From NCBI GenBank assembly GCA_021372585.1, contig JAJFUD010000025.1, forward strand, positions 1 to 61,689: 61,689 nucleotides of DNA. Direction: 5' to 3'. Under the pieces are notes generated by a model. It made no database searches. It was not told the origin of the DNA and worked only from the letters and a program-made list of their open reading frames with translations. The translations under genes were made by a program, and so were the position numbers. Numbering within the stretch: the stretch's first letter is position 1; each line of letters starts with the position of its first letter. Shown piece after piece: positions 1-61,689 of this stretch. The DNA is from a bacterium (GTDB lineage Bacteria; Caldisericota; Caldisericia; UBA6126).

Positions 1-2797
1 GTTCGTATTTGGAAAAGGCAGAAATAGATAAAGGAGAAGGTTCTTTTTTTCGAATCTCTATTTTTGCTTTATACAAATCATAAATGGCAGATTCTTTGTC
101 ATCCCAGGGAACGCCTTTGAAAGAATCCACACCGTCAAAATAGACCGAAGGAATTCCCTGATCATACTGATACCATCTTATTCTGGCATTACTTTCATCG
201 CTAGATAATCGAGGTTTCGGGTGGTCTTCCGTTGAAAAAACATAGTATTCGATGAAATTCGCATCGATGTTTCCCATCTCCTCATAAAAACGGTTAATCG
301 CTTTATGGGTAAACGTGCAGTTCTTACACCAAATACCCGTAAAAAGCTCCACTAAGACTTTACGTTTAATCTCCTGGGAGGAGAAATTCAAGAATACCCG
401 TATGGTAGAGGTTTTGACCCGTTTTGTTTTGTACGAAACCGCCTCTATCAAAATATCATACACACCCGGCTCCCAGTATTGATTGGTCGTTTTTGAGAGC
501 GTTAGATCGATTGTGCCCTTTATCAAAGGGTCATAATAAGAAGGAGTAATGGTAGGGTAAGAGTTCTTCGGCACATTTTTCACCACAAAGGTGATTCTCT
601 CTTGGAAATCGTTTACCGTTTCGACTTGAAAAGGGATTCGAATATCCTGATCAGTCGTAGCCACAAAAAAAGCTGGAGTTATGAGGGAATAATCAGGATC
701 CGGTTGTAAATTGCCTGTGATTGGCACTGCGAGTGAAAATCCGTTATCCGTTTTGATTTGAATCACGGAATCAAATGCTGCAGGGTCTAATTGGATATCA
801 CTCTGGCAGGTTAAGCGGATGATAACAGGCAGATGGTCAAAAGAAGTCGGTTGGATCGAAATGCCAGGTTGATCTGTTGTTATGGTGCCGCGAGATTGAA
901 ATGGCATAGCAGAATAGAGCATCATCTCTCTTTGTATGGCTTTTTCTGCTGAAATGGCGCCAAAATCGATTCGGGAAGGGAATATCTGGATTTCAGTGTT
1001 GCCAACTAAAGGATAGGGTACTAACTGAACCCGGGAATTGAAGGTATCAGAGATAAGAAAGGAGTCAGGCATGGTAATGACGGAGGATGGAAACCAGAAA
1101 TAGCCTAAGTTGGCTTGGATATTGAGCTGATCCTGTTCTCCCCATTTCGATCCAGTAGATCGAATGGACAGGGGCTTGCCATAAGCTATAAATTGTTTAG
1201 TTGTCAGGTCATAGATTTGAATGCGATGATTCCCGGAATCTGCCAGAATAAGCTTATTTTCTTGCATAAAAGGTCTGACTAAACCCCGGAACAGTCCTAC
1301 CTCAGTTCCTCTTCCTCCGATTTCTCTCATGAATAGTCCCTGATGATCAAACAGAAGAATGGTCTCCTTTTGTTGGTCAAAGACAGCTACATTGTTTTTG
1401 CTTACAGCCATATACCGAGGAGATAGAAATTTACCGGTTTCATTCCCATACGAACCAATCGAGTGTTCATACTTCCCCTGTTTGTTGAAAACTAAGACTT
1501 GGCCTATCGTATCGTCACATATATACAAGAAATCTTTGTCCATGTCGATATCCGTCGGATGGTTGAGCAAAATGGTTTCCGGAAGAGACAGCAGGATCTC
1601 TTCTTCTCTTCCACCTGTATGGGAAAAGGTCAGCAATCTTTTTGCATCTTCCGAAAGCAGGTAAAGAGTATTCTCATCCATCGTGAAGAGAATTTCATCT
1701 GTTGCATTGGGGAACACTTTCTGAAGGGAGATGGAACCGGTAGGTTTGCCGTTGTCATCAAAAAGTTCGATACTATTTAAGCCAAAATCGTGAATCCCAA
1801 AACCAGTAGCGTGTTTTACTATTTTTCCAGGTAAAACCAATTGGTTTGATTTGGTGGCTCTTGTGTCAATACTCTGCAACAGTTTTCCTTCACGGCTGAA
1901 AACAGCGATTGATCCTGATTCGGGATCAGAAACCACCAGGTTATTATTGCTGTTCACGATATCAAAAGGGCGTATTTGATCCTTCAGCAGCATTGATCTT
2001 ATCCACTCTCCGGTTTTTTTGTCGTATACATCGATCAATTTCCTGGAGGAATCCAGGATATAGATCTCAAACGAATTGCTGGTGGCTGCCTGAGAGAATG
2101 GTTTTATATCCGGATCGGAGGGCGTAGGTTGGAGAGAATACTTGATTTCGAAATCATCTCCGAGTACCAAGGTTGTTCCTTTTTTACCCATGCAGATATA
2201 GAGGAAGTTTTCATCAGCGCTTAACGAAACAGGTTTTGTATTTTCGGTACTGTTCCCCACCAGCGAACCTTCAAACGTCCCATTAAAATGGTATTGGCTG
2301 ATAATCCCCTTTTCCTGACTTAAAACGAATAATTTTTCCTTATACACAACGATGTCTGTCGGTATTTTTCCAAAATTATCTTTCTGAATGGTGGAAAACT
2401 GGTTTGTCACTGTTCCTTTAAAGTCTAAAACTTGAATTTTAGCGTTATTTGTGTCACAGACATACATTCTGTTTTGATATAGAAACAAACCACCTATGTT
2501 GTCAAACTCACTCGCATTCTGTCCAAATGAACCGAATGAGTTCTGAGGCAGCATTTTACCGGAGTATTGGTGTATCTGGTTTAAAACAGGATCGGTTGCT
2601 ACGATGTGGTATTCGTCCGCATGAAGATAGGATGGTCTCGCTGCGGTGCCTTTTGCATAACCGTCCCCTAACGAGGATAATGATGGAGGTTCTGAAGAAG
2701 CTCTGGCGGGGATAAATAAGGATGAAATCGGATTCCACTGGTTCATGAACATGACAGAAGCCACCAATAGCGTGAAAACCTTGCAACTTTTTCCCAT
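1..2797 (-). CDS. Secreted beta-propeller protein with embedded thioredoxin-like (Omp28-type) domain, partial
   Basis: The reading frame is open from the ATG at 2797 to the window edge (932 codons), so the C-terminus is missing. A GAGGT Shine-Dalgarno lies at 2801-2810 and the N-terminus is a signal peptide. Residues about 60-600 are NHL/six-bladed-propeller repeats with recurring D-(S/T)-x-N-x-(R/K)-(I/V)-Q motifs. An Ig-like stretch follows, then a thioredoxin-like domain with WCKNC (Cys824, Cys827) and a downstream PSVYFDG segment resembling Omp28-type thioredoxin folds. It is a paralogue of the 1594-residue protein at 4894-9678, which suggests the missing end holds Ig-like and CuAO-N domains. 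It diverges from the thioredoxin-ccdA pair. Propellers of this kind are usually extracellular binding scaffolds; a dithiol function is inferred from the CxxC only. Confidence 0.85.
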   Translation of the reverse strand, partial: MGKSCKVFTLLVASVMFMNQWNPISSLFIPARASSEPPSLSSLGDGYAKGTAARPSYLHADEYHIVATDPVLNQIHQYSGKMLPQNSFGSFGQNASEFDNIGGLFLYQNRMYVCDTNNAKIQVLDFKGTVTNQFSTIQKDNFGKIPTDIVVYKEKLFVLSQEKGIISQYHFNGTFEGSLVGNSTENTKPVSLSADENFLYICMGKKGTTLVLGDDFEIKYSLQPTPSDPDIKPFSQAATSNSFEIYILDSSRKLIDVYDKKTGEWIRSMLLKDQIRPFDIVNSNNNLVVSDPESGSIAVFSREGKLLQSIDTRATKSNQLVLPGKIVKHATGFGIHDFGLNSIELFDDNGKPTGSISLQKVFPNATDEILFTMDENTLYLLSEDAKRLLTFSHTGGREEEILLSLPETILLNHPTDIDMDKDFLYICDDTIGQVLVFNKQGKYEHSIGSYGNETGKFLSPRYMAVSKNNVAVFDQQKETILLFDHQGLFMREIGGRGTEVGLFRGLVRPFMQENKLILADSGNHRIQIYDLTTKQFIAYGKPLSIRSTGSKWGEQDQLNIQANLGYFWFPSSVITMPDSFLISDTFNSRVQLVPYPLVGNTEIQIFPSRIDFGAISAEKAIQREMMLYSAMPFQSRGTITTDQPGISIQPTSFDHLPVIIRLTCQSDIQLDPAAFDSVIQIKTDNGFSLAVPITGNLQPDPDYSLITPAFFVATTDQDIRIPFQVETVNDFQERITFVVKNVPKNSYPTITPSYYDPLIKGTIDLTLSKTTNQYWEPGVYDILIEAVSYKTKRVKTSTIRVFLNFSSQEIKRKVLVELFTGIWCKNCTFTHKAINRFYEEMGNIDANFIEYYVFSTEDHPKPRLSSDESNARIRWYQYDQGIPSVYFDGVDSFKGVPWDDKESAIYDLYKAKIEIRKKEPSPLSISAFSKYE

Positions 2798-2819
2798 CGT
2801 TTCTTACCTCAAAAAGTTA

Positions 2820-2882
2820 TTGAACTTATTCTAAACTTAATATATAATAATATTATTATATATTAAGCGGATTGATTTGCAA
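2820..2882. promoter_or_regulatory. Divergent promoter built on a 32-bp perfect palindrome
   Basis: Positions 2836-2867 are a perfect 32-bp palindrome of A/T bases closed by one C/G pair. Each half contains a TATAAT box: 2843-2848 on the plus strand and 2860-2855 on the minus strand. On the plus strand TTGAAC at 2820-2825 lies 17 nt upstream; on the minus strand TTGCAA at 2882-2877 lies 16 nt upstream. The arrangement fits a symmetric divergent promoter for the propeller gene and the thioredoxin gene. The palindrome could also be an operator. Promoter strength is inferred from motif match only. Confidence 0.6.
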
Positions 2883-2949
2883 AAAGGAGAAATGGAATAC
2901 AAATATGGATTTAAGATTACATTTTTAATAAACTATGGAAGGAGACAGA

Positions 2950-3465
2950 ATGAAAAAAACTTTTATCACGATGCTCACTGTTGTTTTAGTACTGGTTCTT
3001 GTCACTCAGCAAATTTCCTGCTCATCGAAAAGCAATGAGAACTCAGGTAATAATGCTCCCATTTCCACACCTATTGAAACGCCTAATACATCTACTGAAT
3101 CTGAAGTGATTGAGACAGAAACCGATTCGAACATTCAAAACCCCTCAACAGGTACTTTTGCAGAAGAGATTGCTTCCTATGGAAAGCCTGTTATGGTGGA
3201 TTTCGGCATGGAAAGCTGTGTGCCGTGCAAGATGATGGTTCCGATCCTGGAAGATCTGGAAACAAATTATTCGCAAGATGTCAAAGTCATTTTTGTCCAT
3301 GTCGCCAAGGAACAGGATAAAACAAAAGAGTTTGGGGTTCAAATGATCCCTACTCAGGTTTTCTTTGATGCCACAGGGAAGGAGCTGGAAAGGCATACCG
3401 GTTTCATTTCGAAAGAGGATATCCTGGCTACTTTTGAAAAATATGGAATCGACATAACCAAATAG
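2950..3465 (+). CDS. Exported thioredoxin-like lipoprotein
   Basis: This 171-residue protein has a lysine-rich start, a hydrophobic segment and a QISC lipobox-like cysteine, then a Ser/Thr/Glu-rich linker and a thioredoxin domain with CVPC at Cys90-Cys93 and the conserved cis-Pro (IPT) loop. The Trp before the first active-site Cys is replaced by Ser. The ATG at 2950 is chosen over 2935 because a GGAAGGAG ribosome site sits just before it. The stop is 21 nt from ccdA, so the two are probably co-transcribed and CcdA would be the electron donor. Lipobox position -3 is Gln, so lipidation is likely but not certain. Confidence 0.85.
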   Translation: MKKTFITMLTVVLVLVLVTQQISCSSKSNENSGNNAPISTPIETPNTSTESEVIETETDSNIQNPSTGTFAEEIASYGKPVMVDFGMESCVPCKMMVPILEDLETNYSQDVKVIFVHVAKEQDKTKEFGVQMIPTQVFFDATGKELERHTGFISKEDILATFEKYGIDITK

Positions 3466-3486
3466 CTAATTTTTGGGGAGGTTTTG

Positions 3487-4191
3487 ATGCAATTTTTTGC
3501 AGTATTATCCAAAGCGATTGAAGGATCGACTTACATTAGCCTAGGAGCTTCGTTTTTATGGGGTATCATCAGCGTTTTGATCAGCCCGTGCCATTTAGCC
3601 AGTATCCCGTTGATTATTGGGTACATCGGTGGACAATCAGACTTAACATTGAAAAAAGCGTTCCAAATCTCCCTGATATTTTCCTTGGGAATGTTTTTGT
3701 CCGTAACGATAATCGGTGTGGTTACTGCCTCTTTAGGCAGGTTACTGGGTGATTTGGGTGTTTGGGGGAATTACTTGGTAGCCCTTATCTTTTTCTTGGT
3801 CGGATTAAACCTGATGGGGATAATTCCATTGAATTGGAACAAACTCTCGTTTGGTCAAACAAAAAATAACGGATGGGTAGGATCTTTCATACTGGGTTTT
3901 ATTTTTGGGGTTGGTCTCGGTCCCTGTACATTTGCTTTTATGACACCGATATTAGGTGCTGTGTTCACGATCGCCAAAACCAGAATCTGGTTCTCGATAC
4001 TGATTTTACTCGCCTTTGCCATAGGCCATGTATTGGTGATCGTATTGGCGGGAACGTTCACGGAACCAGTTCAGCGCTATTTAAAATGGAGCGAAAACTC
4101 AAAAGGATCCAAAATTCTACGCTTTATTTGTGGAGTATTAGTGGTTCTGGGTGGTATTTACCTTATTCTGAAAGCCAGAGGACTCGTGTAA
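3487..4191 (+). CDS. ccdA: CcdA/DsbD-type transmembrane electron-transfer protein
   Basis: This is a six-helix membrane protein of 234 residues, the usual CcdA size. The two redox cysteines are in the expected places: Pro-Cys35 in TM1 (ISPCHLAS) and Pro-Cys147 in TM4 (GLGPCTFAF). Family members carry electrons from cytosolic thioredoxin across the membrane to extracytoplasmic thioredoxin-like proteins. The ATG at 3487 has GGGGAGG at 3475-3481 five bases upstream, while the TTG at 3484 would be too close. It follows a thioredoxin lipoprotein on the same strand and converges with another at 4201, so it is likely the hub for these exported dithiol proteins. Confidence 0.93.
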   Translation: MQFFAVLSKAIEGSTYISLGASFLWGIISVLISPCHLASIPLIIGYIGGQSDLTLKKAFQISLIFSLGMFLSVTIIGVVTASLGRLLGDLGVWGNYLVALIFFLVGLNLMGIIPLNWNKLSFGQTKNNGWVGSFILGFIFGVGLGPCTFAFMTPILGAVFTIAKTRIWFSILILLAFAIGHVLVIVLAGTFTEPVQRYLKWSENSKGSKILRFICGVLVVLGGIYLILKARGLV

Positions 4192-4200
4192 AAGGAGAAT

Positions 4201-4647
4201 TTAATCACTCCAGCAGATACTCTCAATTTTGTCCACAATTAATTCTTTAGTCACGGTACCCTCTAAACGATAGAATTCTTTACCGTCTTTGCCAAAAAAT
4301 ATTATCGTCGGCATCATCGAGATGTTGTAATTCTTTTCAGCTGCTCTGTCTTCCATCAGGTCAACTTTTGAGAAATAAATGGCTTTGTCATAGGTAGGCA
4401 TCAGAGACATCAGGATTTGATTCGCTTCGATACAACCGGTGCAAATATCCAATCCGAACTTAGCAATCACCATATGCCCTGATTTGATCGCTTTATAAAA
4501 TTCCACATAGCCCTCTTCGTCTTTAAGCAATAACATTTCATGCCCTTTTTCATCACCGGGAGTAGTTTTTGCTTGATCGGGATTTGAAGCATGGTGGCAA
4601 GAGGTGAGCAAAAAGGTTAGCAAGAGCATGGTCAATAGTTTTTTCAT
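4201..4647 (-). CDS. Exported thioredoxin-like lipoprotein
   Basis: This 148-residue protein has a lipoprotein signal ending LLTSC and a thioredoxin fold with CTGC at Cys69-Cys72, followed by the MMPT cis-Pro loop and a FFGKDGKE strand. The residue before the first Cys is Ile rather than Trp, so the redox potential may be unusual. The ATG at 4647 has an AAAGGAAC ribosome site and overlaps the stop of the small upstream frame as TAATG, which implies translational coupling. It converges with ccdA and probably receives electrons from it. It may act on the giant propeller proteins nearby or on cell-surface substrates. Confidence 0.85.
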   Translation of the reverse strand: MKKLLTMLLLTFLLTSCHHASNPDQAKTTPGDEKGHEMLLLKDEEGYVEFYKAIKSGHMVIAKFGLDICTGCIEANQILMSLMPTYDKAIYFSKVDLMEDRAAEKNYNISMMPTIIFFGKDGKEFYRLEGTVTKELIVDKIESICWSD

Positions 4648-4811
4648 TATTTGTTCCTTTCCCAATCACTTGGAAACCAATGTTTCGTTTTTTTGCAGAT
4701 CGATACCAGGTGCAGCATGACCGGCACCTCTGTTAAAACACCGGCGATCATACAGACAGCGACCCAAAGACTTAAGTAAGTTTCAAAGAAGCCCAAAGGA
4801 CTTTTTTTCAT
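4647..4811 (-). pseudogene. Truncated N-terminus of an ACR3-like arsenite permease
   Basis: This 54-codon frame has a GGTGG ribosome site before the ATG at 4811. Its first 25 residues (FFETYLSLWVAVCMIAG) resemble the start of ACR3/ArsB-type permeases. After one membrane helix the similarity stops in a short polar tail, so the transporter body is missing. The stop overlaps the thioredoxin start by one base (TAATG). It may be a deletion remnant whose start signals now drive the thioredoxin gene, or a small membrane protein that is still translated. The ACR3 resemblance is recalled from family sequences, not searched. Confidence 0.5.
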
Positions 4812-4893
4812 TTTCCACCTTATTCTTTTTTTCCATGGAATCACAGCGAACTAAGACGATAAGGTCAATGGCACTTGTCTCCTTCATCACCAG

Positions 4894-7800
4894 CTAATCC
4901 TCAATCGTGATTTCTTTTAATTCATTGTTCCATTCGACCAAAGCGTCCAAACTCTCCGATATAAATCTAAGTGGTACAAATGTACGGCTGTTTACAATCT
5001 CAGGAGGGGTATCCAGGATAATTCTGGTTTCTCCTAATCCCCCCTCTTCTTTTATAAAAGCCTCGATGGAGCCAATGTTGATTCGAATGGTTTTGCCATC
5101 GCGCTGAATGATAATTTCTTGCAGAATGGCGTTCCACTCAACAACAGCGCCCATTGTTTCAGCAATAAATCTGACTGGAACCATCGTTCGATTTTGCTTA
5201 ATATAAGGGGCGGTATCAATTTCGCTATTTTTTTCATTAATCTCAACTTTATTCGATCCGATCCTCAACTTGATTACATTAATTCTTTTGATATCGTAAG
5301 ACACAAAAGTTGTGTTTGTAGCGGTATCCACAGCGATAATATCGATTGTGTTATAGCCTTTAGTGAGAGTATAGGTATAGGAAAAATTACCCTCTTTATC
5401 GGTGGGAACGTCGCTTTCCCCGATTTTTAACACAGCGCCGGGTTCAGTTTTGCCATGGATGACTAATTCATTGTGTATTGTCTTATCGGGCAAAGGCTCT
5501 ATGGTTAACAAAGGGGGAATTGAATCAAAAATGACTTTTTTGCTGATGGTTGTGATGAGATCTTTCCTATTTTTACCCACTACAAAAATCTCGTTCAGGC
5601 CTTCCTTCAGGTGAAACGATTTATAAAAAGCCCCTGTATTATCGACCTCTACTTGTTCTGCATTGATTTCTATCCTAACAGAGGGATCGGTAATGCCGGA
5701 TATTTCTAACGGATTTTTATTTGTGATAAGATTATCCGGTGGATAAATGATGTCAATCACAGGAGCGATTGCATCCGGATTTCTTACCACGTTTATCGTC
5801 ACTATGTAAGCTTTTTCTATGTTTCCTCCGGTGGCTAAAATCACCAGGTCAATATCTTTATCAAGCGTCTCAGGCTTAAATTTCAGGATTAAATCTGAAA
5901 TAAACGGAATTGTTCCCACAGGAGCTGTAAATTCATGTTTTTCTAAATCAACTGGAATAGATTTTAAGCTGAGACGTACCGGTGTATCAAAATAGGGATC
6001 AGGTATTACGCTTATTGTTAATGTGATATTTTCCCCGGCTAAAACCTGTAAAGGTTCTTCATTATTTTCTAACGATATCTTGAATCCTGGTGGCCTGGAC
6101 TCTATCACATCAATTCTACCCGTTAAAAGCTTTGATTGGGCTGTAGTTTGGGATATGGCTTGTATGGTAAATACTTGTTCAGATTTGGCTGGTGCGTTAT
6201 TTGGAATCGCTACTTTAATCTCTATTTTTGCATAGGAACCTGCATTCAACTTTATGCCGCCATTGATTTCTCCTGAGTTCTGCTCTTCATTTACCATGAC
6301 TTGGTAAAGCCATTTCTCTTTGGTTTTATTCAATACAATACAATTATAAATATCTGGTGATGTGCCGTTATTGTACAGATAACTGGTTAACACCACTTCG
6401 CTTCCTTTCACTTGTTTCTGAGATAGTGATCCATCTGAAACAAGATCAAAAGAGCGGTTATTGATTACTTTTACCGGGTACACTTGGGTCTGCAGAACTC
6501 GTTTTGTGACATTATCCTGAACAAAAACCACCATGGAAAGGTTGTTTATATTATAAAGTGATGTAACGTCATAACTGACTGATAGTTCAAATACGTCTCC
6601 CTTGAATCCAAATTTTTCTCCATTTGTTTTCTTCATCGGAATGCCCATGTAGTCTGTTTGATTATCATTTTTGGGTGAAACAAAATCTCTCAATACGAAA
6701 TAGTGAATTTTATCGCCATTCATAGCGACATAAGGTATATTGCTTTCTGTTAATGCAAAATATAACCGCGGGTCTTTATACGGTATAGTGTCAAGCGCTG
6801 TGACAACCGTGGTAATATTGCCCTCTCTCTTGGCTGAATCAAATCTTCCCTTAGCGGAAATACTCACTAATGATGGTTCTTTCGATTTTTCGATGACTTT
6901 TTCAAGGTAAGATTCATACATTCTTTTGGTCTTACCCGCATCTGAATCATCTTCTAAATTAGGAACTCCTTTGAGATAATCAGTGCCATCAAAGAAAATA
7001 GTGGGTAAACCTTTGTCTGCCATATACCATTTCATACGTTGTTCAGATTCGGCATAAGCCAATCTGGGTATGGGAAGATCTGCGGTGGAGTCAACATAAT
7101 ACTCGATCCAGGCGACTTTTTCTTTTCCCATCTCTTCATATAATCTGTCCATTGCTCTATGGGAATAGACACAGTTTAAACACCAGATTGCGGTAAACAA
7201 TTCACCCAACACAGTATGAGGCACTAAGTTTACTTTTTGTTTATAAATAAAAGTGGAAGAAGCCCTATGTTTACTATCTTTTTTCATGGTTTGCGCTTCC
7301 ACCTCAATCTCATAAACACCTGCTTCTACAAGTTTAGTAGAAGGACGCAATTTCATAAAGACTTTGTTGGTTTCAGGCAAGATGATAGATGGCGGTTCAA
7401 ATTCATTTGTCGTGTTTTTTGGCATCCCAAGGGCAAAAAAGGTGACAGCACCGGAAAATCCGTTTTGAGGAGTCAGGGTGATCAGAATTCTATATCCTTC
7501 CTCGTCAGCAGAGGCGACCAATAATGGTTCCATATCGATGAAGAAATCCGGGGATTCGCTTGATTGATAAATAACATCAAGCTCTTTAACAGAACCATTG
7601 GAAAATGTAGTGATAATTTTGGATTGATATGCTTTGCCGCTTTCTAAAGCAAGGCCATTAATGGTAACGTTTATCTCTTGATTTGATCCTGTAAAATCAG
7701 TTGGGTTTATGGCAATATTGGGGTCAGTTGATGATAACTTTCCCGATAATAAAGCACCCCCCTCGTTATGTATTAAGAATTTTCTTTGGTAGGAAGTTTG

Positions 7801-9678
7801 CTTTCCAATGGAACCAAAATCTAAATATTTAGGAGTGATTCTGATTGTTTCCCCATGATATATGGAAGTAAAAGGAATCATTTGTACGCGTGCATTATAT
7901 GGATCAGCGATAACCAGATAATCTTTAAACACAGCCACATCAGAAGGATACACAAATTTACCTGGGATCAGCTTATAATCAAAATCCTTCGAAGCATTCG
8001 CAAAATTATGCTCAATCTGAAAAATGGATCCAAAGCTTCCATAAACACGAGATTGGTTGGTAATGGTATCTAATATCTGGATGCGGTTGTTGTTAGTGTC
8101 GGCAATAAATATTTTATGCGAAGAGTCAGAATCGATACCTGTCAGTTCACTATAACTACCCAATTCATACCCGTCTTTGCCCATTTTTTTGATAAAATTT
8201 CCATCAAAGTCAAATTGTTGTATGCAGGAATTTCCAGAATCGGAAACAAAAATGGCATTTTCTTCTACGGTGATACTTTTTGCGGCAATGAACTGACTGT
8301 CTGCTCTTCCAAAAGTGCCGAAAGATTTTTTCCATTTTCCCTCTACATCAAAAATTTGGATTCTGGAATTACCGGAATCACTGATCACAATAAGATCATT
8401 AAACACAGATATATCGTTAGGAAAAATAAATTCACCGTCATTGGATCCATAAGTGCCAAAAGTAGATAATATCTCCCCTTCTTCAGAAAAAACAGCAACT
8501 TTAGAGGCATTAGAATCTACCACATAGAGTTTTTGATCATAATAATCGATGGAAGCAGGAGTCGAAACACCGGCTTTATCTAAATTTTCTTTACTGATCA
8601 AACTGACGAACTTACCGGCACTATTAAATTTTTGAATTAAATTTGTCACGATGTCCAAAACAAAAATATGCTGATCAGATACACATATCTTTGCAGGTCT
8701 TACAAAGTAACCTTTAGTGTCCTGTTGAGAGCCAAAGTATCCAAAGAATTTTCCATCCATTTCTAAAGAAAAAATCTTATTTAACACGATGTCAGATACT
8801 AAAATTTTGTTATCCAGCACAGCTATACCGTAAGGAGAGCTAAAATCCACAGTTTCTAACACTTTCTTAAAAATACCATTATTACCAAAAGTCTGAATAC
8901 GGTTGTTTCCTGAATCTACCACATAGAGCGTGTCGTTATAATAGGTAATTCCCTTTGGAAACAGAAATGCTTTTTCTTCAGAACCTTGCCATCCAAAAGA
9001 GGTTCGATAGGTACCATCCAGATCTAGCACCTGCACCCTGTGGTTGTTGGTGTCAGAAACGAAAATATTACCATCCGCCACCTCGACACCGAGAGGATTC
9101 TTAAATTCTACATTCCCAGTCCCTTCTTTGCCAAAAGTGGTGATAAAATCTCCCTCCGTACTGAATACCTGTATTCGGTTATTACCGGTATCACAGATAT
9201 ATAATTTGCTACCGTCCAGTGCTATATCGGTAGGATTTCGTAAAAAACCATCTGCCATTCCAAATGATCCAAACTGATTCAGGTAGTTGCCTTTGGCATC
9301 AAAGATCTGAACTCTTGCATTGGCTGAGTCAACAATGAAAATTTTTTCGATATTCGAGGCTATGCCGCCCACCCGGTCAAATTCTCGTTCATTTTGACCG
9401 AATCCGCCGAAACCGAGTTGAAACACATTGCCACGGATAAACGCCTGGACGCGGTTGTTGTAAGAATCAGCGACGTAAAGCCTTTGTTGTTCGACATTCA
9501 AATAGGTGGGAGAGAGAAAAAGACCTTTTGGCAAACCTCCCCCAATGATGATTTCTTCGCTATTTTCCGGTTCTATGGCTTTAACAATATTTTGTTTTGC
9601 AAACATTCCTGAAAAGGTTGATGAGATTCCGAGGTGAGAGATTAAGATTAATACCACGATCCATCTAAAAAATTTCAT
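4894..9678 (-). CDS. Giant secreted beta-propeller / thioredoxin-like / Ig / CuAO-N chimera
   Basis: The 1594-residue protein starts at an ATG with GAAGGAGGG upstream and a clear signal peptide. Residues about 45-605 carry at least eleven NHL-type repeats with D-(S/T)-x-N-x-R-(I/V)-Q motifs, enough for two propellers. Ig-like material follows, then an Omp28-like thioredoxin domain (about 820-960) with WCLNC (Cys833, Cys836) and LPTIFFDG. After more Ig-like sequence come two 'PxxxxxI' Ig repeats (about 1305-1468) and a duplicated CuAO-N module (about 1469-1594; VPVRFIAE and VPLRFISE motifs). CuAO-N domains in anaerobes are non-catalytic surface modules. A role as a cell-surface redox or binding protein is inferred. 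It is paralogous to the partial gene at the left edge. Confidence 0.9.
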   Translation of the reverse strand: MKFFRWIVVLILISHLGISSTFSGMFAKQNIVKAIEPENSEEIIIGGGLPKGLFLSPTYLNVEQQRLYVADSYNNRVQAFIRGNVFQLGFGGFGQNEREFDRVGGIASNIEKIFIVDSANARVQIFDAKGNYLNQFGSFGMADGFLRNPTDIALDGSKLYICDTGNNRIQVFSTEGDFITTFGKEGTGNVEFKNPLGVEVADGNIFVSDTNNHRVQVLDLDGTYRTSFGWQGSEEKAFLFPKGITYYNDTLYVVDSGNNRIQTFGNNGIFKKVLETVDFSSPYGIAVLDNKILVSDIVLNKIFSLEMDGKFFGYFGSQQDTKGYFVRPAKICVSDQHIFVLDIVTNLIQKFNSAGKFVSLISKENLDKAGVSTPASIDYYDQKLYVVDSNASKVAVFSEEGEILSTFGTYGSNDGEFIFPNDISVFNDLIVISDSGNSRIQIFDVEGKWKKSFGTFGRADSQFIAAKSITVEENAIFVSDSGNSCIQQFDFDGNFIKKMGKDGYELGSYSELTGIDSDSSHKIFIADTNNNRIQILDTITNQSRVYGSFGSIFQIEHNFANASKDFDYKLIPGKFVYPSDVAVFKDYLVIADPYNARVQMIPFTSIYHGETIRITPKYLDFGSIGKQTSYQRKFLIHNEGGALLSGKLSSTDPNIAINPTDFTGSNQEINVTINGLALESGKAYQSKIITTFSNGSVKELDVIYQSSESPDFFIDMEPLLVASADEEGYRILITLTPQNGFSGAVTFFALGMPKNTTNEFEPPSIILPETNKVFMKLRPSTKLVEAGVYEIEVEAQTMKKDSKHRASSTFIYKQKVNLVPHTVLGELFTAIWCLNCVYSHRAMDRLYEEMGKEKVAWIEYYVDSTADLPIPRLAYAESEQRMKWYMADKGLPTIFFDGTDYLKGVPNLEDDSDAGKTKRMYESYLEKVIEKSKEPSLVSISAKGRFDSAKREGNITTVVTALDTIPYKDPRLYFALTESNIPYVAMNGDKIHYFVLRDFVSPKNDNQTDYMGIPMKKTNGEKFGFKGDVFELSVSYDVTSLYNINNLSMVVFVQDNVTKRVLQTQVYPVKVINNRSFDLVSDGSLSQKQVKGSEVVLTSYLYNNGTSPDIYNCIVLNKTKEKWLYQVMVNEEQNSGEINGGIKLNAGSYAKIEIKVAIPNNAPAKSEQVFTIQAISQTTAQSKLLTGRIDVIESRPPGFKISLENNEEPLQVLAGENITLTISVIPDPYFDTPVRLSLKSIPVDLEKHEFTAPVGTIPFISDLILKFKPETLDKDIDLVILATGGNIEKAYIVTINVVRNPDAIAPVIDIIYPPDNLITNKNPLEISGITDPSVRIEINAEQVEVDNTGAFYKSFHLKEGLNEIFVVGKNRKDLITTISKKVIFDSIPPLLTIEPLPDKTIHNELVIHGKTEPGAVLKIGESDVPTDKEGNFSYTYTLTKGYNTIDIIAVDTATNTTFVSYDIKRINVIKLRIGSNKVEINEKNSEIDTAPYIKQNRTMVPVRFIAETMGAVVEWNAILQEIIIQRDGKTIRINIGSIEAFIKEEGGLGETRIILDTPPEIVNSRTFVPLRFISESLDALVEWNNELKEITIED

Positions 9679-9732
9679 GATCCCTCCTTCAACTATTCTT
9701 CAAAAAGATAAGTAAATATCATTATTTTTCAT

Positions 9733-9761
9733 ATTAACTTTCCTTGTTTGGTATGGGTCAA
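9733..9761 (-). promoter_or_regulatory. Possible promoter of the giant propeller gene
   Basis: On the minus strand TTGACC (9761-9756) is followed after 17 nt by GTTAAT (9738-9733), about 55 nt before the ATG at 9678. The -35 match is good and the -10 is weak, so this is a candidate only. Confidence 0.35.
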
Positions 9762-9777
9762 GTTGTACTATATTTAG

Positions 9778-10077
9778 CTAAATAACGATATCTTTATATT
9801 TCAAAAACTGAAAGATGTCAATTTTTAATCCGGTCCAATCATCAGTTAACCCATAGGATAGGGTTTTGTGATGAAAATGACTGCCATGGTTTCTGTTGCA
9901 TTGTTTTAAGGGGCTGTACTTATCAATAGATTGTGATTCCATATGGTTGAAAAGTGCTAATGATACCCTCTTTAGAGATATATTCGTATGGCGTGTAGGC
10001 TCCTTTCCTTTTTTATCATAGAAAATCTTCGTTGGGGTAACGCTGATTCCGTATTCTGATGCTTTATGTTTAGCCAT
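9778..10077 (-). pseudogene. Decayed thioredoxin C-terminus
   Basis: The first 38 or so codons match the C-terminal half of the thioredoxin lipoproteins in this island: YGISVTPTKIFYDKKGKE followed by RHT corresponds to the IPTQVFFDATGKELERHT stretch at 3340-3400. The CxxC half is absent and the rest of the frame does not resemble the family. It looks like a third exported thioredoxin that lost its N-terminus and then frameshifted. No good ribosome site is seen before the ATG at 10077. Confidence 0.6.
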
Positions 10078-10238
10078 TCCTTACCCCTTCTTGCTCATCA
10101 ATACCTAATAAAAATACCTGAGTATAAATATATTATACTTCTATTATATTACAAGTATGTTATATATTAATTCAAAATTACTGGAAAAAGATTTTCCGAT
10201 TTTGTGATTTCTTTTATGAATTTACAACTTGATTACAG

Positions 10239-10285
10239 TATAATATCTAGTGTTATCCCAGTCCGTTGATTTGAGTGGATTGGGT
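10239..10285 (+). promoter_or_regulatory. Candidate -10 box and leader hairpin of the sulfur-relay operon
   Basis: A TATAAT box lies at 10239-10244, preceded by very A/T-rich DNA without a clear -35. Downstream, 10258-10265 (CCCAGTCC) can pair with 10278-10285 (GGATTGGG), an eight-pair stem with one G-U and a 12-nt loop, in the untranslated leader before the ATG at 10317. Function of the hairpin is unknown. Confidence 0.35.
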
Positions 10286-10316
10286 TTGACTATTATTTCG
10301 ATTCAGGGGGTTTCGA

Positions 10317-10796
10317 ATGGGTAAAAAAGCTTCAATCGTATTATTTTCCGGTGATTTTGATAAAGTCATGGCAGCGTATATTATCGCGAATGGTGCAGCT
10401 GCTTCGGGTATGGAAGTCACTATGTTCTTTACCTTCTGGGGGTTCAATGCCATTAAAAAGAACAAAGGGCCAATCATAGGAGCAAAAAACTGGATGCAGA
10501 AAATGATGGGTATGATGAACCGGGGAGGATCTTCCAGATTACCATTATCAAAATTTAATATGGGCGGTATGGGCAGATCGATGATGAAAAAAATCATGAA
10601 AGGCCAGAAAGTGCAAACTCTCGATGAGCTAATGGCTGATGCTGTTGACTTGGGAGTTAAATATATTGCTTGCAAGATGACGATGGATGTCATGGGTATC
10701 AGCAAGGAAGACCTGGTTCCCGAAGTAAAGGATATAGTCGGAGTCGCTACCTATATCGCGGAGGCCAAAGACTGCGATATCAATTTGTTTATTTAG
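10317..10796 (+). CDS. DsrE2-like sulfur carrier protein
   Basis: The 159-residue protein matches the DsrE/DsrE2 family. It starts with a Rossmann-like strand (KKASIVLFSGDFDKVMAAYI), has the FFTFWGFNA segment and the family's reactive cysteine in IACKMTMDVMG near residue 120. It lacks membrane helices apart from a Met-rich middle. DsrE2 proteins commonly sit beside TusA and pass persulfide sulfur between carriers. AGGGGG precedes the ATG. It is the first gene of a five-gene plus-strand operon and is followed after 9 nt by tusA. Confidence 0.85.
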   Translation: MGKKASIVLFSGDFDKVMAAYIIANGAAASGMEVTMFFTFWGFNAIKKNKGPIIGAKNWMQKMMGMMNRGGSSRLPLSKFNMGGMGRSMMKKIMKGQKVQTLDELMADAVDLGVKYIACKMTMDVMGISKEDLVPEVKDIVGVATYIAEAKDCDINLFI

Positions 10797-10805
10797 GAGG
10801 GCATG

Positions 10806-11036
10806 ATGCAAACCGATTTTGAATTAGATGCTACCGGGATGGCTTGTCCGGTGCCGATTGTGAAAACCGCTAAGAAAATGAGAGAGATGACACCCGGGCA
10901 AACGCTCAAGATCATCTCGGATGACGATGGTTTCCGGGCGGATATCGTCGCGTGGTGTGAATCCACCGGTAACGAGTTTCTTCAGCTGGATGAAGAGGGC
11001 GGAAAGTTAATCGGATACGTCAGGAAGGCAGCCTGA
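10806..11036 (+). CDS. tusA: TusA-family sulfurtransferase
   Basis: The 76-residue protein has the TusA signature: DATGMACPVPIVKTAK, where the Cys of the CPxP motif carries a persulfide. The ATG at 10806 is preferred over 10803 because AGGAGG at 10795-10800 is then five bases away. The stop overlaps the next start as TGATG. In this cassette it would receive or donate sulfur from the DsrE-type partners for tRNA thiolation, cofactor sulfur supply or sulfur respiration; the sequence does not say which. Confidence 0.93.
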   Translation: MQTDFELDATGMACPVPIVKTAKKMREMTPGQTLKIISDDDGFRADIVAWCESTGNEFLQLDEEGGKLIGYVRKAA

Positions 11037-11386
11037 TGCATCTGGGTTTTTTAATCACGACTTCGCCGTATACTTTTCAGAATATGGATCATGCGATTGG
11101 TTTGATGGAAGCAGCGCTGGAAAAAGGACACACCTGTGAGATGTTCCTGTATATGGACGGCGTGATCGCTTCCTCAGCCAATATCAAACCCGGCCAGGAC
11201 AGGAGCATACCGCTTAAAATGCAGGCATTAATCGAAAAGGGCGTCAGGGTGACCTCCTGCGGAGTTTGCTGTAATTACCGCGGCGTCAAGCACGCTGATT
11301 TTCAAAATGGAGTGAAGCAAGCCGGTTTGGCTGCCTTGGGCAGAATGATCAACGAATCTGACCGAGTCATTACATTGGGGTTTTAA
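11036..11386 (+). CDS. DsrE/TusD-like protein
   Basis: The 116-residue DsrE-family protein begins HLGFLITTSPYTFQNMDHA and keeps the reactive-cysteine region as TSCGVCCNYRGV, with three Cys close together near residues 75-80. In DsrEFH and TusBCD the equivalent Cys accepts sulfur from TusA. Translation is coupled to tusA by a one-base overlap. Downstream genes are the F- and H-type partners, so a hetero-oligomeric DsrEFH-like complex is likely. Confidence 0.85.
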   Translation: MHLGFLITTSPYTFQNMDHAIGLMEAALEKGHTCEMFLYMDGVIASSANIKPGQDRSIPLKMQALIEKGVRVTSCGVCCNYRGVKHADFQNGVKQAGLAALGRMINESDRVITLGF

Positions 11387-11387
11387 T

Positions 11388-11744
11388 ATGGAAAAAACAA
11401 CGATTATTTTAGTGACGGAACCACCTTACGGCTCTGCTATCTCCGCAGAAGCTTTCCGAAGTGCCATGGGCTTACCCACCGTGAATATCAAAACAAAAGT
11501 TATACTGACGGGGGATGGTATTTTTGCGATGTTGAAAAATGCCAAACCGAAAGAGACCCTGGATTTCGGGCACATGGGTGAAGCCTTTCAGATGGGTGAA
11601 GAATTTGATTTTACTACCTATGTTCACAAGGAGTCCTTCATGTCCAGAGGATTGAGTGAAGAAGATTTGATGTCATGCGAAATCATTGATAACGTTCAGC
11701 TGGAAACCATGTTACGGGAAGCTGATTCCATTTTGAGGTTTTAA
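11388..11744 (+). CDS. DsrF/TusC-like protein
   Basis: The 118-residue protein has the DsrE-fold layout (a TIILVTEPPYGSAISAEA start, then a central GDGIFAMLK strand-helix) and the position expected for the DsrF/TusC subunit between DsrE- and DsrH-like genes. It lacks the Cys cluster of its neighbour, as usual for a structural subunit. It starts one base after the preceding stop. Confidence 0.8.
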   Translation: MEKTTIILVTEPPYGSAISAEAFRSAMGLPTVNIKTKVILTGDGIFAMLKNAKPKETLDFGHMGEAFQMGEEFDFTTYVHKESFMSRGLSEEDLMSCEIIDNVQLETMLREADSILRF

Positions 11745-11746
11745 CC

Positions 11747-12046
11747 ATGAAAAAAATATGTTTTATGTTGACAAAGTCTCCCTATGGCCATACTGAGACG
11801 TCGGAGCTATTGAACAGAGCGAGACCGGGAGATGTTGTAGTGATCGCCCAGGATGCGGTATTTGCCTTAACTGATCCTGCCGGTGATTTCTCACGGCAGG
11901 TTACCCAAAAAAAGGAGAGCGGAGTCAACATAGTCGCTTCGGCTCCGGATTGTCTGGCTCGCGGGATTCAGCCTTTCCCAACGATACCTTGGGTCAGTTT
12001 TGCGGAACAGGTGGACTTAATCTGTGAATGCGAGTTATTCTGCTAA
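11747..12046 (+). CDS. DsrH/TusB-like protein
   Basis: The 99-residue protein matches the DsrH/TusB family: KKICFMLTKSPYGHTETSEL, the GDVVVIAQDAVFAL middle and a DLICECELFC tail. The sulfur-binding Cys found near residue 20 in phototroph DsrH is absent here (the region reads HTETSELLN); the only N-terminal Cys is residue 5. It may therefore be a structural subunit. It is the last gene of the cassette and ends 10 nt from a convergent gene. Confidence 0.8.
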   Translation: MKKICFMLTKSPYGHTETSELLNRARPGDVVVIAQDAVFALTDPAGDFSRQVTQKKESGVNIVASAPDCLARGIQPFPTIPWVSFAEQVDLICECELFC

Positions 12047-12055
12047 GTTGATCCG

Positions 12056-12406
12056 TTAATCTTCGAGTTCTCCGGGGCTGGTATCCAGATAGAGCAGATT
12101 GTTGTCCGGATCGCGCATGTAGATGCTGCCTGTCCCATCCTCATTTACTGCTTCTGTTTTCTCAACCGGTAGTCCGGTTTTTTTCAACCAATTTTGTAAA
12201 CGATAGATATTCCCACCTCTGAAATTCAGAAGGTTTTCTTCAATATAGCCCTGGTACAGCCCTAAAACAAAATCCCGGTAGTGCAAAATACCCCATCCTT
12301 CTTCCGGGTAAACTTCCTGGTCAATAAAACCCAGTTTATGGTAAAATTCAAGAGAAGTAGTCAGTTCCTTCACATGTAAACACAATTCTACTCGACCAAG
12401 GTTCAT
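12056..12406 (-). CDS. Glyoxalase/bleomycin-resistance (VOC) family protein
   Basis: This 116-residue single VOC domain has two betaalphabetabetabeta units: NLGRVELCLHVKELTTSLEF with a GFID strand, then the terminal YMRDPDNNLLYLD motif. Metal-binding candidates include Glu in the first strand and the Asp/Asn-rich C-terminal motif. TGGAGG precedes the ATG. Substrate cannot be told; VOC proteins include lyases, isomerases and antibiotic-binding proteins. It converges with the sulfur cassette and appears to be monocistronic. Confidence 0.85.
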   Translation of the reverse strand: MNLGRVELCLHVKELTTSLEFYHKLGFIDQEVYPEEGWGILHYRDFVLGLYQGYIEENLLNFRGGNIYRLQNWLKKTGLPVEKTEAVNEDGTGSIYMRDPDNNLLYLDTSPGELED

Positions 12407-12566
12407 GGTTATGCCTCCAAAACTTTCCCACTATTTATTTTAAGTTATCCACTGCTGTGGAAAACTCGTTGATATCTTTTTTATTTTATATTAAAAATCA
12501 GATGTGCTCTGTTAAAAAATAACAGAAATATAATTATTCAAATAAAAAAATGGAACGTTAAAAAGC

Positions 12567-13004
12567 CTACTTTTTCAGTTCTGATGTGCAAAAAGGACAA
12601 CGAGTAGCTTTAATGGGAATCTGGGTAAAACAATAGGGGCATTCTTTGGTGTTTTCCTGAATCACTGTCTCATTTTTCTTTTTCAAGCGTGCAATCTGTT
12701 TGATGAGGATAAACAGAACAAGAGCGATGATCAGAAAGTCGAGCACCTGGTTGATAAATACACCGTAATTTAATGTGACCGCTCCGGCTTCCTTTGCTTC
12801 CGCCAGGGTTTGGTAAGTTCCGCCGGACAATCTGAAAAAGAGATTGGTGAAATCAATTTTACCGAATAATAAGCTTAAGGGCGGCATAATGATGTCGTTG
12901 ACCAAAGAACTGATGATTTTTCCAAAAGCTACCCCAATCATGATACCCACTGCCGTATCGATAAGGGTTCCTTTCACGGCAAATTCTTTAAAATCTTTCC
13001 ACAT
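12567..13004 (-). CDS. mscL: Large-conductance mechanosensitive channel with zinc-ribbon tail
   Basis: Residues 1-105 are a typical Msc[21 protein letters not shown] in TM1, [10 protein letters not shown], and TM2 [14 protein letters not shown]. The remaining 40 residues end in [18 protein letters not shown], a two-CxxC zinc ribbon that replaces the usual helical bundle end. MscL opens under osmotic downshock. It has AAGGAGGAGCG before the ATG and follows the copZ-like gene by 11 nt in the metal-transport run. The zinc ribbon occurs in some MscL proteins; its role is unknown. Confidence 0.93.
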
Positions 13005-13015
13005 TTCGCTCCTCC

Positions 13016-13210
13016 TTAGATAACTTCAGACGGATAACCGATCTCTGTTAATTTTTTCAAGACTGCGTCCAGGTTATCGGTTTCCAACGTAATGATTTTC
13101 GTGGCGAGATCCACTTCTGTATGCTCGGCACCCAATTCCTTCAAGGCTTGTTTGATGTGCATGACACAATGCATACAGGAGATCTCTTTGCTGAACAACT
13201 TCACTGTCAT
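13016..13210 (-). CDS. copZ: HMA-domain metallochaperone (CopZ-like)
   Basis: This 64-residue HMA domain has CMHC ([17 protein letters not shown]) as its metal-binding motif and the betaalphabetabetaalphabeta length of CopZ. The family delivers Cu(I) to CopA-type ATPases. AGGAGG lies upstream of the ATG. It sits downstream of copA and the ZIP gene on the same strand, so copper handling is the likely role. Confidence 0.88.
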
Positions 13211-13236
13211 CTTCTTCCTCCTCTTTTGATGATGTT

Positions 13237-14013
13237 TTATATTTTATCCAATAAAAAAGCACATAAAAATCCAATCACGGTAATCAAACCTGCAAAATTA
13301 TGCGTTTCTGCAAAGGCTTCCGGAATCATAGTATCCACAATCATCGCAAGAACAGCGCCGGCTGCGGAGGCAGTAATCAAGGCAATGATCCTGACATTTA
13401 AATTTTGTAAGAAAAGAAAGGCAGTGCCGGAACATACAGCACTGATCACTGCGATGCTAAGCCAAATCGTGAGTACGTATTGCCAACTTTTTTTGTTCTT
13501 TCTCATTCCTGCTGAACTTGAAAGACCCTCGGGGATATTGGAGACAAAGACTGCAGCGATCATCACGATGCTAATCGTACCCCCCTTGATCATACTGAGT
13601 CCGATAACGATGGATTCCGGTATCCCGTCAATCAAGGCACCGATCGCGATTGACCAATCATTGTTCCTGAATTCATCCGTATTCGATTGAGGAAGGAAAT
13701 TCGATCTTTTTCGATGTTTCGCACCGTATTTTGAAACAAAAAAATTGGCAACCGAGTAGACTAAGGCTCCTGACAGGAAACCTATCACGGTGAATTGTAT
13801 TCCCCCTTTTTGGTAGGCTTTTTCGACTAACTCAAAAGACAATGCGGATATTAACGTGCCGCTGCCAAATGCCATCACTCCGGCTACCACTCTCTGGTTC
13901 AATTGACCAAAATAGCCGATCACTGAACCCACTAACAAGGCTATTCCTGTAAAGCCTCCCCAGAAGGCGGCTTGAAAAGATGAAACGATCAATGGCGTCA
14001 TGAATGGGGTCAT
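13237..14013 (-). CDS. ZIP-family metal transporter
   Basis: This membrane protein of about 258 residues shows the ZIP signature in TM4 and TM5 (IGALIDGIPESIVIGLSM and SNIPEGLSSSAG), where D, E and the IPE residues form the metal path. The usual His residues of the motifs are replaced by Asp/Asn, so the preferred ion may differ from zinc. The ATG at 14013 is chosen because upstream codons run into copA; an in-frame ATG at 14040 would overlap copA by 26 nt. It starts 1 nt after the copA stop, so the two are coupled. Confidence 0.85.
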   Translation of the reverse strand: MTPFMTPLIVSSFQAAFWGGFTGIALLVGSVIGYFGQLNQRVVAGVMAFGSGTLISALSFELVEKAYQKGGIQFTVIGFLSGALVYSVANFFVSKYGAKHRKRSNFLPQSNTDEFRNNDWSIAIGALIDGIPESIVIGLSMIKGGTISIVMIAAVFVSNIPEGLSSSAGMRKNKKSWQYVLTIWLSIAVISAVCSGTAFLFLQNLNVRIIALITASAAGAVLAMIVDTMIPEAFAETHNFAGLITVIGFLCAFLLDKI

Positions 14014-14014
14014 A

Positions 14015-16207
14015 CTAATGAGAAGTCCTTTGGGCCTCATTTTTGATTCGTAAGGAATTGAAGACAACGGTGATGGAGCTCAATGCCATCGCACTCTCCG
14101 CTATAGCCGGATGCAGGAAACCCATCATGGCTAACGGAATGGCAACTAGGTTATAAATAAATGCCCAGAAGAGGTTTTGGCGGATCACCTTGAAAGTGGT
14201 TCGGGCGATATGAATCACGTCCACCACTTTAGAGATCCCTCCCTGGACGATAATGATATCGGAATTATCGATCGCCAGGTCTGTTCCGGAACCGATGGAA
14301 ACCCCGATATCAGATCCTTTCAGGGAAGCGGCGTCGTTCATGCCGTCTCCGACCATCATAATCTTCTTCCCCTGAGAGCGAAAAGAATCCAGAATCGTAA
14401 GTTTCTGCCCGGGTTTGGTGTTTGCAAAAACCTGTTCGATCCCGACTCTCTCTGCGACAATACGGGCGGTCGCTTCCTGATCTCCGGTGACCATGACCGG
14501 GGTGACACCCATTTTAAGCAATGTGGCGATGCCTTGTTTGGAATCTTCCCGGAGCGGGTCTTCTATCACGATATAGCCAGCCTTAACCTCGTCTTTCAAA
14601 ACTTCTACCACCGTTTGACCAAGCTGGTAAAAGGTTGAGTAATCGTCCGGATGCTTTGGTTTACCAATAAAATAACGGTGGTTTTGCCAGGTGGTGCGGA
14701 CACCCTCCCCCATTGTTTCCTCAATCGTGATGCCCGGTAAACGAGTCTCTGTGATGAAGCTGACCGCTTTGGCCAGGGGGTGGGTAGAGAGAGATTCCAT
14801 GCTGGCTACCAGATCTTTCATCTCCGCATCGAGCGTGTGTTGAACGACAACCGGTTGCCCTTTGGTCAGGGTGCCCGTTTTATCGAGTAAAACGATGTCA
14901 ATGTCTTTCGAGGTTTGGATAGCTTCGGCATTGCGGATAATCAATCCTTTTTTGGCTGCCAGTCCGGTACCGGCGATTAAAGCCATCGGGGTGGCCAATC
15001 CTAAAGCGCAGGGACAGGCGATCACCATGGTGGAGACAAAAGCAAACAACGCAAAGGACAGAGGGGAGTCTGTTTTCAGGATCCACGGTAAATATGGCCT
15101 GACATTGTCCAGAAAAGGAGAGAGAGAGGGGTAGAAGAAGTACCAGACAATTCCGCTGATGAAGGCAAGTGCGGCGATAATCGGGACAAACCAGAGCGTG
15201 ATGAGATCCGCAAAAGCTTGGATAGGCACTTTGGAGCCTTGGGCTTCCTGAATGAGCTGTATCATTTGAGAGAGGAAAGTGTCCTCCCCGACTTTCGTTA
15301 CGTTGACTTTGATCGGGGAGGTGATATTCAGAGATCCTCCCGTAATCGTATCTTTTAGACGTTTTAGGACAGGGATCGGTTCTCCGGAAATCATCGATTC
15401 ATCCACGGAGCCGGAACCTTCCAACACTTCGCCATCAGCCGGAAAACGTTCCCCCGGTTTGACCAGTACCGCCTGGTTTGGTTTCAACATCGCGATGGGA
15501 ATCATAAATTCCCCTTCAGCTGTGATCAACCGGGCTTCTCGGGATTGGACGTTCAGGAGAGCTTTAATCTCACGGCTGGCACGGTCCCTTAACCAGGATT
15601 CGATAAAGCGACCAGTCAGGTGCAGTGTGACAATCATCGCACCGATAGCGCCGAAAGACAGTAGGTCGAGAGAGAGAATATGTAGCATCGAGAGCAGGTG
15701 AAGAACCGAGGTGACCCAGGCAGTAAAAGCACCCAGAAATATCAAGGTGTCCATATTGGTGTGGGAGTGAGTTAACGCGATCCAGGCGCCCCGGATGGTC
15801 TTTCTCCCGGTGTAGAAGATGATGAAAGTACTCAGGACGATCTCGATCCAGGGGTAACTACTATGCAGGAAGGGGGGCAGCCGTTTTAGCATGTGAAAAA
15901 CCATCAGGGTGGCAAGTGGGAGGAGTGCGATGACAGAGACCAACCAATTAACTTTGGTCTGCTGGAAGCGTTTTTTTTCGGCAGTATCGTCCATTTCGAG
16001 ACTAACTCGGTATCCGCCTTTGATCACCGCTTTTTCCAAATCTGCCATGGTTACAGTGGATTCAGCGATGACAAAAGCGGTATTGGTGCCTAAGTTGATG
16101 GAAGCATACTGGACGCCGGGAACAGCCAAGAGGTTTCTCTCATTAATTCTGGAGCAGGAAGCGCAGGTCATCCCTAAAACCTTAAAAGAAAATTTCTGTG
16201 TTTCCAT
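14015..16207 (-). CDS. copA: Copper-type P1B ATPase
   Basis: The 730-residue protein has one N-terminal HMA domain (GMTCASC), the CPC transmembrane motif in VIACPCALGLATP, phosphorylation motif DKTGTLT, the STHPLAKA His-Pro motif and hinge GDGMNDAASL. CPC with a GMTCASC domain and the MALSS end-helix marks the Cu(I)-exporting P1B-1 group. A start with TGGAGGAGCC-type spacing is not obvious, but the ATG gives the full HMA. It is followed by the ZIP gene, a CopZ-like chaperone and mscL on the same strand. Confidence 0.93.
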   Translation of the reverse strand: METQKFSFKVLGMTCASCSRINERNLLAVPGVQYASINLGTNTAFVIAESTVTMADLEKAVIKGGYRVSLEMDDTAEKKRFQQTKVNWLVSVIALLPLATLMVFHMLKRLPPFLHSSYPWIEIVLSTFIIFYTGRKTIRGAWIALTHSHTNMDTLIFLGAFTAWVTSVLHLLSMLHILSLDLLSFGAIGAMIVTLHLTGRFIESWLRDRASREIKALLNVQSREARLITAEGEFMIPIAMLKPNQAVLVKPGERFPADGEVLEGSGSVDESMISGEPIPVLKRLKDTITGGSLNITSPIKVNVTKVGEDTFLSQMIQLIQEAQGSKVPIQAFADLITLWFVPIIAALAFISGIVWYFFYPSLSPFLDNVRPYLPWILKTDSPLSFALFAFVSTMVIACPCALGLATPMALIAGTGLAAKKGLIIRNAEAIQTSKDIDIVLLDKTGTLTKGQPVVVQHTLDAEMKDLVASMESLSTHPLAKAVSFITETRLPGITIEETMGEGVRTTWQNHRYFIGKPKHPDDYSTFYQLGQTVVEVLKDEVKAGYIVIEDPLREDSKQGIATLLKMGVTPVMVTGDQEATARIVAERVGIEQVFANTKPGQKLTILDSFRSQGKKIMMVGDGMNDAASLKGSDIGVSIGSGTDLAIDNSDIIIVQGGISKVVDVIHIARTTFKVIRQNLFWAFIYNLVAIPLAMMGFLHPAIAESAMALSSITVVFNSLRIKNEAQRTSH

Positions 16208-16264
16208 GGCTCCTCTTTTCTGTTATAAAAACTTATAGAAAGAACCAGTCAGATCCCAAAAAGT

Positions 16265-18424
16265 TTATTTCTTTGCGAGCGAGAGCACTTCCGGAAAGTC
16301 GAGATGCAGAGACCGTAATGTCTCTTCTGTGGGAATACCGTTCTTAGACCAACCCCTGCGGGCATACACAGCGTCCTGGAGCTTTTCGTATTGGTCCTCG
16401 CGGTAAGCGCGCAGGATTTTTATTTTTTCTTCCGTGGATTTCCCGGTCGGATCGACATGCAATATCTCTTTCAGCTGGTCGTCATAACGGCTCTGGCGGG
16501 ATTCATATTCATGCACGGTGACCGGACCCATGGACCGATACGGGACCAGATCGTCTTTTCGATCTCCCCTGCCAAGTCTGACACTGAACATGCGCTGAAA
16601 GTTATACACCCTTCTCGATTGGTTAATCATCTCCTCTTTACTGAGGGGCTGCCCAGTCACACCTTCGTATAGCCAGCAGTAGTTCTCAACATGCTCGGGT
16701 ACTTTGGCTGCTTCCATGCCGGAGTATTTCGTGCGGTTGTCAGCCGGTTCGGTGTCATTCCACGGAAGTTTGCATAAACCAACCAGGGAGAACCAGGTAC
16801 GGAATAAGGGGAAGTAGAATAACGCTTCGGCTTTGTCCTGGAACGTAGGGAGCTGCTTTTTCACCTGATCCATGAAAATCAGCCAGGCTTCATCATGCTG
16901 GGGACCTTTGTTTGCCATACCGAAACCACCCTGTTGAGCAAGGGATTCTTTGGTCATGTATTCCGAGAATTCCAATCCCTTGACTTCCATGCCGATGTCC
17001 TGTAGGAACTGAGCGGGAGCATGGTGGTGTTCTACTAAGTATTGTTTGATTTTACGGATACCGGACCCGGCGATTTTACCGAATTTATCACCACGGGCAA
17101 TTTTATGAATCAATTCCATAGCTGCTTCTGTATTGCCAAAACGGAGATCCAGCCCTTCGGTGATTGTTTTGTCGATAATACCAGCTTCATAGCATTCCAT
17201 CAGGAACGCGATAATAGTAGCAGCAGAGATATTGTCCAATCCATAGTGATCGCAGTAAAAATTCGATTCAATCACAAAATCAGCATCCCAACAACCAAGG
17301 TTGGAGCCCAAACCGCCGACACCCTCGTATTCCGGACCGTCTACGATGACTTTCTGTCCTTTTAAGGGACCGGTTTTGAGTTCAAAATTGTCGACAGCGT
17401 GCGCGCAGGATAGGGTACAGCCATACCAACAGCCATCATTCATTCCCTGAGTAAACTTGGTTTTCCAGACTCCGGATTCAATGGCGTGGATCCGGTCATC
17501 GGAGCCGTACTGGTAATTATTAACAGGCAATACATCGGCAGCATTCAGAGTCTCGATCATATTGACCGTACCGATGGAGCGCATGCGGCAATTGGTGGCA
17601 TCGAGCTGAATGATCTCTTTGTTGATGCGCGAACCGGCCTGACGAATAAGCTCCGGATTGGCAACATGATTGCTGTCTGCCTTAATACCGGCGTATCGAA
17701 CCACGATCGCTTTCATGTGTTTATCACGGAAAGTGGTGCCCGGTCCGCCTCTCCCGGCTTGTTTAACGCGGGTGTGCTTTCGTTTGGTATCATAAAAACT
17801 GAAATTCAACATACCAATTAAACTATTTTCTGCACCAGTGCCGGTAGAAACCACACTGACATTCTTCTTGTCTTCTTCATCATGGGCATACATCTCGGTC
17901 AGTTGTTCCACCAAGTAGTAGGAATCGACTTCTTCAAGAGGCGCTTCTTCTATTTGGACAAGTCCTTCGTTGCCATCAATGAAGATAATGATATCCTTTT
18001 CGGCCTTTCCCTGCACTTCCATTAAATCAAATCCGCTGAACTTCAGGAAAGAACCAAAATAACCACCCACATTGTTGTCCATGGGGAGTCCGGTGATAGG
18101 GGAGACAGCGACCACATGGCACTTACCGCTTCCGGGATACTGGGTGATGCCCATGATGGGACCATTGCAGAAGCAGATCTCATTCTCCGGGTCGTCCCAT
18201 TGGGTCGTAGGTTTGGTGGCTTGCCACAAGTACCACATCCCATAGCCTTTCCCGCCGATGAATATCTCTTTGATGTTTTCAGGAATCGTATGTTCCTGGA
18301 TTTGAAGATTGCTTAGATTGATATGAAGGCGTTTATTGCTGTAACCCTTTTCAATGGGTGAAGGTGTGTACCGATAAGTCGCGATGATCTTATGGACCTT
18401 CTTTAATTCTTCTACTGAATGCAT
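16265..18424 (-). CDS. aor: Aldehyde ferredoxin oxidoreductase-family tungstoenzyme
   Basis: The 719-residue protein has the AOR-family N-domain (FIGGKGYGMWYLW, NGPIMGITQYPGSGKCHVV, GPGTTFRDKHMKAIVV) and the iron-sulfur segment NDGCWYGCTLSCAH. Its cluster cysteines are spaced CX3CX3C (332, 336, 340) rather than the textbook CX2CX3C, with a likely fourth Cys in GLCKLPW. The enzymes oxidise aldehydes or related substrates with ferredoxin using tungstobispterin. Length exceeds the common 600-630, so it is a divergent subfamily with unknown substrate. AAGGAGGGG precedes the ATG. It lies 70 nt downstream of tupC on the same strand, which ties it to tungstate uptake. Confidence 0.88.
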   Translation of the reverse strand: MHSVEELKKVHKIIATYRYTPSPIEKGYSNKRLHINLSNLQIQEHTIPENIKEIFIGGKGYGMWYLWQATKPTTQWDDPENEICFCNGPIMGITQYPGSGKCHVVAVSPITGLPMDNNVGGYFGSFLKFSGFDLMEVQGKAEKDIIIFIDGNEGLVQIEEAPLEEVDSYYLVEQLTEMYAHDEEDKKNVSVVSTGTGAENSLIGMLNFSFYDTKRKHTRVKQAGRGGPGTTFRDKHMKAIVVRYAGIKADSNHVANPELIRQAGSRINKEIIQLDATNCRMRSIGTVNMIETLNAADVLPVNNYQYGSDDRIHAIESGVWKTKFTQGMNDGCWYGCTLSCAHAVDNFELKTGPLKGQKVIVDGPEYEGVGGLGSNLGCWDADFVIESNFYCDHYGLDNISAATIIAFLMECYEAGIIDKTITEGLDLRFGNTEAAMELIHKIARGDKFGKIAGSGIRKIKQYLVEHHHAPAQFLQDIGMEVKGLEFSEYMTKESLAQQGGFGMANKGPQHDEAWLIFMDQVKKQLPTFQDKAEALFYFPLFRTWFSLVGLCKLPWNDTEPADNRTKYSGMEAAKVPEHVENYCWLYEGVTGQPLSKEEMINQSRRVYNFQRMFSVRLGRGDRKDDLVPYRSMGPVTVHEYESRQSRYDDQLKEILHVDPTGKSTEEKIKILRAYREDQYEKLQDAVYARRGWSKNGIPTEETLRSLHLDFPEVLSLAKK

Positions 18425-18493
18425 AACAACCCCTCCTTACAAATTACCGAAAACTCTCACTATATTGTAATTTCTAAAGAGTAAATTGCAAAA

Positions 18494-19252
18494 TTATACC
18501 GGAATACTCCCATGAATAAATTGCTTGGTCAAGAGGTTTGCAGGATGAGTAAAAAAAGTGTTTTTCGGAAGGCATTCGATGAGAGAACCGTTGAGTAGAA
18601 ACGCTACTCTGTCCGAGATGCGTTTGGCTTCAAACAAATCCTGCGTGACCAGCACAACCGTCATTGTCGTTTTTTGAATCCACTCCTGCAATAGATTTTC
18701 CAGCATCTGCATACCCGGTGGATCTAAATTGGCGGAAGGTTCGTCGAGGAACAAAACAGAAGGTTGTACCAGAAGGGCTCTGGCTAAAGCCAGCCTGCTT
18801 AACTCTCCTCCGGAGAGTGACCGGGCGTTTTGATAGAGCATCGGGAGTATACCGACTTGCATCAGAACCTCTTCTATTTTGCACCTGTCTGCCGGGATAT
18901 GCCGGAAGCGTGCGCTGTACCGGAGATTATCCAGTACCGATCCGGAAAAAACGACCGGTTTTTGGAACAGGTAAAGCATATGGGTTCGCAGTTGGTCGAT
19001 CTGTATTCGCTGATTTTTTGATGGATAAGAGAGAGTGACCGGCGATTGATGGGGAAAACGATACGTCACCTCTCCGGTAATGGGCTTCTCCAAAGTAGAA
19101 AGAATCCGAAGGAGTGTGGTCTTTCCGGCACCATTCGGTCCCAGGATAGTCAACACTTCTTTAGGGTAAATATCGAGTTGAATAGCTTGTAGAACCGGTT
19201 TATTTCCATAGTGGTGGGAGAGATGCTGAATACTAATCCAGGGATCTGGCAT
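18494..19252 (-). CDS. tupC: Tungstate ABC transporter ATP-binding protein
   Basis: The 252-residue ABC ATPase has Walker A GPNGAGKTT, signature LSGGELSRLALARAL, Walker B VLFLDEP and the switch His replaced by Gln in VLVTQD. It overlaps the permease gene by 20 nt. Assignment to tungstate rather than molybdate or phosphate rests on the TupA-type binding protein two genes upstream and the AOR gene downstream. Confidence 0.88.
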   Translation of the reverse strand: MPDPWISIQHLSHHYGNKPVLQAIQLDIYPKEVLTILGPNGAGKTTLLRILSTLEKPITGEVTYRFPHQSPVTLSYPSKNQRIQIDQLRTHMLYLFQKPVVFSGSVLDNLRYSARFRHIPADRCKIEEVLMQVGILPMLYQNARSLSGGELSRLALARALLVQPSVLFLDEPSANLDPPGMQMLENLLQEWIQKTTMTVVLVTQDLFEAKRISDRVAFLLNGSLIECLPKNTFFTHPANLLTKQFIHGSIPV

Positions 19253-19952
19253 GGTGTTTGATTCCTTGTGTTTGATTATAGAGAACTAAAAAAGTGTTTA
19301 CAACAAAAGAGACGAACAGAAGAATGAGGCCAAGTGCCAAAGCCCGGGCAAAATTACCCTGCCGGGTCTCGAGCATCAGCGAAGTAGTCAACGACCGGGT
19401 GAAGCCCTCGATATTGCCACCAACCAGCATCGCAGCGCCAACCTCACTGATAGCTGCGCCAAAAGCGGTAATAAGAGCCCCGAGAATGGCATGACGGGAT
19501 TCCCGGAAGAGCATCCAGCCTGCTTGCCAGCGTGTAGCACCCAGCGTGTAGGCTAACTCCCAGACAGAGGGGTTGACAGCCTGGATACCCAGGTATGTAA
19601 GACCGGTGATCACTGGCAGAGCGAGGATGACCTGCGCACAAATCATCGCCGTGGGAGTGAACAGAAGCTGCATATACCCCAAAGGACCACTACGAGAAAG
19701 CAGTAGATACACAAGTAAACCGGCGACAACAGGCGGGAAGCCCATAAACGTGAATATTAGATTCATGACCAACCGTTTCATCCTGAATTTGGAGAAAGCT
19801 AACCAGATACCGAACGGAAAACCTAGCAAAGAGGAAACCAGCAAGGCATATAGAGTCACCTTTAGAGAGAGGAACAATGCCTGAAACGTGGCAACATCTC
19901 CGTGAAGGATCAATCTCACAGCTTCGATTAAACCTTGCCAAAACGTATTCAC
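19233..19952 (-). CDS. tupB: Tungstate ABC transporter permease
   Basis: The 239-residue protein has about six membrane segments and the BPD_transp_1 coupling helix (ELAYTLGATRWQAGWMLF, with the EAA-Gly motif near residue 140). TupB-like permeases share the AAISEVGAAMLVGGNI stretch seen here. It lies 27 nt downstream of tupA and overlaps tupC. Confidence 0.9.
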   Translation of the reverse strand: MNTFWQGLIEAVRLILHGDVATFQALFLSLKVTLYALLVSSLLGFPFGIWLAFSKFRMKRLVMNLIFTFMGFPPVVAGLLVYLLLSRSGPLGYMQLLFTPTAMICAQVILALPVITGLTYLGIQAVNPSVWELAYTLGATRWQAGWMLFRESRHAILGALITAFGAAISEVGAAMLVGGNIEGFTRSLTTSLMLETRQGNFARALALGLILLFVSFVVNTFLVLYNQTQGIKHHARSLD

Positions 19953-19979
19953 AGTATAGGGATTCCTTTTATCTTGCGA

Positions 19980-21404
19980 TTATTTCTTATTCTTCAAATA
20001 TGCCTTATATTCAAGGGAATCCGGAAAAAATAAGGGAGAACCAAAATCTTTGACGCCATACTCGCCAATCATCTTTTGACCGGGGATACCGGTCATGAAC
20101 AAACAGAGCTTATTGGCGAAATCGTATTGGACATGAGGGTATTTTTGTGGACTGACCGGCATGATACCATACGGATTCAGGAGTTGGGCGGACCCTTCAT
20201 TGATAATGACAAGATTGATCTTCTTGTCTTTGATGTATTTCAGATAGGTAGCCCTGTCAGTGAGAGTGTAAGCTTGCTTTTCATTGGCCATCAGCAGGAC
20301 TGCGCCCATTCCCTGACCGGCGGAAACATACCAGGATTTTCCGGTGGGTTCGATTCCGGCAGATTTCCAGATACCAAGTTCTTTGCTATGGGTGCCTGAC
20401 TTGTCGCCACGTGAGATAAAAGTGGCTTCAGTCTGAGCGATCTTCTTGAAAGCCTCCAGAATGGAATTGGTTTCTTTGATGTCTTTTGGATCACTGGCAG
20501 GACCAATCAGGATAAAATCGTTGTACATCACATCGAGTCGGTAACTTCCGAAACCATCTTTCATGAACAGGTCTTCTGCAGCTCTATCATGGACCAGAAT
20601 GCAGTCTGCATCACCGCTTCTTGCCGTGGTAATCGCCTGACCGGTGCCGACTGAGATAACTTTTACTCTCACGTGGTTGGAAGCTTCATATATTGGGATA
20701 ATGACGTCTAATAATCCGGAATCATACGTGGAAGTAGTGGTGGAGAGAACCATGTTTTTCGGCTGAGGGGCTTTATAGTCGAGTACGTTTAGCAGCATGA
20801 CAACGGCTTCTGCACGGGTAAGGGGTTTTTGGGGAAGAAAAGTCTTATTGGTCGTGCCTTTGATGATGCTTTCCTGCATCAACCAAGCCACCTGTGTGAA
20901 AGCCCATTCCGAGATGTTGTTTTTATCTAACACATTGGCATAAGGAATCTGGTAGGCTACACCGCGTGTTTCGGCTTCCATTTTCTTCGTGAGAATCACA
21001 GCGGCTTGTTCACGGTTCACTGGTTTATCGGGTTGAAAGGTTCCATCGGGAAATCCGGCAATCCATCCTTTTGCATAGGCTTTCTGAATGAATTCGTATC
21101 CCCAATACGCTTTGGGTACATCTTTAAACGGGAGTACAGCGTCTACGCCGGCAAGTTTGCTGGCTTTTACGAGAATGGTAGAAAATTCAGCGCGGGAAAG
21201 GGGTCTGTCTGGTTGGAAGGTACCATTGGGGTATCCGGTGACAATCCCTTCCTTGATTGCTCGTTCGATCCAGGTCTTTGCCCAGTGTTTCTGAATATCA
21301 GGAAAATTGGGACCGGCAAACGTATAGGAAAAAGTGGAGAGAACTAAGGTGCTGACTAAGACAAATACACGTAATACGGCGAACCATTTTTTATTCATTG
21401 ACAT
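19980..21404 (-). CDS. tupA: SLH-anchored tungstate-binding protein (TupA fused to three SLH domains)
   Basis: The 474-residue protein has a signal peptide, three SLH repeats (about 33-205; FPDIQKHWAKTWIERAI, YPNGTFQPDRPLSRAEF and two more) and a TupA-type solute-binding domain from about 215. That domain opens with the oxyanion-binding LSTTTSTYDSGLLD motif and contains GDADCILVHDRAAED and SRGDKSGTHSKE. TupA is normally a lipoprotein; here anchoring would be through S-layer or secondary wall polymer. AAAAGGAG is the ribosome site. It leads tupA-tupB-tupC-aor behind a structured leader. Confidence 0.92.
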   Translation of the reverse strand: MSMNKKWFAVLRVFVLVSTLVLSTFSYTFAGPNFPDIQKHWAKTWIERAIKEGIVTGYPNGTFQPDRPLSRAEFSTILVKASKLAGVDAVLPFKDVPKAYWGYEFIQKAYAKGWIAGFPDGTFQPDKPVNREQAAVILTKKMEAETRGVAYQIPYANVLDKNNISEWAFTQVAWLMQESIIKGTTNKTFLPQKPLTRAEAVVMLLNVLDYKAPQPKNMVLSTTTSTYDSGLLDVIIPIYEASNHVRVKVISVGTGQAITTARSGDADCILVHDRAAEDLFMKDGFGSYRLDVMYNDFILIGPASDPKDIKETNSILEAFKKIAQTEATFISRGDKSGTHSKELGIWKSAGIEPTGKSWYVSAGQGMGAVLLMANEKQAYTLTDRATYLKYIKDKKINLVIINEGSAQLLNPYGIMPVSPQKYPHVQYDFANKLCLFMTGIPGQKMIGEYGVKDFGSPLFFPDSLEYKAYLKNKK

Positions 21405-21500
21405 CTCCTTTTCATAATGGGAGGCAAAACCGTTTCCTGTCTTACCCTACCGGCAGAGTGCCGTGGCTCTCGCTTTAGGCGTTTCTGCTCGAAGATACAT
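21405..21500 (-). promoter_or_regulatory. Structured 5' leader of the tungsten operon, candidate riboswitch
   Basis: Between the predicted promoter and the tupA ATG, the RNA can form nested helices: P1 pairs 21488-21480 with 21432-21424 (nine positions, one G-U, one mismatch), P2 pairs 21479-21476 with 21449-21446, and P3 is a five-pair hairpin (21463-21459 with 21455-21451) closed by a three-base loop. A CCTCC run at about 21423-21418 lies just after P1 and can pair with the GGAG ribosome site. The layout suits ligand-controlled translation. Moco/Tuco RNA is the obvious class to test given the genes, but I could not match the consensus from memory. Confidence 0.5.
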
Positions 21501-21505
21501 CAACG

Positions 21506-21533
21506 ATTATAAGAAGTTCCCCCTCTTAGTCAA
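21506..21533 (-). promoter_or_regulatory. Promoter of tupABC-aor
   Basis: On the minus strand TTGACT (21533-21528) and a perfect TATAAT (21511-21506) are separated by 16 nt. Transcription would start near 21500, giving a leader of about 95 nt. Confidence 0.65.
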
Positions 21534-21570
21534 CCAACAATGTTTCACCAGAGGAACAAATCACCAAACC

Positions 21571-21609
21571 AAAAAAAATAAATTGGGACTGTCCCAATTT
21601 ATTTTTTTT
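21571..21609. terminator. Bidirectional terminator-like perfect inverted repeat
   Basis: Arms 21571-21589 and 21591-21609 are perfect 19-bp inverted repeats with a single-base centre and consist of an A-tract, TAAATT, GGGAC and their complements. In either direction the stem is followed by a run of U. It overlaps the stop codon of the SecD-like gene (TAA at 21610-21608) and would insulate the tungsten promoter. It also resembles the GGGAC-type palindromes that form REP families. Confidence 0.75.
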
Positions 21610-22306
21610 ACCGATTTTCAGCTTTCACAATATTGATAATAGCCGGAATCGCTCCTCCTTTTAATAAAGCGGTAGTTTGCTGAACTACTTTCATAGCATC
21701 AGTAGAGGGGCCACCAAAAGTGAGAATCACAATGCCATTCTCAATAGCATCATGCACTACCGGAGACATGATCGGTTCTTCATCCAGATTAATACTGATC
21801 TGTCTACCGATGTTTTTTTGGGTGCCAATTGCGAAAAGTCTTTTACCTTCATCATCAAACTCGAGTTTGATAATTGGTTCCTGTTGTCCACCATCCATCA
21901 TTTTCCGCATTGAGTAAGTGACATTTTTCAGATGGTCTCCGGTGACGATGATACCGCCTTGATCATCCGTGAAGGTTAGCTTTCCGGGTTTTCCCAGTAC
22001 GGTTTTTACCTCCTCTAAATCCGTATAGCCAACGATTTCAATCATTAAGGTCTGCCCTTGAATGGTTATTTTATTCGAAAAAGCGCCAAGAAATTCGATT
22101 CTCTTCTCCATAACTGCTTTAATGCTGGCTAACTCCTGCTTGGAAAAGGATTTTTTGGTTTCATCAAGTGGCTTTACGTTGATTTCCAGGTATAGATCGG
22201 GGTTACGCTTTACTGTCTGATCACCGCCGCTACAGGATGCCATGAAAGTAGCGATTACTGGAAGTAAACAAAGAATAAGAAGCTTCGTCACTTTAGATTG
22301 AGTCAT
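21608..22306 (-). CDS. Lipoprotein with a stand-alone SecD head-like domain
   Basis: The 232-residue protein has a lipoprotein signal ending MASC and then resembles the first extracytoplasmic (P1 head) domain of SecD: EINVKPLDETKKSFS, the helix AVMEKRIEFLGAFS, GKPGKLTFTDDQGG and PIIKLEFDDEGKRLFAI. No SecD transmembrane domain is present. The ATG at 22306 has GAGG upstream and gives the best signal peptide. Possible roles are an accessory to protein export or an unrelated use of the fold; neither can be shown. Confidence 0.75.
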   Translation of the reverse strand: MTQSKVTKLLILCLLPVIATFMASCSGGDQTVKRNPDLYLEINVKPLDETKKSFSKQELASIKAVMEKRIEFLGAFSNKITIQGQTLMIEIVGYTDLEEVKTVLGKPGKLTFTDDQGGIIVTGDHLKNVTYSMRKMMDGGQQEPIIKLEFDDEGKRLFAIGTQKNIGRQISINLDEEPIMSPVVHDAIENGIVILTFGGPSTDAMKVVQQTTALLKGGAIPAIINIVKAENR

Positions 22307-22398
22307 ACAAACCTCACTATTTCTCTTCATACGCACTTTTGATTGAACAACCGTTCATCATTCTATTTCAATCTTGTTTAATTGAGATAAATTTACCC

Positions 22399-22593
22399 TT
22401 AATTCCATAGAATATCAAATCTATCTTGTCGATAACCTGTGAATACTATCCCTCCATTTTTTATTATCGTTTGCAAAGCTTTGCATCCAAATGGGCACAT
22501 CAGCAGGAAAATCAGCACAAACAGCCAGAGGTTTCCGGCTGGATGAGTGAAGCTATGTTTTCGATTTAAACTTTGATTTCGATTCATACTCAT
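22399..22593 (-). CDS. Possible small membrane protein
   Basis: This 64-codon frame has a basic start, one hydrophobic segment (LWLFVLIFLLMCPFGC) and a polar tail. It lies in the 360-nt gap between the SecD-like gene and the HAD phosphatase. No ribosome site at proper spacing is seen, and its upstream part overlaps the phosphatase promoter. It may be a chance frame. Confidence 0.25.
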   Translation of the reverse strand: MSMNRNQSLNRKHSFTHPAGNLWLFVLIFLLMCPFGCKALQTIIKNGGIVFTGYRQDRFDILWN

Positions 22594-22610
22594 CGTAATG
22601 TTTAGTATAA
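22582..22610 (+). promoter_or_regulatory. Possible promoter of the HAD phosphatase gene
   Basis: A perfect TATAAT at 22605-22610 is preceded after 17 nt by TTCATA at 22582-22587, 58 nt before the ATG at 22668. The -35 match is modest. Confidence 0.4.
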
Positions 22611-22667
22611 TCTCCTATACTGGAATGAGTCGAAGTGGGAATGCAGGAAAAAATGAGGGGGTAAGCA

Positions 22668-23318
22668 ATGTGGCAGGGAGTGATTTTTGACTTGGACGGA
22701 ACGCTGTTAGACACGATTGCCGATTTGGGCGACGCCATGAACGAAGTGTTGGTAAACCATAGCTGGCCGGTTTTTTCTATTGCGGATTATAAAGAGAAAA
22801 TCGGAGATGGTATTGACCAGTTGGTGAAACGTTCTGTTCCGATGAATATGGCTTATGATGCTGAAGTACTATCTCCCTTTATTCAGGAATTTGTCAAAAT
22901 CTATGAGCAGCGCTGGCATGTGAAGACAAAACCATATCCAGGTATCTTGCCTTTACTGCATACACTGCAGAAAAAAAAGGTAAAATTGGCTATTCTTTCG
23001 AATAAGATGGATTCCTTCACCCAATTATGCGTCCGGCATTTTTTCCCGGATATTCAGTTTGACGAAATAATAGGGTCCGTAGAAGGTATGCCCAAAAAAC
23101 CTGATCCCCAATGTGCTCTTCAAATTGCAGACCATCTACAACTAGATCCTAAAGAGACATTGTATGTGGGTGACACCCCTATTGATATGAATACCGCTAA
23201 CCATGCAGGGATGAAAGCGATAGGAGTAAGTTGGGGTTTTCGGTCTGCTAATCAATTGGTGGAGAGTGGGGCTATGATCATTCTGAATAAACCGGAATTC
23301 TTAGAATGGCTGTTTTAA
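22668..23318 (+). CDS. gph: HAD-superfamily phosphatase, phosphoglycolate phosphatase-like
   Basis: The 216-residue protein has HAD motif I FDLDGTLLDT, motif II in AILSNK, Lys of motif III in GMPKKPDP and motif IV GDTPIDM. A helical cap lies at about 15-85, as in Gph/PGP enzymes. Phosphoglycolate is the usual guess but HAD substrate prediction is weak. GAGGGGG precedes the ATG. Its last 18 nt overlap the convergent membrane-protein gene. Confidence 0.88.
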   Translation: MWQGVIFDLDGTLLDTIADLGDAMNEVLVNHSWPVFSIADYKEKIGDGIDQLVKRSVPMNMAYDAEVLSPFIQEFVKIYEQRWHVKTKPYPGILPLLHTLQKKKVKLAILSNKMDSFTQLCVRHFFPDIQFDEIIGSVEGMPKKPDPQCALQIADHLQLDPKETLYVGDTPIDMNTANHAGMKAIGVSWGFRSANQLVESGAMIILNKPEFLEWLF

Positions 23319-23795
23319 TCTCTCTATCCAATAGTCCGGCTTGTTCGTAGCGAATACCACTTCCCGTTTTTTATTTTTCAGCGCGATGACCACGCATGGC
23401 TTGCTGGGTATGTTATAGACTAAACGGAATTTTCCTCTGTAATATCTCGATCGCAATCCCCATCCACCATAAGCTAGAAACGGGTTGGAGGTATCCCGGT
23501 AAACACTCTCAATATCGCTATATGGTATGGTGGAATGTAAAAACCCATAACGTATCTGCAATACTCCGAGTTGGTACTCTATTTTCAACTTGCGGAATTG
23601 GTACAGAAAGACGGTCAGGATAGCAAAAAACAACGTCATTACCCAATTAAACCACACCGGACCGGGATTAGATTCTTTGATGATACCTTTGTTCTGCAGG
23701 ATTGCTAAAACCGGAAACAGTAATACGATCAGGATAAAGGCACCATACATAAAAACAAAACCGGTAAAAGGGACTTCTTCATAATCTTGATTCAT
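23301..23795 (-). CDS. Membrane protein with a PH-like domain
   Basis: The 164-residue protein has two N-terminal membrane helices (FVFMYGAFILIVLLFPVL and FNWVMTLFFAILTVFLY) followed by a beta-rich region (QLGVLQIRYGFLHSTIPYSD, CVVIALKNKKREVVFATN) typical of bacterial PH-like domains of the YdbS/YvbH kind. Function is unknown. It overlaps the phosphatase gene tail to tail by 18 nt. The 278 nt upstream, to 24073, show no feature I can name. Confidence 0.7.
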   Translation of the reverse strand: MNQDYEEVPFTGFVFMYGAFILIVLLFPVLAILQNKGIIKESNPGPVWFNWVMTLFFAILTVFLYQFRKLKIEYQLGVLQIRYGFLHSTIPYSDIESVYRDTSNPFLAYGGWGLRSRYYRGKFRLVYNIPSKPCVVIALKNKKREVVFATNKPDYWIERLKQPF

Positions 23796-24073
23796 CTTTC
23801 ACCTCAATAAACCAACAATAATGCTGTCCCGATTCTGAAAAACAGCCCGGAACCAAGCTTAAATTGTTTTCTGGCCATAATTATACTCGTAAACTCCTGG
23901 AAAATATAGATTTCCGGATTACCGGGCAAAACCAAGTGGTTTTCCGAGAGACCATTTTAAATGGAAAAAAAATAATCTGAACAGCCATATGATTGTGATC
24001 TTTGATGTATACTATTGGTAACCAAAAGTTTTCTTAATCGGCTGTATGAAATTTTTTTCAGGAGGTTTCTTTT

Positions 24074-24496
24074 ATGAAGCGCTTATTAACAGTGGAAGAA
24101 GTCAAAAGAGCTTTTATCAATATGGACAAAGAGTGTTCGCCGAAAGAGATGGAAAAAGTCAGTAAAGAGATGTCCCACATCTTTTTTGCGCAAAGTCCTT
24201 ACAAAATTGAGTATTTACAGGATCAGTACAACTCTTTTATGGGTGTAGAAGAGGAAGAAGCGATCAAAAAGGCTTCTTGGGAATTTTCTTCCTCCAATGA
24301 GGTAATTTGCCTTAAAAAGCATATGCAGAGCTTGTATCGGGAAGCGGAAAAAGAAACCGGAAAATGGTTTTCATTTGTTGATTTTATTGCCGTACTGAAC
24401 AGACAAGTCGAGAATCTGGATATTCTCTTAATTGAGACAGATAATGGCGGAATCGCTGTGGTGCGCAGAGCCAATTATTGCGTAATCAGCGAATAA
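24074..24496 (+). CDS. Hypothetical soluble protein
   Basis: This 140-residue acidic protein of mixed helical character has no signal peptide or membrane segment. I do not recognise it. The first 75 residues are helical and Glu/Lys-rich (TVEEVKRAFINMDKECSPKE), and the C-terminus is beta-like (ILLIETDNGGIAVVRRANYC). A strong AGGAGG ribosome site before the ATG supports that it is translated. It stands alone between two convergent or divergent neighbours and ends 7 nt from the P-type ATPase. Confidence 0.7.
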   Translation: MKRLLTVEEVKRAFINMDKECSPKEMEKVSKEMSHIFFAQSPYKIEYLQDQYNSFMGVEEEEAIKKASWEFSSSNEVICLKKHMQSLYREAEKETGKWFSFVDFIAVLNRQVENLDILLIETDNGGIAVVRRANYCVISE

Positions 24497-24502
24497 AAAT
24501 AT

Positions 24503-26668
24503 TTACCCGTTAGGGGGGATATAAAAAACTCGGACTGAATTGAGGATGGCTAGTAAAGCGATGCCTACATCTCCAAACACCGCCATCCAGAGAGTAGATT
24601 TTCCAAACAGTCCTAATGCAAGGATGATAGCTTTGCCAACCAGCGAGAGAACAATATTCTCCCAGACGATGGTTTTGGTTTTCTTCGCAATCTGAATCGC
24701 TATCGGTAATTTAATGAGTTTGTCTTCCATAATGACCATATCAGCAGCTTCTATCGCTGCCTCTGATCCTAAAGCCCCCATAGCGATCCCGATATCGCTT
24801 CTGGCAATGACAGGGGCATCATTGACTCCATCACCGACAAACGCTGTTTTTTGTGATTTCGACAGGGTCTGCTGGTAAGCCTCTAAGCGCTCTACTTTCT
24901 CTTCCGGTAATAGTTCTGCCCAAGCCTGGTCAAATTGTAATTCATCCGCGAGTTTCTGCACCCTTTCTTTATGATCTCCGGATAATAAGATCAGCTGCTT
25001 GATGCCAAGTTTTTTCAGTTTTTGGAGAGCCGTTTTTGCATCCGGTTTCAGTGTATCCTCAACTATAATACCGCCAAGCCATTTTTTATCTAATGCCAAT
25101 AATATATTGAGTGGGGGGGTATCTTTCGGCGGCAGGGTGGTTCCGTTTTCTTCCAGCCAGCCGATATGTCCTATCACGATCTCATGTTGCTGGTAAGTAG
25201 CGATAATCCCTTTTCCGGGAATCTCTCGGTAATGCTGATATTCTCCCGGATTTGGCTGATTCTTTATTTCTTGTTGAATTATCTTGGCAATGGGGTGGTT
25301 CGAAAAAAACTCTCCAATCTCCATCCATTGCTTTATTTGGTCGTGAGTTACATCCGAAGCGGAGATCCACTCACTGATTTTGAGTTTGCCTTCCGTGATC
25401 GTGCCGGTTTTATCAAAGAACAAGCTGTGAATACCGGTCATATTCTCTAAGGCTTGAGTACCTTTGATAATGACACCTTGCTTAGAAGCAGCGCCTAATC
25501 CGTTCATCATGGTTAATGGTATGGAGATAATCAGCGCACATGGGCAAGAGACGACTAAGAAAACCAATGCACGGTACAAAGATACTTCGAAAGTCCAATG
25601 CAAAAGAAGCGGAGATAAAAGCAGCACTAACAGGGAACAGCTCACTACAATGGGTGTGTACACAGCAGAAAAACGGGTGATGAATTTTTCCGTTTTGGTT
25701 TTATGCTTGAGAGAGGACTCCACTAATGTCAAAATTCTGGAGATCATCGATTCATGGATATTTTTCGTGACGGTGATTTGAATGGAGCCGGTTAAGTTGA
25801 TATAGCCTGCATAAAGCGTATCTTCCTTTTGAAAATGCCTTGGCAGGGATTCACCGGTAATAGTGGAGGTATCCAGATCGCTGAATCCTGAAGAGAGGAT
25901 ACCGTCCAAGGGAATTCTTTCCCCTGGTTTGATGATCAGGATATCCCCGATTTTTACCTCGTTTGCTGGTATCTGCTCCATGTGATCATGGGATATCCGA
26001 AGAACAGATTCAGGTTTGAGAGATAACAGGGAGGTAATTGTCTTTTTGGATTTCTGAACCGCCCTCTCTTCCAGCCATTCTCCCACTTGATAGAATAGCA
26101 TAATCGCCATTGCTTCAGAATACTCATGAATTCCAAACGCTCCTATCGAAGCAATGCTCATTAGAGCCTTCTCTTCCAGCCATTTCCCTTGCATCATTCG
26201 ATTAAGAAATGTCATCAGCACAGGATAGCCAAGAATCAGGAAACTAACCATGTAAAGGATTAATTGGACGGTATTGGAGGTATGCAGGATGGCAGCTAAT
26301 AGCCAGCCCAGTATACCAATGGGCACATGAATCCATTTTCTATACGATGAAGATCGCTTTGGTTCCGAGACTTGCTTAATCCCGTTGCAGACGTTACAGT
26401 GAATGTCTTGCTGGAGAATGGTATGATCATTTTCAGAAGTGATTTCTTTCTTTTCCGGACCTGGACATGGTCTGACAGATTCAATGATGGTTTGAACCCC
26501 TTGCAAGATACTCGTCATGGCAGATTTCGATCTGATTTCTATACTCAGTGTACTTTGTTGATGGTTGATCGTGACTTTTCCGACATCTGGTAAAGCAGAG
26601 ATGTCGCGTATAAGATGGTCTTCGCATGATTGACAGTATGCTTTGTCGAGAGGGATTTGGTGTATCAT
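24503..26668 (-). CDS. Heavy-metal P1B ATPase (Zn/Cd/Pb type)
   Basis: The 721-residue protein has a degenerate N-terminal HMA-like domain (AYCQSCEDH), a second Cys pair (HCNVCNG), CPC in VVSCPCALIIS, DKTGTIT, SNHPIAK and GDGVNDAPV. The last membrane segment and CPC context fit the ZntA/CadA group. It would export divalent soft metals. Its start overlaps the moeB-like gene by 4 nt, making it the last gene of the pterin-cofactor operon, an unusual place for a metal-resistance pump. Confidence 0.88.
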   Translation of the reverse strand: MIHQIPLDKAYCQSCEDHLIRDISALPDVGKVTINHQQSTLSIEIRSKSAMTSILQGVQTIIESVRPCPGPEKKEITSENDHTILQQDIHCNVCNGIKQVSEPKRSSSYRKWIHVPIGILGWLLAAILHTSNTVQLILYMVSFLILGYPVLMTFLNRMMQGKWLEEKALMSIASIGAFGIHEYSEAMAIMLFYQVGEWLEERAVQKSKKTITSLLSLKPESVLRISHDHMEQIPANEVKIGDILIIKPGERIPLDGILSSGFSDLDTSTITGESLPRHFQKEDTLYAGYINLTGSIQITVTKNIHESMISRILTLVESSLKHKTKTEKFITRFSAVYTPIVVSCSLLVLLLSPLLLHWTFEVSLYRALVFLVVSCPCALIISIPLTMMNGLGAASKQGVIIKGTQALENMTGIHSLFFDKTGTITEGKLKISEWISASDVTHDQIKQWMEIGEFFSNHPIAKIIQQEIKNQPNPGEYQHYREIPGKGIIATYQQHEIVIGHIGWLEENGTTLPPKDTPPLNILLALDKKWLGGIIVEDTLKPDAKTALQKLKKLGIKQLILLSGDHKERVQKLADELQFDQAWAELLPEEKVERLEAYQQTLSKSQKTAFVGDGVNDAPVIARSDIGIAMGALGSEAAIEAADMVIMEDKLIKLPIAIQIAKKTKTIVWENIVLSLVGKAIILALGLFGKSTLWMAVFGDVGIALLAILNSVRVFYIPPNG

Positions 26669-27432
26669 AATGGTTGATGCGGCGTTATACAGTTTGGGTT
26701 GGGTTGATAAGAGATTGTCATAAAAGAATTCTCATTCAGGTCTATGGTTAATAACTGATTTTTTAAGTAATTGCCGATTTGAAGCAAGTACCGGACCACA
26801 TTGCTTGCCATGATGGAACCAACCACACCAGGAGTGAAGCCAATAATACCATAACTTTTTTCCAGGGATTGATACTGTTCAGAGGGTGTCTTAGGATAAA
26901 TACAACGTAAACAACCTGTCTCCCCCGGAATAAAAGTAGTGCACACTCCCGTAAACCCACTAACAGCACCAAAGAAGAGAGGCTTTCCAGATTCAAAAGC
27001 ATAATCAGAAAGAAGGTATCGGGTGGCAAAATTATCTGATGCATCTATCAGAATAGGATATGGTTCCAGCAAGGTTCGAATATTGGTAGAATCTAATTTT
27101 ACCGGTAAAGGATCGAGGGAGATCAGTGGATTAAAAGAAGTAGCCCATGAGGCAGCTAATATCGCTTTATTTTGACCGTGGTCATGAGGTTTATATAAGG
27201 TTTGGCGGTTCAGGTTGGAGGGTTGTACTTCATCAAAATCGACGATCCCAATCTTTCCAATTCCGGCAGCACTCAGGTACTGAAGTATTGGACCTCCTAA
27301 ACCACCTGCTCCAACAATCACCACAGAGGATTTTTTAAGTAGTAACTGCCCTTCTTCACGAATCAAAGGCATGATAATCTGTCTGGTATACCTGTCCAGA
27401 TCGGTTCCCCTTAAAAGTGATTCATTAACCAT
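26665..27432 (-). CDS. moeB: MoeB/ThiF-family adenylyltransferase
   Basis: The protein of about 255 residues has the nucleotide-binding VIVGAGGLGGP loop, the NLNRQTLY motif, the SDNFATRY segment and a Cys pair CLRC for zinc. The second zinc pair near the C-terminus is reduced to a single Cys in NPNC. MoeB activates the MoaD C-terminal Gly-Gly. The ATG at 27432 overlaps moaE by 22 nt; a TTG at 27468 in frame is an alternative without better signals. Placement after moaD and moaE supports MoeB over ThiF. Confidence 0.85.
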   Translation of the reverse strand: MVNESLLRGTDLDRYTRQIIMPLIREEGQLLLKKSSVVIVGAGGLGGPILQYLSAAGIGKIGIVDFDEVQPSNLNRQTLYKPHDHGQNKAILAASWATSFNPLISLDPLPVKLDSTNIRTLLEPYPILIDASDNFATRYLLSDYAFESGKPLFFGAVSGFTGVCTTFIPGETGCLRCIYPKTPSEQYQSLEKSYGIIGFTPGVVGSIMASNVVRYLLQIGNYLKNQLLTIDLNENSFMTISYQPNPNCITPHQPL

Positions 27433-27827
27433 TGTTCGTGTCCATCCCGGTATATTCCTTTTTTCCAAATAGGTAATTTTTTCTTCAACAGGTCGATATA
27501 CTCCTCCATTGCTTGGAAAAGGGTTTGCCTGTGTGATCCGGTGAGGACGACCAACAAAGAAGGTTCTGATACAGGCACTTCTCCGATTCTGTGAATGATG
27601 AGCAGATCGCGTATCAAAGGGTATCTTTGTTTTATAAAGCTTTCCAACGTAACCGCTTCAGCGAGAACCATCTCTTCATAAGCTTCATAAACCAACGAGA
27701 CAATGCCATCATCTTCAGGGGAGTTTCGGGTAAATCCGATAAAAAGTTCCATTGCGCCAACTTCGGGATGTTTATATTGATCAATCCAATACTGGATTTC
27801 AATCGGATCCTTGGTAAGGTGTGTCAT
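27411..27827 (-). CDS. moaE: Molybdopterin synthase catalytic subunit
   Basis: The 138-residue MoaE has GAMELFIGFTRN, a VYEAYEEMVLAE strand-helix, IHRIGEVPVSEPSLLVVLTG and the catalytic Lys region KKKLPIWKKG. MoaE with thiocarboxylated MoaD converts cPMP into molybdopterin. Its ATG shares a base with the moaD stop. Confidence 0.93.
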   Translation of the reverse strand: MTHLTKDPIEIQYWIDQYKHPEVGAMELFIGFTRNSPEDDGIVSLVYEAYEEMVLAEAVTLESFIKQRYPLIRDLLIIHRIGEVPVSEPSLLVVLTGSHRQTLFQAMEEYIDLLKKKLPIWKKGIYRDGHEQWLMNHF

Positions 27828-28072
27828 TATCCCCCGCTAACGGGCGGTAAAACCGCGATCTGATCCTGGTCTTTTAAAACAGTTTCCGGGGTAGCAAAAT
27901 CTTTGTTGATGACAAAGGAGCAGAGATCAAACACCTCTTTGGCTTTCGGAAAATCCGCATACAGCCTAACGATGATATCCTGAAGGGGAGTATGGCTCTC
28001 TATGGTGTAGTCACAATGGGAAAGACCAGTGACATCTTTGGCAGGACCAAAAAACAAGACTTTTACCTGCAT
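27827..28072 (-). CDS. moaD: Molybdopterin synthase sulfur carrier
   Basis: This 81-residue ubiquitin-like protein ends in VSGG, the Gly-Gly needed for adenylation and thiocarboxylation, and begins VKVLFFGPAKDVTGLS. It starts 4 nt after the mogA stop and its own stop overlaps moaE. Confidence 0.92.
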   Translation of the reverse strand: MQVKVLFFGPAKDVTGLSHCDYTIESHTPLQDIIVRLYADFPKAKEVFDLCSFVINKDFATPETVLKDQDQIAVLPPVSGG

Positions 28073-28076
28073 ATCC

Positions 28077-28571
28077 TTACCCTCCGCACCGATTCACTTG
28101 TCCTTGGATCACTTCCAGGGCATGCGGTAAGAGCGGAAGAATCGCTTCGAGGCATTCGGTGACAGCTTTTTTGCTGCCGGGAAGGTTGATGATCAACGAT
28201 TGTTTCCGAAGCCCTGCTGTAGCACGGGAAAGATAAGCCTGCATGGTGAATTCACTCGTTTTTTGACGCATGCACTCTGCGATGCCTGGTATCTCCTTAT
28301 CCAGGATCATTTTAGTAGCTTCAGGCGTAACATCCCGGGGGCTCAAACCAGTACCGCCCGTGGTGATGATCAGATCCAACCTTTGCTGGTCAACCAGGCG
28401 GATACAGGAAGTCTGGATAGCCAGTATTTCATCCTGGATAGTGCATATTTCAACCACTTTTCCGATCGGCTTCAGCAGTTCAGAGATAATCTGTTCTGTT
28501 GTGCTCACTCTGGCGCCACGGCTAGCACTATCGGATACAACAATAATCCCAATTCTTATTTTGTCCATCAT
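28077..28571 (-). CDS. mogA: Molybdopterin adenylyltransferase (MogA/MoaB family)
   Basis: The 164-residue protein has the MoCF-binding signatures IGIIVVSDSASRGAR, TTGGTGLSPRDVTPEAT and NLPGSKKAVTECLEAILP. It adenylylates molybdopterin before metal insertion by MoeA. It overlaps the moeA stop as ATGA, so the two are coupled. Confidence 0.92.
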   Translation of the reverse strand: MMDKIRIGIIVVSDSASRGARVSTTEQIISELLKPIGKVVEICTIQDEILAIQTSCIRLVDQQRLDLIITTGGTGLSPRDVTPEATKMILDKEIPGIAECMRQKTSEFTMQAYLSRATAGLRKQSLIINLPGSKKAVTECLEAILPLLPHALEVIQGQVNRCGG

Positions 28572-29803
28572 AATGAAAACAACGAAACTTCGATTTCAGT
28601 TCCTTTTTCGATGATTTCTGCGTATTCAGGCAATTCAATGAATCCATCTGCTCTCGCTAAAGAGGTAATCGCACTGGAGCCTGTTAGTAAAGGAGTAACA
28701 GCGGTTGCTGAACCGCATCTGTCAACCGAGACAGGGATAAACTCCCATCTGCCAATGGTAGAAAACAGTTTTTGGGTGAGTACTCCTTTGATCGTTGGGC
28801 GAACAGGCTGTATTCTGTGCTGCATCCGGTATATCATAGACTGAATAATCAGGTAATAATTCGACAGAGCGGAAGTGGGGTGTCCAGGCAGCCCAATTAC
28901 CCATTTTTGGTTGATCTGTCCGATCATAGTTGGTTTTCCTGGTTTGACTGCGATACCGTGAGCGACCACTTTGCCCATAGATTGTAAAATTTCATACATA
29001 TAATCGCTTGCACCGAGTGAAGATCCTCCGGATAACAGAATTAAATCACCTTGTTCGATCATTTTCTGAAGGGTGGTCTTAATTTGAGATTGATTATCCG
29101 GGATCACTCCGAAGGACTTCACCTCACATCCTTCATTCTCACAAGCGCTTTGAATGGTAAAACGGTTGATATCAAATATCTTTCCCGGTTCAAGGATGTC
29201 TCCGGGCTCTAATAACTCGTTACCGGTAGAAGCAATGCAGATGACCGGTTTTTTGACTACTTGAACTTCCTGAAGACCTAAAGCGGACAAGACACCAATT
29301 TTGGCAGGATTGATGTACGTCCCTTTGCACAAAACCACTTCTCCCTGTCGGATATCCGATCCGATTGTAATCACGTTCTCTCCAGGTGAAACCGGTTTCG
29401 AAATCCATATCTCATCAGGGCTTTTGTTCTCGCAATATTCAACCATGATGACTGCATCGGCTCCATCAGGAATGGGGGCGCCGGTAGAGATCTCGATCGC
29501 CTCTCCCGGTTGCAAGATGTGAGAAGAAAAATTTCCCGGTGTGATATGATCCACAGTTTGTAGGCTGATTCTTTTCGTCGGAGAGGCATGGTAACTGTCT
29601 TCAGCACGAACAGCGTATCCGTCCATCGCTGATTTGGCGAAGGAAGGCACCGCAATACCGGCTTGTATATCCTCGGCTAAAATCCGCCGACAGCTTTCCA
29701 GAACCGTCTGGGATTCAACGTGTAACGGAAAGCTGAATTGTTGAATGATTTCCATCAATTCATGAAGAGAGATCAATTTCTTGAAACCTTCTTTATTCAT
29801 CAT
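28568..29803 (-). CDS. moeA: Molybdopterin molybdenum/tungsten transferase
   Basis: The 411-residue MoeA has PSFAKSAMDGYAVRAED, STGAPIPDGADAVIMVEY, STGNELLEPGD, LLSGGSSLGASDY and GLPGHPTSALSNYY. MoeA inserts Mo or W into the pterin. With a tungstate transporter and AOR nearby, tungsten is the likely metal, but the sequence does not distinguish it. The start overlaps the end of moaC by 11 nt. Confidence 0.93.
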   Translation of the reverse strand: MMNKEGFKKLISLHELMEIIQQFSFPLHVESQTVLESCRRILAEDIQAGIAVPSFAKSAMDGYAVRAEDSYHASPTKRISLQTVDHITPGNFSSHILQPGEAIEISTGAPIPDGADAVIMVEYCENKSPDEIWISKPVSPGENVITIGSDIRQGEVVLCKGTYINPAKIGVLSALGLQEVQVVKKPVICIASTGNELLEPGDILEPGKIFDINRFTIQSACENEGCEVKSFGVIPDNQSQIKTTLQKMIEQGDLILLSGGSSLGASDYMYEILQSMGKVVAHGIAVKPGKPTMIGQINQKWVIGLPGHPTSALSNYYLIIQSMIYRMQHRIQPVRPTIKGVLTQKLFSTIGRWEFIPVSVDRCGSATAVTPLLTGSSAITSLARADGFIELPEYAEIIEKGTEIEVSLFSL

Positions 29804-30233
29804 TATGTTTTACCTTATAATCAACCTGAATTTGGTGAATAAAGGTGTGGGGGTATTGTCCGTGTTCATCTTTTTCCAGGTATTTCACCATGTCCCATAA
29901 GGTAAGCAGTGCTATTGAAACGCCTGTCAGGGCTTCCATCTCAACGCCTGTCTGCCCATAAGCAGCTACGGATACAATCACCTTAATGCCATTGGGAAGG
30001 ATTTCATAATTTACTTCAACGCTTTGGACAAGAATTTGGTGACAATGAGGAATTAAATTCGGAGTATGCTTGATGGCTTGAATCGCAGCAATTTCTGCTA
30101 CCATCAAGGCATCGCCTTTTTTTATTTCCTTCCGCTTAATCAACTCCATAGTATCTTCACTAAGCTCTATCCAACCGCTTGCCTGGGATTCACGGTATAT
30201 CGTTTCCTTATCTGAGATATCAATCATTGCCAT
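29793..30233 (-). CDS. moaC: Cyclic pyranopterin monophosphate synthase
   Basis: The 146-residue MoaC has GDALMVAEIAAIQAIKHT, LIPHCHQI and TGVEMEALTGVSIALLTLWD, with the catalytic Lys and Asp in the last motif region. It converts the MoaA product to cPMP. It overlaps moaA by 14 nt and moeA by 11 nt. Confidence 0.93.
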   Translation of the reverse strand: MAMIDISDKETIYRESQASGWIELSEDTMELIKRKEIKKGDALMVAEIAAIQAIKHTPNLIPHCHQILVQSVEVNYEILPNGIKVIVSVAAYGQTGVEMEALTGVSIALLTLWDMVKYLEKDEHGQYPHTFIHQIQVDYKVKHNDE

Positions 30234-31080
30234 GGTCGAACCGCCTTTTTAAACTGATAGCTTTTTGTATTGAATCCATACCGGTATACGGAATCAAATT
30301 GTCATTTCTCCGTAAACAGGGCTTCACAAAACCATCTGATGTAATCCTTATTTTCAAGCATTTTTCACAGAAGTCATGTTTTGAGGGACCGACCGCTTCC
30401 ACAATAGCCCCTTTAATGGTGTATTGCCTCCTGGATTGAAGATCCCGAATGATAATATGCTCAGCGAGTTTGGTTAATTCTTCCTCAATGGGTTTGATGG
30501 GAAGAAAGTATTGATCTATAGCGGGATCCCCATTCGGAATCAATTCGATTAATTGAAGAATAAAGCCATATTCTCTTGCATAACGAATCATGAAGGGAAT
30601 CTCCTGGTCATTAATTCCTTTCAGGAGAACCATGTTCAGTTTGATCGGACATAAACCAGCCCGGTTGGCAGCCTGAATACCCGGGAAGATCTGGTCAAAG
30701 CGTTTCGACAGAACAGGGGAGAGAATGGTATCACACCCGATATTCACCCTGGTAAGACCTGCCTTTTTTAAGTCACCCGCCAAGTCTTTCAGCATCAAAC
30801 CATTGGTAGTCATACTGATCTCTTTGATGCCGGGTACAGCAGCAAAAGCCTCAATGATAGAGAGAATATCCATTCTCAGCAATGGTTCGCCACCGGTTAT
30901 TTTCACATATCGGATACCCATCTGGCCGATATCCTGTGCGATGGAACGGATCATCTCTAAGCTGATCTCCCGGTTGGCAGTTTCCTGTCCTTCATGATGA
31001 CAATAAAAACAATCCATATTGCAGGATTGAGTCACTGATATCCTGAGATGACTGATCATAGGATTTTGTGTAATCTGCAT
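30220..31080 (-). CDS. moaA: GTP 3',8-cyclase (radical SAM)
   Basis: The 286-residue MoaA is shorter than the usual 320-340 and resembles the compact archaeal type. It has the radical SAM CNMDCFYC motif, GGEPLL and the C-terminal second cluster CEKC with a third Cys after 13 residues. The canonical N-S-L-D-T segment reads NIGCDT. The usual C-terminal Gly-Gly is replaced by an ordinary tail ending HGND. It starts 29 nt after the mobB-like stop. Confidence 0.92.
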   Translation of the reverse strand: MQITQNPMISHLRISVTQSCNMDCFYCHHEGQETANREISLEMIRSIAQDIGQMGIRYVKITGGEPLLRMDILSIIEAFAAVPGIKEISMTTNGLMLKDLAGDLKKAGLTRVNIGCDTILSPVLSKRFDQIFPGIQAANRAGLCPIKLNMVLLKGINDQEIPFMIRYAREYGFILQLIELIPNGDPAIDQYFLPIKPIEEELTKLAEHIIIRDLQSRRQYTIKGAIVEAVGPSKHDFCEKCLKIRITSDGFVKPCLRRNDNLIPYTGMDSIQKAISLKRRFDHGND

Positions 31081-31109
31081 CTGCTATTTATTCCTATTCA
31101 GACTAGTTT

Positions 31110-31805
31110 TCAGGGAGTTTTTTCAGGAATGTGCAGAGGCTCCTCTTCCTCTTCCGGATCTGTAATGGTAATGGATATTTCCTGAACAATGGTGTCTTTC
31201 ACTTTCAGTGAATTCACCATCGACATAATCACGTTTTGCATAAAAGCTTTGATAAAATGATTGACTCCCAAAGGTTTACCATTGACGAGTAGTTTGAATT
31301 GTCTGTATCGTTCGACGTGAATCATGCTTTTTATCAGATTATAAACCTCATCGATCTCATCAGGATGAAATACCGGCACATTCGCGGTATAAGGAAAATC
31401 CGATATCACAGCGATCAGGTTGCTAAGAGGGAGTTGAAGGTTTTCAGAAACTCCTTTCCTCAGGAAAGCTATTTTGTTGACATTATCTTCTTTAGAGAAG
31501 CCCTCCGCCAAAACAATATCATAATCTGAGAAATATTGTATGGTTAAATTTCTGAGATTGGTTTTAACTGAAGGACAAAATAAAGTTATTTGCTCGGGGG
31601 AGTAAAGCAAGATACCGTTTGCACCCGCTTCGTTGTATTTCCAGGAATCTTTTCCCTCTTTGTCGATATCGAATTTATGTGGTCTGCTTTTTGTTACACC
31701 CACCTTGTAGCCATCAGCCAATAGTTTGGGAATCAAGGATGTTATCATTCTGGTTTTGCCTGTTTCAGATAATCCGCTAAATAAAAATATCTGAGGTATT
31801 TTCAT
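31110..31805 (-). CDS. mobB: MobB-like P-loop protein of pterin-cofactor synthesis
   Basis: The 231-residue protein has a P-loop GLSETGKT, a KSRPHKFDIDKEGKDSW segment in the position of the MobB (K/T)-x-H-H/D-x-F motif and the AEGFSKE acidic motif. MobB assists attachment of a nucleotide to the pterin. No MobA partner is seen in the window, so the role may be GTPase-like help in cofactor delivery. It leads the Mo/W-cofactor operon. The C-terminal 60 residues look unlike E. coli MobB. Confidence 0.78.
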   Translation of the reverse strand: MKIPQIFLFSGLSETGKTRMITSLIPKLLADGYKVGVTKSRPHKFDIDKEGKDSWKYNEAGANGILLYSPEQITLFCPSVKTNLRNLTIQYFSDYDIVLAEGFSKEDNVNKIAFLRKGVSENLQLPLSNLIAVISDFPYTANVPVFHPDEIDEVYNLIKSMIHVERYRQFKLLVNGKPLGVNHFIKAFMQNVIMSMVNSLKVKDTIVQEISITITDPEEEEEPLHIPEKTP

Positions 31806-31872
31806 GTTAAACCGCCTTTCTTACCCAGTCTATTGTAATGATAATTCATGAATCAGTAAAGAGATGAGAAGA

Positions 31873-32298
31873 CTATTCTGATTCGGTAATTGTAAAATCA
31901 GAAGTAATAGAAACAGATGGGATCAAAGTATTCCGAACAATACAGTACTTCTTTTCTGATAGTTCGATCGCTTGTTTCAATTCAGCTTCCTGAATATGAT
32001 GACCGGTTATCTGGTAGAGGATGTGCATCCGGTGGTATTTTTTTGGGTATTCATCATTGGCTTCCCCAGTCACTTCGATCTCAAAACGAGTCACGGCAGC
32101 GTTCTTTTTCCGCATGATACTGATAACATCCATTCCGGTACATCCTGCTAAACCCAAGAGCAGTAACTGACTCGGTCGAAAACCTTCATCGATTCCGTCT
32201 GCATTGGGTCCATGATCCAGCACCATTTTGTGGTTATAATCATCCAATCCGATAAACTGCACCTCTTTGTTCCACACCACTTTTATATGATCAATCAT
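31873..32298 (-). CDS. OsmC-family protein
   Basis: The 141-residue protein has the OsmC fold signs: VVWNKEVQFIG, a first reactive Cys in LLGLAGCTGMDVISIMR and a second in EKKYCIVRN. OsmC/Ohr proteins reduce organic hydroperoxides with these thiols; other members serve different thiol chemistry. The ATG at 32298 has AAAGGGGAACC before it. It stands 67 nt upstream of mobB on the same strand and could share its transcript. Confidence 0.88.
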   Translation of the reverse strand: MIDHIKVVWNKEVQFIGLDDYNHKMVLDHGPNADGIDEGFRPSQLLLLGLAGCTGMDVISIMRKKNAAVTRFEIEVTGEANDEYPKKYHRMHILYQITGHHIQEAELKQAIELSEKKYCIVRNTLIPSVSITSDFTITESE

Positions 32299-32412
32299 TG
32301 GTTCCCCTTTTTCTATTATTAATATCTTCTGTAAAGAATACATCGATTTAAGTTTTTCATTTCAAAAAGTATTACAATACCATATTAAAAAAAACAAAGT
32401 AAGGGGTGTGGT

Positions 32413-33258
32413 ATTTTTAAAATAAAATGGATAGTACTGAGTGGATTTTTGATTCTGCTGACTTTACAGACCGGTTATGCGGACTCGAAACTACAGGAGC
32501 AACGAACTTTTTTCTTTGCCGGTCTTGAGTGGGAGGCAGAATCTTCTTTCAACAAAACCATGAATCCAGGTCAGAATTACTTTTCATCTGCGGAAGACAC
32601 AGTTTGGGTAGACCAAAGTGGTTGGCTTCATTTAAAAATCCATGATAATGGTTTGTATAATAAGTGGTCATGCGCTTCCATTCACTCTGTTAAACCAGTT
32701 TCTTATGGCTCTCACCGATTTCAGGTGATCGGACAGTTAGGCTCTTTAGATAAAAATGTGGTATTGGGGCTGTTCTTATATAAAGCTGACCAGAAAGCTT
32801 TAGACCAGCATGCGGAGATCGATTTTGAGTTTTCCACTTGGGGTTTTCCGAGAAAGAATGATCACGGTGTCTGGACTGAGCCATGTTCCAATGCACAGAT
32901 GGTGTTATGGCCAAGCTGGTTTGGTGATTTCTCGCCACAGCCTGCTCTGATAAGCCATTACTTTATTCATAGCACTCAAACGACAATGACTACGCATAAT
33001 TTGCAGTGGAATCGCGATCAAATCAGCCTGAAAAGTTATTGGTACCATGATACCCCTCCCCAGGAAGAAAACCTGATTTTCTCAATCCAGGCAAATCCTA
33101 AGGACACTCCAATGGTATTCTTTCCAACCGAGGATGACCAAATGTTTTTGAATATTAATTTGTGGTTGAATGATTTCTCAGAGACCACTGCAAACAAAGA
33201 ACCACTGGAAGTGATGATAAAATATGAGTTCTTCCCTTCTTCCGGGCAAATTCCTTAA
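32413..33258 (+). CDS. Secreted GH16-like glycoside hydrolase with non-ATG start
   Basis: From the ATT at 32413 the protein is 281 residues: a basic start (FKIKW), hydrophobic VLSGFLILLTLQTGYA signal and a concanavalin-like beta-sandwich. The GH16 catalytic motif is EIDFE (Glu135, Asp137, Glu139), of the lichenase ExDxE type, followed by STWG. It should cleave beta-glucans or related polymers. The TTG at 32449 is the first standard start but would remove the positive N-region and half of the signal peptide. The AAGGGG at 32401-32406 is correctly placed only for the ATT. The last 4 nt overlap the convergent glycosyltransferase. Confidence 0.75.
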   Translation: MFKIKWIVLSGFLILLTLQTGYADSKLQEQRTFFFAGLEWEAESSFNKTMNPGQNYFSSAEDTVWVDQSGWLHLKIHDNGLYNKWSCASIHSVKPVSYGSHRFQVIGQLGSLDKNVVLGLFLYKADQKALDQHAEIDFEFSTWGFPRKNDHGVWTEPCSNAQMVLWPSWFGDFSPQPALISHYFIHSTQTTMTTHNLQWNRDQISLKSYWYHDTPPQEENLIFSIQANPKDTPMVFFPTEDDQMFLNINLWLNDFSETTANKEPLEVMIKYEFFPSSGQIP

Positions 33259-34670
33259 GAATTCGTCTTTAGTTCTTTGTTTGTGTGCTCCTGGATGAAT
33301 GTTTTTCTCTTTATACTGCCCCAGATTTTTTTATTTTTCCGGAAGTTAAACATAGCTAATAATCTCCAGTAAACCAATAATGGTCGGTACCAAAGCTGGT
33401 CAATAAAAGCAAGTACGATCAGATGGAGCACTTCACTGATTTTTTTGAAATGCATGTAGGACATCTCTTCCAGTAGGATCGCCATCAGCGAGAAGAAGGC
33501 TCCATACAGGTAAGCCATCAGAAAGATAAACAAAAAACCAGGCGAGACAAGATTGATGAAAAGCAGCAGCAAGAAAATCAGATAGCCCAAGAACTCCACT
33601 ACAGGTCCGAAGAGCTCAAAAAACCAGTAATAGGGAAGAGAAAATAGACCGACATTACCGTATTTTGGATGGAAGAGCATATCTTTATGACCCCAAAGTG
33701 AGTCAAGTAGGCCTGTATGCCATCTTGTTCTTTGTGATTTCAAACTTGCAAAATCGCTTGGAACTTGAGTCCAGCATTCAGCATCGGCGACAAAATCGAT
33801 TCGGTACTTCTTATGGTTGGATCGCATATATTGATGCAGTCGCAAGGTGAGTTCCATATCCTCCCCGACAGTGTGGCGATACCCACCAAGTTCGAGAATA
33901 GAGGCTCTCTTGAACAAGCCAAAAGCGCCTGAAATAATTAACAAACTATTCAGTTTCTGGAAGCCGATACGGTTTGTCAGGAATGCTCGAAGATATTCCA
34001 GGATCTGGTGCCGTACAAGAATGTTATTCGGTAAAGCGACTTTCTTCAATACTCCCCCTTCAATTTTGCAACCATTCGCAATGCGAACCATTCCTCCGAC
34101 GGCGATTGTGCTTTCATCTTTCAGGAATGGGTAGACTAGTTTATGAAAGGCATTCTTCTCGATAATACTGTCTGCGTCGATTGAGCAAATCAGGGGATAT
34201 CTAGCCAAGTTCACTCCGGCATTCAAAGAGTCAGCTTTTCCTCCGTTTTGTTTGTCGAGAATAATCAGCTGGGGAATCTGGATAGTAGCATAAATAGCAC
34301 GCACAGAGCTGGTCGGAATCTGCTCTATATATTCGATGTCCGCTCGTTTTAGGTGAAATTCACGGATTAAGGCGGGCAATGTTTTGTCTGTGGAACCATC
34401 ATTGATAACGATGATCTCGTATTCGGGATAATTCAGGATTAACAAGGATTTGATGGTTTCGCAGATGGTTTTTTCTTCATTGTAGCATGGAATGATGATA
34501 GAGATCGGGATGATAGTACTTTGCTCCACGAAAAGGTTATTTTTCGATTGTTGGATATATTCAATCAACCTTCTGAATGAAATAAAGATCAAGAAGATAT
34601 AGGTACCGTTAATCAGAAAATAATAAAAGAGAATGAAATAACTGCAGTACAGGAGGATATTAACGAACAT
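33255..34670 (-). CDS. Membrane glycosyltransferase family 2
   Basis: The 471-residue processive GT2 has two N-terminal membrane helices, PCYNEEKTICETIKSLL, INDGSTDKT, the D-x-D motif in CSIDADS, TVGEDMELTLRLH and SQRTRWHTG (QxxRW), then several C-terminal helices. The layout matches cellulose, PNAG and hyaluronan synthases. Its start overlaps a HEAT-repeat membrane protein by 11 nt, so the pair is likely a two-part polysaccharide synthase. Confidence 0.9.
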   Translation of the reverse strand: MFVNILLYCSYFILFYYFLINGTYIFLIFISFRRLIEYIQQSKNNLFVEQSTIIPISIIIPCYNEEKTICETIKSLLILNYPEYEIIVINDGSTDKTLPALIREFHLKRADIEYIEQIPTSSVRAIYATIQIPQLIILDKQNGGKADSLNAGVNLARYPLICSIDADSIIEKNAFHKLVYPFLKDESTIAVGGMVRIANGCKIEGGVLKKVALPNNILVRHQILEYLRAFLTNRIGFQKLNSLLIISGAFGLFKRASILELGGYRHTVGEDMELTLRLHQYMRSNHKKYRIDFVADAECWTQVPSDFASLKSQRTRWHTGLLDSLWGHKDMLFHPKYGNVGLFSLPYYWFFELFGPVVEFLGYLIFLLLLFINLVSPGFLFIFLMAYLYGAFFSLMAILLEEMSYMHFKKISEVLHLIVLAFIDQLWYRPLLVYWRLLAMFNFRKNKKIWGSIKRKTFIQEHTNKELKTNS

Positions 34671-35784
34671 TGTTTTCTAGCTCTTTTTTGTAATTCTCGA
34701 TATACTCTTGTAAATTATCATTTTCAGAGAGGATTTCGTAGATAAGATAGTTGGTGGAGGGGTAGTATGAAGTAGTTGAAAGCTCCAGAATAGCTTGTTT
34801 GCCTTCGTTTCCCATCTTTGATAGGCTTTCATAAGCACTTAACCGAACCCAATAGTTTTTATCCATCGCCATTTCTTTCAGGTCATTCAGCACCTCATGG
34901 CTGGAAAAATGGTATAATTCCTGTGCTATGGTAGCTTTAATGGATGTGTTCGGATTATGCTTGTATAAATTCAATAATAACAGGAGGGCGTGGCTGTGTC
35001 CGGTACAACCCAAAACCTTGATAGCCGGTAAAGCTACTGGTTCCGGGAAATACAGCAATGGAGAGACATGTTGAATAATAGTATGTGACAGGATAGCGAG
35101 TTTCTTTTGTAAATAGCGATAATTACTTTGTAAGGGTGATATTTTGCCATGAATATAATTCAGAAGAATGATTCTTCCTCGATTAGTTGTTTGTTGATCC
35201 AGTATTGGTAAATATTCAGCGATGGGAGGAGATATTAGATTCACGATATCAATCACTTTCTCAATGACAATCTGAGAAGAAATGAGTGTATTGAACACCT
35301 CTAATTGCTGGACTGGCGTCAGTTTCAAACCAGCTATCGCATACCCTGCTCTAAAAGCGTTCTCAGACAGGGGAGATTGAATCTCGTGAAGAAGAAGAGA
35401 ATAGGCTTTTGGAGATTTAATAATGGAAAGTTCTTTCAGATACTGCGTTTCTTTTGAATTCAGATAATGGTTGATACTTTCATCCGTAAAGCCCATCTGG
35501 TCAAACAGCTGGTGAAAATCATATCCTTTTTCATCTGCAATCCGGAGCATTAACTGAAAAATCATAGGACGCTTACGATGTTGTTTATATTTCCTGGTGA
35601 AAGCGTCAGAGTTTAGATTCAGCATCTGAAATTCGAACTCCTCCTTGGTGGATTGAATAAAATCTGTGTATCGTTTCTCTCTTATGGCACCAAACATTTT
35701 ATAAATGATCAAAAACAAGATCAAAAAAATATTGACACCCAATAACACCCAAATATTTAAGAACACAAATTTGCTTAACAACAA
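34660..35784 (-). CDS. Membrane-anchored HEAT-repeat protein
   Basis: The 374-residue protein has a single N-terminal helix (NIWVLLGVNIFLILFLI), then helical HEAT-like repeats; the clearest are about 235-330 (ALPAIKVLGCTGHSHALLLL, VLNDLKEMAMDKNYWVRLS). HEAT proteins coupled to GT2 genes occur in exopolysaccharide loci and may bind partners or regulators. Translation is coupled to the downstream glycosyltransferase. Confidence 0.78.
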   Translation of the reverse strand: MLLSKFVFLNIWVLLGVNIFLILFLIIYKMFGAIREKRYTDFIQSTKEEFEFQMLNLNSDAFTRKYKQHRKRPMIFQLMLRIADEKGYDFHQLFDQMGFTDESINHYLNSKETQYLKELSIIKSPKAYSLLLHEIQSPLSENAFRAGYAIAGLKLTPVQQLEVFNTLISSQIVIEKVIDIVNLISPPIAEYLPILDQQTTNRGRIILLNYIHGKISPLQSNYRYLQKKLAILSHTIIQHVSPLLYFPEPVALPAIKVLGCTGHSHALLLLLNLYKHNPNTSIKATIAQELYHFSSHEVLNDLKEMAMDKNYWVRLSAYESLSKMGNEGKQAILELSTTSYYPSTNYLIYEILSENDNLQEYIENYKKELENNVR

Positions 35785-35862
35785 GCCCCTCAGTTTAAAA
35801 CAGGATAAATTGCATGATTATTTTACCTGATTGACGAAAAAATCAAAGGAACTAAGGAGAAT

Positions 35863-37002
35863 TTAAGGAGAGGAGGGGAACTGAACCTGAAAAATATGAC
35901 CCTTTCCAGGAACATACTGATATTGTATCTTTCCAGATAATTTTGCCAGGATGTCTTTGACGATCGATAAACCGATGCCATTACCCATTATACCTTGCTG
36001 TCTGGAATTTTTCCCCCGGTAGAAACGCTCAAAAAGATGATGGATCTCTTCTTCTGGCAGAGGATCTCCCGGATTGATTACGGTTATCTGAACCCATCCC
36101 GTTTTTTCTTCAAGGATACGGATCAGGATTTCGGAAGCTGATTCTGAGTATTTCAAGGCATTATCCAATAAATTAAGGAAGATAGTGTGCAACAAAACAG
36201 GATCTGTAAAAATTCTCAACTTTTCCGGTTGGAGCTCTGTGACGATCCGGCATTGTTTTTGATCCGCGATTGGTTTCATTTCCTTTAGAAAACTATCCAA
36301 CCATTGGCTCATCTCCACCCATTGCTTGTTGATGGGCATTGAATTGGACTCGAATTTTGAGAGATTGCGTAAATCTTGTACCATCTGAATTAACCGATTT
36401 GTTTGTTCCTTCATCACGGATAAGGCAGAAATTTTATCCTGCTTCGTTGTCAGTATACCGTCTTCAAACGCTTCCAAGTACCCGTGAATACTAGTCAGGG
36501 GAGTAGACATCTCATGGGAAAGATTGGTAATCAGGTCTTTTCGGATTCCCTCAATTTTTTGTATCTGTTCATACATGATTTTCAAGGAACCCTCCAGGTC
36601 TCCGATTTCATCGGTTGAATGAACTTCAATGGGTCCCGGTTCTTTTCCTTGGGCTATGTTTTGGGTAATACTAGTCAGTTTCTGGATCGGAGAGGCAATT
36701 TTCTTAGAGAGCAGATAACTGATCAAGAAAGCGATTGCCGACACACCTAATCCTACCCAGATAATTTTTGTTTGGATAGATTCCACAAACACTACCTGGT
36801 TTGAATTCCAATTGCGTCTGTTTCGGAATCCGGGTCCTTTTGGTTGTTCAGCAATCACCGCACAACTATCCGTTTCCATTTTACAGTAAGAATCAAATTG
36901 CCTGATAATAGTATTTTGGGTTAAAAGGCTTAAGGAAACAATCGTGATAATAATAACTACCATCAGATACAAAAAGATTTTAACCTGCAGATTGATTCTC
37001 AT
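35863..37002 (-). CDS. Sensor histidine kinase
   Basis: The 379-residue kinase has TM1 (about 8-28), a short outside loop with Cys40 and Cys47, TM2 (about 80-98), HAMP (about 99-150), phospho-acceptor His163 in NLSHEMSTPLTSIHGY and an ATPase domain with NLLDNALKYS, HLFERFYRG and GIGLSIVKDI. Two cysteines in such a small loop suggest thiol, disulfide or metal sensing, an inference. It overlaps the response regulator by 4 nt. Confidence 0.92.
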   Translation of the reverse strand: MRINLQVKIFLYLMVVIIITIVSLSLLTQNTIIRQFDSYCKMETDSCAVIAEQPKGPGFRNRRNWNSNQVVFVESIQTKIIWVGLGVSAIAFLISYLLSKKIASPIQKLTSITQNIAQGKEPGPIEVHSTDEIGDLEGSLKIMYEQIQKIEGIRKDLITNLSHEMSTPLTSIHGYLEAFEDGILTTKQDKISALSVMKEQTNRLIQMVQDLRNLSKFESNSMPINKQWVEMSQWLDSFLKEMKPIADQKQCRIVTELQPEKLRIFTDPVLLHTIFLNLLDNALKYSESASEILIRILEEKTGWVQITVINPGDPLPEEEIHHLFERFYRGKNSRQQGIMGNGIGLSIVKDILAKLSGKIQYQYVPGKGHIFQVQFPSSP

Positions 37003-37694
37003 GGTTCGATAAATTTATACCCTATACAAAAAACTGACTCGATATACTTCGGATTTTTAGCGGGATCGTTTAATTTTTTTCTCAGATTCTTGATATGGAC
37101 ATCGACTGTCCTGTCTATCACTAATACATCATTATCCGGGTACATATTTTCCATCAGCTGGTTTCGGTTAAAAACCTGTCCAGGATGGGAAGCTAGGAAC
37201 CATAACAAGGTAAACTCCAGGCCAGAAATTCGGACTGGTTTACCTTTGGCTTTGACCTCCATTTTTTGGGAATCAATCTCCAAGTCATGGATGCGAATGA
37301 TAGTTTGGATATTCATGATGGCAGGATTTAAACGGCGAAATATCGCTTTCATTCGAGCGATCAACTCTTTAGGGCTGAAAGGTTTTGTAATATAATCATC
37401 AGCCCCCAACTCAAGGCCTAAAATTCTGTCGATCTCCTCCGATTTGGCTGTCAGAAAAAAAACGGGGGTATGAATATTCTGTTTTCGTATCTGTTTTAAC
37501 ACTTCAATACCATCCAGATCGGGAAGCATAATATCAAGAACGATTAAATCAGGATGGTTGGTTTGGAGAATGGAAAGAGCCTCCGTCCCTAAGTAGGAGA
37601 TGACGGAAGCCCAGCCCTCTTTTTCCGTGTACAATCGAATCAGATCCGCTATATGGGGATCGTCTTCTACAATGAAGATGTTTTTTTGGGACAT
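36999..37694 (-). CDS. OmpR/PhoB-family response regulator
   Basis: The 231-residue regulator has the receiver acidic pair EDDP, phospho-acceptor Asp in LIVLDIMLPDLDG, Lys in ITKPF and a C-terminal winged helix (VDVHIKNLRKKL). It overlaps both neighbours (TAATG with the Cys-rich gene and 4 nt with the kinase). Target genes are unknown. Confidence 0.94.
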   Translation of the reverse strand: MSQKNIFIVEDDPHIADLIRLYTEKEGWASVISYLGTEALSILQTNHPDLIVLDIMLPDLDGIEVLKQIRKQNIHTPVFFLTAKSEEIDRILGLELGADDYITKPFSPKELIARMKAIFRRLNPAIMNIQTIIRIHDLEIDSQKMEVKAKGKPVRISGLEFTLLWFLASHPGQVFNRNQLMENMYPDNDVLVIDRTVDVHIKNLRKKLNDPAKNPKYIESVFCIGYKFIEP

Positions 37695-38140
37695 TACTGT
37701 CTGTTCTTTTGACCGTTCCGATTTTGCCCGTTGTTTCCGGTGCCTTTTCCGGTGCCTGCGTTGTTTCCATCACGCTGATTCTCTTCTTCCAGGCATGCGT
37801 CGCATTTTTCTTCGTTCGGACATTCTTCGTCGGTACCACACACACAATTATCGCAAGGCTCGGTGTTGGTGTTTGGTTGTGCCACCGTATTCTTACTAGC
37901 TGGCGGGGTATAAGTCGGAGTGGTCGAGGTAGCAGAAGGGCAAACGGTGGTGCCGGAAGGACAAACCATATTGCAGTTATCGGGATTAGCGTCGTTTTGT
38001 ACAGAGCCAGCGGTCACTTCAGTGCAACAAGAGGGAATGGTGCTGGCATTGGTTATCTTTTTAGAGGAAAAAAACACATAGGTATACACTCCACCCGCTA
38101 TCACGAACAGGATCAACACTAATAAGACTGGTTTTTTCAT
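37694..38140 (-). CDS. Membrane-anchored Cys-rich protein coupled to a two-component system
   Basis: The 148-residue protein has one N-terminal helix (VLLVLILFVIAGGVYTYVFF), an exported domain with eleven Cys in two clusters (PSCC to VCPS, and EPCDNCVC to CDAC), separated by a Thr/Pro-rich linker, and an Asn/Gly/Gln tail. I know no family for it. AAGGAGTGAG precedes the ATG. Its stop shares a base with the regulator start, so the three genes are one unit. It may be a metal- or redox-binding accessory sensor. Confidence 0.8.
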   Translation of the reverse strand: MKKPVLLVLILFVIAGGVYTYVFFSSKKITNASTIPSCCTEVTAGSVQNDANPDNCNMVCPSGTTVCPSATSTTPTYTPPASKNTVAQPNTNTEPCDNCVCGTDEECPNEEKCDACLEEENQRDGNNAGTGKGTGNNGQNRNGQKNRQ

Positions 38141-38232
38141 CTGATACTCACTCCTTATTTTCTTTTTCTATACACAATATCATAGCGATTGCCATGAAGA
38201 GAATATGACAGGATTATGAAGAAATGATGAAA

Positions 38233-38526
38233 TTAATCCATCATCTCCTGGACTTCTTTATATCCTTCCTGATAGAATTTTTCCTCTTCCGGTGACAATA
38301 GGATTAACAGTTGTAAAAATTCCCCTGCATGTACTTTTTCTTCATTGGCAATGTCGATCAGGACTTTTTGTGCGAGTTTATCGTCGATGGATTCTGCCAG
38401 TTGTGTATACATCTGGACAGCTTCGTACTCTGCAGCGACCAGAAAGCGGATAGCTCTGATCAATTCTTCCTTGTTCATTTTTTTGTCCAATCGGACTCCC
38501 CCAAAAGGCTGACTAAATTCCGGCAT
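38233..38526 (-). CDS. Small ferritin-like (EncFtn-type) protein
   Basis: The 97-residue protein has two helices with AAEYEAVQMYTQLAE and IANEEKVHAGEFLQL, matching the Glu / Glu-x2-His iron ligands of half-ferritins such as encapsulated ferritin (EncFtn). Such proteins dimerise to build a di-iron ferroxidase site. The C-terminal encapsulin-targeting peptide cannot be recognised (it ends QEMMD) and no encapsulin lies in the window. It starts 18 nt after the SLH-solute-binding gene. Confidence 0.8.
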   Translation of the reverse strand: MPEFSQPFGGVRLDKKMNKEELIRAIRFLVAAEYEAVQMYTQLAESIDDKLAQKVLIDIANEEKVHAGEFLQLLILLSPEEEKFYQEGYKEVQEMMD

Positions 38527-38543
38527 ATTTTTCCTCCTATAAA

Positions 38544-40949
38544 TTATTTATCCCACGACCAAAAAGCACCGTTCCAAGTAGCAGACACCCCTGAACCGGA
38601 CGGAAAATACCCTCTTAAGACTTTATGGGCAGTTGTTACATCTACCCGGTAAAATAACGGCAGAGATGGTAATTCGCTGGTAAGAATGGTCTGAATCTCT
38701 GTTAAATTTTGGTAAATCTTCTTTTTATCGAGTTGTTTCAGATTATCCTCTGTTAAGGTATCTACTTTTTCGTTACGAAATCCCGGGTAATTCTGTCCAC
38801 TGAAGCCATTGCTCTGGTAGGGAATTTGTTTTGAATTCGCGATGGAGTATAAATTAGAATCCGGTCCCATGACCCAGGCGAACATGATAGCGGTAGGTCC
38901 TGTGAATTTCCGTTCACGTAAAGTTATGTTAAAAAGAGTGGTGGATTGTTCATTCTTTGTCGTCACGTCGATCCCGACGCTTTTCCAATTCGAAGAGATC
39001 ACGGCTTGCATTTGTTCACGCAGTTTATTTCCTGCAGAGGTGATAAAAGTGATTTGAAGAGGTTTGCCATCCTTTTCATAAAAACCGGTTTTCTCATTTT
39101 TGACCCATCCGGCTTCTTCAATTAATTGCTTGGCTTTTTCCGGGCTGTATTCATAGCGGGTGATGAGCTCTTCGTTATAAGCCGGATGCTTTGGAGGCAG
39201 CCAGGCATTCGCTACCGGGTTGATGCCAAAATACAGCTCCTGGCTGATACCTTCGCGATCGATACTGTGTAAGAGCGCATGCCGAATTCGCTTATCCGAT
39301 AAAACCGGATCATCTATGTTAAGATCGAGATGATCCCAAGTCATAGATGGGGTAAAATACGGAATCTGCGTCACATCTTTCTGGTCACGAAGCTGCATCG
39401 CCTGATCCAATGAAAGGCCTGTCAGTGTCATGTCCACATTCCCAGCCAGTGTGGCGGCCAGAAGTGTATCTGTATTTTCAATGGTGCGAAAGACAAAACT
39501 GTCCAGCAAGGGTTTTCCATACACATAGTTCTCATTTGGCTCCAGCACCATGGATTGACCGATCTCCCAGCTTTTTACCTTGTAAGGGCCGGCATGCATG
39601 GGCGCCTGGTTGTATTCTCCTTGCGTCGCTTTTAGAATAAAAGCCTCATCTTCCAGGTATTGTTTTGATTTAAAGGACTCATCCTTCTCTTGAGTCTTGG
39701 GATTGTCGAGTTCCGGGTTATAGTAATTTTTATCCAAGAGATCAAAAGACCGTAATGTATATTGGAAATTCTTTTCAAAATAATGAGCCGGCATAATGCC
39801 TAACGAGAGGTTAGCAAAAGTATAGAGCTGGTTCCAGTAAGCTGTTACCGTATAGTCATCCTTGGCAACGACCTTATCCACCCAGAAATCTGTCTCGTTA
39901 TGTATAGTCGGAAAAGAGGGATGGGTGGTGAAATAATAAGCAAAAACAGCATCTTTCGCGGTTATCTCAGCTCCATCCGCCCATTTAGCCCCTTTTCTAA
40001 ATTCGAATGTCACTTCCATTCTCCCGTCATCCAAGACTTTCCAAAGACCGTTTTCCCTGGTGGGAATTCTCTTAATTAATAGGGGAAACAAGCACCAGTT
40101 TTCATCTCTACCGCCAATAATATCGGTATACAGCAAAGGAGTAATATGGGTTAGGGCTGCGCTCTGCTCAAGTCCTTGAAATAGTGATTTCGGCTCCATG
40201 CTCATGCCAATTGTAATGGTACCCCCTCGTTTTGGAGGAAACGCTAACATGATCAGGCTATGGGCAGCTTCTGCAAGAATCATCGGCGCATTGGGTTTGA
40301 TATAACGGTAATCATCTCCCACGATCCACCGGTAATGCAATAGTTGGTTTTCTGGCAGGTAACACGTTGATAAGTACCCAGCTACCTCTTTCGGTATGTC
40401 AAAATAACCATCCTGCGCTGCAATCCACGGTTCCGTGTAAGAATTCGCCAGGGTGATGGCTTCTTCCCCTTTGGCTCGAACCAACCAAACCGCTGCTTCC
40501 TGTCGAAGCAAGGGGTCATCCGGTCGAAATTCCGGGTTCCGGTCGATGATTTTTGCTTCTAATGCACTCATGATTGCGTTGTAATAAGGATGTTTCGCTG
40601 TAGTGTCCGTGAAGACATATTCACTTTTGACGGCGGGAATATGCTTAATTTTTACCATCCATTGAATAAATTCTCCTCTGGTGATCTCACGGGATGCAAT
40701 GGGTGCTTCTTTTTCAGGGATGACTTTCAGCGACAGACAATAGTAAATATAGGGTTCTGACCAGGTATAGAATTCCGGTTTCTCGTCTTTTGGCAGTTGT
40801 GACCAATCAAAATATACCGTATTCGGATAAGCCGGAATCTTGGACAGTGTGTTGAGATTCTGCGGTTGAATGGTGGGAGTACATTGCCAAACCGGTATGA
40901 GTAGGCATAGCAATAGTAAGCCAATCTCCATTCTTTTTATCAAACTCAT
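38544..40949 (-). CDS. SLH-domain lipoprotein with family 5 solute-binding domain
   Basis: The 801-residue protein has a lipoprotein-like signal ending WQC, SLH-type repeats at about 60-235 (REITRGEFIQWMVKIK, FRPDDPLLRQEAAVWLV) and a peptide/oligopeptide SBP_bac_5 domain from about 245 (RGGTITIGMSMEPKSLF, RIHALLHSIDREGISQELYFG, SPEKAKQLIEEAGW). Such domains feed Opp/Dpp importers or act as substrate sensors. No permease is adjacent. It follows a small lipoprotein by 10 nt and may be co-transcribed with it. Confidence 0.9.
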   Translation of the reverse strand: MSLIKRMEIGLLLLCLLIPVWQCTPTIQPQNLNTLSKIPAYPNTVYFDWSQLPKDEKPEFYTWSEPYIYYCLSLKVIPEKEAPIASREITRGEFIQWMVKIKHIPAVKSEYVFTDTTAKHPYYNAIMSALEAKIIDRNPEFRPDDPLLRQEAAVWLVRAKGEEAITLANSYTEPWIAAQDGYFDIPKEVAGYLSTCYLPENQLLHYRWIVGDDYRYIKPNAPMILAEAAHSLIMLAFPPKRGGTITIGMSMEPKSLFQGLEQSAALTHITPLLYTDIIGGRDENWCLFPLLIKRIPTRENGLWKVLDDGRMEVTFEFRKGAKWADGAEITAKDAVFAYYFTTHPSFPTIHNETDFWVDKVVAKDDYTVTAYWNQLYTFANLSLGIMPAHYFEKNFQYTLRSFDLLDKNYYNPELDNPKTQEKDESFKSKQYLEDEAFILKATQGEYNQAPMHAGPYKVKSWEIGQSMVLEPNENYVYGKPLLDSFVFRTIENTDTLLAATLAGNVDMTLTGLSLDQAMQLRDQKDVTQIPYFTPSMTWDHLDLNIDDPVLSDKRIRHALLHSIDREGISQELYFGINPVANAWLPPKHPAYNEELITRYEYSPEKAKQLIEEAGWVKNEKTGFYEKDGKPLQITFITSAGNKLREQMQAVISSNWKSVGIDVTTKNEQSTTLFNITLRERKFTGPTAIMFAWVMGPDSNLYSIANSKQIPYQSNGFSGQNYPGFRNEKVDTLTEDNLKQLDKKKIYQNLTEIQTILTSELPSLPLFYRVDVTTAHKVLRGYFPSGSGVSATWNGAFWSWDK

Positions 40950-40959
40950 GATCGCCTCC

Positions 40960-41424
40960 TTAAGGCTTCTTTTCAGCTAAAACGGTTTTTTCATTCAGGA
41001 TCTTGATGCCCATGACATAGGGCGTCCAGGTCTTTTGAGTATCTTCCGGCACATTTTTGGATTGGAATGTAATTTTGCCTTGAATCGTGATCTTCTCATT
41101 GTTTCGGATGAGTTGATTCACCTCGATGGTTAAAGTTTTTTCTTCGATCACATAGGGTTTAAATTCTGATTTTAGAATAGGAGTAGCGGTTAAAATATAA
41201 CTGTCTTGCAGGTCAGTATTCATGATCAGGCAGCTATACTGCAATTCATATATCGATTCTTTCGAATTCATCAATTGCATGGAAGTACGAATGGATTCGA
41301 TTGAAAAACTCTGTGTTTGCACTTTTTGGATCTCCTCTTCCCCGACCGGTTTTTGACTTTTACATTGCATCAGAAGAGAAGAAAACAAGCATAAGTACAC
41401 CAACACAACCCATCTTTTTTGCAT
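40960..41424 (-). CDS. Hypothetical lipoprotein
   Basis: The 154-residue protein from the ATG at 41424 (GGGTGG upstream) has a lipoprotein signal ending LLMQC, then a beta-rich domain (SKESIYELQYSCLIMNTDLQ, EEKTLTIEVNQLIRNNEKI). I do not recognise the domain. It is followed closely by the SLH solute-binding lipoprotein. A partner role at the cell surface is inferred from that position only. Confidence 0.7.
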   Translation of the reverse strand: MQKRWVVLVYLCLFSSLLMQCKSQKPVGEEEIQKVQTQSFSIESIRTSMQLMNSKESIYELQYSCLIMNTDLQDSYILTATPILKSEFKPYVIEEKTLTIEVNQLIRNNEKITIQGKITFQSKNVPEDTQKTWTPYVMGIKILNEKTVLAEKKP

Positions 41425-41567
41425 CCAACCACCCTGCCTTCTTAAAAATTGATATAATAGAATTGTATAATAAAGTTGACAATTATACACGAGTTTGGAT
41501 ATGTGTTTTTTGTCTGGTTTATTTATCGGTGTTGCGTGAATAGAGGATTTTAACAAAGGTGGTTTCA

Positions 41568-44500
41568 ATGAGAAAGAAATGGGTTGGTTTGTTCATCTCG
41601 ATCGTACTTTTCTGCTCGGGGAGCCTCTCCCCCTTATCTCTGTTAAAAGCAGCTCCGGAATCGACGATTGTGCGGATACAGATTTCCCATCCCGGCATCG
41701 TAGAGACTCTATTCGAGCAGTCTTTCTCGTTGGTGGAGATGTATGAATCCTTTGTGCTTGTCAAAGCGGATTCTGATCAAATACAACGTCTTGAGGCGTT
41801 ATCGATTCCTTATCAGGTAGAAGAAGACACCCATCTGCTCAGAGTTGGCAGCCATACGTTTTTTGCCGAACCGGATAAATCGATTTCCTCCCGGGACTCT
41901 TCTCCGGAAGCTGTGAAAAGTACTTTGCACGTTTTACAGTGGATCGCTCCTGAAAAGCAAGCCTGGCAGGAGACTCTCCAATCCTGGGGGGTGACTTTTT
42001 TGGTCCCTGTCTATAAAAATGCGTGGATCATCGAGGTAAATCCTTTGTTTGTCTCTGAGTTGAGAAATTTTCGGTTTGTGCAGGCGTTGCAGGCATTACC
42101 GAATTGTACCAGACAGAACCTTGATTTTTCTCATACACAATCGGAGGAGATGGATGTTGAAATCACCTTTCCCTCGACGGAAGCCTCCCAAGAGTGGTTG
42201 ACTCGGAAAGGATACAATCCTGCTTCGCTGATCAGCGAAGCAAATCCACTCGTAACGGTTCATTTAAGCGATTTCCCCGTAGCAGACATACCGTCCTTAT
42301 TCCTGGAACCGGGTGTGATCACCGTAACGGAAAAGCAACAACCGGTATTATTAAACGCTGAAGCTTCCCAGGTTCTGAACATACGAGACCCACTAGACCA
42401 AAATATCATACAAGGGCTGGAAGGAGAAGGAGAGATCGTCGGTTTTGCCGATACCGGGCTTTCTACCGGGAATCCATCCACTATCCACGCAGCTTTTACA
42501 ATGCCCACTTTTGCGGACAAAGTAGTTGCCACCTTTCCTGCCGGTGATTGGCGTGATTATTACGGTCATGGCACTCATGTAGCCGGTTCTATTGTGGGTA
42601 CAGGCGCCGGAGATACCGTTCCCGCTAACGGCTTTCGGTACAAGGGAATGGCACCGAAAGCCAAAGTGGTGGCACAAAGCGTCTGGTCTTCCTATGGAAA
42701 CAACACCATGTACCAGATTCTTTCGGACGCTTATGCCAGCGGAGCCAGGATTCACAGCAACAGCTGGTCTGATTCGAATGACAGTTGGGGACAGTATGAT
42801 AACAGTGTTTACCTCATCGATCAATTCCACTGGGACCATATGGATTTCCAGGGATTATTTGCTGTCGGAAACAGCCGCTCCTACTCTCAATACGGCATTT
42901 GGCCTCCCCCCAACAATGGTACGTATTCCCTGACCAATTTCAGCGCTTCCAAGAACGGGATAGGCGTTGGTGCCTCTCAAAGCCTGAAACCCGGTTATGA
43001 CCCTGAAGTAATGGCTTATTTCTCAAGCGAAGGACCGACTGCTGACGAGAGGATTAAACCAGAAATAGTCTCCCCCGGGAATTATGTGCGATCCACCAGG
43101 AATACCGGCGGATACACGACGATGTCCGGAACGAGTATGGCTACGCCTGTCACAGCCGGCTCACTGGTGCTGGTCAGAGAGCATATTCGCAAGAATCTTC
43201 ACGTCCCACCGCAGAATATCTCTGCTGCTCTGATGAAAGCCTTGTTACTTCACGGCGCTAATGCTTCTATTTTGAAAGATTATTCCTCTTATGGGGGAGA
43301 GTCATTGTATTTATCAGAGACTAATTATGTATCCGGCTGGGGCAGGAATGATATCCGCAACGCTCTGTTTCCCTCCGGACAAGTGTTGAAAGTGTACAAT
43401 GAATACAGCCCTGATGGGACAAAAGGTATCAGTAATGAAAACAGAGTGATGAAATACTATATTGAAGTGCTGGATCCTTCAAAACCTTTGAAGGCGACTC
43501 TGGTTTGGACCGATTTTCCGGGCACGCCATGTGCTTCTATCCGACCTTATGATTTCTACGACAATACCCCGGAGCTGGTCAATAACCTTGATTTAACCAT
43601 CAACCAATGGGAAAACCCTAACCAGTATTACGGGAATCGTTTTAACACCACCGGACAATCCATCGTGAACCCCTCCTCCCATGATTCGCTGAACAATGTC
43701 GAAACCATTCTGATCCCTACTCCCGAGATCGGTATTTATGAGATCACCGTCTCTGCGTTAAGCGGACAGATCATCAGCGACCTTCCGCATGGGTACCGGC
43801 AGCCTTATGCTATGGTTATCACCGGCGGGAACATTCACACCGTTTTTCCCCCGAAAGAACCCTTTAATTTGAAAGCACACACTGAATGCGGAGCGATTAC
43901 GCTGAAATGGCAGGCTCCCGCTTTAGACCAGTACCCTGTTAAAGAATTTTTACTGCATCGCATCGCTTTAACTGGTTTCAATGCCGGGGAACATGTTACT
44001 TTCACGGTTCCTGCCACACAAAAAGTTTATATTGATACCACTATCACGGTGGGTATCGAATACTGGTATTATGTTCAAGCTGTAAACACGAAGGGATTGG
44101 TTTCCGCTGACTCCAACGGCGCTCTGGGAGGATACACCCCTCCACCGGATCCACCACACCCGTATGAATCTCCACAAGTCTCGTCTGACCGTGTATTCTG
44201 GTACTGGAACATGCCTGATCCGGGATTCTGTCCGATCGATTGTTATAAGGTTTTCAGATCCACAGACCCCAATGAGCTTGGGTATAAAATTGCGCAACCG
44301 GATGTGACCGCTCATTCCTATATCGATACGGATGTCTTGCCTGGGATGACCTACTACTATACTTTCTATTCCGTGGATATTGTGCCACAGACTTCGGCTC
44401 CGTTTAAGTCTATAGCGATCACGATACCTATACCTGAGGAGAAATTAGCACTCTCCGTGGAACCGAGTGTCCGTGAGATCTGCGCAAACCGAAGTTTTTT

Positions 44501-45116
44501 CCTGACGATTGGTTTGAACAATCAATCCATCGACACAGCCAAGGATTTGTATGTGATCATATTGCCTGACCCTGCCTTCACCATACTTCGTCTCGAAGGC
44601 GTTACCGGAATCAGACAGGCAGACGGATCCTGGAAAGTGTTTCTTCCAACCATTCAGCCAAACCACATCCAGAAATTCCAGGTCAATGTGCAGTCTAATC
44701 AATCGGTTTCTCAGGAAAAAGCTTATCCCATCGTGGTGAGTGTGATACAGGATACCCTGACGGTTTTGGAAGAAATCGTAAATATACTGGTCAAGCCCTG
44801 CAGTTCCGGCCAACCTGGCAATTTTTACGGTCGTGTCACTCTGAATGGTATGAAATCAGATCCGGAAACAGGCAAAAAGTATCTCAACAAAGGAGACACT
44901 CTCACCACTGTGTTACAGATGATAAACGGATATGCTCCTTATCAGGCGCTTATCACCTGGGGTGACGGTGAAAAAACAGAAATGGACAACCTGGAGAAGA
45001 ATGAATTCACCTTTGATCACCGATACGACAGCACAGGCACTATGGAGATGGTGATTAAAATTACGGACAAGCACGGAAAACAGTTTCATGCGACGATTCC
45101 GATCCAAGTAAAATAA
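41568..45116 (+). CDS. Large secreted subtilase with C-terminal Fn3/PKD-like domains
   Basis: The protein of 1182 residues has a signal peptide, a long propeptide-like region and an S8 protease domain with Asp295 (FADTG), His334 (GHGTHVAG) and Ser523 (GTSMATP). After it come a jelly-roll-like domain, Fn3-like modules (about 760-960) and a PKD-like end (ITWGDGEKTEMDN, FDHRYDSTG). The ATG at 41568 has AAAGGTGG. It probably degrades extracellular protein. It diverges from the small lipoprotein upstream (144 nt gap) and precedes a radical SAM gene by 42 nt. Confidence 0.93.
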   Translation: MRKKWVGLFISIVLFCSGSLSPLSLLKAAPESTIVRIQISHPGIVETLFEQSFSLVEMYESFVLVKADSDQIQRLEALSIPYQVEEDTHLLRVGSHTFFAEPDKSISSRDSSPEAVKSTLHVLQWIAPEKQAWQETLQSWGVTFLVPVYKNAWIIEVNPLFVSELRNFRFVQALQALPNCTRQNLDFSHTQSEEMDVEITFPSTEASQEWLTRKGYNPASLISEANPLVTVHLSDFPVADIPSLFLEPGVITVTEKQQPVLLNAEASQVLNIRDPLDQNIIQGLEGEGEIVGFADTGLSTGNPSTIHAAFTMPTFADKVVATFPAGDWRDYYGHGTHVAGSIVGTGAGDTVPANGFRYKGMAPKAKVVAQSVWSSYGNNTMYQILSDAYASGARIHSNSWSDSNDSWGQYDNSVYLIDQFHWDHMDFQGLFAVGNSRSYSQYGIWPPPNNGTYSLTNFSASKNGIGVGASQSLKPGYDPEVMAYFSSEGPTADERIKPEIVSPGNYVRSTRNTGGYTTMSGTSMATPVTAGSLVLVREHIRKNLHVPPQNISAALMKALLLHGANASILKDYSSYGGESLYLSETNYVSGWGRNDIRNALFPSGQVLKVYNEYSPDGTKGISNENRVMKYYIEVLDPSKPLKATLVWTDFPGTPCASIRPYDFYDNTPELVNNLDLTINQWENPNQYYGNRFNTTGQSIVNPSSHDSLNNVETILIPTPEIGIYEITVSALSGQIISDLPHGYRQPYAMVITGGNIHTVFPPKEPFNLKAHTECGAITLKWQAPALDQYPVKEFLLHRIALTGFNAGEHVTFTVPATQKVYIDTTITVGIEYWYYVQAVNTKGLVSADSNGALGGYTPPPDPPHPYESPQVSSDRVFWYWNMPDPGFCPIDCYKVFRSTDPNELGYKIAQPDVTAHSYIDTDVLPGMTYYYTFYSVDIVPQTSAPFKSIAITIPIPEEKLALSVEPSVREICANRSFFLTIGLNNQSIDTAKDLYVIILPDPAFTILRLEGVTGIRQADGSWKVFLPTIQPNHIQKFQVNVQSNQSVSQEKAYPIVVSVIQDTLTVLEEIVNILVKPCSSGQPGNFYGRVTLNGMKSDPETGKKYLNKGDTLTTVLQMINGYAPYQALITWGDGEKTEMDNLEKNEFTFDHRYDSTGTMEMVIKITDKHGKQFHATIPIQVK

Positions 45117-45158
45117 AGTCCGGAAAAAGCAGATCATCCTGACTTTTATTGTGAAACT

Positions 45159-46400
45159 ATGAAGAGTTTATTGGCTACGATTGTAGAGAAAATTGTTCGA
45201 ACAGAAGGAAAGAAATTCCTGGATCTGGAGTGTATTGACCAAAACCTGGATTGGCAATCAATCCTGGATCCGAATAAGGTTCAATCGCTCTATGCTCATA
45301 TTCCGTTCTGTAAAGTTCTGTGCCCCTATTGCTCTTTTAACCGCTATTCGTATGAACCTTCTCTTGCACAGCAATATTTCACCGCACTGAAGAAAGAATT
45401 GGGATTATACTATGCGATGAATTTCCGGTTTACCCACCTCTACATTGGCGGAGGAACGCCTACCGTGAACATGGAGGAGCTTGGCTCGTTGGTTACCGAG
45501 ATAAAACGACTTTTCCCGATTCAGCAGATCTCGATGGAGACAAACCCTTCCGACCTGACAGCGGAGAACGTGGCGATGCTTCAACGTTGGGGAATTAACC
45601 GCCTCTCCGTCGGGGTACAGTCATTTAAGGATTCTTTACTGAAGGATATCGGGCGCACTTCCCATACCGGGCAAATCGCGATTGATGCTATCAAAAGAGC
45701 TTATCATGCGTTTGAGACGTTAAATATTGACCTCATGTATAATTTTCCCACTCAAACCAGGGAGGACCTGCTCGAGGATATTCAGCTTATTCAATCTCTA
45801 CCGGTGAACCAGGTCACGTATTACCCGCTGATGCCCTCTCCCCATCGAAAGACAAAACTGGAGCAAGCATTTCGCACCATCTCAACGGAGAGGGAGTTTT
45901 CTTTCTACCAATTGATATTAGATAAGATGTTGCCAACCTTTTCACTCTCAACGACTTGGTGTTTCTCCCGCGGTGAGAGGATTATTGACGAGTATATCGT
46001 GGAAGATTCAGATTATATTGGTGCCGGTGCAGGCGCTGTGAGCTTTATCCAGGGAACCTTCCTCTCCAACACTTTTTCTCCGGAAAAATACTGTAAAGCC
46101 TTGGAGCAAGGAAAAATGCCGGCTGTCTTGTATAAAAAAAGCACCCGTCTTGAGGAAGCCAGATACTATATGCTGACACGGCTATTCGGGATGAAGATGC
46201 CGGTGGAAGAGGTCCGCCGAAAATACGGCAGGACACTTTGGAAAGAGCTGACCTTATTGAGAGCTTTTTCTCTGATAGAGACGAAGGATGACATCATCCG
46301 CCCCACCCGAAAAGGCTTATACTATGTCGGGCTTATGATGAAACACTTCTTCTCTTCCCTGAACTGGCTCCGTGAGTACTGCATGGACAACCACATCTAA
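45159..46400 (+). CDS. HemN/HemW-like radical SAM protein
   Basis: The 413-residue protein has the radical SAM motif CKVLCPYCSFNRY (CX3CX2C) with the HemN-type aromatic after the last Cys, YIGGGTPT and SMETNPSDLT, SVGVQSF and a HemN C-terminal region. Known relatives include coproporphyrinogen dehydrogenase and the heme chaperone HemW, but many act elsewhere. It lacks a strong ribosome site. No heme genes are near. Confidence 0.85.
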   Translation: MKSLLATIVEKIVRTEGKKFLDLECIDQNLDWQSILDPNKVQSLYAHIPFCKVLCPYCSFNRYSYEPSLAQQYFTALKKELGLYYAMNFRFTHLYIGGGTPTVNMEELGSLVTEIKRLFPIQQISMETNPSDLTAENVAMLQRWGINRLSVGVQSFKDSLLKDIGRTSHTGQIAIDAIKRAYHAFETLNIDLMYNFPTQTREDLLEDIQLIQSLPVNQVTYYPLMPSPHRKTKLEQAFRTISTEREFSFYQLILDKMLPTFSLSTTWCFSRGERIIDEYIVEDSDYIGAGAGAVSFIQGTFLSNTFSPEKYCKALEQGKMPAVLYKKSTRLEEARYYMLTRLFGMKMPVEEVRRKYGRTLWKELTLLRAFSLIETKDDIIRPTRKGLYYVGLMMKHFFSSLNWLREYCMDNHI

Positions 46401-46403
46401 ATG

Positions 46404-46468
46404 TGCCCAAGGTGCCCAAGGGGACGGAGTTGTTGGGCAAACTTGTCCAACAACTCCGTCCCCTTGGG
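46404..46468. repeat. REP-like palindrome with 22-bp perfect arms
   Basis: Arms 46415-46436 and 46447-46468 are perfect 22-bp inverted repeats (CCCAAGGGGACGGAG core) with a 10-nt loop. A nonamer TGCCCAAGG is repeated in tandem at 46404-46421, overlapping the left arm. No U-tract follows, so it is not a normal intrinsic terminator. It lies right after the HemN-like stop codon and is GC-richer than its surroundings. Confidence 0.75.
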
Positions 46469-46492
46469 GAAATGGGGAAATGTAAAGCATGT

Positions 46493-46541
46493 TTGACATT
46501 GATGTTCAATATAGTATCCTAATGTAAAGTTTGCTTTACAT
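46493..46541 (+). promoter_or_regulatory. Promoter and operator of the Xre regulator operon
   Basis: TTGACA at 46493-46498 and TATCCT at 46515-46520 are 16 nt apart. Directly downstream, ATGTAAAG (46522-46529) and CTTTACAT (46534-46541) form an 8-bp perfect dyad with a 4-nt spacer overlapping the start region. A half-site TGTAAAG occurs at 46481-46487. Autoregulation by the Xre protein encoded next is likely. Confidence 0.65.
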
Positions 46542-46551
46542 ATGGGAGAAA

Positions 46552-46761
46552 ATGAAGAACAGGATAACGGAATTGAGGAGCCGGTACAAGCTGACTCAGG
46601 ATGATTTAGCCAAGAAACTGAATGTGTCCAGACAGACGATTATTTCTCTTGAAAAGGAGAAATATAATCCCTCGATTCTTTTGGCTTACCAGATCTCCCA
46701 GATTTTTTCTCTCTCCATCGAGGAAGTCTTTCAGTTTGATCCAAAGGGGGAAGAGGGATGA
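46552..46761 (+). CDS. Xre-family transcriptional regulator
   Basis: This 69-residue single-domain HTH (KNRITELRSRYKLTQDDLAK, VSRQTIISLEKEKYNPS) resembles YozG/SinR-type small regulators that pair with short membrane proteins. The ATG at 46552 has GGGAGA upstream. The stop overlaps the next ATG as ATGA. Confidence 0.92.
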   Translation: MKNRITELRSRYKLTQDDLAKKLNVSRQTIISLEKEKYNPSILLAYQISQIFSLSIEEVFQFDPKGEEG

Positions 46762-47123
46762 GAACTTTCTTGCAGAATCATTATGACGTTTTTTACGGAT
46801 TATTGGTTTTGTTATTCTTTGGGTTGGATATCTTCACCCGTTTGGTGTTCTTTCAAGTGATTTCCTTTGCTATTATCTTTGTCGGATTTATCTATGTCGC
46901 TTCCAATATCATCCGATACCCGAAGGACGAGAGGATTAACTATATCGCTTCTTTATCGGGATTCTATAGTTTTATGGTTTGTCTGATGTTCATTTCCATT
47001 GCTTCCTTTGTCAATCGTTATTGCCAGCCGGCTATCACGATCAGTGAATGGTTGCGGTATTTATTGATGTTGATGTGGGGAATGTTTGCGTTGTTTTATT
47101 CCATTCTTAGAAGAAAAATTTAA
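46758..47123 (+). CDS. Small multi-helix membrane protein
   Basis: The 121-residue protein has four predicted membrane segments (VFYGLLVLLFFGLDIF, VISFAIIFVGFIYVAS, GFYSFMVCLMFISIAS, LLMLMWGMFALFYSIL). It is coupled to the Xre regulator, a recurrent pairing in Firmicutes (DUF2178-like). Its function is unknown; it may modulate the regulator. Confidence 0.78.
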   Translation: MRTFLQNHYDVFYGLLVLLFFGLDIFTRLVFFQVISFAIIFVGFIYVASNIIRYPKDERINYIASLSGFYSFMVCLMFISIASFVNRYCQPAITISEWLRYLLMLMWGMFALFYSILRRKI

Positions 47124-47137
47124 TGAGGAGTACAAAT

Positions 47138-47668
47138 ATGGCTTTTTCAATGAAAACAAGAAGAGAAATTCTGGACTGGATATTTTCGATCTGTTTAGCG
47201 ATTATTCTGTCTCTGCTAATCCGACAATTTCTGTTTCAGCCTTGTCAGGTCAAGATGAGTTCAATGTTCCCCACACTTAAGGAGAACGAGATGATTCTGG
47301 TGAACAAGTTAGAATATCGTTTACATCAACCGAAACGAGGGGATATCGTCGTTTTTCATTCTCCTTTCGCAAAAGAGAGCTATGTGAAACGGGTGATTGG
47401 GCTTCCAGGAGAAGAGATCGAGATCCGGAACGGTGTTGTTTTGATCAATGGCGAGAAGGTGGAGGAAAGCTATCTCACAACCGAGACAAGGGGTAATTAT
47501 GGACCTGTCCAGATTAGTCTCAGCGAGATATTCGTGATGGGTGACAATCGTGGGAATAGCATGGACAGCAGAGAATTCGGACCGATCCTGCTCAATTCGG
47601 TTATCGGCAAAGCCACTATGGTCTATTGGCCATTGAAGGATTACAAGACTCTGGCTCTTGCTTCATGA
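47138..47668 (+). CDS. lepB: Signal peptidase I
   Basis: The 176-residue protein has one N-terminal membrane helix, the catalytic Ser region VKMSSMFPTLKENE, the Lys in YVKRVIGLPGEEIE and the box GDNRGNSMDSREFG. It removes signal peptides of exported proteins, of which this window has many. The ATG at 47138 is preferred since GAGGAG lies 7 nt upstream. It follows the membrane protein by 14 nt. Confidence 0.95.
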   Translation: MAFSMKTRREILDWIFSICLAIILSLLIRQFLFQPCQVKMSSMFPTLKENEMILVNKLEYRLHQPKRGDIVVFHSPFAKESYVKRVIGLPGEEIEIRNGVVLINGEKVEESYLTTETRGNYGPVQISLSEIFVMGDNRGNSMDSREFGPILLNSVIGKATMVYWPLKDYKTLALAS

Positions 47669-47813
47669 AATAATTTCATCATATAATATCCAACAAACCC
47701 TTTCCATTATTTTGGTTTTTTTTATTTAAATTTTTGGTTCGGTAATTATAATAAAATACACATAGTAGTTTATTTACTATCAATAAAAATAGATTGCATG
47801 CAAAGGAGCTGAG

Positions 47814-50594
47814 ATGAAATTAAAATCAACCTTATCAGCTTTATCGGTTTTACTGTTTTTATTCGTATTATGTCCGGTTCCATCACAAAGTATTGAAGAA
47901 CCTGTTTTAGAACTGCTTCAGAGGAAAGGAATTTCTGAAGAAGTGGGATCCTTTCGTTATATTAATGCTCCTTACTTTACGGAGCGCAATTATTTTAAAC
48001 AAGGCATGGCTTTTGATAGTGAGGGCAACCTATACGTAACAGACAGTGGGGACGGACAAATAGAGGTTTTTGATAAAAACCTGAAGCCGGTTCGTCATTT
48101 TGGCAACCTTGGTAACGGCGATGGCCAATTCCAATATCTGACAGATGTTAAGGTCGATAGAAATGAGATTTTCACGTTAGATATTCTCCTCAATCGAATC
48201 CAGGTTTTTGATTTAGAGGGCCGTTTTCTCTACTCCTTTGAGACCGGATTGCCCACGGAAGAATATGTTTCCTATCCTTTAGGATTTGCTATCTCTCTTC
48301 ATGAGAATATCTTTGTCGCCGATCGGTTATATGGCATTAAAGTATTCGACAGGAAGGGAAAATTTATCCGGGCGATTGATTCTGAGCTAATGTTAGGGGA
48401 TGATGGGTTAGGAAACGAGATGTTGATGCTTGAAGATATGAAATCGGATGAGAATGGGAATATTTACATATTAATAAACTTCAGTGGCGATGGGTCTCCT
48501 CTGATTTTATTATTGAATCCGGAAGGTTCTTTCCTCAGTGAGGAGCCATTTGAATCTGCTATCTTCGTGTCTCAATATTTAACACCGAATGGTTGTTTTG
48601 CTTTTGAAGGAGACTATTTTTACGCTTTATTGTGGGATTCCTATGGTGGCGCAAACCCGTTTGATGGAAATTTGTTATCGAGTTTTCGTATGAAATACCA
48701 GATTGATTCCACGGTTACGGTGGATTATGAGACGATTGACATGATCTTCAATTATGATTATCTATCTAAACCAGTTTTGCCAATCAATAACCCCACCGCT
48801 TTTTTAGTCAGGGACGAGATCTTGTACATTCTCGATTCCTACCAGAATAAGATTGTACGAATGAATTTACAGGGAGAGTTGATTGATGTGTATGAATCTC
48901 CCTCCCAATCCCATGAAATTTTGCAAGGGATTTACGGAGACAATCAAGGAACCATTTTTACCGCAAATATGACGAAAAGCTGCATCGAGGTGCGGAATGA
49001 AAAACTGGAAGTGGTAGAAACGCTTGGAAAACCAGGCATCCCAGGCTTATTGCCGGATTTAGGCGAATTTAACTGCCCCTATGCCATGTTGATAGATCCG
49101 AAAGGTTACCTGTACTGCTCTGATTTCAATAATGGCTGCGTCCAGATCTTTGGTCCGGATAAACAACCATTCATGACATTTTATCCTTTAGACCATCTCG
49201 AAACCCCGGCCGGATTGTATTTAGACAGATCCGGGAACCTGGTTCTGCTTGACAAAGAAGCCTGTTCAGTTTTCCTGTTTGATATCTCCCGGATAGAAAA
49301 GAAAGAGATTAAGCTCATTAAAACGATCAAATGGGAGTCGGATTACAAACGTGTAGTACATTCCCTGGCAATCACAGAAAAGAACAATTACCTCATCCCA
49401 TTAAGGGACGGTGAAGGTATCCTGGCAGAGATGGGTGACAATGGCAAGATAAAACGGAAATGGGCTGACCAACTGAAAACAAAAAAGGAGGAACCATTCC
49501 TGCTACCCAGAGCGGTCTGGCAAGACGCTCAGCGGAATTATTTGCTCCTGGATGAATGGAGAGGGTATGTCTGGAAGTTTAATGCAGAGATGAAAATCAG
49601 TTGGATTGAAAACCTGAATTGGTTTGGTATCAGGGAAGTCTGGGAGAGTAATGAGGGGATCCTGTACGCTTTGGATAAAGCCCATGACGCTATCCTGGTG
49701 TTTCGCGATAAATCATTTGACTCTGAAGATTCTGTTTCGCTAAATCTGAAATCGATTCCTGAAGTCACTTATGAAGAAAAAATCACACTGAGTGGCACTA
49801 CAGACAAAGGTAGTACGGTCAGAATCGATAAAGAGACCGTCATCATTGATGAGGATGGCAATTTTGAAAAAGAAATGCCTTTACAAATCGGTGAAAATAA
49901 ATGGATCATAGAAGCAACCCATCCAACCAAAAAACCAGTAACCAAAGAATTGAAGACGATACGAAAGGAAAAAGTTATCATCCGGATGCAAGTCAATTCA
50001 ACTGCTATTTTAATCAATGACCTGAAAAAGGTGCTCGAAGCGCCGCCGTTTCTGGACAAGAAAGTAAACCGGGTATATGCTCCCATCCGTGTCGTTGTCG
50101 AAGCGATTGTAGGAACTGTGGAGTGGGTGGCAACCGAGCAAAAAGTCATTATCCATAAAGGTAACACGGAGCTGATCCTAGTAGTTGACGTTCCTTATGC
50201 GTTGTTAAATGGTAAAAAGATACTGATTGATCCGGTTAATGAATTTGAGAAACTGAATCCTGTTGTACCCAGGATTGTAAATGGAAGAGTGTTTCTTCCG
50301 CTTCGGTTTATCGGGGAGAACCTTGGTTTTTTAGTTGAATGGGAAGCGAAAACACAGGGAATTGTCCTGACTTATCCGGATCCGAATCGTTCGAATATAA
50401 CCTCTTTTTCGGTGAACAGGATTGGCCAATCATTTGGAAAAGTCATCAGTTATTCGCTTCAAGACAATTATTGTACAGTATTTCCTTTAGAGCACGAAGA
50501 AGTGATCGTTTTCATTCCATCATTATACAATGGCACAGGCATCGTCAAAATGGATGCCAGCGGGAAGATCCTTGATTTGGAAAATCAGGGTTAG
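47814..50594 (+). CDS. Secreted propeller / CuAO-N protein, N-terminal part of a frameshifted gene
   Basis: The 926-residue protein has a signal peptide, NHL/six-bladed-propeller repeats (about 45-640; VFDKNLKPVRHFGNLGNGDG), an Ig-like repeat (about 645-715) and a duplicated CuAO-N module (about 719-857; YAPIRVVVEA and LPLRFIGENL). No CxxC thioredoxin domain is present, unlike the two giants at the left end. It ends in an incomplete second propeller that continues in the -1 frame at 50600, so the intact gene would be 47814-51301. AAAGGAG precedes the ATG. Confidence 0.85.
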   Translation: MKLKSTLSALSVLLFLFVLCPVPSQSIEEPVLELLQRKGISEEVGSFRYINAPYFTERNYFKQGMAFDSEGNLYVTDSGDGQIEVFDKNLKPVRHFGNLGNGDGQFQYLTDVKVDRNEIFTLDILLNRIQVFDLEGRFLYSFETGLPTEEYVSYPLGFAISLHENIFVADRLYGIKVFDRKGKFIRAIDSELMLGDDGLGNEMLMLEDMKSDENGNIYILINFSGDGSPLILLLNPEGSFLSEEPFESAIFVSQYLTPNGCFAFEGDYFYALLWDSYGGANPFDGNLLSSFRMKYQIDSTVTVDYETIDMIFNYDYLSKPVLPINNPTAFLVRDEILYILDSYQNKIVRMNLQGELIDVYESPSQSHEILQGIYGDNQGTIFTANMTKSCIEVRNEKLEVVETLGKPGIPGLLPDLGEFNCPYAMLIDPKGYLYCSDFNNGCVQIFGPDKQPFMTFYPLDHLETPAGLYLDRSGNLVLLDKEACSVFLFDISRIEKKEIKLIKTIKWESDYKRVVHSLAITEKNNYLIPLRDGEGILAEMGDNGKIKRKWADQLKTKKEEPFLLPRAVWQDAQRNYLLLDEWRGYVWKFNAEMKISWIENLNWFGIREVWESNEGILYALDKAHDAILVFRDKSFDSEDSVSLNLKSIPEVTYEEKITLSGTTDKGSTVRIDKETVIIDEDGNFEKEMPLQIGENKWIIEATHPTKKPVTKELKTIRKEKVIIRMQVNSTAILINDLKKVLEAPPFLDKKVNRVYAPIRVVVEAIVGTVEWVATEQKVIIHKGNTELILVVDVPYALLNGKKILIDPVNEFEKLNPVVPRIVNGRVFLPLRFIGENLGFLVEWEAKTQGIVLTYPDPNRSNITSFSVNRIGQSFGKVISYSLQDNYCTVFPLEHEEVIVFIPSLYNGTGIVKMDASGKILDLENQG

Positions 50595-50599
50595 CAGTG

Positions 50600-51301
50600 A
50601 TGTCTGGATTTGAAGGAGATAGAATTTTTACCTTACATGATGAAGCAGGAGAGGCATTGTGGTCGAGGAAAATTCAACTTCCCGAAACAGATGATCCTCG
50701 TCAATATCAACACTATTTTTTCGAATGGCTTGACGATAACAGCCTTTTCATCTATACCATACGCCAAAAAGAGCTATTCATGACAAGATTGGATAGCAAC
50801 GGTTCTGTTCTGTGGAGCACCGTCCTGTCCATGAAAGATAAAAATCAGATATATGAGATGAGTAATCCGGTTCTATCGTCCAACGGCGGTTTGTCATTCA
50901 CTCTTCATGTTGATTCAACCAAACAAAATAGCTCCCATTATCGAATCGTTTCACTAGACCAGTCGGGTAAGGTGACTGCTTCGTTTCAACTTAAACAACC
51001 AATCAATACCTCATTAGGATTTCTAACTGGATCGGAAGAGGATTTTTGGATCAGCGGGTACACCAATCAATATGCATTTGGATCATCCAGTGCTATTTTA
51101 TTCCATTATCTGGCGGGGGAAGATACTTCCTGTTTTCTTGAGGAGATTGACGTATTCAATCAACAGAAATCAATTATCGTGAACACCATACCTGAAGAGA
51201 AGGATTTGGAACTTACTATGGCAAAAATAAAAACTAGTTCGGTTGAAAATGAAGGAAAGCAACAACCTATAAGGATTTTAACAAAAGAACTTTGCCCATA
51301 A
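50600..51301 (+). CDS. C-terminal part of the frameshifted propeller protein
   Basis: The 233-residue frame lacks a signal peptide and has PQQ/propeller-like repeats (FEGDRIFTLHDEAGEALWSR, RLDSNGSVLWSTVL, SLDQSGKVTASFQL) that continue those before the stop at 50594. This frame is open from 50576. One base added to the A4 tract at 50581-50584 would join both parts into a single protein. Reinitiation at GTG 50597 or ATG 50600 is possible but the ribosome site is weak. Confidence 0.7.
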   Translation: MSGFEGDRIFTLHDEAGEALWSRKIQLPETDDPRQYQHYFFEWLDDNSLFIYTIRQKELFMTRLDSNGSVLWSTVLSMKDKNQIYEMSNPVLSSNGGLSFTLHVDSTKQNSSHYRIVSLDQSGKVTASFQLKQPINTSLGFLTGSEEDFWISGYTNQYAFGSSSAILFHYLAGEDTSCFLEEIDVFNQQKSIIVNTIPEEKDLELTMAKIKTSSVENEGKQQPIRILTKELCP

Positions 51302-51330
51302 AGTGTAGTAAAGCAAAGAAGCTTCTTGGA

Positions 51331-51687
51331 TTAGTGGCAACCACCGTCACTGTGACCAGAGCAAAGGCTGTCAGTCGATTGGAGATTGTTCTTCTCTAAC
51401 GCTTCAATGACTGAAACAAGGTTTCCCTGGGCACCGCAAATCACACCAATATTGGCTTCCTGCAATCTTTCGACAGCTCCCTGTCCTATGCCGCCGACTA
51501 CCAGTTTGTTGATCTGGTTCTGCTGCAAAAACACGGGTATCGAATGGCAATCACCATCCTGCAATGAGATGTTGCCTGTTTGGTTCGCTTTGCCTGCCTC
51601 CAGTTCAATGACGCAAAACTGCGTGGTATGTCCGAAATGTTGAGAAATCTCTTCTCCTTCGAGTGCAATAGCAATTCTTTCTTTCAT
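51331..51687 (-). CDS. NifX/NifB-like (dinitrogenase Fe-Mo cofactor family) protein
   Basis: The 118-residue protein begins IAIALEGEEISQHFGHTTQF, the typical start of this family, and has VVGGIGQGAVERLQEANIGV. The tail is Cys/His-rich (CSGHSDGGCH), which suggests metal or cluster binding. Such proteins accompany DUF134 regulators and hydrogenase or other metal-cluster genes in anaerobes without nitrogenase. The gene follows the DUF134 gene by 18 nt. Confidence 0.88.
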   Translation of the reverse strand: MKERIAIALEGEEISQHFGHTTQFCVIELEAGKANQTGNISLQDGDCHSIPVFLQQNQINKLVVGGIGQGAVERLQEANIGVICGAQGNLVSVIEALEKNNLQSTDSLCSGHSDGGCH

Positions 51688-51705
51688 GATTGTCTCCTTT
51701 TTTAT

Positions 51706-52074
51706 TTATGGTTTGCAGTTTTCATTGCTTTCTATTTTTGGACAGAACCGACACCGATAAGGACATTCTGGATTTTCGTTAAGCTTATAGTCCCCACCGT
51801 CAATTCGTAACGAACATCCGTCTACAAGTGACTGGGCGATTTTTTTTCTGGCGTCATTATAGATTCTCTGGACAGTGGTTCGTGCCACACTCATTCTTTC
51901 TGCGCATTCTTCCTGCATCAATCCTTCCAGATCGATCAGGCGAATCGTCTCGAATTCTTCTATACTCATGATGATCTCTTTGCCAGAGGAGTGCTGACTT
52001 AATGGACCATACCGGTCTTGGATCGGTTTGTAACAAACCTTCCTGCATTTCTTCGGTCTTGGCAAAATGACCAT
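51706..52074 (-). CDS. DUF134 (UPF0251) DNA-binding protein
   Basis: The 122-residue protein begins [12 protein letters not shown] and has a sigma-70-region-4-like HTH ([20 protein letters not shown]), both typical of UPF0251, and a C-terminal Cys cluster (CPYRCRFCP plus C near the end) able to bind an iron-sulfur cluster or zinc. It is a likely redox- or metal-responsive regulator. A symmetric operator lies right upstream. Confidence 0.88.
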
Positions 52075-52081
52075 CCTTTAA

Positions 52082-52142
52082 TTTTGACATATGTTAATAA
52101 TACACTAAACTAAGTATAATTAGATTTGAACATATGTCAAAA
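52082..52142. promoter_or_regulatory. Operator pair in a divergent promoter
   Basis: Arms 52082-52095 (TTTTGACATATGTT) and 52129-52142 are perfect 14-bp inverted repeats 33 nt apart; each contains the self-complementary octamer ACATATGT. A TATAAT (52115-52120) lies between them. The arrangement fits a repressor or activator that loops or brackets the divergent promoters of the DUF134 and CuAO-rhodanese genes. The DUF134 protein is the obvious candidate binder. Confidence 0.6.
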
Positions 52143-52177
52143 ACCATAACAAATGATTGTATTAAGGAGAAATGAAG

Positions 52178-53350
52178 ATGAAGAAAAAAACAATCTTTTT
52201 AATAGCATTAATAGGCTATTTTTACTTGACTTTGGCTAACCAAGGTTTAGCGGAAACCTCACCCATCATTCCTTATAAAAACCACTGGATGTCTATTGCT
52301 TCGAATTCCCTACAATCTAATACCATACCATTTACCGCTATCGATAAAGAATCCACTTACCAGATAACCGTCACCAAAGCACTACCCGCTCCTTATAAAA
52401 GCAAGATTTGTTTGCATGATGCCTGCCTGCAAAAGACCATGATAACGGATAAGATTCTGGCTGAAACAAAAATGGACATGCAAGTCCGAGTCTATTCCGG
52501 GGAAGTTGTCCCGGGTATAGAGACGAGTTTCCGATATATTCTTGGTCCGTTAGAAGAATCCTCCCGTTCTGTATCCGGATCAGTGTACGTATATCCGGTG
52601 GAGAGGAAGGATATCCTCTTTAGGATTGATTCTAAAGAGGTTAAAGAGAACGATAGAGTTGAAATGATGGATGTAGGTCCTGTTATTGTCCAAAGTAGAA
52701 CCTATGTGCCTTTCCGTTATCTCAGTACGGTTTTTGGAGCCCAGGTCAGCTGGGAGATGAATCCAGTTACGAAACTCGTCAGCACGGTGACTTATAAAAT
52801 GGGAAGTTTCTCCCTGACGCTGAATATTGGGAGTTCCCTTTATACGATCCGGATTCAAAATGAAAAACAAGAAAAAACGATGGATGGGAAGCCATTTATA
52901 TCGAAAGGAAGGACGTTGGTTCCTTTACGGGTTATTTCCGAATCGCTTTGTTCACAAGTCGGGTGGGACCCGGTGACAAGGGAAGTTCATATCCAGTTTC
53001 CCAAAGAAGATTCCCCGGCAAATTACCAGGATTATTTTTACCAGGATACCACATCGGAAGCAGTACATGAGAGAATGGTGAATAACGAAGCGATGACTAT
53101 CCTTGATGTCAGGACGGAAAGCGACTTTCAAAAAGGACATATCCCGGGTGCCAAAAACATTCATCTCCTTTCCTTAAAAGATGTCTTGCCTTATCGGTCC
53201 GACATTAATCCCAATCTCCCGGTTATTGTGTACTGTAATACCGGTGTCGCCTCTGCATTTGCATGCGAGATTATCACGAATCTGGGGTATAAGAGTGTTT
53301 GGAATATCACCTCCGGCTTTGTCAGCTGGAAATACGATATAGAGAAGTAG
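52178..53350 (+). CDS. Secreted CuAO-N / rhodanese fusion
   Basis: The 390-residue protein has a signal peptide, a beta-domain, a CuAO-N module (about 175-275; YVPFRYLSTVFGAQVSWEM, LVPLRVISESL) and a C-terminal rhodanese domain (about 295-390) with active-site Cys in VYCNTGVAS and the AILDVR-like TILDVRTES. Exported rhodaneses handle thiosulfate, sulfane sulfur or cyanide. The ATG at 52178 gives eight bases from GGAG; 52172 is an alternative start. Its stop abuts hydE tail to tail. Confidence 0.9.
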   Translation: MKKKTIFLIALIGYFYLTLANQGLAETSPIIPYKNHWMSIASNSLQSNTIPFTAIDKESTYQITVTKALPAPYKSKICLHDACLQKTMITDKILAETKMDMQVRVYSGEVVPGIETSFRYILGPLEESSRSVSGSVYVYPVERKDILFRIDSKEVKENDRVEMMDVGPVIVQSRTYVPFRYLSTVFGAQVSWEMNPVTKLVSTVTYKMGSFSLTLNIGSSLYTIRIQNEKQEKTMDGKPFISKGRTLVPLRVISESLCSQVGWDPVTREVHIQFPKEDSPANYQDYFYQDTTSEAVHERMVNNEAMTILDVRTESDFQKGHIPGAKNIHLLSLKDVLPYRSDINPNLPVIVYCNTGVASAFACEIITNLGYKSVWNITSGFVSWKYDIEK

Positions 53351-54451
53351 TTAGCTCTTAGTACAAAAAGTGGTACCAGTCCCCTGTACCAAAAATTGGG
53401 AGGAAGCGGGATCACCTCGGTTAACCACTACTTTATATCCGATACGGTTGATGCGTTTCTCGATACAATGACGGCACTCTGCAGCTTCCTCTCCAGTGCA
53501 GATTTTATTGTCATAAAGGGCATATTTTTTACGAACCTCCACAGGGGATAGATTTGGCATGACGACATTGGCGCCTGCCAACAAACCGTACTCTCTGCCA
53601 AAGGAGTGGATGGTTCCTAATGCTGTCGTAGCTGGAATAAGTGACATCGGAAGTGTTAAACGCAATACCCCTATCATAAAGACTGTTAAATCCATCGTTC
53701 CGCTGTTTTCATTTGCAAATGGCGTCTCACAATGAGGGATAAAAGGTCCAATACCGACCATTTGAGGATGCAAATCAGCGATAAAAAGCATGTCTTCCGC
53801 TAAATTTTCTGGTGTTTGATACGGAGAGCCCACCATGAAGCCGGTACCAACTTGGTAGCCAATGCTGGCTAAATCCTGAAGACATCGTTTCCGGTTCTTT
53901 AGAGTGAGGGAAGAGGGATGTAGTTTTCCGTAGTGCTCTTCGTTAGCAGTTTCATGACGAAGCAGATAACGGTCTGCGCCAGCTTGGTAATAAGCCAGGT
54001 AACTCTCAAAAGGTTTCTCACCAATCGATAATGTAATGGCACAATCCGGGTAATTTTTTCGTATTGACCGTACAATACTCACGATTCTCTCCTCTGTGAA
54101 AAAGGGATCCTCGCCCCCTTGCAGGACGAAAGATCGAAATCCCAATTGATAGCCTGTTTCACAGCATTGTAAGATTTGTTCTTCAGATAACCGATACCGT
54201 GACACTTTCCGGTTACTACCACGAATCCCGCAATAATAGCAGTCATTTCGGCAATAATTTGTGAATTCAATCAATCCGCGCAGATAAACCGCATCTCCGT
54301 AATATAGTTTGCGAATCGCTCTCGCTCTTTCAAATAGATATGTTGCATCCTGGGGAGTGTGATCCCGAATTAAGGTGACCCAGTCTGCCTTCGACAGGTT
54401 TCGTTGTGTTTCCAATACATCAATCAAAGATTTGATATCTGTTGGTTTCAT
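53351..54451 (-). CDS. hydE: [FeFe]-hydrogenase maturase HydE
   Basis: The 366-residue radical SAM protein has CRNDCYYCGIRG (CX3CX2C), LQGGEDP and HydE-type motifs, plus the optional second cluster Cys in CTGEEAAECRHC. HydE processes the organometallic precursor of the H-cluster. The start overlaps hydF by 4 nt. The last ten residues are encoded by an IR-containing stretch (see repeat at 53371), so the natural end may have been altered. Confidence 0.94.
   Translation of the reverse strand: MKPTDIKSLIDVLETQRNLSKADWVTLIRDHTPQDATYLFERARAIRKLYYGDAVYLRGLIEFTNYCRNDCYYCGIRGSNRKVSRYRLSEEQILQCCETGYQLGFRSFVLQGGEDPFFTEERIVSIVRSIRKNYPDCAITLSIGEKPFESYLAYYQAGADRYLLRHETANEEHYGKLHPSSLTLKNRKRCLQDLASIGYQVGTGFMVGSPYQTPENLAEDMLFIADLHPQMVGIGPFIPHCETPFANENSGTMDLTVFMIGVLRLTLPMSLIPATTALGTIHSFGREYGLLAGANVVMPNLSPVEVRKKYALYDNKICTGEEAAECRHCIEKRINRIGYKVVVNRGDPASSQFLVQGTGTTFCTKS
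53371..53391. repeat. Short palindrome at the end of hydE
   Basis: TGGTAC (53371-53376) and GTACCA (53386-53391) flank CAGTCCCCT. The sequence forms part of the hydE C-terminal codons. It shares the 'AGTCCCC' flavour of the other two palindromes in the window. Confidence 0.35.
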
Positions 54452-55668
54452 ACTGTTACCATACTGCGCTGTAAAGGTTCGATCGCCCGTTCCAGGTGCC
54501 CGTTCATCTCTGCGATGGCAAGACCATAATTGGTGACCGGTATACCTTTTTCATGAATTCTGCTGATTCTGTTGATGACTTCTCGACGATTCAGCATACA
54601 GGAACCGCAGTGGATAACCAATTGGTACTCTTCCAGGTTGGGCGGAATCGTATGCCCAGCGACGATATCAGTCTGAACCTTTCGTTGCAGAAACTGGTTC
54701 AACCATCTGGGAAGCTTGACTCTTCCGATGTCATCTGTGGTGGGATGATGTGAACAAGCTTCCATAATCAGTACTTTGTCGTTTTCTTTCAAGCGACGTA
54801 TCTGCCTGGCTCCCTGGAGAAGTAGATCAAATCCCCCTCTCTGCCTGGCAAAAAGAATCGAGAAGCTTGTCAGAGGAAGGTCCTTGGCGGTGAGTCGGAA
54901 TACAGTTTCAAATGCTTGCGAATCGGTAATCAGGAGAGACGGTTTTCGAGAAAGATAGACATCAAGCATCGGTATTTGATCAGGTGTGATGGTGAGACTC
55001 AATCCACCCAAGTCGATAACTTCTCGGATAACCTGCTGCTGAGGTAATATGATGCGGCCTTTCGGAGCGCTTTTATCGATCGGGATGACCAAAACGATTA
55101 ATTCGCCAGGTCTGACCAATCCTTCAAGCAAAGGCTTTTCAATCCAGTCTCTATCTGGTAAAAGATGCATGAGTTTTTCTTTGAGGGCGTTTCTGATGAA
55201 GTCGTCAGAAGAAATTGAACTCAATTGGATAGAAGAATAGTGTTTTTCTTCAATCTCTTTAAGCAATTCTTGATCCGGTTTATATCTGTCTATCTGATTG
55301 AAAACCACTAAAAAAGGGATCTGTTTCTTTTGGAGTTGAAGAATCCAGTCTTCCTCCGGTTTTCCGTATTGCGAACCATTTACCAAAACCATAGCCACAT
55401 CGATACGATCCAAGATTTGAGAAGTTTTTTCCAAACGTTTGTTACCCAGAACCGTCTCGTCATTGTATCCGGCAGTATCATACAGCACAACAGAGCCAAG
55501 TGGTAAGAGCTCGATCGTTTTTTCGACCGGATCCGTTGTGGTTCCGGGATGTTCGGAAACGATAGAGATGGACTGGTTTGTCAGCCAGTTTATGAACGTA
55601 GATTTACCCACATTGGTTCTTCCGAAAATCCCGATATGCCAACGCATGCTTTTCACATTGGTAGTCAT
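54448..55668 (-). CDS. hydF: [FeFe]-hydrogenase maturation GTPase HydF
   Basis: The 406-residue protein has a GTPase domain (GRTNVGKSTFINWLTN, DTAGYND, FNQIDR), a dimerisation region and the C-terminal cluster motif with CSHH and HCGSC. HydF is the scaffold that carries the diiron subcluster to the hydrogenase. It starts 13 nt after hydG. Confidence 0.94.
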   Translation of the reverse strand: MTTNVKSMRWHIGIFGRTNVGKSTFINWLTNQSISIVSEHPGTTTDPVEKTIELLPLGSVVLYDTAGYNDETVLGNKRLEKTSQILDRIDVAMVLVNGSQYGKPEEDWILQLQKKQIPFLVVFNQIDRYKPDQELLKEIEEKHYSSIQLSSISSDDFIRNALKEKLMHLLPDRDWIEKPLLEGLVRPGELIVLVIPIDKSAPKGRIILPQQQVIREVIDLGGLSLTITPDQIPMLDVYLSRKPSLLITDSQAFETVFRLTAKDLPLTSFSILFARQRGGFDLLLQGARQIRRLKENDKVLIMEACSHHPTTDDIGRVKLPRWLNQFLQRKVQTDIVAGHTIPPNLEEYQLVIHCGSCMLNRREVINRISRIHEKGIPVTNYGLAIAEMNGHLERAIEPLQRSMVTV

Positions 55669-55681
55669 TCATGTTTCCTTT

Positions 55682-57148
55682 CTAAATATACAAATCACGT
55701 TCACCCTGGTGAATCCTGTTATAATATTCCATAGTTTTTTCCACCAATTGAGCAGGCATTTCTCGTTTAATCTCACCAATTTCTTGCTGGATCACGCTTT
55801 CTCCAATTCGTTTGGTTTCAGGAGAAGCAAAATCATCCAGCCATTCTCGGTAAGTCAGAACCGCATTCAGTTTACAAAAGCAGGATTCCTTACCGCTCTT
55901 TAATAAACTCATGATCTTATCACCAGTTCTGCCACAACGGTATCCTGCCGTACAGAAGGAGGTGATGTATCCAGATTCGCCTAATTCCCGGATGACTGCA
56001 TCCAGAGAGCGGGTATCACCCAGTTCGAATTGCTGCGCATCTGCATTTTGGGCTGCTTGTTTTTGATATCCCCCAATCTCAATGCAGGTTGAAGCATCTC
56101 GCTGGGTAACGATGGGGTACAGGCTTTTAATCATCGCTGGATGCTCTCTCGCTGTAATGATCATACCGGTATAAGGAATGGCCAATCTGGTTAAAATTAC
56201 AATCTTTTTAAAATCTGCATCAGATACTTGATAGGGACTCTGGGTGGAAATTGGCGCTTCCGCTGCATACTCCATTCTTGGGAAAGAAACGGTGTGAGGA
56301 CCGATGCCGAAACGGCATTCCAGCTCATGTGCATGGGAAAGTAGGCCCATTAATTCAAAATGCCAGTCGTACAAACCGAATAAAGCCCCGATGCCAACAT
56401 CGTCGATTCCCGCTTCCATAGCTCGGTGCATCGCGAATAATCGCCAGTTATAAAAACCTTTGATCGTGTTTTCAGGATGCATCAATCGATACGTTGCCTG
56501 GTGGTAAGTTTCCTGGAAAACTTGAAAAGTTCCGATGCCTCCAACGTTTAGTCGTTTCAAATCTTCTACCGTCATAGGAGCAGCGTTGATGTTGACTCGT
56601 CGAATCATCCCTTTCCCTTGGTTGGTTCTCACACTATACACGGTTTTCATGGATTCAAGTATGTAATCAATATCACTGGAAGGGTGCTCTCCGAAAACCA
56701 TGATAAGGCGCTTGTGACCGATGTTACCTGCTAATACATCAGTTTCATTGCGAATCTCATCTTGCGTCAACTGTTTTCTGGCTAATTGATGATTGTCTCT
56801 CCGAAAACCGCAATAAAGGCAGTTATTTATGCAATAACTACTGCAATACAAAGGGGCGAACATCACGACACGGTTGTCATACACTTTCTTTTTAATAACG
56901 GCAGCTGTATGGAACATCTCTTCCCATTTTTCCGGGTCTTGAATTTTCATCAAGGAAGCTAATTCAGGAAGGGACAGAGCCTGAATGGCTAAGGACTTTT
57001 GAAGAATGTCATGAAATGCGTTTTCGTTGGGAGCCTTCGCAGTCTGTAAAATCTGCTCAATTCCCTCATCGGAAAGAAACGGATGAAGCTTTTCTTCTTC
57101 GCTGGCTACATACTCACGTTGTTGGCTTTTGGTCACTGTCTGAATCAA
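55682..57148 (-). CDS. hydG: [FeFe]-hydrogenase maturase HydG with variant auxiliary-cluster motif
   Basis: HydG is a radical SAM tyrosine lyase that makes the Fe(CO)(CN) synthon. The SAM cluster motif is CINNCLYC. The auxiliary cluster, normally CTxCYR with a third Cys 22 residues later, reads CTAGYRCGRTG: codon 55945-55943 is Gly and a Cys lies three residues later (55936-55934); the third Cys is in CFC. A TTG at 57148 is favoured because GGGAGG ends six bases upstream; an ATG at 57172 is the alternative, and either overlaps the regulator gene. Confidence 0.93.
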   Translation of the reverse strand: MIQTVTKSQQREYVASEEEKLHPFLSDEGIEQILQTAKAPNENAFHDILQKSLAIQALSLPELASLMKIQDPEKWEEMFHTAAVIKKKVYDNRVVMFAPLYCSSYCINNCLYCGFRRDNHQLARKQLTQDEIRNETDVLAGNIGHKRLIMVFGEHPSSDIDYILESMKTVYSVRTNQGKGMIRRVNINAAPMTVEDLKRLNVGGIGTFQVFQETYHQATYRLMHPENTIKGFYNWRLFAMHRAMEAGIDDVGIGALFGLYDWHFELMGLLSHAHELECRFGIGPHTVSFPRMEYAAEAPISTQSPYQVSDADFKKIVILTRLAIPYTGMIITAREHPAMIKSLYPIVTQRDASTCIEIGGYQKQAAQNADAQQFELGDTRSLDAVIRELGESGYITSFCTAGYRCGRTGDKIMSLLKSGKESCFCKLNAVLTYREWLDDFASPETKRIGESVIQQEIGEIKREMPAQLVEKTMEYYNRIHQGERDLYI

Positions 57149-57449
57149 GATTGTCCTCCCATTTGCTGACATGCGATTTTACGCTGACATGGGGAACCAT
57201 TCCGAGTTTACCGGTTAAAGCGCCAATTTGGTCGATGGAACCTTCCACAATCACCGAAATAATGAAAATATGACGGGATTGATGGGGGATGCCCATTCGA
57301 CCGATGACGATCTCTCCATAATCGGACAGCAACTCATTAATTTTCTGAGCAGAATGTTGACGGTCATAGATGATAATGGAAATAACGCCAATTCGTTTCC
57401 TTGGGTTTTCCGTTGGATCGCCGACCTTGTCTTTCTCTTTCTCAGCCAT
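57114..57449 (-). CDS. TM1266-type hydrogenase system regulator
   Basis: The 111-residue protein has an ACT-like/iron-only hydrogenase regulator domain (IGVISIIIYDRQHSAQKINE, IVEGSIDQIGALTGKLG, VKSHVSK). It is the usual first gene of hyd clusters. GGGAAGGAA precedes the ATG. Its end contains the ribosome site of hydG. The 276 nt upstream of it (to 57725) show no gene; a promoter is expected there but none is clear. Confidence 0.9.
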   Translation of the reverse strand: MAEKEKDKVGDPTENPRKRIGVISIIIYDRQHSAQKINELLSDYGEIVIGRMGIPHQSRHIFIISVIVEGSIDQIGALTGKLGMVPHVSVKSHVSKWEDNLDSDSDQKPTT

Positions 57450-57725
57450 TTCCTTCCCTTGTCTTCAGGCGTACCCTCGCCGCAGGTTTAATTTACTTCA
57501 ACAGATCATATCTCAGTATACAAAAAAAGTTCCAAATGGAAACAATGTTCTCTCTTGTTATTTCCATTTCCATAGTGTTCCCTGAATTTTAAAATTTCTT
57601 ATTATACGAAAATTGGCTCTCATTCGCGTTATTTCTTAATCATACAGTCGAGTCCCTTTTAATTCGAACAACGTAAACAGACATCAGGCAATCAATCGGT
57701 GAATTCAAAATTGGAAACAAAATAT

Positions 57726-59342
57726 CTACTGCTTTTTCAAAACGAGGATTGCGCCTCCTCTGGAACCACCACGATTATGTTCTTGAGGCGTGAAAGAAAC
57801 TACAATATAATCATGATTTTCGAAAAAGTACGGTTCATTGATATTTTGTGTTATATAATAATTTTCTGATTCTTGTTTTGAAAGATAAGGTTGATAGGAA
57901 CCAGCTTGGGAGGTAAATGATAATAAGCCAGATGGAAAGAGTATATTGGTTCTATCCTGATTATTACACATTTTATATTCAATCGAAAAATCAACTGGGA
58001 TCTGGTTCAAACCAATCGGAATAGTCAGCGCAGTATATTGAGCAGGATCGATGATCAATATAAATCCTTTGTTCTCTTTTTCATAGAAAAGATAAAAATG
58101 AGCATTCTGTTCAAATACTGCTTTCAGGTTCAAATCTGAAAATGACTGATTCCATAATTCCTTACCGTTTTGCTGATTATAAATACTAATGGTGCTTATA
58201 TTCTCATTCTCCCGAATATAAAATAGTTTGTCATTAGCTTGGTACAAATACGGGTATTTCTTGATGTAGTTCTTTTTATGAGATTTCATAAAATAGCTAT
58301 CTCCAGTGATTGATTCTTTCATATTCCACTGAACAGAATTATCGATCAGGCTTTTATAGCCTGTGTTGGAAAGATATCTGTCATTGTCATAGAGTAAAAC
58401 ATCACTATTCAGAATATTGACTAATCTTCCATCCAATGAGAGAGTGATAGTTTTTCCAATCCTATCTTCTGCTATCTCTTTTGGAGCTTTGGATTGATCG
58501 ATAAAGGAGGTAAAATCTACTACAATTCCGTTTGAGAATACATGATTAATATGGAAGGATTGAGAAGCTTTACTCGATTCATCCCAAGTCGGATCATTCG
58601 CTATCAGATAAGGGAAAGTTGAGTTCAGATCATAAGTCCACATTATTTTTCCTGTCTTTTTCTCAATGCAATAGCATTTAAATATGTCCTCAAAAGCTAT
58701 AAAAATATGTTGATCGTTTTGCAGCATTTTGTTATCAATATAAGTACTATACTTCTCAGTTTTTCGAAACAGCTTTGTCTTCCAAATGATCTGTAATGTA
58801 TCTGCATTTTTGCAAATGATGCTTTCTCCATCAGGGTTTGATTCAGCAAAGAAATACTTATTTTGATCAGCTAATATCCATTCACCTGGTATGTTCAACG
58901 GAGCTGTTATGCTAAGATTCTTGAAAAAATCTTGATGAATGGTCTCTTTATGAGTTGCTAAGTCCAATTGGACTAGATTTTCATCCACACAATACTCAAA
59001 TTGATTATTTCTGATCTGGAGGGGAACAAAAAAATATCCTCCCTGTTCAGGATTCTTAAAATCATATTCCTCTGAATTTAGGAATTTTTTATAGGTTATA
59101 TCAAGATCAGGACTTGAAAATGGCATATCAATTTCAATTGGCGGTTGCGTTTCTTCAACATGAATTTCTTCTTTAAGATCTTTTTTATTCAACAGGATGT
59201 CAACAATGGGTGCTTGTGGCTCTTTGGATATTTCAGAATTCTCTTGATTGAGCATTTTATTTGTTTTCTGACAATTTGACAGGCAAACCATACAGCATAA
59301 GAAAAGAGGCAACACCTTTTTTGTAGGAGTGAATCTATTCAT
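57726..59342 (-). CDS. PQQ-like propeller lipoprotein
   Basis: The 538-residue protein has a lipoprotein signal ending LSNC and several PQQ/BamB-like repeats ending in W-strands (DTLQIIWKTKLF, CIEKKTGKIMWTYDL, NQQNGKELWNQSFSD). A C-terminal Gly/Arg segment (NRGGSRGGAILVLKK) closes the last blade. No catalytic residues of a PQQ dehydrogenase are evident. Function is unknown; surface scaffolding is likely. Confidence 0.8.
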   Translation of the reverse strand: MNRFTPTKKVLPLFLCCMVCLSNCQKTNKMLNQENSEISKEPQAPIVDILLNKKDLKEEIHVEETQPPIEIDMPFSSPDLDITYKKFLNSEEYDFKNPEQGGYFFVPLQIRNNQFEYCVDENLVQLDLATHKETIHQDFFKNLSITAPLNIPGEWILADQNKYFFAESNPDGESIICKNADTLQIIWKTKLFRKTEKYSTYIDNKMLQNDQHIFIAFEDIFKCYCIEKKTGKIMWTYDLNSTFPYLIANDPTWDESSKASQSFHINHVFSNGIVVDFTSFIDQSKAPKEIAEDRIGKTITLSLDGRLVNILNSDVLLYDNDRYLSNTGYKSLIDNSVQWNMKESITGDSYFMKSHKKNYIKKYPYLYQANDKLFYIRENENISTISIYNQQNGKELWNQSFSDLNLKAVFEQNAHFYLFYEKENKGFILIIDPAQYTALTIPIGLNQIPVDFSIEYKMCNNQDRTNILFPSGLLSFTSQAGSYQPYLSKQESENYYITQNINEPYFFENHDYIVVSFTPQEHNRGGSRGGAILVLKKQ

Positions 59343-59365
59343 TTACTCTCCCCTTCCTTTTACTT

Positions 59366-59977
59366 TTATATCCACCTAACACCTACAAAAGCGTGATTAT
59401 AAGCTTGAGTGATTTCCTGGCGGCGGAAGCAGTTGACGGTGTGGTCATTAACCAGTCCGGTGGCTTGCATATGAGCGTAGACAATGGTGGACCCCAGGAA
59501 ACTAAAACCACGCTGTTTCAGATCTTTGCTTAGAATATCTGATTCGGGGCTCGTAACAAGATAATCGGCTGAAGTTCTGATTTCATGCACAATCGGGTGA
59601 CCATCGACAAATCGCCAGATGTAGTGAGAGAAAGTGCCGAATTCCTCCTGAATTTTCAGAAATCGTTGGGCATTGTTGACTGCAGAGTCTATTTTTAACC
59701 GATTGCGAATAATCCCGACATCTTGTAACAATTGTTCCTTTTTTGTTTGATCGTATCGGGCTACTTTAACAGGATCGAAACCATCAAAGGCTATCCGGTA
59801 ACCCTCTCTTCTTTTTAGGATAGTGGACCAGCTTAAGCCTGCCTGGGCAGATTCCAGGACGAGGAATTCGAAGATCAGACGGTCGTCATACACAGGTACA
59901 CCCCATTCCAAGTCATGGTAATCGGTATATTGAGTACTGGTTCCCGTTGCCCAGGGGCACCGGATTAACTCTTTCAT
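59366..59977 (-). CDS. tag: DNA-3-methyladenine glycosylase I
   Basis: The 203-residue Tag has RCPWA, YHDLEWGVP, LSWSTILKRREGYRIAF and NDHTVNCFRR. Cys and His of the first and last motifs form the zinc site that snaps the ends together. It excises 3-methyladenine from DNA. GGGGAGA before the ATG at 59977 sets the start. Its upstream 30 nt abut the transposase gene. Confidence 0.93.
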   Translation of the reverse strand: MKELIRCPWATGTSTQYTDYHDLEWGVPVYDDRLIFEFLVLESAQAGLSWSTILKRREGYRIAFDGFDPVKVARYDQTKKEQLLQDVGIIRNRLKIDSAVNNAQRFLKIQEEFGTFSHYIWRFVDGHPIVHEIRTSADYLVTSPESDILSKDLKQRGFSFLGSTIVYAHMQATGLVNDHTVNCFRRQEITQAYNHAFVGVRWI

Positions 59978-60007
59978 TCTCTCCCCTGTTTTTCCGTAAT
60001 ACTTCAT

Positions 60008-61336
60008 TTAAAAATCTACTCCAAAAGTCTTCGAGGATTCATCTAAAGATAATCTAGTTGAAACCTTTTTAGATAGTGTATCTTGAGTATGGATCTGGTC
60101 AAGCTCTTTCTTCTTCCGAATTTCATTCAGTTTGTTCTTCAGACGGCACACCTCTTCGTTTAATTGAAAGGGATCTAAGCTTTCATAGATTTGCTGACAA
60201 CGCTGTTTGTTTTCAAGAGGAATATGTGGATTTTCCATCACCCGTTCATAGGGTGTTCTGGGGCTATCCCAGCGTTTCATCACTTTCGCCCCTATCCTGA
60301 TCTTTTCTTGAAGCTGCATGACCGGTTGAAAATAGTTGGTATAGAGACGCAGTACCTGATACAGGGCATTGATGCATTGAACCTCTGCAAGAGTATCGTA
60401 CCTAGCATACCCTACATAACTACGTACGATAGACCAGTTTTTCTGCTCAATGTAGCAGGAGTCATTCTTGAAGCTTTTCCGATTTCGGGTGAAGGTAAGT
60501 TCTTCTTGCTGACAATACCGATACAGATGATCATTGATGAATTCCGAACCATTATCCGAATGTAAACCGAATATAGAGAAAGGGAAGCGCTTTCTTCCCT
60601 GAACGATCCCTTCATGAACAAACAACTGTGATTTATACAGAAAAGATACCGTCTCTGTCCATTGGGTGGAGACATCGCACATATTCAGACTGAAAGCAAA
60701 ACAACCCCTGGAATCTCCGCCTTCATGTCCTACGAGATCCATTTGGAGATAGCCTGGTAAGGTTTTATCCCACATAGCAAAGGTTTTCTCTTCAATCTCC
60801 TGCTTCAGTAATGATCCGGGACGTGTATGAGATATTCCCTTGATATGGTATCGCTTTCGCTCCTTCTGAAGATACCGGTATATAGTGGATACGCTCATTG
60901 TCTGGAGCTGCTTTTCTATTTCCTTCGTCCAAGGAGGCAATCCTTGCTCTTCCCATTCCTGCTTATGGTTTTCCTCAAACTGACAGCGTTTTTCTATTAA
61001 TTTGGGGATGATGCCGCGCAGGTGTTTATCACAGCAATAGTGCATCACTTTCCAGAAATATCTGAGCCAGGTAAAACTTACCTGGCTGTACAGGGAAATC
61101 CGTTTACGGATACTCTTTTTTCGTATATCTGCCTGAAGCGTTACTCTTCCACCTGGTATACGTATGACTTGCCGATTCATTGATAGACAATGTGCCAGGT
61201 AGGAACGATTCATAGCCAATACTTTTGAAGCATGATTTAGAATCATTGTCTTCTCTTTTTTGCTTGCCTTTTGATACTGAGATGCCATAATATGGATGTA
61301 GTTTTGACGTTCATGTAACATAAAGTTCACTAACAT
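60008..61336 (-). CDS. DDE integrase-core transposase
   Basis: The 442-residue transposase has an N-terminal HTH region, then an rve-type catalytic core with Asp200 (MDLVGHEGG), Asp261 (HSDNGSEF) and Glu297 (CYIEQKNW), the last two with 35 residues between them as in DD(35)E enzymes. The C-terminus is Lys-rich. It matches the family usually called simply 'integrase catalytic domain-containing protein'. AGGAGG lies before ATG 61336; GTG at 61330 has better spacing. Catalytic residues are intact, so it may be active. I could not find convincing terminal inverted repeats. Confidence 0.85.
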   Translation of the reverse strand: MLVNFMLHERQNYIHIMASQYQKASKKEKTMILNHASKVLAMNRSYLAHCLSMNRQVIRIPGGRVTLQADIRKKSIRKRISLYSQVSFTWLRYFWKVMHYCCDKHLRGIIPKLIEKRCQFEENHKQEWEEQGLPPWTKEIEKQLQTMSVSTIYRYLQKERKRYHIKGISHTRPGSLLKQEIEEKTFAMWDKTLPGYLQMDLVGHEGGDSRGCFAFSLNMCDVSTQWTETVSFLYKSQLFVHEGIVQGRKRFPFSIFGLHSDNGSEFINDHLYRYCQQEELTFTRNRKSFKNDSCYIEQKNWSIVRSYVGYARYDTLAEVQCINALYQVLRLYTNYFQPVMQLQEKIRIGAKVMKRWDSPRTPYERVMENPHIPLENKQRCQQIYESLDPFQLNEEVCRLKNKLNEIRKKKELDQIHTQDTLSKKVSTRLSLDESSKTFGVDF

Positions 61337-61370
61337 GTCCTCCTAGCCTTTGCGTTGGTCTTAGGAGGAC
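61337..61370 (-). promoter_or_regulatory. Hairpin that hides the transposase ribosome site
   Basis: GTCCTCCTA (61337-61345) and TAGGAGGAC (61362-61370) are perfect 9-bp inverted repeats with a 16-nt loop. On the transposase transcript the arm next to the ATG is the ribosome site, so the hairpin would block translation of read-through RNA. Confidence 0.55.
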
Positions 61371-61589
61371 ACTGTATTGGTTTCTCCTTTCTTTTTCAAC
61401 TAGTTGAACTAGATTTTTCTCAGGAGAACCATCGAAGTGATTTCGAATAGATTTTAGATGAAGCAATGCGTGATCTTGACAGAAATCGACCAGGGTAATA
61501 TAGTAAAGGTACAGGATTTTTGAAAATGATAAGTGGTCGACATGGACCAGTACACTGTACCCCAAGAGCTGGATGAAACAACCACCTAT
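61371..61589. other. Non-coding stretch between two insertion sequences
   Basis: No convincing gene is seen. An 84-codon minus-strand frame overlaps the transposase start and has no family resemblance. A short palindrome GTACACTGTAC lies near 61552-61562. The stretch probably holds an end of one or both insertion sequences. Confidence 0.4.
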
Positions 61590-61688
61590 TTAAAGTGATT
61601 TGTTTTCTCCTTTCTCTGAAATAGATAATAATCCACTTTTAGATTTATACAAGGATAAGGGGGTTTGATAACCTAAAGAAGAGTGTAA
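61590..61688 (-). CDS. IS3-like transposase (orfB) C-terminus, partial
   Basis: The frame enters from beyond the window and ends at TAA 61592-61590. Its 32 codons read LHSSLGYQTPLSLYK and a short basic tail. The H-S-S-L-G-Y-x-T-P signature is the typical end of IS3-family orfB/integrase proteins. Confidence 0.7.
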   Translation of the reverse strand, partial: LHSSLGYQTPLSLYKSKSGLLSISEKGENKSL

Positions 61689-61689
61689 G

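Follow-up and report, generated by a model that had tools for sequence, protein, structure and literature searches.

The HydG encoded in the window (61,689 nucleotides of a Caldisericia contig, JAJFUD010000025.1) is a member of a large, already reported HydG variant in which one cysteine of the auxiliary-cluster motif lies three residues further on. HydG helps to build the iron catalyst of [FeFe]-hydrogenases by supplying its CO and CN− ligands. Beside the reported cysteine shift, the presumed tyrosine pocket of the same branch is also rebuilt, which was less to be expected.

The window protein was assigned to HydG on several features. Its TIGR03955 score is above the family cut-off (Table 1), it carries the radical SAM CX3CX2C motif, three C-terminal cysteines and the dangler-iron histidine, hydE and hydF lie beside it, and the genome encodes an [FeFe]-hydrogenase. 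It falls under the ThiH cut-off (TIGR02351, 228 versus 380 bits), and its best PDB matches are 4wcx and 4rtb. H265 of T. italicus HydG, the counterpart of H280, is reported to be the dangler-iron ligand in the 4WCX work; H280 and the radical SAM cysteines are conserved in the alignment in both the CX2C and the CX5C groups of HydG. The TM1266-family gene is followed by hydG, then by hydF and hydE. A broken or non-HydG protein was rejected on the family score, the intact frame and the gene cluster.

Table 1. Positions in the window of the hyd genes and of the HydG residues discussed
Feature	Position	Strand	Description and basis
hydG	55682..57172	minus	496 aa radical SAM [FeFe]-hydrogenase maturase; TIGR03955 464 bits, cut-off 312
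hydF	54448..55668	minus	GTPase maturase; TIGR03918 488 bits
hydE	53351..54451	minus	radical SAM maturase; motifs CX3CX2C and CX7CX2C; TIGR03956 577 bits
TM1266-family gene	57114..57449	minus	putative regulator, upstream of hydG; TIGR03959 102 bits
C114-x3-C118-x2-C121	56810..56833	minus	radical SAM cluster motif (CINNCLYC); alignment; invariant in CX2C and CX5C groups
H280	56333..56335	minus	aligned with T. italicus HydG H265
A341	56150..56152	minus	replaces phenol-binding Thr (ThiH T299); alignment
I348	56129..56131	minus	replaces phenolate-stabilising Arg (ThiH R306); alignment; register uncertain by one residue
D359	56096..56098	minus	replaces phenol-binding Ser (ThiH S318); alignment
T362	56087..56089	minus	replaces phenol-binding Ser (ThiH S321), hydroxyl retained; alignment
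C407-T-A-G410-Y-R-C413	55934..55954	minus	shifted auxiliary-cluster cysteines; codons and alignment
C407	55952-55954	minus	codon TGT; direct reading
G410	55943-55945	minus	codon GGA; direct reading
C413	55934-55936	minus	codon TGT; direct reading
C433	55874-55876	minus	codon TGT; third auxiliary-cluster Cys, retained; direct reading and alignment

The C-terminal part of the protein reads SFCTAGYRCGRTGDKIMSLLKSGKESCFCKLNA (minus-strand translation). The minus-strand codons TGT ACG GCA GGA TAC CGT TGT GGC encode C407-T-A-G410-Y-R-C413-G, continuing R-T-G, so that the auxiliary motif is CX5CX19C and the canonical CX2CX22C is absent. The sequence-only reading had named the protein HydG and described loss of the middle cysteine, a new cysteine three residues on and retention of the third, all of which the codons, the TIGR03955 match and the alignment bear out. 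It had also asked for a check of sequencing quality at the motif codons. CTAGYRC recurs in three more genomes of the same family, from two other genera (L004, 60% identity; L010, 62%; L013, 82% over a fragment), and in many unrelated genomes; HydG from another family of the same class has the usual CTGCYRL. An error of sequencing or assembly in the motif codons, which might be entertained for a 104-contig draft assembly, is thus excluded in practice and extremely improbable, given the identical residues in relatives from other genera and families.

The distribution of the shifted cysteine was followed in a profile search of 386 genomes, which gave about 100 HydG proteins that were aligned with named plasmid-borne HydG; one row without the C-terminal motif, L134_3, was not counted. 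Among the 105 aligned HydG, C407 and C433 are kept throughout, with Cys only at position 410 in 80, as the earlier reading had said is normal, only at 413 in 25, and at both or neither in none. One CX5C protein (L092) has Asp at position 410, which fits a position that has lost its ligand role, whereas 413 is Cys throughout. In a pattern search that accepted Cys at 410 as well, every hit had Gly at this position; the hits came from 14 of 23 genomes in one class and from 3/3 in a small phylum. The 25 CX5C proteins come from about 18 families and lie on one side of a single branch, with SH-aLRT support of 96 when columns 410 and 413 were kept out of the tree and of 91 when seven trait columns were removed; the trait changes once on the tree versus 22.4 times in shuffles. 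The rarity implied by the sequence-only reading does not hold, since the pattern occupies one tree branch, is already published for Clostridium autoethanogenum and accounts for roughly one in four of the sampled HydG, a share drawn from genomes sampled across families and not a species-weighted frequency. A survey of acetogenic clostridia published in 2022 (PMC9431212) gives CLAU_RS03260 as the plausible C. autoethanogenum HydG; its C-x(5)-C-x(19)-C motif is "supposed to coordinate the C-terminal Fe-S cluster". The survey cites Duffus et al. 2012 for variability of the C-terminal motif. The CX5C spacing was thus already known in print, and this protein was compared with the window HydG by its published motif, which has identical spacing. 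A search of genome contigs returned one named relative, and a search of viral contigs returned no HydG.

All four genomes of the window family encode one [FeFe]-hydrogenase (HydA) each, and a HydA match was found in 21 of the 22 other CX5C genomes, the one without (G124, HydG L095) being 95% complete. The window HydG is the sole HydG of its genome, and among those 22 other genomes only G290 also has a CX2C HydG that scores above the family cut-off, with one HydG of each kind (L076 and L127). The nearest match of the HydA of the window genome is A. woodii HydA1 (7Q4V, E=1e-189), whose L1, L2 and L3 motifs it shares. In L1 this HydA (L030 811-2661) reads TSCSPGW in place of TSCCPxW. This was considered as a change matching CX5C and rejected, because A. 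woodii HydA1 and genomes with CX2C HydG share TSCSPGW, which is common to most HydA seen here.

The window protein is very probably a functional HydG of the widespread CX5C subclass, in which C407, C413 and C433 would hold the auxiliary cluster and Fe(CO)(CN) would be made for HydE, HydF and HydA. The radical SAM site (C114, C118 and C121) is predicted to cleave tyrosine, and the auxiliary cluster to be bound by C407, C413 and C433 rather than by C407, C410 and C433, while H280 would still carry the dangler iron; this cluster would then supply HydE, HydF and the genome's one HydA with the Fe(CO)(CN) unit. C413 is thereby presumed to be a cluster ligand that replaces C410 in an otherwise ordinary cluster, and the enzyme to be active. 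An equivalent three-Cys cluster is favoured over changed chemistry, such as the rearranged synthon site suggested by the sequence-only reading, by the one-for-one cysteine exchange, the conserved H280 and the occurrence of [FeFe]-hydrogenase in almost all CX5C genomes. Alternatively, the cluster might sit on two cysteines (C407 and C433) and a non-Cys ligand, with C413 in another role and a chemically different synthon site. The columns that co-vary with the cysteine shift (S356 to T in 25/25, and P404 to T, S or V) indicate altered surroundings and speak for such an arrangement; even so we think it unlikely, given that Cys413 occurs in all proteins without Cys410 and never together with it. 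Our search found no structure or biochemistry of any CX5C HydG, both HydG in the PDB being CX2C, and an AlphaFold model made from two sequences (mean pLDDT 41) is of too low quality to judge cluster geometry.

The second departure lies at the presumed substrate site. In ThiH with tyrosine bound, the hydroxyls of T299, S318 and S321 hold the phenol oxygen and R306 stabilises the phenolate, and the authors describe these four residues as strictly conserved in HydG (PMC9046217). The ThiH-to-HydG residue mapping is supported by the pairs Y76/F105, E158/N196 and Y181/F219, which match substitutions given in the same paper. The Thr/Ser/Ser/Arg pocket so described is absent in the window HydG, which has A341, D359, T362 and I348 at these positions. 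Over 107 rows (L134_3 left out), Thr341 pairs with Ser359 in 65/65, and Ala341 (40 rows) or Cys341 (2 rows) pairs with Asp359 in 42/42, with no mixed cases. The Ala/Asp proteins all fall to one side of a single branch (SH-aLRT 99 in a tree from which the trait columns had been taken out); this class includes all the CX5C proteins together with 15 CX2C proteins, and [FeFe]-hydrogenase was found in 14/14 tested genomes of these CX2C members. The arginine is kept in 37 of the 42 Ala/Asp rows; members of the window family (for example L005 and L004) have Ile or Leu there, with Lys or Arg directly after, and a one-residue deletion nearby makes the register at this position uncertain by one.

The remaining substrate-site residues (Y109, N196, F105, F219 and R342) are unchanged, and on this ground the window HydG is still expected to be a tyrosine lyase. 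An Asp among the phenol ligands would suit a phenolate poorly; Asp359 may act as an H-bond acceptor for a neutral phenol or take the phenol proton. We propose tentatively, giving it slightly less than an even chance, that the clade of 42 among the 107 HydG binds the phenol in a manner unlike that of ThiH and the solved HydG, with Asp359 accepting an H-bond or proton, and that CX5C arose later inside this clade. With the root assumed to lie outside the Ala/Asp class, the pocket probably changed first and the cysteine shift followed. The Ala/Asp class may already have been described in subscription literature.

The pocket residues A341, I348 and D359 could also be taken as signs of a decayed or repurposed HydG that has lost hydrogenase maturation. 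We consider this very unlikely: the frame of 496 codons is intact, hydF and hydE are adjacent to what is the genome's single HydG gene, one HydA with L1–L3 is encoded, and the clade, which is both old and widespread, has retained hydrogenase.

Within the class of the window, the window family (L001) has a CX5C HydG of the Ala/Asp class and another family (L006–L009) has CX2C HydG with the Thr/Ser pair on a distant branch. This split of HydG within one class suggests horizontal transfer.

Both solved HydG structures represent one design, and the CX5C clade differs from them at both active sites; if the proposed phenol binding is correct, there would be two HydG designs, distinct at both. The moved-cysteine clade offers natural variants for asking which auxiliary-cluster ligands are needed. 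The coupled exchange of Thr/Ser for Ala/Asp contradicts the published statement of strict conservation (PMC9046217) and opens the proposed mode of phenolate binding to direct test.

HydG from Thermoanaerobacter italicus (4WCX) and from Carboxydothermus hydrogenoformans (4RTB) belong to the same family as the window HydG and resemble it in fold region, in SAM motif and in the His of the dangler iron but have the CX2CX22C motif and the Thr/Ser phenol pocket. ThiH (TcThiH, 7PD1) has a homologous radical SAM core, its R300 corresponding to R342, but has no auxiliary cluster and carries T299, S318 and R306 where the window HydG has A341, D359 and I348. The HydG of Peptoclostridium acidaminophilum DSM 3953 (WP_096325278.1, L138) is like the window protein (55.6% identity), with CTAGYRCGRTG and membership of the Ala/Asp class; it differs in having Lys at the Arg306 position and in being encoded on a megaplasmid, without adjacent hydE or hydF. 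According to the title of Zindel et al. 1988, P. acidaminophilum produces or uses H2; the hydrogenase activity of this organism was lost during purification.

Several further observations concern the neighbourhood of hydG. The window HydF contains CxHx45HCxxC, one residue under the CxHx46-53HCxxC of PMC6212873. A 442-residue frame at 60008-61336 appears transposase-like by eye and gave no Pfam match at E 0.001, and a single protein at 52172-53350 has Cu_amine_oxidN1 repeats fused to a rhodanese domain. Genes for two proteins, one Nitro_FeMo-Co and one DUF134 (51331-52074), adjoin the hyd genes; the P. acidaminophilum megaplasmid likewise has a DUF134 gene (L138 2231-2611), at a distance of about 5 kb from its hydG.
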